Shown here piece by piece: positions 1 to 28,282 of a DNA stretch of 28,282 nucleotides. Below the pieces are notes generated by a model, which saw only the letters and a program-made list of their open reading frames with translations, searched no databases and was not told the origin of the DNA. Both the position numbers and the translations under genes were made by a program. Numbering within the stretch: the stretch's first letter is position 1; each line of letters starts with the position of its first letter. Origin of the DNA: a virus; IMG/VR virus record IMGVR_UViG_3300001533_000703, positions 1 through 28,282 of that record. The stretch is one strand, 5' to 3'.

Positions 1-65
1 TCTAACCGCTCTTTTTCAGCAAGGGCCTTCCAGGCGCCCTCGCTCATGGTCTCTTCTTTAAACAT
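1..65 (-). CDS. 5' end of an unidentified minus-strand gene (partial)
   Basis: Only the first 21 codons lie in the window. They begin at the ATG complementary to 63-65 and read MFKEETMSEGAWKALAEKER, then run off the left edge. A perfect AGGAGG Shine-Dalgarno sits 7 bases upstream on the minus strand and a candidate promoter lies at 93-122, so the start is well supported. The gene is transcribed away from the structural genes and so marks a divergent junction. Too little is present to name a product. Confidence 0.6.
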   Translation of the reverse strand, partial: MFKEETMSEGAWKALAEKERL

Positions 66-92
66 ATCGTCCTCCTTACTATCTAAGAGTGT

Positions 93-122
93 ATCATAAA
101 ACAATACGATATATAACTTCAA
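93..122 (-). promoter_or_regulatory. Candidate sigma70-type promoter of the left minus-strand gene
   Basis: On the minus strand there is a -35-like TTGAAG (complement of 117-122), an 18-base spacer and a -10-like TATGAT (complement of 93-98). Transcription would start near position 86 and give a leader of about 20 bases containing the AGGAGG site of the gene at 1-65. The same -35 hexamer is used by the candidate + strand promoter at 667-695. The call rests on motif matching only. Confidence 0.45.
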
Positions 123-157
123 CAATAGCATATCAGATAAAAAAATAAAAAACTTTT

Positions 158-221
158 GTGTACTACTATACAATTGTGTACTGTACTGGTATTTGCTTAA
201 CAATCGTTTACTGTATAACTG
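158..221. repeat. Operator-like direct and inverted repeats
   Basis: Two 15-base direct repeats, CAATTGTGTACTGTA (171-185) and CAATCGTTTACTGTA (201-215), differ at two positions and are spaced exactly 30 bases apart, about three helical turns. A near-perfect palindrome, TATACAATTGTGTA (167-180), overlaps the first copy. CTGTATA/CTGTATAG steps follow to 221. Two sites on the same face of the helix in a divergent intergenic region suggest binding sites for a dimeric regulator. The regulator is not in the window. Confidence 0.45.
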
Positions 222-253
222 TATAGTGGTTTTTTGAGCTGCAATAATCAGCA

Positions 254-279
254 GGTAACAGGTAACGGGTAACGGTAAT
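254..279. repeat. Four tandem GGTAAC/T short repeats
   Basis: GGTAAC occurs at 254-259, 261-266 and 268-273, followed by GGTAAT at 274-279, a roughly heptameric array. No coding frame explains it. It could be a protein-binding array or simple slippage-generated sequence. Confidence 0.5.
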
Positions 280-331
280 GGTCAATAGCACAGTGGTATA
301 TAGTGATTTAGTGTACTAAGGTGCTAAGACA

Positions 332-368
332 CCCCCGGGGGATTAAAACGTTGCCTACGGCACCCCCC
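332..368. other. GC-rich palindrome and hairpin element
   Basis: This is an isolated GC-rich block in AT-rich intergenic DNA. CCCCCGGGGG (332-341) is a perfect palindrome. The GGGGG arm can instead pair with CCCCC at 363-367, stacking on an inner hairpin TGCC-TAC-GGCA (352-362). No U-tract follows, so it does not look like an intrinsic terminator. Its role is unknown. Confidence 0.35.
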
Positions 369-420
369 TATGTCTATCCCACCCCTGTCAAATTTTCCTA
401 TAAAAATAACCTCCTATAGC

Positions 421-464
421 CCTCTCTGTATAATATTCCTATCCTCTCTATATAAAACTCCTAT
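421..464. repeat. 22-bp tandem direct repeat (iteron-like)
   Basis: Two adjacent 22-base units, 421-442 and 443-464, match at 19 of 22 positions. Each starts with CCTCTCT and ends with TCCTAT around a TATAA core. Further TCCTAT copies occur at 396-401 and 412-417, and a degraded unit follows from 467. The block lies in non-coding DNA. Such arrays are typical of replication or partition protein binding sites, but I cannot assign a function. Confidence 0.5.
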
Positions 465-529
465 AACCATCTTTATATAAAATTTGAAAAGAGGCATAGT
501 GGGTAAAGACTACTGTTGTAGATTACTCT

Positions 530-632
530 GAGAGCCACGAGAACGCCCACCACGCCATATTATAGGCAAAGTGGTACTTCTTACCAATAATGGGGTAAAG
601 TGAGGCGTACTGGCGTTTATGAGAGTGCTCTC
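530..632. ncRNA. Candidate structured RNA (or DNA packaging signal): nested inverted repeats
   Basis: Four pairs of complementary arms are nested in 103 non-coding bases: GAGAGC (530-535) with GCTCTC (627-632), AACGCC (542-547) with GGCGTT (612-617), ACGCC (552-556) with GGCGT (604-608), and an inner hairpin TGGTA (572-576) with TACCA (582-586). TTACC (581-585) can alternatively pair with GGTAA (594-598). The correct nesting order suggests one elongated stem with internal loops. The position, in the non-coding region upstream of the packaging genes, would also suit a cos or pac region. Transcription is not shown, so strand is left open. Confidence 0.35.
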
Positions 633-666
633 TAGACCCCCTCCCTATATTTGTGGTACAGTTATG

Positions 667-695
667 TTGAAGGAACAGGACCAAAATTTTATAAA
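667..695 (+). promoter_or_regulatory. Candidate promoter of the 889-2566 cassette
   Basis: TTGAAG (667-672), a 17-base spacer and TATAAA (690-695) form a plausible sigma70-type promoter reading toward the zinc ribbon gene. Transcription from about 702 would give a leader of roughly 185 bases that includes the paired elements at 733-771. It is a motif match only. Confidence 0.4.
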
Positions 696-732
696 AACCA
701 AGGTTTTACAGGGTATAATGGCGTATAGTCAA

Positions 733-771
733 TCTGCATTCTAGGGGCTTTAAATGCAGAAAATTCCCTAG
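733..771 (+). promoter_or_regulatory. Interlocking hairpins in the 5' leader (switch or pseudoknot geometry)
   Basis: TCTGCATT (733-740) is exactly complementary to AATGCAGA (753-760). The loop of that hairpin begins with CTAGGG (741-746), which is exactly complementary to CCCTAG (766-771). The strand order is that of an H-type pseudoknot, or of two mutually exclusive hairpins. With no linker between the first strands, a full pseudoknot would be strained. It lies about 120 bases upstream of the zinc ribbon gene, within its likely leader. Confidence 0.35.
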
Positions 772-888
772 TACAAAAAATATTTTTGGAAAATTTAAAA
801 ATATGGGTATTACTGAGGGCGGTCTCTTGTGTTTTATTTTAGTTGATGGTATATTGATCAAGCCGGAGGGGCAAAAGGAGAATGTATT

Positions 889-1074
889 ATGCCGACTTAT
901 GATTATATATGTGATAAATGCGGGAAGGTGGTGGAGATATTTCATCAGATGGATGAGGATAAGGAGTACCGGTGTGAGTGCGGAAACGTGCTTAGGAAAA
1001 AAGTGAGCGGGGGGACAAATACGCTGTACAAGTCTCCGGGGTTCACGCAATATAAAGGAAGGAACGGTTCATGA
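889..1074 (+). CDS. FmdB-type zinc ribbon protein
   Basis: This 61-residue protein starts MPTYDYICDKCGKVVE, the hallmark of the FmdB/CxxC_CxxC zinc ribbon family. C8 and C11 form the first zinc knuckle and C29 and C31 (CECG) the second. An AAGGAG site about 8 bases upstream supports the start. The family is small and its biochemical role is poorly known; phages often carry one near the packaging genes. A DNA- or protein-binding role is the usual guess. The stop overlaps the next start as ATGA (1071-1074), so the two genes are probably translationally coupled. The basic C-terminus (about residues 35-61) is variable in such proteins. Identification of the fold is firm and the function is not. 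Confidence 0.8.
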   Translation: MPTYDYICDKCGKVVEIFHQMDEDKEYRCECGNVLRKKVSGGTNTLYKSPGFTQYKGRNGS

Positions 1075-1358
1075 CAAGAGATGTGAAGCGGGCGAGTTTG
1101 GAAGAGGTCTCGGCATATTGCAGTCTGCCGGTGGCCGTGATACGGCAGTATGAGAGCCATCCTGATATTCCATTGGATTTTTTGACGTGGGTGTGCTTGG
1201 CTTCCTATTTTGGGAGGCAGATGCTTCAGACGCCGTTTATTATACACCACCTTGAGTGGCCGGTGGCAGAGACGTACTTTATGTACCTGAAGAACGGCGA
1301 GCCGGTGCAGTATAGCGCAAAAAAGGCGGTGAAGCTGATACAATGGAGAAAAATATGA
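1071..1358 (+). CDS. Hypothetical 95-residue protein, possibly HTH
   Basis: I do not recognise a named family. The first half (residues 8-55, SLEEVSAYCSLPVAVIRQYE onward) has the helical rhythm of a Cro/XRE-like helix-turn-helix, and the remainder is mixed aromatic and hydrophobic. There is no signal peptide or transmembrane helix. The start overlaps the zinc ribbon stop as ATGA and the end overlaps the phosphoesterase start as ATGA (1355-1358). It is therefore the middle member of a translationally coupled three-gene cassette. A small DNA-binding partner of the phosphoesterase is possible but is only an inference. Confidence 0.6.
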   Translation: MTRDVKRASLEEVSAYCSLPVAVIRQYESHPDIPLDFLTWVCLASYFGRQMLQTPFIIHHLEWPVAETYFMYLKNGEPVQYSAKKAVKLIQWRKI

Positions 1359-2566
1359 TACAGAATATACCAACGGAGAGATTGAGGCTGGTGATAGAAT
1401 ATGCAGAGAAGCATGGATATGAGGAGACGGAGAAGACCTTGCAGGTCAAAAAAGAGACCGTAAAACGATACGCGAGAGAGTATAAAAAGCGGATGGAGCA
1501 GAAAGAAGCACGGGTGACTGATCAGGTCGTCCAGAAAGATAAAATTACGCAGACCGTGCTCAGCCCTGCAAAATTTACAAACGTGGAGCAGTTGGCAGAA
1601 TATTGCGACATAGATGTGGGGGTGTGGAAAGCCGATAAAATACGGACAAACCAGTGGGGGTCGTCCAAAGACCCGATGTGGCAGTTTAGAGTGGAGTGGA
1701 CACGCAGAAAAGGACTCTCACCGGAAAGCGCGGCGCAGTCCGTTAAACAGGTGCTCGATACCTATACATACCCCGTGGGGAATAAGAAAAAAATGCGCCC
1801 CATAGGGAATAAAATGCTTGAGATAGCTATCCCTGACCTCCATATGGGGAGATTCGTGGAGACAGAAGGAGAGCCGTATACCTTGCAGACGGCATACGAC
1901 AGATGGTTGGATGCACATCAGTATTTCTTTGCAAGATATGAAGATACCGCTATAGATAAAGTGATCATCAGTATAGGGAATGACTTTTTTAATGTGGATA
2001 ACGGGAGAGGGACAACAACCCACGGCACACCGCAGAGAGAACAGTCGAGCTATCAGGTGTCCTTTGAGATGGGATTGCGGGCTTGCGTGGAGGCGGTGGA
2101 CTTGTGGCGGGAAAAAGCACCGGTGCAGGTGGTTATCGTACAGGGCAACCATGATAATGAACGAGACTTCTACCTTGGCACAGCCTTACAGGCATGGTAT
2201 AGAAAGGATGAGGACACAACCATAGATAATGCGCATACGCCGAGAAAATATGTGGTGTACGGAAAAACATTGCTGGGATTTTCCCATGGACAGAAGGATT
2301 ATAAGCGGTTGCCCACCGTGTTCCATAGTGAACAGCGGGATGCACTGAAGGATATCCATTTTATTGAGTTTCATGTGGGGCATATCCATCAGGAGAGAAT
2401 GATAGAAAGCGCCGGTAACTGCGTTATACGCAGTGTTCCCAGCTTGGCAAGCAAAAGTGTGTGGGAGACAGAGATGGGTTTTTCCAGCCTTAAACAGGCA
2501 ATGGCGTTCCTGTGGGACAAGGAAAAAGGATTGGATACAATAAATTATTACACTATATTGACATAG
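1355..2566 (+). CDS. HTH-metallophosphoesterase fusion (calcineurin-like)
   Basis: The first 50 or so residues form a basic helical segment (EYAEKHGYEETEKTLQVKKE) resembling a resolvase/HTH DNA-binding domain. The C-terminal part has all calcineurin-like metallophosphoesterase motifs: DLH (D161, H163), GND (D210), GNHDNE (N265, H266, D267), SHG (H311) and GHIH (H343, H345). These residues bind a dinuclear metal centre that hydrolyses phosphodiesters or phosphomonoesters. The start is placed at 1355 rather than the in-frame ATG at 1343. It has GGAGA 5 bases upstream and overlaps the preceding stop as ATGA, as in the gene before it. Related phage proteins lie next to terminase genes and may act on DNA ends or in host takeover. 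Enzyme class is confident and substrate is unknown. Confidence 0.85.
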   Translation: MIQNIPTERLRLVIEYAEKHGYEETEKTLQVKKETVKRYAREYKKRMEQKEARVTDQVVQKDKITQTVLSPAKFTNVEQLAEYCDIDVGVWKADKIRTNQWGSSKDPMWQFRVEWTRRKGLSPESAAQSVKQVLDTYTYPVGNKKKMRPIGNKMLEIAIPDLHMGRFVETEGEPYTLQTAYDRWLDAHQYFFARYEDTAIDKVIISIGNDFFNVDNGRGTTTHGTPQREQSSYQVSFEMGLRACVEAVDLWREKAPVQVVIVQGNHDNERDFYLGTALQAWYRKDEDTTIDNAHTPRKYVVYGKTLLGFSHGQKDYKRLPTVFHSEQRDALKDIHFIEFHVGHIHQERMIESAGNCVIRSVPSLASKSVWETEMGFSSLKQAMAFLWDKEKGLDTINYYTILT

Positions 2567-2585
2567 TTGTAAATATTTATATAAT
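2558..2585 (+). promoter_or_regulatory. Perfect-consensus promoter of the packaging operon, with operator-like inverted repeat
   Basis: TTGACA (2558-2563), a 16-base spacer and TATAAT (2580-2585) match both sigma70 hexamers exactly. It overlaps the 3' end of the phosphoesterase gene and predicts a start near 2592, a few bases before the AGGAG site of the gene at 2606. An inverted repeat GTTGTA (2566-2571) / TACAAC (2585-2590) brackets the spacer and -10 and could be an operator. This is the best promoter match I found in the window and the likely start of the head-gene transcript. Confidence 0.7.
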
Positions 2586-2605
2586 ACAACGTATAGGAGA
2601 GAAAC

Positions 2606-2878
2606 ATGATAGTAAAAGTGACAGGTAATGTGAATGGAATTTACAAAGAGAAGACATACGATGCAGTAGAGGAGTACACCTTTACCAATCGCTGTGATGA
2701 ATTGGGAGATACCGTATTTAGTGGTAGTGAGGATGTGCCGTACTCACTCTTGGAGTTGGTATTCGCAAAAAAAGACCCTGAGTTTATTTCATTTAACACA
2801 CGGGCGTATATTATGACAGGAGATTTGGGGAAAACAGTAGACGTACTGCATTACGATTCACGTAAAGAGGGATACTGA
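2606..2878 (+). CDS. Hypothetical 90-residue protein
   Basis: There is no recognisable family. The protein is short, acidic and soluble-looking (MIVKVTGNVNGIYKEKTYDA), with no membrane segment or cysteine motif. An AGGAG site 7-8 bases upstream supports the start. It is the first gene after the consensus promoter at 2558-2585, and its stop overlaps the small terminase start by one base (TGATG at 2876-2880), so it should be co-translated with the packaging genes. Confidence 0.6.
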   Translation: MIVKVTGNVNGIYKEKTYDAVEEYTFTNRCDELGDTVFSGSEDVPYSLLELVFAKKDPEFISFNTRAYIMTGDLGKTVDVLHYDSRKEGY

Positions 2879-3498
2879 TGGATTATCAGGAAATAATAAC
2901 TAAACTAGAACAGAACTCTGTGTGGTTTAGTACATTGTTGCCTAAACAGCGTCTATTTGTTGCTGAATATTGTACGAATGGCTTTGATGCTGATAAGGCG
3001 GCAAAAGTGCTTGGAGGAAGCAGACAGCCTTCCGTGTACTTGGAGAAGGAGCCGATACAGGAAGCAATAAAAGAGTTCGTGTCGGCTGTGTTAGTAGACA
3101 AAGCATACAAACTTGAATCAAAAATAATGGATACACTTTGGAGACGGGCATTTTATTCACCGTTGGATTTTATTAACGGTAACGGTGAGCCTCTTACTGC
3201 GGACGGCAGTCCGTTTGACCCCGACAACTTTGATCTGAAAGAATATAAAGAACGCTTGGGGGATAACGCTTGCGTAATTGACAATATTAAAAACACGATG
3301 CATCCGCGTAACCCTGATATTAAGAGTGTCGTGGTAGTGCTTGCAGACAGAAATCAGGCACTGAAACAATTGTCACAGTATGCAGGTTTGGCAAAAGAAG
3401 AGGATGCGAATAAACCAAGCTCCTTTGTCGTGAACGTAAATATGAATGAACCGGATGAATATAAACAGGTAAAAATACACGAGTTTAAAGGAAAGTAA
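2878..3498 (+). CDS. terS: Terminase small subunit
   Basis: Residues 23-70 (KQRLFVAEYCTNGFDADKAA and on) match the N-terminal HTH pattern of phage small terminases, which begin with a Lys-Gln-x-x-Phe-x-x-x-Tyr stretch and an Ala-rich recognition helix. The middle region is helical and probably oligomerises. The protein recognises the packaging site on the phage DNA and loads the motor. Its length (206 residues) is in the normal range. It lies directly upstream of the large subunit with a 13-base gap and overlaps the previous stop by one base. The C-terminal tail (DANKPSSFVVNVNMNEPDEY) is acidic and would contact the large subunit. Confidence 0.8.
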   Translation: MDYQEIITKLEQNSVWFSTLLPKQRLFVAEYCTNGFDADKAAKVLGGSRQPSVYLEKEPIQEAIKEFVSAVLVDKAYKLESKIMDTLWRRAFYSPLDFINGNGEPLTADGSPFDPDNFDLKEYKERLGDNACVIDNIKNTMHPRNPDIKSVVVVLADRNQALKQLSQYAGLAKEEDANKPSSFVVNVNMNEPDEYKQVKIHEFKGK

Positions 3499-3511
3499 TA
3501 AGAAGGACATT

Positions 3512-5983
3512 ATGGGTTTAGATATTTCTTTACATCCAAAGCAATTATTGGCGCTTACAAGCCCTGCTAATGAGATATTATATGGGGGCGCTGTGGGGGG
3601 TGGTAAAGCGTTAGCTTTAGATACCCCCATATTTACACCTGATGGTTGGAAAACCATAGAGACACTGTCTGTGGGTGATCGTGTGTTTGATGAACGAGGT
3701 AAACCTTGCTCTGTAGTAGCAAAATCTGAAGTGTTTACTGACAGACCCACATATGAGATATTTTTTGATAACAAAGAACATTTCAGTATAATTGCTGATG
3801 GTGCGCATGAATGGGTTATTAAAGGTAAAGTACGTACAACAGAAGAGTTATTTAATCGTAAAAAAAGAAGTTCGATTACTGTTGCTGAAGCGTTGGAGCT
3901 TCCTGAAAAAGAATTACCGATACATCCCTATATATTGGGGGCATATGTAAACGGCGATGGTATGCGGGACGTTAAACACCTGAAAGGTATGCACTTGTCT
4001 AAACGGTGCAGTAGCACAGGAATTAATCTGCAAACATTTGAAGACGGTAAATATTACGATAAGGAGAATTGGAAAGCTCTGATAAAAGAACTTGGGATTG
4101 ATGAAGATAAACATATTCCTGAGATATATTTTACTGCGAGCTACGAACAGCGTCTTGAGCTTATACAGGGTATATTTGATGTACGAGGCACTATATTCAG
4201 TGATGCGTATTCCTATAAGCGGTCTGTGGGGCAAGTGGAGATATACACGGACACTGAACAGATGGCAAAGGATATAACATTCTTGTTAGCGTCTCTGGGA
4301 GAGAAAGCGCATTGGTATCCGAGAGTTGTGAATTTGTATGGGCAAAAGTGGCGTGTACGATTTTACCCCACTCTTATTGTGTTTAAATCAAAAAACAGGA
4401 TAAGAATAGAGAACAAAGCGTTAGAGACTACCCCTAATCGTGGTAAGAAATTAACTAAAATAACAAGCATAAAACAGGTACTGTCTCAACCCACTCAATG
4501 TATTCAGGTTGATAGTCCTAGTCATTGTTTTCTTGCCGGTAGATTGCTTGTTCCTACACATAACAGCTTTCTTATGCGTGTGGCGAGTATTATATGGGCT
4601 ATGGAGTGTCCCGGCATACAAATATATCTGTTTCGTCTTACAAGAAAAGAGTTAGATGATAACCATATGGTAGGCAGTGGCGGTTATTATGATTTATTGG
4701 GGGAAGCAGTAAACAGAAAATATGTAAAGATAAATGAGTCCAAACATGAAATACAATTTAGAAATGGCCCCCATGGCACGTTTATAAACGGCAGTATTAT
4801 TCATTTATGCCATTGTCAGCATGAGACTGACAAATATTTGTATCAGGGCGCTGAGATGGCGGTGATGATGATTGATGAGTCAACACACTTTACATGGAGT
4901 AAATATACTTACTTGCGTACTCGTGTGCGTATACCGAAAGGATGGACCCCACCGAAGAGCTTTACTGATAAATGGGGGACTAGCTTTTTTCCAAGAATAC
5001 TTCTTGGGTCAAACCCCGGAGGTATCAGTCATGCGTCACATAGGAAAGAATTTGTAAAAATAGCAAAGCCATTGACAATTGTACAGATGCCTAAGAGCCG
5101 TGGAGGCATGCTCAGGCAATTTATACCGGCTAGGTTAGAGGATAACCCTAGTATAGATAAAGATGAGTATGAGGGGCGTGTTATGGGTGTCGGCAATGAA
5201 GCAGTGGCTCGTATGCTTCTTGAGGGTGATTGGGATGCTGTGGCTGGCGGTATGTTTGATGATGTATGGGATTACCATGTACATATGATAGAACCGTTTG
5301 ATATACCAAGCGAGTGGTATGTTGATCGGTCATTTGACTGGGGGTCTACTGACCCGTTCAGTGTCGGCTGGTGGGCGCAGAGTGACGGCAGTGAAGTGAC
5401 ACTACGCAATGGTGAAAAGGTTACCTACCCGAAAGGAACATTATTCCGGATAGCGGAGTGGTATGGTTGGACGGGTACAGAGAATGAGGGGCTTGGTCTT
5501 ACAGGATATGAGATTGGTCAGGGCATAAAACGCATAGAAGAGACCAATGAGATATTTAAGACGATACCTAAAGTATACCCTGGTCCGGGAGATTCACAGG
5601 CATGGAACAGCAGTCCTAAGCATGATTCTAGTTATCGTTCTACTATACAAGAACTTAACAGCGGTTATTATGGGTCTGACAGGTATAAAATGTTTGATAT
5701 TTTTACAAAAGCAGACAAGACAGAGGGGACACGTGTACGGGGTTGGGACATTCTTAGGACTCTATTGAAAAATTCTACAAAATTTCCTAAAGTAGATAGG
5801 GAATGTTTATTCTTTTTTAATACATGTGAGACACCGGCGAGAATAATTCCGACTGTAATACGACATGAACGGAAAATAGAAGACATAGCGGACAAACAAG
5901 AAGACCATGTACTTGATGAAATACGATATCGAGTACAGCACACAGTTCAGAGAACACGCCGAATAAATACTAGGATAGGGTAA
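3512..5983 (+). CDS. terL: Terminase large subunit, interrupted by an in-frame intein
   Basis: This is the ATPase and nuclease of the DNA packaging motor. The 823-residue precursor contains an intein at residues 33-351. Splicing would leave a 504-residue protein of normal size. Excision rebuilds the Walker A motif GGAVGGGK-S (residues 25-32 joined to S352). Walker B is MAVMMIDE (449-456, D455 and E456). The RNase H-like nuclease has D609 (RSFDWGSTDPF), D694 (YPGPGDSQ) and D802 (VLDEIRY), the expected acidic triad. The start has AAGGA upstream. The stop overlaps the portal start by one base (TAATG). Since the P-loop is split by the insertion, packaging should depend on protein splicing. Confidence 0.95.
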   Translation: MGLDISLHPKQLLALTSPANEILYGGAVGGGKALALDTPIFTPDGWKTIETLSVGDRVFDERGKPCSVVAKSEVFTDRPTYEIFFDNKEHFSIIADGAHEWVIKGKVRTTEELFNRKKRSSITVAEALELPEKELPIHPYILGAYVNGDGMRDVKHLKGMHLSKRCSSTGINLQTFEDGKYYDKENWKALIKELGIDEDKHIPEIYFTASYEQRLELIQGIFDVRGTIFSDAYSYKRSVGQVEIYTDTEQMAKDITFLLASLGEKAHWYPRVVNLYGQKWRVRFYPTLIVFKSKNRIRIENKALETTPNRGKKLTKITSIKQVLSQPTQCIQVDSPSHCFLAGRLLVPTHNSFLMRVASIIWAMECPGIQIYLFRLTRKELDDNHMVGSGGYYDLLGEAVNRKYVKINESKHEIQFRNGPHGTFINGSIIHLCHCQHETDKYLYQGAEMAVMMIDESTHFTWSKYTYLRTRVRIPKGWTPPKSFTDKWGTSFFPRILLGSNPGGISHASHRKEFVKIAKPLTIVQMPKSRGGMLRQFIPARLEDNPSIDKDEYEGRVMGVGNEAVARMLLEGDWDAVAGGMFDDVWDYHVHMIEPFDIPSEWYVDRSFDWGSTDPFSVGWWAQSDGSEVTLRNGEKVTYPKGTLFRIAEWYGWTGTENEGLGLTGYEIGQGIKRIEETNEIFKTIPKVYPGPGDSQAWNSSPKHDSSYRSTIQELNSGYYGSDRYKMFDIFTKADKTEGTRVRGWDILRTLLKNSTKFPKVDRECLFFFNTCETPARIIPTVIRHERKIEDIADKQEDHVLDEIRYRVQHTVQRTRRINTRIG
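3608..4564 (+). mobile_element. Class 3 intein with a degenerate LAGLIDADG endonuclease domain
   Basis: A 319-residue insertion lies between K32 and S352 of the large terminase. The N-terminal splicing block begins with Ala (ALALDTPIFTPDGW) instead of Cys or Ser. The class 3 WCT set is complete: W101 in IADGAHEWV (block B, with H99), C330 in CIQVDSPSHC (block F) and T349 in VPTHN (block G), followed by the terminal N351 and Ser+1. In this class the block F cysteine attacks first and forms a branched intermediate. The homing domain has one intact motif, PYILGAYVNGDG (D149), and a second, IQGIFDVRG, in which Arg225 replaces the catalytic aspartate. Splicing is likely intact, while double-strand cutting is probably lost. 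Confidence 0.9.
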
Positions 5984-7620
5984 TGGTACAGTTTTCAAAT
6001 GAAACTATAGGTAATACTTTAGACTCTAGAGATATTATGTATATTGATGGTGTTGATTATTTACATCCTGAGTATACTAAATATTATGATAGATGGCAAA
6101 AGATACGGGATTTACTTGAGGGTGAAGATGAGTTAAAGAAGTCTGGTAAACGGGAGACTTATTTACCGAGATTGAATGGGCACACAAGGACAATGGAGGG
6201 TAATGCAGATTACTACTCTTTTGTGGAGTATGCTTCTCTGTACAATGCAACAGGGCGCTCTGTGGATGCTTACCGTGGTCTGTTGAATCGCAAACTTCCC
6301 CATATTGTTTTGCCAAAAGAAATTGAAGATATAGCGACAAAATTTACTATAAAAGGCGAGAGTATTTATACGTTTATTGAGCAGGTTGAGGTTGAGGTTA
6401 TTGCAACAAATAGAGTGGGTGTTTTTGTAGATCATCCCTATGTTGACCCAAATAATAAACTATCTAAAGCGGATGCAAAAAGATTAAATATGATGCCATA
6501 TGCGACATTATACCCTGCTGAGACTATTATCAATTGGGAAGAAAAACGGATAAATAACCGTATTGTGACTACTTTAGTAGTTTTGCGTGAGGTTGAATTA
6601 GTGCGTTTGTCTAGTCTATCTCCTCAACAGGTCATTACATATCGCATATTAGAGTTGGACGATGACGGGCATTATAGACAAATTATTGTACAGCCTGAAA
6701 AAATGCAGGATAATAGTCTTGGCAGAACTACAAAAACGTATAATGTAGTTAAAGAGGTGATGTATCCAAAGCAGAATGGGAAATATATGACGTATATTCC
6801 TTTTTACCCCGTTACTGCGCAAGGAATTACTTGGGAGCTTAATAAATCTGTCATTGAAGATTTAGTGAATGTGAATATCAGTCATTTTAGAAATACGGCT
6901 ATTCATGAAAAGGCGCTTATTTGGACAGCGAGTCCTACTGCTGTTTTTAGCGGGTTGCCTGATGATACTACGAGTGTAGCTATTGGTTCTAGTCAGGGTA
7001 TTATCATTGCTCCCGGCGGTACGGCAAAATATTTGGAATATGAGGGTATGGGACTTGGTAGTTTAGAAAATGCTCTTACAAAGAAAGAACAGCAGATGGC
7101 TATTCTAGGAGCTAAAATACTTGCCACTGAGGTTAATGGGGTTGAGTCAGGTGAAGCCGCCATGATTCACCGTGCCGGTGAGCAGGGCATATTAGCAGAC
7201 ATTGCCACTACTGTTGGTGGAGCTATGGAAAAGCTCATCCGTATTATTTGTGATTGGCGTAGTATTAATTATCGTGATGCTGATATCATGGTTGATATTA
7301 ATAAGGATTATACTCCTGCGGTTATTGATGCCAATACAATTATTGCCATTGGTAAAGAGGTTGAGGTAGGCAGATTAAGCTATGAGTCATACATAGGCGC
7401 TATGCAGAGAGGTGAGATTATACCGCCTACAAGAAGCGCCGAAGAAGAGCGTAGATTAATAAACAAGGCATATTCTCCTACTACTATGGCTACAAAGGAG
7501 CAGATTAAGTACATTGACAAAACGTATAAAAAACAATTAGATAAAGAGAAAGAAGAGAAAAGTGTTATAGCACAAACAATTATGGGAGGTGAAGACGATG
7601 CCGAGGATGATATGCAGTAA
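5983..7620 (+). CDS. Portal protein (DUF4055 family)
   Basis: The N-terminal pattern (HPEYTKYYDRWQKIRDLLEG, then GKRETYLPRL and YNATGRSVDAYRGLLNRKLP) is that of DUF4055 proteins, which occupy the portal position after the large terminase. A portal forms the dodecameric ring at the capsid vertex through which DNA enters and leaves, and it binds the terminase and head-tail connectors. The length (545 residues) fits. The C-terminal 50 residues are charged and helical (KEQIKYIDKTYKKQLDKEKE). The start overlaps the terminase stop by one base and the end overlaps the next small gene by 23 bases. Confidence 0.85.
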   Translation: MVQFSNETIGNTLDSRDIMYIDGVDYLHPEYTKYYDRWQKIRDLLEGEDELKKSGKRETYLPRLNGHTRTMEGNADYYSFVEYASLYNATGRSVDAYRGLLNRKLPHIVLPKEIEDIATKFTIKGESIYTFIEQVEVEVIATNRVGVFVDHPYVDPNNKLSKADAKRLNMMPYATLYPAETIINWEEKRINNRIVTTLVVLREVELVRLSSLSPQQVITYRILELDDDGHYRQIIVQPEKMQDNSLGRTTKTYNVVKEVMYPKQNGKYMTYIPFYPVTAQGITWELNKSVIEDLVNVNISHFRNTAIHEKALIWTASPTAVFSGLPDDTTSVAIGSSQGIIIAPGGTAKYLEYEGMGLGSLENALTKKEQQMAILGAKILATEVNGVESGEAAMIHRAGEQGILADIATTVGGAMEKLIRIICDWRSINYRDADIMVDINKDYTPAVIDANTIIAIGKEVEVGRLSYESYIGAMQRGEIIPPTRSAEEERRLINKAYSPTTMATKEQIKYIDKTYKKQLDKEKEEKSVIAQTIMGGEDDAEDDMQ

Positions 7621-7753
7621 GGACGGCAAGCCGGGGTATAAATGGGGTGATACCGGGCATTGCTACACGTATACTCCCGGTAACGGTAAGCAGAGAGAGG
7701 ACGCAAAAAAGAAAGCAGACAGGCAGGGGAGAGCGATAGAAGCAAATAAATAA
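7598..7753 (+). CDS. Small conserved phage protein (51 residues)
   Basis: This short gene starts at ATG 7598 with GGGAGGTGA just upstream, inside the end of the portal gene. It encodes MPRMICSKDGKPGYKWGDTG, followed by HCYTYTPGNGK and a basic helical tail ending GRAIEANK. From memory, very similar small proteins with a CSKDGKPGYKWG...CYTYTPGN core recur between the portal and capsid genes of other siphophages, but their role is unknown. Two cysteines (C6, C22) might bind metal. It could be a minor head protein or an assembly factor. The strong ribosome site, conserved-looking pattern and position support it as real. Confidence 0.75.
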   Translation: MPRMICSKDGKPGYKWGDTGHCYTYTPGNGKQREDAKKKADRQGRAIEANK

Positions 7754-7761
7754 AAGCTATG

Positions 7762-7790
7762 AAACCGATTCCTACGGAGTAGGTAGGTTT
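7762..7790 (+). promoter_or_regulatory. Stem-loop over the scaffold gene leader
   Basis: AAACC (7762-7766) can pair with GGTTT (7786-7790), and CCTAC (7771-7775) with GTAGG (7779-7783) around a GGA loop. The structure includes the GGAG/TAGG Shine-Dalgarno region of the scaffold start at 7796, so it could modulate scaffold translation. It also contains a 7-codon ORF, MKPIPTE, ending at TAG 7780-7782. No U-run typical of a terminator follows. Confidence 0.35.
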
Positions 7791-7795
7791 TGAGT

Positions 7796-8698
7796 ATGAA
7801 CAAACCAGAGGTTATTAGTATGCCGTATGATGTAGGTGATGTAAAAAGTGTGCAGAAATTTTTAGGGGAGATGAAAGAAAAGTTTAATTCTATAAATAGT
7901 GTGTTACCGGAAGGGGCTGAGAAGGTAGATTTTGATTCATTCTCTGAATCCTTTTTTAATGCCAATGAAGGCATTTTGAAAAATAGGGATGCTTTGAAGA
8001 CGGAAAAGCTTGCTTTAAACACAAAATTAGAGGAAACAAGCAAGACTTTAAAAGAATATGAAGAGAAAATAGGCTCTATTGACGAAACTTTACCGGACAA
8101 GTATAATAAGACAATTGAAGAATTAAATGCACTCAAAGATTCCGTAAAGGACGGTAGTGTAGACATTGATGTGATAAAAGCCCGCCATGAGGCTGAAAAA
8201 AAGAAGCTCGAGGCTGAAGTTGCTAAATCGTGGGAAGAAAAACTCAATGGTGCATTGGGTGAGGTTGATTCTTATAAGAATGCATCAGAGACTTTTCAGA
8301 ATTTGTATTTTAATACATTAAAGAAGGACAGTCTTGTTGATGACTTGGATAGGATAAAAGTCAATCCAGAGGATAGACCATTAATTTTACAAGCTAATCT
8401 GAGCAGAGCTGAGGTTGCAGAAGATGGTGAAGGCGGTTATGCCGTATTTTACCGCACAGATAAAGGCGAGTTAGTTTCTGGTCAAGAATTTTGGGATAAA
8501 TGGGCTGTTAGCGATCATAACCAAAAGTACATTCTTGCTGAAGAAAATAATGGTGGCGGTGCTTCAGGTGCTCCTTCTAAAGGAAACACATTAAGCAAAC
8601 GTGACCAATTAATTAAGCAGCTGCAAGAATCACAAGACCTTAAAGAAAGACTCCGCCTTACTGAAGAGATTTCTAAACTGAATAAAAACAGTAAATAA
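7796..8698 (+). CDS. Capsid scaffolding protein
   Basis: This 300-residue protein is rich in Lys, Glu and Leu, with long predicted coiled-coil stretches at about residues 65-180 (LNTKLEETSKTLKEYEEKI, ARHEAEKKKLEAEVAKSWEE). It ends with a basic helix (QESQDLKERLRLTEEISK). Composition and position, directly upstream of the major capsid gene, are those of a scaffold that nucleates procapsid assembly and is expelled before packaging. The start is taken at ATG 7796 rather than TTG 7790, since the GGAG/TAGG Shine-Dalgarno is too close to the TTG. A GGAGG site for the capsid gene follows the stop. Confidence 0.8.
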   Translation: MNKPEVISMPYDVGDVKSVQKFLGEMKEKFNSINSVLPEGAEKVDFDSFSESFFNANEGILKNRDALKTEKLALNTKLEETSKTLKEYEEKIGSIDETLPDKYNKTIEELNALKDSVKDGSVDIDVIKARHEAEKKKLEAEVAKSWEEKLNGALGEVDSYKNASETFQNLYFNTLKKDSLVDDLDRIKVNPEDRPLILQANLSRAEVAEDGEGGYAVFYRTDKGELVSGQEFWDKWAVSDHNQKYILAEENNGGGASGAPSKGNTLSKRDQLIKQLQESQDLKERLRLTEEISKLNKNSK

Positions 8699-8715
8699 AC
8701 TTTGGAGGATTTTTT

Positions 8716-9621
8716 ATGGCACAGATTGCTGGTATTACTGATTATTGGAACAGTCCTAACTATGAGGGACTTTTATGGACAGCAGATGCAGTGCCCGGTC
8801 GTGGTACTGGCACTCCTTTCCTTACGATTATGGGCGGGCTGAATGGCGCTAACATGCGCGTCGTCCCTGACTTTGATTATGCTATGACTGCTGAGTATGA
8901 CTTTGCGGCTCCTGCACAGCCGGATATTGATGAGACCGATTCTTTAACCGCTCCTGATGCGGCTTCTCCGGTACTTTCTCAGTCTCGTAATGCGCTGAAT
9001 ATTTATCAGGAAGCAGTTCATGTTTCTTACAAGAAACTGTCTACTGCAAGCCGTATGGCTACTGATGTTGTAGTAGGCTCTGTGGGGTATTGGGCGACTG
9101 ACCTCAGCCGTGAGGAACAGCTTATTGCTGAACGCAAGGCTTATATCATGCAGAAAATTGCTCGTGATGCAAACTATACGTTTATGAATGGTACGTATCA
9201 GCAGTCTGAGAGCAACACGGAGTCTTCTAAGACTCGTGGTGTTATTACTGCTTGTTCTGCCAATGCTACTGCTGCTGGTTCGGTTGAGTTAAGCGAAGAG
9301 CTTATGCAGACTCTTTTTGAGGATGTTGCAGAAAATTCTAGTGGACAGGCTTTTCAGCAGATGCCTATTCTTTTTGTTCCGGCAAAACAGAAATACAATA
9401 TTTCTAAGATTTACGGCAAACAGCCGGATTCTTGGTCTATTGGTGGGGTTAATGTTGAGACCATTATGACTGACTTTGGTCAGGTTGGTGTTATTTATGA
9501 ACCGATGGTTCAGGCGTCTGGTGCTTCTACGGACACCATTGCACTTATCGCAATGAACGTTTGCCGTCCGGTTTTCAACCCTGTTGTAACTAACGAAGGC
9601 GTTGCAGGACTCTTTCTGTAG
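8716..9621 (+). CDS. Major capsid protein (SU10-like), prematurely stopped
   Basis: The 301-residue product has the features of the SU10-type HK97-fold major capsid family: an N-terminal TPFLTIMGGLNG stretch, SLTAPD, IYQEAVHVSYKKLSTASRM, and KIARDANYTFMNGTYQ with TRGVI. It would form the hexamers and pentamers of the shell. The expected C-terminus is missing. An exact 13-base tandem duplication (9608-9633) introduces a TAG at 9619-9621, and the normal continuation (YEDLAKTGAG onward) lies downstream in the +1 frame up to 9754. Without the duplication the protein would have 341 residues. A strong GGAGG site supports the start. Confidence 0.9.
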   Translation: MAQIAGITDYWNSPNYEGLLWTADAVPGRGTGTPFLTIMGGLNGANMRVVPDFDYAMTAEYDFAAPAQPDIDETDSLTAPDAASPVLSQSRNALNIYQEAVHVSYKKLSTASRMATDVVVGSVGYWATDLSREEQLIAERKAYIMQKIARDANYTFMNGTYQQSESNTESSKTRGVITACSANATAAGSVELSEELMQTLFEDVAENSSGQAFQQMPILFVPAKQKYNISKIYGKQPDSWSIGGVNVETIMTDFGQVGVIYEPMVQASGASTDTIALIAMNVCRPVFNPVVTNEGVAGLFL

Positions 9622-9633
9622 ACTCTTTCTGTA
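9608..9633 (+). repeat. 13-bp perfect tandem duplication within the capsid gene
   Basis: GACTCTTTCTGTA at 9608-9620 is repeated exactly at 9621-9633. The junction forms the TAG stop. Reading straight across gives ...GLFL-stop. Deleting either copy restores one continuous frame, GLFLYEDLAKTG. Skipping from CTG 9616-9618 to CTG 9629-9631 would give the same protein. Confidence 0.95.
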
Positions 9634-9754
9634 TGAAGACCTTGCGAAGACCGGTGCTGGGTACAAGGGTCAGTTCTTGGCTCATATGGGCATTGACTAT
9701 GCTAATGAGAAGATGCATGGTAAGATTACTGAGCTTGTTCAGAGCAGAATTTAA
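9632..9754 (+). pseudogene. Displaced C-terminus of the major capsid protein
   Basis: Forty codons in the +1 frame relative to the capsid ORF, ending in TAA at 9752-9754, encode YEDLAKTGAGYKGQFLAHMG followed by IDYANEKMHGKITELVQSRI. This is the expected end of an SU10-type capsid protein, where a YExLAKTG...KGQ...GIDY...MHGKIT pattern closes the fold. It has no start codon or ribosome site of its own at its beginning. It is made only if the ribosome skips 13 bases or shifts frame, or if the duplication is absent in the true genome. Confidence 0.85.
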
Positions 9755-9760
9755 TATAAT

Positions 9761-9802
9761 ATAAATGGAACGAACGTGGGGCGTATGCCCCACTACATTT
9801 AT
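9761..9802 (+). terminator. Long stem-loop after the capsid gene (partial terminator or RNA stabiliser)
   Basis: The inner stem GTGGGGC (9776-9782) and GCCCCAC (9787-9793) closes a GTAT loop. The outer arms ATAAATG (9761-9767) and CATTTAT (9796-9802) are also exactly complementary. No proper U-tract follows and the GGAGG of the next gene begins right after. It is more likely an attenuating or mRNA-protecting hairpin that helps set capsid protein above downstream products than a full stop. Confidence 0.55.
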
Positions 9803-9813
9803 GGAGGTTACGT

Positions 9814-10773
9814 ATGCTTAAAGATTATATGGTAAAGAATCCGGCGTTGAACAAAACATTGTTTGACAAATGGACAATTAGAAAAGAATCTGATGGGACT
9901 ATCCCTGTAAACAGGTTTGTTGAGATAGATGGCTCTACAGAAAAGGTTGAGGTTGCTGGTGCTAGTTCAGTCCGTGTTATTGGTGCAAATCAGGACAAGG
10001 CTAGAGCAGATGGTGACTTTTTTGATGTAGAAAATGGAGCTGTTGAAGTAGTTACAGGTGGACCTGTGGTTGCAGGACAGAGAGTAAAAGCAGGGGCGTC
10101 AGGTAAAGCGGTAGCTTTTATTGACAGTGTACTAGCTGACACGGAGATTGTGGCTGTAGACGGTGCGGATTTTACGAATCAGCCTGATGATGATACTATA
10201 ACTGTTGTTTCTTCTAGTGCTGATGATGATACTCAGACGCTTACGGTATACGGTATTGATGATAGTGGTGCATTTATTTCTCAGGAATTTGAGTTAGATG
10301 GTACTACGGATGTTGATAGTACAGATGCTGATTGGTCTGTGGTTTGTGGTGCTATCCTTGATTCTGCTTGTGCTGGTGATGTAGAGATTTCTGAGAAGAG
10401 TGGTGGGCTTGAGATTGTTACTATATCGGCTGGCGATTTAAGTGCAGGTATAGAAACTATAACTGACGGTTTTGCTTATAGTAGCAAGGTTAACGTAGTT
10501 GCTGATGGTGCGAGCACTAAAAAGCTTATTGTAGTGCATCAGGCTACTGAGGGTGCTTCTGAGACTAATCTGCTTGCTACCTTAAACGGTACCACTGATG
10601 TTGCTCTTGGGACTGCTAGTTATAAAATTACTAAAATGATGATTGGTGATGTTGAAGATACCGTTGAAGTTTCTGCTAAAGTGAACAGCACAGAAGACGA
10701 TCTCAAGTTGAGTGTTGGGCGTGCATTGACTGATGGTGATGATGGTGATACGATAACAGTATTGATGGGTTAA
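9814..10773 (+). CDS. Capsid decoration (cement) protein-like
   Basis: Residues 1-105 (SSVRVIGANQDKARADGDFF, VVTGGPVVAGQRVKAGASGK) resemble the small beta-rich decoration proteins of the DUF2190 type encoded right after the major capsid gene. The remaining 200 residues are very acidic and rich in Asp, Thr and Ser (FTNQPDDDTITVVSSSADDD), with a repeated beta pattern typical of surface-exposed Ig-like or fibre domains. The protein probably sits on the outer capsid surface. GGAGG upstream supports the start. It has no membrane segment. The N-terminal assignment is moderate and the C-terminal domain is unidentified. Confidence 0.6.
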   Translation: MLKDYMVKNPALNKTLFDKWTIRKESDGTIPVNRFVEIDGSTEKVEVAGASSVRVIGANQDKARADGDFFDVENGAVEVVTGGPVVAGQRVKAGASGKAVAFIDSVLADTEIVAVDGADFTNQPDDDTITVVSSSADDDTQTLTVYGIDDSGAFISQEFELDGTTDVDSTDADWSVVCGAILDSACAGDVEISEKSGGLEIVTISAGDLSAGIETITDGFAYSSKVNVVADGASTKKLIVVHQATEGASETNLLATLNGTTDVALGTASYKITKMMIGDVEDTVEVSAKVNSTEDDLKLSVGRALTDGDDGDTITVLMG

Positions 10774-10795
10774 CTTAATATGCGGAGGAAGAAGC

Positions 10796-11317
10796 ATGGT
10801 ATTTGTAGGAAATGGAAAAGTATGGGACGCGAAGAAGAAAAAAGTTCTTTGTAATTTTGGTACAAACGGTGTATTAAATACTTCAGACCCCTATGTGATT
10901 GATAGGTTGCATGAAATGGGGTATACTGAAGCTGATAATAGTGATATGGTTGCTGTAGAGATGTGTAATTCAGTAAATGTTGACTGGCGAGAGAGATACG
11001 AATTACTGAAAGAAAAACACACAGCGCTACAGGCGGCATATACTAGTATTAAAAAGAAGCTTGATGATATTGAATCTACTGTTCATATTCCTGTATCGGT
11101 AGCATCTGCTGAAGAGGCAACGGAAGAGCAACAGGAAAACAACTACATTGTTGATGGTGAGTTGTTACCGAAGAATTATGAGGAAATGAACATTATGAAG
11201 CTTAAAAGCTTTTTATCTAGACATGGGTATGATACCAAAGAGGTTCGTTCTTTTCCTAAAGAAAAAGTGCTGATATCAGTTACTAAATTATTAACTGATA
11301 AAGGTTTAGTGGATTAA
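10796..11317 (+). CDS. Hypothetical head-region protein with Rho N / HeH-like C-terminus
   Basis: The N-terminal 45 residues (FGTNGVLNTSDPYVIDRLHE) match a motif common in small phage proteins located after decoration genes. The middle (about residues 60-100) is a short coiled coil. The last 45 residues (MNIMKLKSFLSRHGYDTKEV) look like a Rho N-terminal or HeH/SAP-type helix-extension-helix, a nucleic-acid or DNA-end binding fold. A GGAGG site supports the start. An intrinsic terminator follows directly (11323-11348). The role is unknown; a minor head or DNA-contacting protein is plausible. Confidence 0.6.
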   Translation: MVFVGNGKVWDAKKKKVLCNFGTNGVLNTSDPYVIDRLHEMGYTEADNSDMVAVEMCNSVNVDWRERYELLKEKHTALQAAYTSIKKKLDDIESTVHIPVSVASAEEATEEQQENNYIVDGELLPKNYEEMNIMKLKSFLSRHGYDTKEVRSFPKEKVLISVTKLLTDKGLVD

Positions 11318-11322
11318 TACGG

Positions 11323-11348
11323 TGGGGGTGGCAATCACCCCCATTTTT
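11323..11348 (+). terminator. Rho-independent terminator
   Basis: Stem TGGGGGTG (11323-11330) and CACCCCCA (11336-11343) with a GCAAT loop is followed by five T residues (11344-11348). This is the best intrinsic terminator in the window. It separates the head genes from the next gene at 11364. It is probably leaky or antiterminated, as no clear promoter follows. Confidence 0.8.
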
Positions 11349-11363
11349 AATATGGAGAATATT

Positions 11364-11669
11364 ATGGCAAAATTTATACGAGAAGTGCTTCTTGATGAGG
11401 TGGAGGCTGATGGGGCGAGTAGTGCTAAGCTTGTTGAGATGTATAATATAGTTACTTTTCAGGTTACATCAAGTTCTGTTACTACGGGGGCTACAGTTAC
11501 ATTAGAGGCTTCTTTGGATGGCGATAATTGGGCTGTATATGAAACCTATGCAATAGATTCAAATACTACTAAAATGCTTACTGCTGTTGCTAAATTAAAA
11601 TATGTTCGTGCTCAAGTGAGTAGTTACACTGATGGCAAATACACAGTTATTGTCATGGCGGGGGATTAA
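11364..11669 (+). CDS. Small beta-rich decoration-like protein
   Basis: The 101-residue product starts MAKFIREVLLDEVEADG and has a beta-sandwich rhythm (TGATVTLEASLDGDNWAVYE, LKYVRAQVSSYTDGKYTV). That layout is seen in discoidin-like or fibronectin-like accessory proteins on phage heads or tails. The start is ATG 11364 with GGAG 6 bases upstream; a GTG further upstream would lie inside the terminator. The stop follows a run of five G. In the -1 frame the reading continues as LITATTAVIELRWYEED to 11718, so the natural C-terminus may be longer. Function is inferred only from pattern and position. Confidence 0.55.
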   Translation: MAKFIREVLLDEVEADGASSAKLVEMYNIVTFQVTSSSVTTGATVTLEASLDGDNWAVYETYAIDSNTTKMLTAVAKLKYVRAQVSSYTDGKYTVIVMAGD

Positions 11670-11733
11670 TAACGGCAACCACAGCAGTGATAGAATTAAG
11701 ATGGTATGAAGAAGATTAAACGCGAGGTGAGAT

Positions 11734-12258
11734 ATGGCTTTTGTAGTTGAAGATGGAACAGGGCTTTCTACAGCAACGAGTTATGTTGATTTAGATTTTG
11801 CTGATGTGTATGCAGACTCTTTCTTTTCTCAGACGGACTACGACACGTGGAGTGGGAAGGGGGATGCAGATAAAGAACGGTATTTAAACAGAGCCTCCAA
11901 ATACATTGATAGGACATACGTGTTTCTTGGGGAAAAGTCTTCCGCTTCACAAGCATTAGAATTTCCAAGAGACAGTCTTTATGATGTAGATGAGGAATTA
12001 ATATCCGGTGTTCCTGATGTTATTAAAGAAGCCGTTTGTCTTGTTGCTCAAAGACTTATGAATGGTACTAGTATGGATGCTGACATGGATAGGGGCGGAG
12101 CAATTATTCGTGAAAAGGTAGATACGATTGATATTACATATAGTTCTGGGGCTTCTCCATACAAAAAGTTTGTTGAGATTGATAATTTGCTTAAAGCAAG
12201 CGGATTAATGCAGAGTAATAGAAACAGTATGGTGAATGTGCGTTTAGTAACGGGGTAA
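11734..12258 (+). CDS. Head-tail connector (DnaT_2-like family)
   Basis: The opening FVVEDGTGLSTATSYVDLDF, the block YLNRASKYIDRTYVFLGEKS, and QALEFPRDSLYD before IPDVIKEA-like residues are diagnostic of the family annotated as putative DnaT-like ssDNA-binding protein. In phages it sits between head and tail genes and is thought to be the adaptor that binds the portal. The usual annotation name is misleading, since there is no primosome context. The length (174 residues) is normal. Preceded by GAGGTGA. It is the first gene of the connector block. Confidence 0.75.
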   Translation: MAFVVEDGTGLSTATSYVDLDFADVYADSFFSQTDYDTWSGKGDADKERYLNRASKYIDRTYVFLGEKSSASQALEFPRDSLYDVDEELISGVPDVIKEAVCLVAQRLMNGTSMDADMDRGGAIIREKVDTIDITYSSGASPYKKFVEIDNLLKASGLMQSNRNSMVNVRLVTG

Positions 12259-12262
12259 CATT

Positions 12263-12655
12263 ATGGATTATACGGCGTTAAAAGAGCGGGCTTCTGCACT
12301 TATAAATAGGTATAGCACATTAACCATATCGTACTCAAGAGTTGATACGTCTGGCTATACGAAACAATATGACCCCGCAACAGACGCCTTTGTGTGGTAT
12401 CGTAGTGGGTCTATTGTTTCTGAACCCACCGCAACTACATATTCCGGTACTTGTATTGAGGTTAATGCTAGTGATTACTTTAAGGCGAAAGGATATGTTA
12501 AAGAGAGTGATAGAATATTTATTACAAATGACATACCAAAGCCGTTAAAAAATGAAGTAATCACTGTTGGCGGTGAAGATTATACGGTATACCGTGTACA
12601 GACAATCAGCCCTGGTGGTACGGATGTGTTATATCGAATATATGCGAGAGTGTAA
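12263..12655 (+). CDS. Head-tail joining / head closure protein
   Basis: This 130-residue beta-rich protein has the layout of phage head-closure (stopper) proteins: a short N-terminal helix, a Tyr/Thr-rich middle and a C-terminal barrel with IFITNDIPKPLKNEVITVGG and YTVYRVQTISPGG. Those motifs, a position to place an interface loop then a Gly-Gly turn and a P-G-G near the end, recur in proteins between the connector and tail-completion genes. It would close the portal channel before tail joining. The assignment rests on gene order and pattern, not on a catalytic motif. Confidence 0.6.
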   Translation: MDYTALKERASALINRYSTLTISYSRVDTSGYTKQYDPATDAFVWYRSGSIVSEPTATTYSGTCIEVNASDYFKAKGYVKESDRIFITNDIPKPLKNEVITVGGEDYTVYRVQTISPGGTDVLYRIYARV

Positions 12656-12657
12656 TT

Positions 12658-13221
12658 ATGGAAAGTTTTAGTAAACAGGTAGATAAAGCTATTACTAATA
12701 TTCTTGATGGTTTTAAGAATACGATAGCGGGTACTACTGTTGAGCTGTTTGGTGAAGTGGTTGCTAAAACACCGATAAAATCTGGGCATACGATAAGCAG
12801 TTGGAAGGCTTCTGTGGGCACCTCTGTTATTCCTACACAGCAGTTTTATTTTTCTGAGTATGTTCCTTCAAAGCCTACTGCTTTTGGGATATCAAAGACT
12901 TTTGTTGGTACGATTGAGGGTCCCATACATAATGCAGAAATAGGCACTGGTTTTACTTTAATGAATGATGCTGATAGTACTGAGGAGGGAGAGCCTAAAA
13001 TTTTAGTGCTTGAGAATGGTGGGTACGATTCGATACCAACGCATGAGACTGACCCCGACCCACCGTATTATCCTGAGAGTGTGTATCAACCACCGTTCAC
13101 TTTATTAACTGGCGGTGCGGGTGGAGCAATATCTAAAAAAGCACCGTATGGCATGGTTAAGGTGTCTTTAGCTGATTCTGGTAGAATTTTTCATAGTCAA
13201 TTTAATAAATGGGGTAAATAG
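12658..13221 (+). CDS. Neck / tail completion protein (HK97 gp10-like)
   Basis: The 187-residue protein has an N-terminal helix, then VVAKTPIKSGHTISSWKASV, which is the (V/A)...TP(V/I)xSG..R/S.W pattern of gp10-like proteins. The central part is loop-rich (PTHETDPDPPYYPESVYQ), and it ends with ISKKAPYGMVKVSL, close to the family's APxGMV motif. Such proteins join the finished tail to the head connector. It starts two bases after the previous stop with no clear Shine-Dalgarno, so translation is probably coupled. It is followed immediately by the tail terminator. Confidence 0.7.
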   Translation: MESFSKQVDKAITNILDGFKNTIAGTTVELFGEVVAKTPIKSGHTISSWKASVGTSVIPTQQFYFSEYVPSKPTAFGISKTFVGTIEGPIHNAEIGTGFTLMNDADSTEEGEPKILVLENGGYDSIPTHETDPDPPYYPESVYQPPFTLLTGGAGGAISKKAPYGMVKVSLADSGRIFHSQFNKWGK

Positions 13222-13650
13222 ATGAGCACATATACAGCACAGAGTGATGCAATAACTGTCATGCAAACGCCATTGGCTAGTCTCTCTACTATTGATTCCA
13301 GTGATGTGATATATGTAAATAATATGTATGCTCCTACGCAGGGGGTAAAACATATACAATGTTTTATGTTATTTAGTGAGACTTTTCAAGCTAGTCTTGG
13401 AGTATCGGGACAATATAGATTAGATGGTGTTTTTCAGATAGATGTTGCAGTGCCTGTTGGTGGTGGTCGTTCTGAAATAAATTCTGTTCTTGCTGAGATT
13501 AGGGAATTGTATAAACCGGGGACTACATTGACGAACGACAATATATCAGTAAGATGTAAGAGTGTATGGGAGGCAACTCCTTATGATGGTGAAGGTTGGT
13601 ACACCGTGCCTATAAATGTGCGGTGGTATGCGTATACTGATAATGAATAG
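13222..13650 (+). CDS. Tail terminator protein (DUF4128-like)
   Basis: The 142-residue protein shows the DUF4128 pattern: GVFQIDVAVPVGGGRSEINS, then LAEIRELYKPGTTL, a strand NISVRCKSVWEATPYDGEGW and a final strand with a YTVPINVRWYAYT ending. These proteins cap the tail tube at the head-proximal end and stop polymerisation. The start ATG follows the previous stop directly, with GGGG upstream. Position between neck protein and tail tube genes fits exactly. Confidence 0.75.
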   Translation: MSTYTAQSDAITVMQTPLASLSTIDSSDVIYVNNMYAPTQGVKHIQCFMLFSETFQASLGVSGQYRLDGVFQIDVAVPVGGGRSEINSVLAEIRELYKPGTTLTNDNISVRCKSVWEATPYDGEGWYTVPINVRWYAYTDNE

Positions 13651-13672
13651 ATAATACCGTTGGAGGAACATA

Positions 13673-14602
13673 ATGGCTTTTAGCAGTGGTGCACAGAGAG
13701 ATTTATATTATGCAGAAGAAGATAGTTATGGGGTACCTGTAACCGGTGGTGCAGACCCCACTGTTACAGAGATAAGGAATACTGAAGATACTATTAGTCT
13801 TTCGCGTGACAATTTTGTCAGCAATGAGAGACGAGGGGACAGAGGTATTCATGACATGCGGTTAGGTAATAAACAACCTGCCGGTGATATAAACTTTGAG
13901 TTTAGTTATGCTTCTTTTGATGATTTTCTTGAGGGGGCATTATGTAGCGATTGGGACGCAGATGTGTTAAAGAAAGGTTCTGTAATACATAGTTACTGTG
14001 TAGAAAAAGTATTCAGTGATTTAGCTACTCCTGAATATCAGTTTTATACCGGTGGAGTAGTCAATGGATTTTCTTTAGACATTAGCCCGAATGGAATGGT
14101 TACGGGCAGTTTTGCTTTCCTGTTTCAGGATGCGGCTAATGGTACTAGTGCATACCATACCGGCGACCCTGTTGATGTGAATACGAACACTCCATTTGAT
14201 ACTTTTACAGGTTCTATTACAGAAAATGATGTAGCTATTGCTACGGTTTCTTCGTTCAACTTCAGTCTTGATAATGGATTTGAGAGAAATTTTGTTGTGA
14301 TGCAGAACAAGGCTCCGCAGGTAACGAGTGGAAAGTCAAATATTACTGGAACCATTACTTTGTACTTTGAAGATAGTGACGAATATAATAAATTTGTAAA
14401 TGAAACTGAATCTTCTCTTACTATTACATTACAGGATTTAGATGGCAATGAATATGAGATTGATCTTCCTAGGATTAAATATACTAGCGCAGAAACTCCG
14501 GTAAACAGCGATGGTGCTATTATTTGTACAATGAATTTTCAGGCGTTGGATGATGCTACCGCAGAGAGTAATATTGTTATTACTCGTACTGATGCAGCAT
14601 AA
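13673..14602 (+). CDS. Major tail tube protein, short paralogue
   Basis: This 309-residue protein has the start AFSSGAQRDLYYAEEDSYGV and the GDINFEFSYASFDDFLEGAL, NGFSLDISPNGMVTGSFAFL and PRIKYTSAETPVNSDGAI blocks of a phage tail tube family. It would polymerise as stacked rings to form the tail tube. It is closely related to the next gene but lacks that gene's extra domain of about 100 residues. The first 41 bases of the two genes are identical. A GGAGG site lies upstream. Which paralogue is the main tube subunit cannot be told from sequence. Confidence 0.8.
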   Translation: MAFSSGAQRDLYYAEEDSYGVPVTGGADPTVTEIRNTEDTISLSRDNFVSNERRGDRGIHDMRLGNKQPAGDINFEFSYASFDDFLEGALCSDWDADVLKKGSVIHSYCVEKVFSDLATPEYQFYTGGVVNGFSLDISPNGMVTGSFAFLFQDAANGTSAYHTGDPVDVNTNTPFDTFTGSITENDVAIATVSSFNFSLDNGFERNFVVMQNKAPQVTSGKSNITGTITLYFEDSDEYNKFVNETESSLTITLQDLDGNEYEIDLPRIKYTSAETPVNSDGAIICTMNFQALDDATAESNIVITRTDAA

Positions 14603-14614
14603 GGAGGGGCATAA

Positions 14615-15850
14615 ATGGCTTTTAGCAGTGGTGCACAGAGAGATTTATATTATGCTATAGAGGACAGCTTTGGTGTTCCTCCGGCAACGCTTGATATGAC
14701 GGAGATACGAAACACTGAAGACACAGTTGTTTTAGCACGAGATAACTTTGTTAGTAATGAACGGCGTGGTGATCGTGGTATTCACGATATGCGCCTTGGT
14801 AACAAACAGCCGGGCGGGGATATCAACTTTGAGTTTAGTTATGCTTCTTTCGATGATTTTATGGCCGCCGCATTGTGTGCTGATTACGACACTTCATTAG
14901 AAGATTTAGATGATGCTTGGGCGGCTCCTTATGCATTAACCGGTACCTCAGCTATAGATGGCATCACCGTTGATGCAACGGCGCAGACGATTACAAGAGC
15001 AACTGGCAGTTGGATAACAGATGGTCTAAGAGTCGGGGATGTTATTACTATAGCAGGCTTTACTGAGGAAGGTCCTCCGGATGAAACGGTGAATAATCAG
15101 ACTACGCAGATAACTGATTTAACGGCTACGGTAATCACAGTATCTTCTTCGACATTAGAGGATACCGCTTCTGCGAGAGATGATATTGAATTTACGACAA
15201 GTGCTACTGAGGTAAAGAAAGGAACCACGGTCACCAGCTTTGCTGTAGAGAAGGTTTTTAGTGATTTAGACACTCCTGAATATCAGTTATATACCGGTGG
15301 TATTATCAATGGTTTCTCATTAGATGTCAGTCCGAACGGTATGGTCACTGGTAGTTTTGCTTTCCTGTTTCAGGATACTGAAAATGGGGACAGCGCATAT
15401 CATGCTGATTTAACGGATGTGAACGACAACAGACCATTTGACAGTTTTACTGGATACATAAATGAAAATGATACGGCTACGTCTGTAGTGAGTTCTTTGA
15501 ATTTTAGTCTTGATAATGGATTTGAGCGTAATTTTGTCCTTATGGAGGACACCTGTCCTCAGATGACTAGCGGTAAATCTAATGTTACGGGTAGCCTGAC
15601 GGCATTCTTTTCTAACAGCACTTTATACAACAAATTTGTAAATGAAACAGAGTCTTCTATTGAGATTGCTTTTCAGGATGACGAGTTGAATGGGTATGTT
15701 ATTACGTTACCAAGAATTAAATATACTAGTGCTGAGACACCGGTTAACAGTGACGGCGCTATTATAAATACCATGAACTTTCAGGCTTTAGATGATTCTA
15801 CTGAATTATCTAATATCATAATTAGGAAACAGCCGAAGATTCCGGCTTAA
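14615..15850 (+). CDS. Tail tube protein, long paralogue with inserted domain
   Basis: The 411-residue protein matches the preceding tail tube protein along its length but has about 102 additional residues after the DYDTS/DWDAD position (roughly residues 95-200). The insert (ITVDATAQTITRATGSWITD, GLRVGDVITIAGF, ITDLTATVITV) is a beta domain often found in tail tube proteins of other phages. It may project from the tube. AAGGAGGGG lies upstream. The two genes are separated by 12 bases, so a tandem duplication followed by gain or loss of the domain is likely. Confidence 0.8.
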   Translation: MAFSSGAQRDLYYAIEDSFGVPPATLDMTEIRNTEDTVVLARDNFVSNERRGDRGIHDMRLGNKQPGGDINFEFSYASFDDFMAAALCADYDTSLEDLDDAWAAPYALTGTSAIDGITVDATAQTITRATGSWITDGLRVGDVITIAGFTEEGPPDETVNNQTTQITDLTATVITVSSSTLEDTASARDDIEFTTSATEVKKGTTVTSFAVEKVFSDLDTPEYQLYTGGIINGFSLDVSPNGMVTGSFAFLFQDTENGDSAYHADLTDVNDNRPFDSFTGYINENDTATSVVSSLNFSLDNGFERNFVLMEDTCPQMTSGKSNVTGSLTAFFSNSTLYNKFVNETESSIEIAFQDDELNGYVITLPRIKYTSAETPVNSDGAIINTMNFQALDDSTELSNIIIRKQPKIPA

Positions 15851-15872
15851 TGATTAATCAGGAGATTATAGT

Positions 15873-16265
15873 ATGGTAGATTTAGGAAAATTCTCAGTGA
15901 AAGAACTTTCGAATGAAGGTGTTGAGTTTTATTTAGTTGATGATTACGGGCTTGTAGTAGAACCCGGTGAAAAAGTACCCATTAAATTTACATTATACGG
16001 GGCTGATTCAGCAAAGGCTACGAAAGCCAAACGTGAGTACAGCGCAATACTGGATGCTAAAAATGTCAAACCGCATAAAGTGGAAGAAGCCGGTACCAAA
16101 TTTGTTGTTGCTTGTGTAAAATCATGGGAAGACTTTGCTCTGCATGATGATGTAGTAAAGAATGGGGACACTGAAGCGTTAATGGATTTCTTTAGTGAGT
16201 GCCCGATGTTTAAGGACCAGATTATTGAATTTGTTTTTGAACGTGACCATTTTTTAGCGAAATAA
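15873..16265 (+). CDS. Tail assembly chaperone, short form (gpG-like)
   Basis: The 130-residue product (LGKFSVKELSNEGVEFYLVD, FTLYGADSAKATKAKREYSA) lies between the tail tube and the tape measure gene and has the length and fold pattern of a gpG-type chaperone. It coats the tape measure protein and recruits tube subunits. AGGAG precedes the ATG. Close to its 3' end a T TTT TTA heptamer lets a fraction of ribosomes move to the -1 frame and make the fusion ending at 16591. Confidence 0.8.
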   Translation: MVDLGKFSVKELSNEGVEFYLVDDYGLVVEPGEKVPIKFTLYGADSAKATKAKREYSAILDAKNVKPHKVEEAGTKFVVACVKSWEDFALHDDVVKNGDTEALMDFFSECPMFKDQIIEFVFERDHFLAK

Positions 16266-16591
16266 GACAGCAGTTACGTGATGCTGTTGAAGCTAAAATA
16301 GACCTCACGTACCCCCAAAAAGATGGTTCTAAACTATATGATCACTTAAAACATATTGAACAGAAAACAGGACACAGGGATGCTTTACTTGATAAGGCAT
16401 CCCCTCCTGTGTATTATGAGGATTTATGGAACTATTATTGGCTGTTACGCCGTGGTGATGCTATCCTCTGTAGTGAGATATTAGCTTACACACAGTTAAC
16501 GGGTATTAGCTTAGATAAGCATGATGTAGATATGCTATTAACTATTGATAGTTATGTGAATGCTCGTCTTGAGCATCATCGACATCCGTAG
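15873..16591 (+). CDS. Tail assembly chaperone, -1 frameshift fusion (gpGT-like)
   Basis: Slipping at 16250-16256 continues the frame as SEIRQQLRDAVEAKIDLTYP and on to TAG 16589-16591, giving a 239-residue protein. The extra domain of about 110 residues (YYEDLWNYYWLLRRGDAILC, LTGISLDKHDVDMLL) is the T domain, which binds the tube subunit in lambda-type tails. It has no start codon with a ribosome site of its own. The first ATG in this frame is at 16409, well inside. This arrangement is the standard G/GT system; the ratio of the two products is important for tail assembly. Confidence 0.85.
16250..16287 (+). promoter_or_regulatory. Programmed -1 ribosomal frameshift site with hairpin
   Basis: T TTT TTA (16250-16256) is in the correct phase (codons TTT TTA, shifting to TTT TTT) and is the same heptamer as used in HIV-1 gag-pol. 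Ten bases downstream a 6-bp hairpin ACAGCA (16267-16272) / TGCTGT (16282-16287) can form, a plausible stimulator. The zero-frame stop TAA is at 16263-16265. Confidence 0.85.
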
Positions 16592-16602
16592 AGGGGATAA
16601 CT

Positions 16603-19600
16603 ATGGCTGAAGAGCGCAGTGTACTAGTTCTAGAAGTTAGAATAGACGGTGAAAAAAACCTAAAAAGATAAGAGAATCGAGTGATGCTTTAACAAAATAT
16701 GCTAAAAGTTTTAGTAATTTAGAAAAAAATCTTAAAAATATTGTAAAGAGTGCTAATGATTATGCAAACAGCACAGATAGACTACAAGCACTTGATAAAG
16801 CGCATGATGCTATTATAAAGAATAAAGATAATTTACAGAAAAAAGCATTTCAAACGTATAAAGAATTAACTATACAGATCAATAACACAAAAGACGCCAC
16901 AGAGAAAGCTATCCTTATCGAAAAGAGACAAGCAGTCCAATTAGAATACACCGCCTCAAAGCTACGGCATGAGGCGGCGGCTTCTAAAGTTATGGCTGAC
17001 AAGAAAAAAGCACTTTCTCAATCTGTTAAAAATTCCACAGAGTATTTAGAACGGTATGTTAAGGCTCTTAGGAGTACTTCTGATTCTATGCAGCAGTACA
17101 CTCCGGGAGTTCAACGTCTCATTGGTGCCACTAAAGCTGAATTAAAGGTAAAAGAAGCTTCGATGAAAATGGAGGCTCGGATACAGAAAGATTTAGCGCA
17201 GACACAGAGACAGATAGATTCTACTACTGATGCTGTTGTCAGGGCGTCTCTTGAAAAGAAAAAGCAGATATTAATAGAAGCGCAGAGTAAAAATGTAGTA
17301 GAGCAGAATATTGCTATAAATAAACTGTATGTTGAGCAGGAGCGCAGTAAGGAACGAATACGAGCGCAAGCTAATGAACGGTTAAAGATATATAAGATAA
17401 CTCTTACTGATGTGCAGAAAGCGGTTCGTGGTCAGATTGATGACACGGATAAATTAGCTAGTGCGTATAGGGGCAAAGGTACTGCTATTCGTGAAGCAGG
17501 TGATGTGCTTGAGCACTATGATGCGAAAATAAGCAAAACAAACAAGAAGCTTGCCCTTGCTACCGATCAAATAACAAAAGAAGCGCTTCAGTTAAAATTA
17601 ACCTCGTTAGAACGTGCTCGTTATAATGTAATATTAGAACGCAATAGTGCTGTTTCTCGTATGCAGATGGAGGCTACTCGTGCGTTAACTAAAATTGAAC
17701 GAGAGTCCACACAGGCTATTCAATTACATAAAGATAAAGTTTCTCAATTAAAGAAAGAAATACAGAATGAGACAAATATTGTTAAAAAGGCTTCTGTTGC
17801 CACAAAAAACTATAAAGAGGTAAAACGGCAAGCTACATATATAGAAAAAGATTATATAGATAAAATAAAAGGTGTTGATGCACAATTAAAACAGACTACT
17901 GATGCGTATGCAAGAGAAGCGCTGATGAAAAAGCGCAATGCGCTAGAGACAGCAAAACTTAAAGCGCAGGATGTAGCACACAATAGTGTGCTTGAAGTGA
18001 AACGAATGATGCTGGATTCCGTGAGCAGTGCGCTTACTCGTGCCTCTCAATCTTTGCAGAGATTCGGGTTTCAAGCTAATATAGAAGCACAGACTATAAG
18101 ATTTGGTATATTAGTACGTAATATGGAAAAAGGTAGAGACCTGTTCCAACAGATCGTTGCATTTAGTGCAAAGACTCCGTTCTTGTTACCTGATTTAGAT
18201 GAAGCAGCTCAGATATTATTAGCGTTTGGTTCTCCTTTAGAGTCTGTTATGGATGAGTTACGCATGTTAGGTGACGTTGCTCAGGGTGATGCTGAAAAAC
18301 TTGAAAGAGTAGCCACCTCATTTGGTAAGGTACGTGCTCGTGGTACGGCACATATGCGTGAGTTGAACAGGTTTATCATGTCCGGTATTCCTATTATAGA
18401 GGAGTTGAATAATCAGTTTGGTACTACAGGCGATGAAATCTTTCGTATGATACAGAAAAATGAGATCACTTTTGAGAATATCAATAGAGCTATGGAAAAT
18501 ATGACTAGTTCTAGTGGTCGTTTCTATAAAATGACTGATACTATAGCAAAGACCCTTGAAGGTCGTTTTAGTACTGCTGTGGATAACTTGAACTTGAATC
18601 TTGCAAAACTTGTAGAAGATTTTACTCCTATGGTCAAGGGTATTCTAGAACAGTTTATTGATTGGTCTCAGGGATTTCGTACATTAGATGCTCAAACACG
18701 TCAGTTGACCGTAAAGATGATGGCACTCGCGGCGGCTATTGGTCCTGCTTCTATTGCCATGGCTGGATTTATTAAAGTGTTGGCTAATGCAATTGCTGGT
18801 AATGTATTTGGTGCGGTTATCCTTGGTATTACTACAATAGCCGGGCTTGTGTCTTGGCGCATCATAAAAAATAAAATAGATGATGTTTCTGAGGCAGCGG
18901 CAACACTGCAACAAAACATGGAATTGTTGAGGGAGTCTACTTCTTTTAAAGAGGGGATGGTTCCCGGTATGACAAAAGAATTATATGATTTAGCTAAACT
19001 CACTGATGACTATACACTTGCAATACAGCACAATAATGAAGCGCTGGAAATTAGAAGACGGTTAGCCGCTTCTGATGATCCTTTGACGAAACAAGAAAAA
19101 GAGCTTTATGAAAGAATGATTATGCTTTCTCAGAGTAGACGGTTTATGCCACGTACTCAACTTGGAACAATGGAGTTGGGGTTTTTAGACGCTTTCACAA
19201 CGGGTACAGAAAAAGAAATTAAAGATATTCTTGATATGATGTCTTCTGCTTTTCCTGAAGTTAAAACAATGATAGATGATAAGATAATGGAGGTATTTGG
19301 GCGTCCTTTCTCTTTTGACAAATTGAGTAAAGCGCAACTTGCCAGTTTAGATATTGGTGGTTTATTTAAAGAAATAGTTGATGAAGTAGATATTGAATCT
19401 TCTAATTTTGTTGATGCTATGGCTAAGATTTTGGAAGAAAAAGCAAAAGCATTTGAAACGGGTGTCGTTTTCGAAGAAGAGAAGGGGTTAGGTTTCTCAG
19501 CATTATTTCGTGCATGGGGGGAAGAGGTTACAAAAGGCATAAGCAATATTGGAGCGGATGTTGAAGAGGGTATTATTGATTTCGGTGTTGCTATTAGTAG

Positions 19601-21923
19601 AGCTTCTTCAGTTAGAGAAACTATCAAGCGCATGGAACAAGATGTTATACAGCAAATAAGAGAAGGTGGGATTACTCCTAAAGATTGGGCTGACTTTTTT
19701 GATGCTGATACTCCGGAACAGTTAATAGAGCAATTAAAAGCCGATAGTGCTACTGCATTAGAAGAATATGCTTCTTTCTTGAAAGGTGCTGTTGATTATC
19801 ATATTTTTGAGATAAAAGAAGCAGGTGCTTTAGATAACGCTATTGCTTCTTTCTTGGGGCTTGATAATGAAGAGAACATAAAAAGTCAACTTCAGGCGCA
19901 GTTATCCGACTATACTGAATTACTAAAAAGTTTTGGGTATAGTGCAGAACAGATACATATGTTTGAGTCAGGAGAGCTTATGGCTCCTGATTATGTGCAG
20001 GCAATACTAGATGCGGTGGGTATTGCTAAACTTGAGTTAGAAAAAATATTAGAGCGGGAAGAGAAGCTTAGTTTATTTAGCGCTTTCTTTGAAAGTGACC
20101 CCAATGCTTTTCAGAGAGCTGTTATTCAATCTCAGATACAGTCGCAATTAAGAATTATTAGTGATGCTTTAGCAGAGGTTCCTCATTTACCGTCAGTTAT
20201 GGGTGTTCTCAGTACTGCGATGACAGAGGAAGATTTCTCTAATATAGATAATTCCACTGCAAGAAACAGAATATTGGATGAATTAATAAAGGAAGGATAT
20301 GATATAGTTGAAATTGAAAAAATTCAAAACGCTTTATTAGAGTTAACTCATAAAGGTGGAATGAATGTTATTGCTTTTGTGCAAAATATTTCTACATTAT
20401 ATGAAGCATTAAGGTCACTTAATGATGCGGTAGATACGTCAAAAATTGAATCTGTTTTTACTACATTTTTCAGTGGTACGAAAGACGAGGGCATAGAAGC
20501 ACTTAAGGCTATGCTTGATCAATTAAATTTTCAAGACACTGTAGATGAAGCTATAACACAAGTGGGGGATATTGATCAAAGAGAACTTATTAATGCTTTA
20601 ATTTATGGGGACGACATAGCAGGGCTTGAAGATGAGACAAGAGAAAAGTTAGAAGCTTTTTTTGCCGATGTTTTTAAAGATGTAGCAGAGATTGACATAG
20701 GTGCGCATGAGAGTATTTTAGAACGTCTTGTGGGTTCTCCTGAGAATTTACGGGCTGATTTAGAACAGATGCTTAAAGAATTAGAGTTTGCGGAGGCACT
20801 ACAGAAGGCTGTTGAGATTGAGGAGGATTTTTCTAGTATTGAGTTATTAGAAAAGCTCATAGAAGACCCTGAAAAAATGCGAAATTCCACTGCTTATAAA
20901 GATTTAGTAGCATTATTTACTGAAGCTTTTCCTGAAGATATAGAAAAAGCCGCTGTTCCTGATGCTATGTTAGAAGCATTTTTAGGAACAAAAGAAGATT
21001 GGAGAGCGTATAAGGAAAAGTTAAGATTAGATGAACTTAGGAAATCATTCAATGAGGATATAGCAAAAATAGCTGATGATATGGACATGCCGATAGATGC
21101 GGTTTTTGATAAATTTGAATCTATTTCTGAGCTACGTAGTTTTGATGTTTCTGATACCTATTTGAGCAACATGTTAGGAATAACGCCCAAAGAGCTTGAT
21201 GCTTTATTAGAAGTATATAATAAGCTCAAAAAGAAAATAGAGATTACTAAAGATGATGTTTGGGAAGGTGTTATTGATTCTCTTGGTGACGCTCTGAGAA
21301 ATAATTTATTACCCGCTATTGAGGAGATAGGGGCGGCTCTATTATCTTGGGATAGTTCTGCCGCGATAAACAGCCTGTTAGGTTTAGGAAAAGCCATCTT
21401 TGATGTAATGCCACAAATGCTTTTTCAATTGGGGTGGAGCGCACTTACTAATGAGCCCACCTCAGATGATATACTTGGGTGGTCTTTATTGGGGGCTTCT
21501 GGTTTACTCGCGTTAAGCACAGGTATAGCAAGTGGTGGTGCTCCGCAAATAACTGAATCAGAAGGTTCTTTGTCTTACTCTGCTAATGGTGATATATTTA
21601 AGAATGGGTATATTGCATCCGCTCCTACATTGCGTAGTACTTCATATGGTGCTAGTATGATAGGGGAAGCTGGTGATGAGGCCGTATTACCGCTTATGAG
21701 GACTAGTGGGGGTCAATTGGGAGTTCAGGCGGGCACAGCACCCATTATTATAAATGTAAATAATACGAGTAAAGCTACTGTTGAAGCTACTGAGACTACT
21801 GATGCTGATGGTGCTCGTGTTGTTGAGTTTACGGTGTACGATCTTGTTAAGAAAGGTTTTGCTAATGGTGAATTTGATAATTCATTGTCGTTATATGGAG
21901 TTAATAGAAGGGGGAGGCGTTAA
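16603..21923 (+). CDS. Tape measure protein, frame-broken near its 5' end
   Basis: The ATG at 16603 has GAGGGG upstream and encodes MAEERSVLVLEVRIDGEKN, then meets TAA at 16669-16671. The -1 frame continues without a start codon through 16653-16991 and onward to 21923. Joined by a -1 shift the product has 1773 residues. The N-terminal third is coiled coil. The tape_meas_nterm core (about 18040-18700) includes FQQIVAFSAKTPFLLPDLDE and TSFGKVRARGTAHMRELNRF. A hydrophobic segment follows (about 18715-18860). The C-terminus has the typical GEAGDEAVLPLMR motif. The protein sets tail length and enters the host envelope. A start at ATG 16992 would lose over 110 well-formed codons, so it is unlikely to be the real start. 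Confidence 0.85.
16653..16659 (+). promoter_or_regulatory. Candidate -1 slippery heptamer A AAA AAC in the tape measure gene
   Basis: The heptamer lies in the correct phase (zero-frame AAA AAC), and a -1 slip gives EKN followed by PKKIRESSDAL. The zero frame ends 10 bases later. I see no strong downstream hairpin. A missing A in the following A5 run (16662-16666) would be an equally simple explanation, giving EKNLKKIRESS. Confidence 0.45.
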
Positions 21924-22273
21924 TGGATTGGCCCGCAACACTACCGCAGTATGTGGATGCCTCAGGGTATTCAGAGAAACGAGGAAATGCTAAATTACAA
22001 ACTCAGATGGACTCAGGTCCTGAGCAGATGCGAAATTTGTACACTGCTGTTCCTGTGTATTTTAGTGTAACGACAACATTAACCTCAGCACAGGTATCAA
22101 CATTGGATGAATTTTATTACATTACTACAAAGAACGGTACATTAGAGTTTGATTGGATTCATCCTAGAACATATAGTGAAGCTACTATGCGGTTTTTTGG
22201 TGAGCCTCCTACTATTGCGTATAAAGCGTATGATGCGTTTACTGTCAGTTTTTCCGTGGAGATACTTCCATGA
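21923..22273 (+). CDS. Minor tail protein (distal tail region)
   Basis: The 116-residue protein has the sequence pattern of small minor tail proteins encoded after the tape measure: LPQYVDASGYSEKRGNAKLQ, MDSGPEQMRNLYTAVPVYF, TLEFDWIHPRTYSEATMRFF and a last strand FTVSFSVEILP. They occupy the gpM-like site at the tail end. The start overlaps the tape measure stop by one base (TAATG) and the stop overlaps the next gene as ATGA. I have no domain number for it; the call rests on pattern and position. Confidence 0.65.
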   Translation: MDWPATLPQYVDASGYSEKRGNAKLQTQMDSGPEQMRNLYTAVPVYFSVTTTLTSAQVSTLDEFYYITTKNGTLEFDWIHPRTYSEATMRFFGEPPTIAYKAYDAFTVSFSVEILP

Positions 22274-22746
22274 GAACATTAAGCACATCTTTTAGACAGG
22301 AAAACAACGCACAGCAGACAGGTGATATATATCTTACGTTATTGGATATTGATTACGATAGTAATACAGGTGACCCATTACGTTTTGTAAACAATTTTGC
22401 TTCCATAACATATGATGGAAACACGTATGAGGAACTAGTGTTTAATTTTATTATGCCTCAAGATGGTGAGAATAATCGTTCAGCATCAATAGAACTTGAT
22501 AACACAGATACGAGAGTATCAGAGTTTTTATTGAGTGCAGCGGTAGAGCAGATAACGGTAACAGAGAGGCTTATTGATGCTTCTGACACTGGTTCCCCCG
22601 TGTTAGAGATTATGAGAGAGTATAATCTTCGTAATGTGACGATTACTCGCTCTGTTGTTACTGGTGAGCTTTTATATATGCACCACTTACAAGACGCCTT
22701 TCCAAAATTGCGCAAAACACCTTCATTATTTCCCGGAGTTTTTTAG
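22270..22746 (+). CDS. DUF1833-like minor tail protein
   Basis: The 158-residue protein shows the DUF1833 pattern: a first strand with YLTLLDIDYDS, then RFVNNFASITYDGNTYEELV, FNFIMPQDGENNRSASIELD and a final PKLRKTPSLFPGVF with the F-P-x-x-F ending. In lambda-like tail operons this family precedes the NlpC/P60 protein and the J hub, and it is probably a tail tip subunit equivalent to gpL. It overlaps both neighbours (ATGA at the start, TAGTG at the end), so the three are translated together. Confidence 0.75.
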   Translation: MRTLSTSFRQENNAQQTGDIYLTLLDIDYDSNTGDPLRFVNNFASITYDGNTYEELVFNFIMPQDGENNRSASIELDNTDTRVSEFLLSAAVEQITVTERLIDASDTGSPVLEIMREYNLRNVTITRSVVTGELLYMHHLQDAFPKLRKTPSLFPGVF

Positions 22747-23132
22747 TGGACAAATATATTGGGATACCGTATAAACTCGGAGGCAGAGATTATGCGGGGG
22801 CAGACTGTTATGGTCTTGTCTACCTTATCCTTATGGAGTATGGGTATACCTTGCCACGGTATCAAATGTCTTATACAATACAAGAAAGGACGACACTCAT
22901 TTCAGAGAACAGCCCCGTGGTTTTGGGCAAGCAGGTGAGTGTTCCTGAAGATTTTTGTGTGGTGCTTTTTTATAAAGGAGAGTATCCTACACATATGGGG
23001 GTATATTTGTCTGGTGGTGTGTTTCACACAGTTGAAGCTACGAATAGTGTGTATGAGAAACTAGGCACTGGTTCATTAAAACGATATACAAAAGTGGAGT
23101 TTTGGCGTGTTGCAGATAACTATACAACCTAA
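22746..23132 (+). CDS. NlpC/P60-like tail peptidase (gpK-like)
   Basis: The 128-residue protein carries the NlpC/P60 active-site pattern: the catalytic Cys21 in GADCYGLV, His83 in PTHMGVYLSGG and His94 in VFHTVE as the third polar residue. It likely cleaves peptidoglycan stem peptides during DNA entry. It starts with GTG at 22746, one base overlapping the previous stop, with GGAG about 7 bases upstream. It lacks the Mov34/JAB domain found in lambda gpK. The end overlaps the tail hub gene by 26 bases. Confidence 0.85.
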   Translation: MDKYIGIPYKLGGRDYAGADCYGLVYLILMEYGYTLPRYQMSYTIQERTTLISENSPVVLGKQVSVPEDFCVVLFYKGEYPTHMGVYLSGGVFHTVEATNSVYEKLGTGSLKRYTKVEFWRVADNYTT

Positions 23133-26100
23133 TCCTGTAAAGGTAGAGAAATACAGTTTTGAATCACCTCATGGCGTATCCCTCCAACAGATATATAATG
23201 AATCAAAGATAAAGGTACCGATAGAGCAATGTGTATTCGTTGTTAACGATTCTATTATATCTGACTTTGCGCATATCCCAAAAGATAACAGTATTGTGAC
23301 AATTAAGGCTATTCCTGCTGGTGAGGTTGCCAGTACCGTTTTTGGTCTTGCCTCTAGTATAGTTGGCGGTGCCGTGGTTGGTGGCGCTATTGGGGGTCCT
23401 TTAGGGGCTGTTATTGGCGGTTTTGTCGGTGCCCTTAGTTTTTTTATAAATTATACAGCTACGCCGGATGCAGTAAAGAGTAATTATTCTTTTGCCGGTT
23501 CTCAGAACAGATCAGCACAATATGAAGTGGTTCCTGTTGTGTATGGCACCACAAAAATAGCTCCTAGTTTTGGTGGCAGTGACTATACAGAATATGTAGA
23601 ATCCGGGAATACAAAAGATTGTTATCTTCATCAATTATACATTCTTGGCTATGCTCCTACTAAAGTAGAAAGTGTATCTATAGGGGATATCCGTATTGCG
23701 TATAGAGATGGTACAGATACTCTTGTATACGACACTGCGAATAATTTAGACCCTGTGTTAGAGATTATTGATGATGGTGTTTTTACAGGCACAAATTATC
23801 CTTACCAAACATCAGAGAGCCATGTAAGTGTTGTATGCACCTATGAGACTCCGCAATATTTTACTACTCCTGATAATATTGCCACAATAGATATAGAATT
23901 GGGCTTCTTATCAGGACTAGCAACAATAAAAAACAACAATAGTCTTGCTACACGGTCAGTGTCTTTTGATATACATGCTAAACGACATGGGGAGACTACG
24001 TGGAAAGCGTTAGCATTGGGGGCTTCATATGAAGCGAATCAGAGAGAAGCTTTTTACAGGACAAAGACATTTGATTTAGCCTCTGCTTTCTCTGAGACAC
24101 GAGGTCAGTATGATATAAAGATAACAAGAAAGACAGCAGACAGTTCTGACAGCTCTGTGATAGACCAATTGACATTTGTGTCTGCTAGAACATACCAAAT
24201 TGATTCTGCGGGTGATAATGTGGCGCCTGTGGATTCTTCTATCGCTAGTGATCTTGTCTGTATGACGCTTAAGGTTAAAGCTTCTGAGGCTATTTCAGGC
24301 AGTATCGATAACCTTTCTGTGGTTGTCACAAGAAATGTTAATGATTACACAGGGTCTTCTCCTGATACTGATGATTCTAGTAATTGGACAGTACAGGAGA
24401 CGCACAACCCTGCTTCTATGTTTCTTGATGTATTACAAAATGAATTATTAGCACAGCATCCGGTAGTAGATTCTTTTATTGATTGGGCTAGTTTACAGAA
24501 TTGGCATGTGTGGTGTGATACAAATAACTACACGTGTAACGGTATATTGTTACAAGAGACTACGGTACAGGAAGAATTAAAAAAGATATGTGCTGTGGGC
24601 AGGGCTGAATATGCTATTATAGATGGAAAATACACAATAAAGCAATTTATTGAGCAGGATACTGCGGTGCAGATGTTTACTGCTCGTAATATTCTAAAAG
24701 ATTCTTTTAGCGTTACTCGGTCTTTTGACACAAATCCTGATGGTGTTTCCGTTCAATTTATTAATGCCTCTGTGGGGTATATTGTAGATGAGCGCCAAAT
24801 AAATGATTCGTATACTACAAATCTTTCTATTGAGTATGATTATGTAGACAATGCAGAACAGGCGGGAAACCTAGGACAGGTAGTATTAAATGTTTCTCAA
24901 TTACAAATATTACAGTATCAGTTTGGGGCATCTCTTGATGCTCTTGTGGCCACTCGTGGGGATAAAGTACTGCTTCAGCATGATGGTGCTCTTGTAGGTA
25001 TTACTTCCGGGCGTATAAAAAGCATAGAAGAGGATGGTGCTAATCTTGTTTCCATTACTACGGATGAAACTTGTTTATTAGAAGCCGGTGTATCTTACGG
25101 AGTTACTGTACGTGGTATAACTTCCGGTGGAGATGATGTTTTTGAAACGTTTACATTAGCTACTGTGGCAGTAGATACGTATACAACCACACTTGAGTTA
25201 GATCATTCAGAACCACATAATATTGCCGTGGGGGACTTATTTAGTTTTGGTGAGCTGACATCTGAGACAGTGCCCTGTTTGATCACTAACATACAGTATA
25301 ACGCACAAGGATACGCTACAATCAACGCAGTGGAGTATAATGAGGATGTATACAGCACTAGCGCTGTGGGGGCATGGACAAGCAGTATAACGCCACTGGG
25401 GAGCGCGCAGAATGTAGTTACTACTATGCGGTTTCCTAATGTAGACCAAACACTAGAGTCAATAATAGGGAGACAAAACAATACTCCCACGACTAAGATT
25501 TTTCAAAACCAGCCAACGGTACCTTATAATGTGGGTGATCTTTGGCTTAACGGGGTTTATTTATATGACGCTACAGTTGCTCGTGATGATACTGAATCAT
25601 TTACCATGTCTGATTGGCGGTTACGATCATCTTCGGCTTTTGATGTATTAAACAAGGACACATTTAATATAGCAAACCCTGAATATCGGTGGCAACAGAT
25701 TCCCGGAGATGCCCTACCGTACAACTTACTTACTGCTACTGATTATGATGTGACGAGTGGTGATGCTACCAAAGAGAATTTATTAGTCAATGACGGTACG
25801 GATTGGGAGCCTACGGGCACATTAGAAGCGGTTACTGTAGAAGGGGATGCCATAACAAATGTAGAAACAGAGGGTACGTTTACGAGTGTGTACGCCGTAG
25901 GCAGATATGAAGAAAGCGGATATATGGGAGAGGCATTCACAAATCTTATTGTCAGCCCCGATACTCCCACTACACAAGATGTTGTTATTGACGCCGGAGA
26001 TTATGTGTTACAGTGTTATAGGGGGACTATAACGTGTACGTATGGTGAAGCGTCTTACGGTGTTCCATTAGAATTTACAAGCACCGGCGAAACTCTGACT

Positions 26101-26634
26101 CTCACTATGGCAGACTGTAAATACGGCAGTCTTACGAAGACAAGCTTCATCCCACCGTATGTAAATGGTTCTTTTGTAGCGACATATGACTCTTTGGCAA
26201 TAACAGGAACAACAGCTACAATAAAGGCAAGTATTGTGAATGTGCCTACCGGTAGTTCGTATGGTGGGATTGTTTCATTATATAAAGACGCAAATGATTT
26301 TATAGATTTTTATATGGAAAATAGTAGATTCTATATTAATATAATGGCTAGTGGGGACAGCTTCTTTGAGGATATTACGGATGCTGTTACAGGAGATTAT
26401 ATATTTACTTTTGATTGGACTACAGGAATTATTCTGACGATTAATGGTGCTCCACATAACTATTCAGAAGGGGGTAGTATATATGGTTGGGGGACTAACG
26501 GGTATGGATTTTTAGGAACTGACTACTATGGATTTTCTGACAGTGTCTTGGTAATGGGGGTATTAACAGACGCTTATATAGGGCTTGTTGATGGGAAATA
26601 CATGAATGGGGTAGTAACTGAGGTGGAGGTATAG
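23107..26634 (+). CDS. Central tail hub / host specificity protein (lambda J-like)
   Basis: The 1175-residue protein follows the NlpC gene as in lambda. It begins with a ubiquitin-like region, then a Gly/Ala-rich hydrophobic segment (about residues 70-115, VGGAVVGGAIGGPLGAVIGG), as in J-family proteins, then the YEVVPVVYGTTKIAPSFGG hub signature. Beta-rich domains follow, then a linker (PTVPYNVGDLWLNGVYLY) and a C-terminal lectin-like domain (about 1020-1175) that may bind the receptor. The GTG start at 23107 has GGAG 7 bases upstream and overlaps the NlpC gene; TTG 23110 is a less well-placed alternative. The protein forms the trimeric tail tip. Confidence 0.85.
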   Translation: MLQITIQPNPVKVEKYSFESPHGVSLQQIYNESKIKVPIEQCVFVVNDSIISDFAHIPKDNSIVTIKAIPAGEVASTVFGLASSIVGGAVVGGAIGGPLGAVIGGFVGALSFFINYTATPDAVKSNYSFAGSQNRSAQYEVVPVVYGTTKIAPSFGGSDYTEYVESGNTKDCYLHQLYILGYAPTKVESVSIGDIRIAYRDGTDTLVYDTANNLDPVLEIIDDGVFTGTNYPYQTSESHVSVVCTYETPQYFTTPDNIATIDIELGFLSGLATIKNNNSLATRSVSFDIHAKRHGETTWKALALGASYEANQREAFYRTKTFDLASAFSETRGQYDIKITRKTADSSDSSVIDQLTFVSARTYQIDSAGDNVAPVDSSIASDLVCMTLKVKASEAISGSIDNLSVVVTRNVNDYTGSSPDTDDSSNWTVQETHNPASMFLDVLQNELLAQHPVVDSFIDWASLQNWHVWCDTNNYTCNGILLQETTVQEELKKICAVGRAEYAIIDGKYTIKQFIEQDTAVQMFTARNILKDSFSVTRSFDTNPDGVSVQFINASVGYIVDERQINDSYTTNLSIEYDYVDNAEQAGNLGQVVLNVSQLQILQYQFGASLDALVATRGDKVLLQHDGALVGITSGRIKSIEEDGANLVSITTDETCLLEAGVSYGVTVRGITSGGDDVFETFTLATVAVDTYTTTLELDHSEPHNIAVGDLFSFGELTSETVPCLITNIQYNAQGYATINAVEYNEDVYSTSAVGAWTSSITPLGSAQNVVTTMRFPNVDQTLESIIGRQNNTPTTKIFQNQPTVPYNVGDLWLNGVYLYDATVARDDTESFTMSDWRLRSSSAFDVLNKDTFNIANPEYRWQQIPGDALPYNLLTATDYDVTSGDATKENLLVNDGTDWEPTGTLEAVTVEGDAITNVETEGTFTSVYAVGRYEESGYMGEAFTNLIVSPDTPTTQDVVIDAGDYVLQCYRGTITCTYGEASYGVPLEFTSTGETLTLTMADCKYGSLTKTSFIPPYVNGSFVATYDSLAITGTTATIKASIVNVPTGSSYGGIVSLYKDANDFIDFYMENSRFYINIMASGDSFFEDITDAVTGDYIFTFDWTTGIILTINGAPHNYSEGGSIYGWGTNGYGFLGTDYYGFSDSVLVMGVLTDAYIGLVDGKYMNGVVTEVEV

Positions 26635-27321
26635 ATGGGGTGTATATATGTAATCTCAAATAAAATAAACAATAAGCAATATGTTGGACAAGCTAAGAAT
26701 TTTAAACAGAGAAAACAAAGACATTTATATAATACGTGGAATGATAATAAAAAGACACGTAGTTATCATATGGCTATACATAGGGCTATTCGTAAATATG
26801 GAGAAGATGCTTTTACGTGGGAAATACTTGAGGATAATATTCCTAATGAAAAAATGAATGAATTGGAGATGAAATACATTGCTAAATTAGATACGTTTAA
26901 TTCGGGGTATAACTCAAATACAGGTGGTTCTAGTAGTTTTGGGTACAGGCATGATGCGGAGACTAGAAAACGAATGAGCATTTCTGCAAAAAATAAACCG
27001 CCTGTTAGTGATGCTACAAGAGAAAGATTAAGTAAAGCTAAGAGAGGGCGTACACATTCTAAAGAGACATTAGCAAAGATGCGTGCTGTATTAAACAGTT
27101 CTGAAGTGAAAGCAAGGCGTGTAAATACATTACGTGAGAATAAAAAAGGATGGTTAGCTGTAGATCAATACACCAAAACTGGTGAATTTATCGCTTCATA
27201 TGATAGTTTAGTTATTGCATGTGAGAAAACAGGAGTACATGTATCTTCTATTTGTGATGTATTAAAAGGGCGTTATTTAGCTGCTGGTGGGTTTATATGG
27301 ACATACAAGAATGCTATATAG
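26635..27321 (+). CDS. Free-standing GIY-YIG homing endonuclease
   Basis: The 228-residue protein has the GIY-YIG nuclease (CIYVISN, QYVGQAKNFKQR with R26, and E78 in NELEMKYI), a substitution of Cys for Gly in the first motif, two NUMOD3-type DNA-binding repeats (FGYRHDAETRKRMS, RGRTHSKETLAKMR) and a NUMOD1-like C-terminal helix-turn-helix (SLVIACEKTGVHVSSICDVL). These match segA-like mobile endonucleases that spread into genes lacking the insertion. It starts directly after the J-like stop with GGAGG inside the end of that gene. The host range of its target is unknown, but an adjacent tail gene is the usual target. Confidence 0.9.
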   Translation: MGCIYVISNKINNKQYVGQAKNFKQRKQRHLYNTWNDNKKTRSYHMAIHRAIRKYGEDAFTWEILEDNIPNEKMNELEMKYIAKLDTFNSGYNSNTGGSSSFGYRHDAETRKRMSISAKNKPPVSDATRERLSKAKRGRTHSKETLAKMRAVLNSSEVKARRVNTLRENKKGWLAVDQYTKTGEFIASYDSLVIACEKTGVHVSSICDVLKGRYLAAGGFIWTYKNAI

Positions 27322-27331
27322 GTGTACTACA

Positions 27332-27360
27332 TTGTAAATAAAATCAAAAGATTATATACT
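27332..27360 (+). promoter_or_regulatory. Candidate promoter between the homing endonuclease and the last tail genes
   Basis: TTGTAA (27332-27337), a 17-base spacer and TATACT (27355-27360) match sigma70-type hexamers at 4 and 5 of 6 positions. It would start transcripts near 27367, just before the GAGGTGA ribosome site at 27367-27373. It would keep the small tail genes expressed despite the inserted gene. The score is modest. Confidence 0.4.
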
Positions 27361-27377
27361 ATACAAAGAGGTGATAG

Positions 27378-27566
27378 ATGAGTGATATAGTAGTAACAAC
27401 AAAATATGACGTTATAGCAGTTACCACTACTATGCAGAGTCCATGGGTGGATTGGCACGAGATTGGGTTTGGTGTTGACACATATGGTTATGATGAAGTT
27501 AATTCATATGGATTCTTTGATCATACCTATGCTGATGGTGCTATTGTAGTTACTACTACGGACTAG
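27378..27566 (+). CDS. Hypothetical 62-residue tail-region protein
   Basis: The protein (VTTKYDVIAVTTTMQSPWVD, VDTYGYDEVNSYGFFDHTYA, IVVTTTD) is beta-rich with Thr and Val strands around a Tyr/Gly-rich centre. It resembles short repeats of fibre or baseplate proteins, but I cannot name a family. GAGGTGATAG precedes the ATG. It lies directly after the homing endonuclease and before the BppU-like gene. It could also be a remnant of a longer tail protein displaced by the insertion. Confidence 0.5.
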   Translation: MSDIVVTTKYDVIAVTTTMQSPWVDWHEIGFGVDTYGYDEVNSYGFFDHTYADGAIVVTTTD

Positions 27567-27575
27567 GGGGGTACA

Positions 27576-27899
27576 TTGGCTTTACAAAATTTTAAAATAA
27601 AAACCACTGTTGAGTGGGATATAGAAATAACTGTAGGTGGAGTTGCACCGACATTGACCGTTCTTGATGTCATTACAATCGTGTTAAAGAATCATATAGA
27701 TGATACGGATGAAGAGGCAGTTATTACACAAGTGGGAACAAACACAGCAGTAGATGGAACGGTTCATTTTGAATTTACGCCCACTGACACAGACATAGAG
27801 GCTCGTGTATACTACTATGAGTATAAGTGGGATTCTAATGGTAAAGTTACTATCCCTGAAAGTGGGTTTGTGACGGTTGGTAAGAGAGTTTGGGATTAA
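27576..27899 (+). CDS. BppU N-terminal-like baseplate or tail protein
   Basis: The 107-residue product has an Ig-like beta-sandwich pattern (LTVLDVITIVLKNHIDDTDE, EARVYYYEYKWDSNGKVTIP, SGFVTVGKRVWD). This resembles the N-terminal domain of upper baseplate proteins and other tail fibre connectors. It uses a TTG start (27576) with a strong GGGGGG upstream; no ATG is available in the correct place. It is short, so it may attach a fibre to the tip. The assignment is by pattern only. Confidence 0.6.
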   Translation: MALQNFKIKTTVEWDIEITVGGVAPTLTVLDVITIVLKNHIDDTDEEAVITQVGTNTAVDGTVHFEFTPTDTDIEARVYYYEYKWDSNGKVTIPESGFVTVGKRVWD

Positions 27900-27940
27900 G
27901 ATAAATATACTTTATTATAGAGTGAATAGGAGATGATTAT

Positions 27941-28282
27941 ATGGCAATTAAGCGTTATCTGGAAAATCCAAATATAATAACTGATCTTGATTTTACTCCT
28001 GATGAGGCTACAGGGGTGGAACAAGATGGTTCTATGGCTGTTATACTAGAAAGTGACAGAGCAGATGCATACGCAAGTTACACTACAATAAACGATCTCG
28101 TTAGTACTGACACAGATAAGCCTCTCAGCGCTAATCAAGGTAAGGTGCTGAAAGATGCTTTAGACGACCATATAGCCGAAACTACTGACGCACATGATGC
28201 AAGTGCTATATCTGTAGCAGACTCTGGCGAGATCATCACTGCGACTACAGTTGAAGGTGCACTTGCTGAGAACCGAGCGGCG
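27941..28282 (+). CDS. Tail fibre protein, 5' part
   Basis: The gene starts at ATG 27941 with AGGAGA about 8 bases upstream and runs off the right edge; 114 codons are visible. After a short N-terminal attachment region (MAIKRYLENPNIITDLDFTP), the sequence becomes the repeated fibre pattern LVSTDTDKPLSANQGKVLKD and ETTDAHDASAISV, typical of side tail fibres that bind the receptor or carry an adhesin domain. The receptor-binding end is outside the window. Confidence 0.75.
   Translation, partial: MAIKRYLENPNIITDLDFTPDEATGVEQDGSMAVILESDRADAYASYTTINDLVSTDTDKPLSANQGKVLKDALDDHIAETTDAHDASAISVADSGEIITATTVEGALAENRAA

Follow-up and report, generated by a model that had tools for sequence, protein, structure and literature searches.

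A 13-bp tandem duplication interrupts the major capsid gene of a virus record, probably as an accident of replication or assembly

The capsid gene is broken at an exact tandem repeat

The sequence examined was the 28,282-base virus record IMGVR_UViG_3300001533_000703 (hereafter the window), in which GACTCTTTCTGTA is present as two exact head-to-tail copies at positions 9608-9633. The original prediction for this locus had described the repeat and the TAG that it creates at 9619-9621, together with the CTG directly before that stop (9616-9618) and the same CTG 13 bases on; all were found again here, the second CTG lying at 9629-9631. The features of the locus, by position in the window, are:

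8716-9621, + strand: 5' part of the major capsid protein gene; 301 aa, ending GLFL then TAG; PF17236 SU10_MCP, profile positions 24-251, E 2e-30
9604-9645, + strand: predicted hairpin around the repeat; -11.2 kcal/mol, z -1.68, not exceptional
9608-9620, + strand: first copy of GACTCTTTCTGTA
9619-9621, + strand: TAG formed at the junction of both copies
9621-9633, + strand: second, exact copy of GACTCTTTCTGTA
9632-9754, + strand: +1-frame segment with the last 40 capsid codons and TAA, showing no decay; PF17236 profile positions 258-291

The gene carrying the repeat is, by its profile matches, an SU10-type major capsid gene (PF17236, HK97-fold), and it was also assigned to PHROG 1328 'major head protein'. 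Its two parts match consecutive stretches of the PF17236 profile, with 106.6 bits for residues 31-287 and 24.9 bits for the detached tail, both above the curated cut-off of 24.1 bits. The tail (YEDLAKTGAG...LVQSRI, 40 aa) begins with codon TAT at 9632 and stops at TAA 9752-9754, bearing out the prediction that the missing 40 residues lie intact beyond the stop in the +1 frame. No single open frame here holds the complete HK97 fold, the TAG being codon 302 and the tail lying in the other frame. As the +1 frame is open from 9590 only, about 10 codons are available for a shift. Read-through of the TAG alone would add five residues, one at the TAG itself followed by TLSV, up to a TGA at 9634-9636. 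Stop-codon reassignment was rejected, since among the 20 other genes counted in the window TAG serves as the stop in 6 and TGA in 1, and translation reading TAG would still halt at that TGA. Restart downstream was also rejected, the first usual in-frame starts (TTG 9677 and ATG 9686) lying inside the tail and giving fragments only.

No other exact tandem duplication with a period of at least 10 occurs in the window. Going by base composition, chance would give about 0.001 exact tandem duplications in it with a period of at least 13, and the related contigs (457 kb) contained six with a period of at least 10, just one of these with a period of at least 13. On both counts the repeat must stem from an actual duplication, whether of biological or of technical origin. 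No microhomology was found beyond the repeat's 26 bases, and nothing resembling a transposon footprint was seen at the site apart from the repeat itself.

Related capsid genes are uninterrupted

For the comparison, 82 related capsid genes were gathered from viral contigs, some being near-copies of each other so that they do not represent 82 independent cases. The frame was open across the repeat site in all 82, and none carried the repeat. The closest relatives over the first 301 residues were L009 and L010 (64% identical) and L002 (62%), with the alignments of residues 1-301 to L090 and L009 being gap-free at 64% identity. In L090, bases 8550-9452 correspond to the first part and bases 9453-9572, which follow directly, to the tail, with zero residues gained or lost; the tail is 75% identical to this relative and begins exactly at the first part's end. 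Of the 40 tail codons, 16 are identical to those of L009, 14 differ synonymously and 10 nonsynonymously; the tail still looks coding, so the break is recent. As far as visible, the break also appears to be private to this record.

Whole records of relatives carry one capsid gene each (L002, 90 kb; L003, 75 kb; L009 and L010, about 20 kb each). A second, intact capsid gene was rejected as an explanation, there being none in the window, which is only a part of this genome, and only one in the 90-kb and 75-kb relatives. All other window genes with a counterpart in L089, L090 or L091 aligned without a frame break. Searches of other records with exact 26-mers, in single-copy or two-copy form, gave no match, and a degenerate pattern for the joined peptide, run against viral and genome contigs, likewise found nothing. 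Close-relative patterns detected no relative among genome contigs, phage records yielded no DNA-level relative, and these searches found no same-species record, so that a single-copy form of this very phage was not seen in them.

The missing tail belongs to the core of the predicted fold

An AlphaFold2 model of the intact L009 protein (mean pLDDT 75, pTM 0.73) matched HK97-fold capsids along its length, with Z scores of 19.3 for the Pa223 capsid and 18.4 for the SU10 capsid. Against HK97 gp5 (1ohg; Z 15.6), model residues 29-338 aligned to chain residues 128-383, reaching the C-terminus. On this model the lost tail is core of the fold: the break separates residue 301 from 302, within predicted strand 300-304, and strands 311-323 and 331-336 are lost. 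Losing part of one strand and the last two strands suggests that the 301-residue product should not form a normal capsid subunit.

Recoding across the break

A +1 slip at TTT-C had been predicted to join the two frames with the addition of four residues, and the sequence agrees with this. The shift, unassisted or weakly assisted, could occur by slippage of tRNA-Phe from TTT onto TTC, immediately ahead of CTG TAG, or alternatively at CTG TAG A. Re-pairing from TTT to TTC would be perfect, and UUU is a known +1 site, a few RF2 genes having UUU_U in place of CUU_U (PMC5009743). An in-frame TTT with a C behind it is ordinary, however (36 cases among the window genes counted), and the codon after this TTT is the sense codon CTG, not a stop. 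The AGGA found 3 nt upstream of the TTT is coding sequence that is also present in L002 without any shift, and the downstream structure is not unusual (z +0.72). The +1 product gives a single continuous PF17236 match of 137 bits, against 107 for the truncated protein, and its AlphaFold model keeps the fold, placing the second LFLY copy in the strand and the first in or near a low-confidence loop (residues 297-300 below pLDDT 50). In the loop before this strand the near clade is already 4 residues longer than most family members, and going by the model the product could perhaps fold. Set against this, no relative needs such a shift, and since hundreds of capsid copies are required, a low-efficiency shift would hardly be enough. 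We therefore regard a +1 frameshift as improbable, and nothing supports it as programmed. The capsid frameshifts of Listeria phage PSA (+1) and of T3/T7 (-1) are similar in changing the capsid frame near its 3' end; in those phages, however, the shift adds an extension, so that two capsid products are made (PMC5009743), whereas here the short form is without 40 core residues.

Ribosomes hopping from CTG 9616-9618 to CTG 9629-9631, by programmed or spontaneous bypassing, would make exactly the family-type protein, with neither insertion nor deletion against the relatives. The original prediction had likened this geometry to T4 gene 60, also a phage gene, where take-off and landing codons are identical and UAG follows straight after take-off; short stop-hops between matched codons have moreover been shown in synthetic constructs (PMC5009743). 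The matched CTG codons with TAG after take-off are indeed present, but every codon in the first copy has a twin 13 bases on, as is inevitable in any tandem duplication, so the resemblance weighs little. When 9,991 13-bp duplications were placed by simulation in this phage's genes, a stop arose inside the doubled block in 46%, and 6.7% of all had one immediately following a matched codon. The likeness thus stands as geometry, of a kind that duplication alone produces as a by-product, while the other marks of known bypasses were absent or unremarkable.

Bypassing in gene 60 requires a KKYK-containing nascent-peptide signal and take-off, 5' and 3' stem-loops (PMC5009743, PMC11194080). The 50 residues before the stop contain no lysine here, so there is nothing like a KKYK signal, and no convincing take-off or 5' stem-loop was seen. 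The hairpin at 9604-9645 could pair both repeat copies but its stability is unremarkable (z -1.68), with 14 of 200 shuffles folding as well and with 44-nt windows at least as stable making up 6.5% contig-wide and 18% within the capsid gene; larger folds around the site were ordinary (z -0.79 and +0.72). The original prediction had itself noted that no known bypass stimulators were seen. Gene 60 differs further in having a 50-nt gap rather than a 13-nt step, and the gap here repeats coding sequence exactly and in tandem and is not conserved, occurring in 0 of the 82 relatives. The bypass elements of Magnusiomyces capitatus mitochondria are likewise short frame-breaking inserts in which landing often matches take-off, but 81 of them occur in one genome under relaxed mitochondrial decoding (PMC5009743), against a single insert here in 28 kb whose genes are otherwise intact.

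A programmed bypass signal is not supported, and programmed bypassing is highly unlikely, although by analogy a trace of hop product is possible. It is equally hard to credit that ribosomes hop the 13 nt between the two CTG codons with an efficiency sufficient for capsids, a fresh duplication being tolerated in that way. Were this so, a bacteriophage would provide a natural case of a stop-hop over a very short distance, with take-off and landing codons matched, and gene-60-like gaps may then start as simple duplications. The more general caution is that matched codons one repeat apart are present in every tandem duplication of a length not divisible by three, frequently together with a stop; the layout of matched codons and a stop alone should not be taken for bypassing.

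Origin of the duplication

An accident of replication or assembly, rather than a recoding element, very probably explains the break. The simpler alternative within the original prediction, plain duplication by slippage, whether in a defective copy or in an assembly, is accordingly favoured, with 82 of 82 relatives unbroken. Recoding signals were sought and no convincing one was found. Short insertions commonly arise by duplication. The best explanation, to which we give a probability of about 0.48, is that the sequenced phage DNA recently underwent a 13-bp tandem duplication, not programmed and most simply a replication error; on this reading the change would lie in the DNA itself rather than having been made in assembly. 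Such a duplication would have caused the +1 frame change, the junction TAG and a major capsid protein 40 residues short, and a genome copy carrying it would be defective unless a coinfecting intact phage helps or one repeat copy is lost. The probability given, like the gradings of the rival explanations, is a judgement and not a computed value.

A dead major capsid gene should not, however, dominate a phage population. A family search of the near relatives found neither a tyrosine integrase nor a resolvase-type recombinase, so a silent decaying prophage is not an obvious carrier, and this makes an assembly error almost as likely. A decayed prophage as such was rejected, with no other broken gene among those compared and relatives without tyrosine integrase or resolvase families. 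If the repeat is an assembly or sequencing artefact, which we consider a serious possibility falling somewhat short of even odds, one copy would be natural and the second would derive from unmerged overlapping ends or chimeric reads. It would fit this that the capsid gene, essential and single-copy in relatives, is the sole broken gene among those comparable, and that the near relatives seem to be without integrases. The duplication is also exact and without microhomology, a character that suits mutation and artefact alike. On the other hand, 26 bases are readily crossed by ordinary reads, a 13-base duplication is untypical as a read error, and exact tandem duplications are rare in the related contigs (the six of period at least 10 in 457 kb).

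Other observations in the window and its relatives

In one capsid relative (L088, 1128-2054) the GKGxFFYEELAKTGA segment is unusually replaced by DNLVADAAAGSDVLWVPTAITAA, with the frame still open.

The terminase large subunit gene of the window (3512-5983) contains a 319-aa intein-like insertion (window 3608-4564) at the Walker A motif, with bounds GGGK|ALALDTP...LVPTHN|S. By its motifs this is a candidate intein, and the L090 terminase aligns end to end. A second in-frame terminase insertion of about 1 kb, also intein-like and absent from the window, was seen in L089 (about 3949-5006; GGISH|C...SGN|S). A GIY-YIG endonuclease with NUMOD motifs, probably a homing endonuclease, is encoded at 26635-27321, directly after the long tail protein gene. 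The products of the adjacent genes at 13673-14602 and 14615-15850 closely resemble each other and are probably paralogous tail proteins, with an extra internal stretch in the second. Positions 1-800 hold no obvious gene over a long stretch and include a degenerate tandem array at 412-484.
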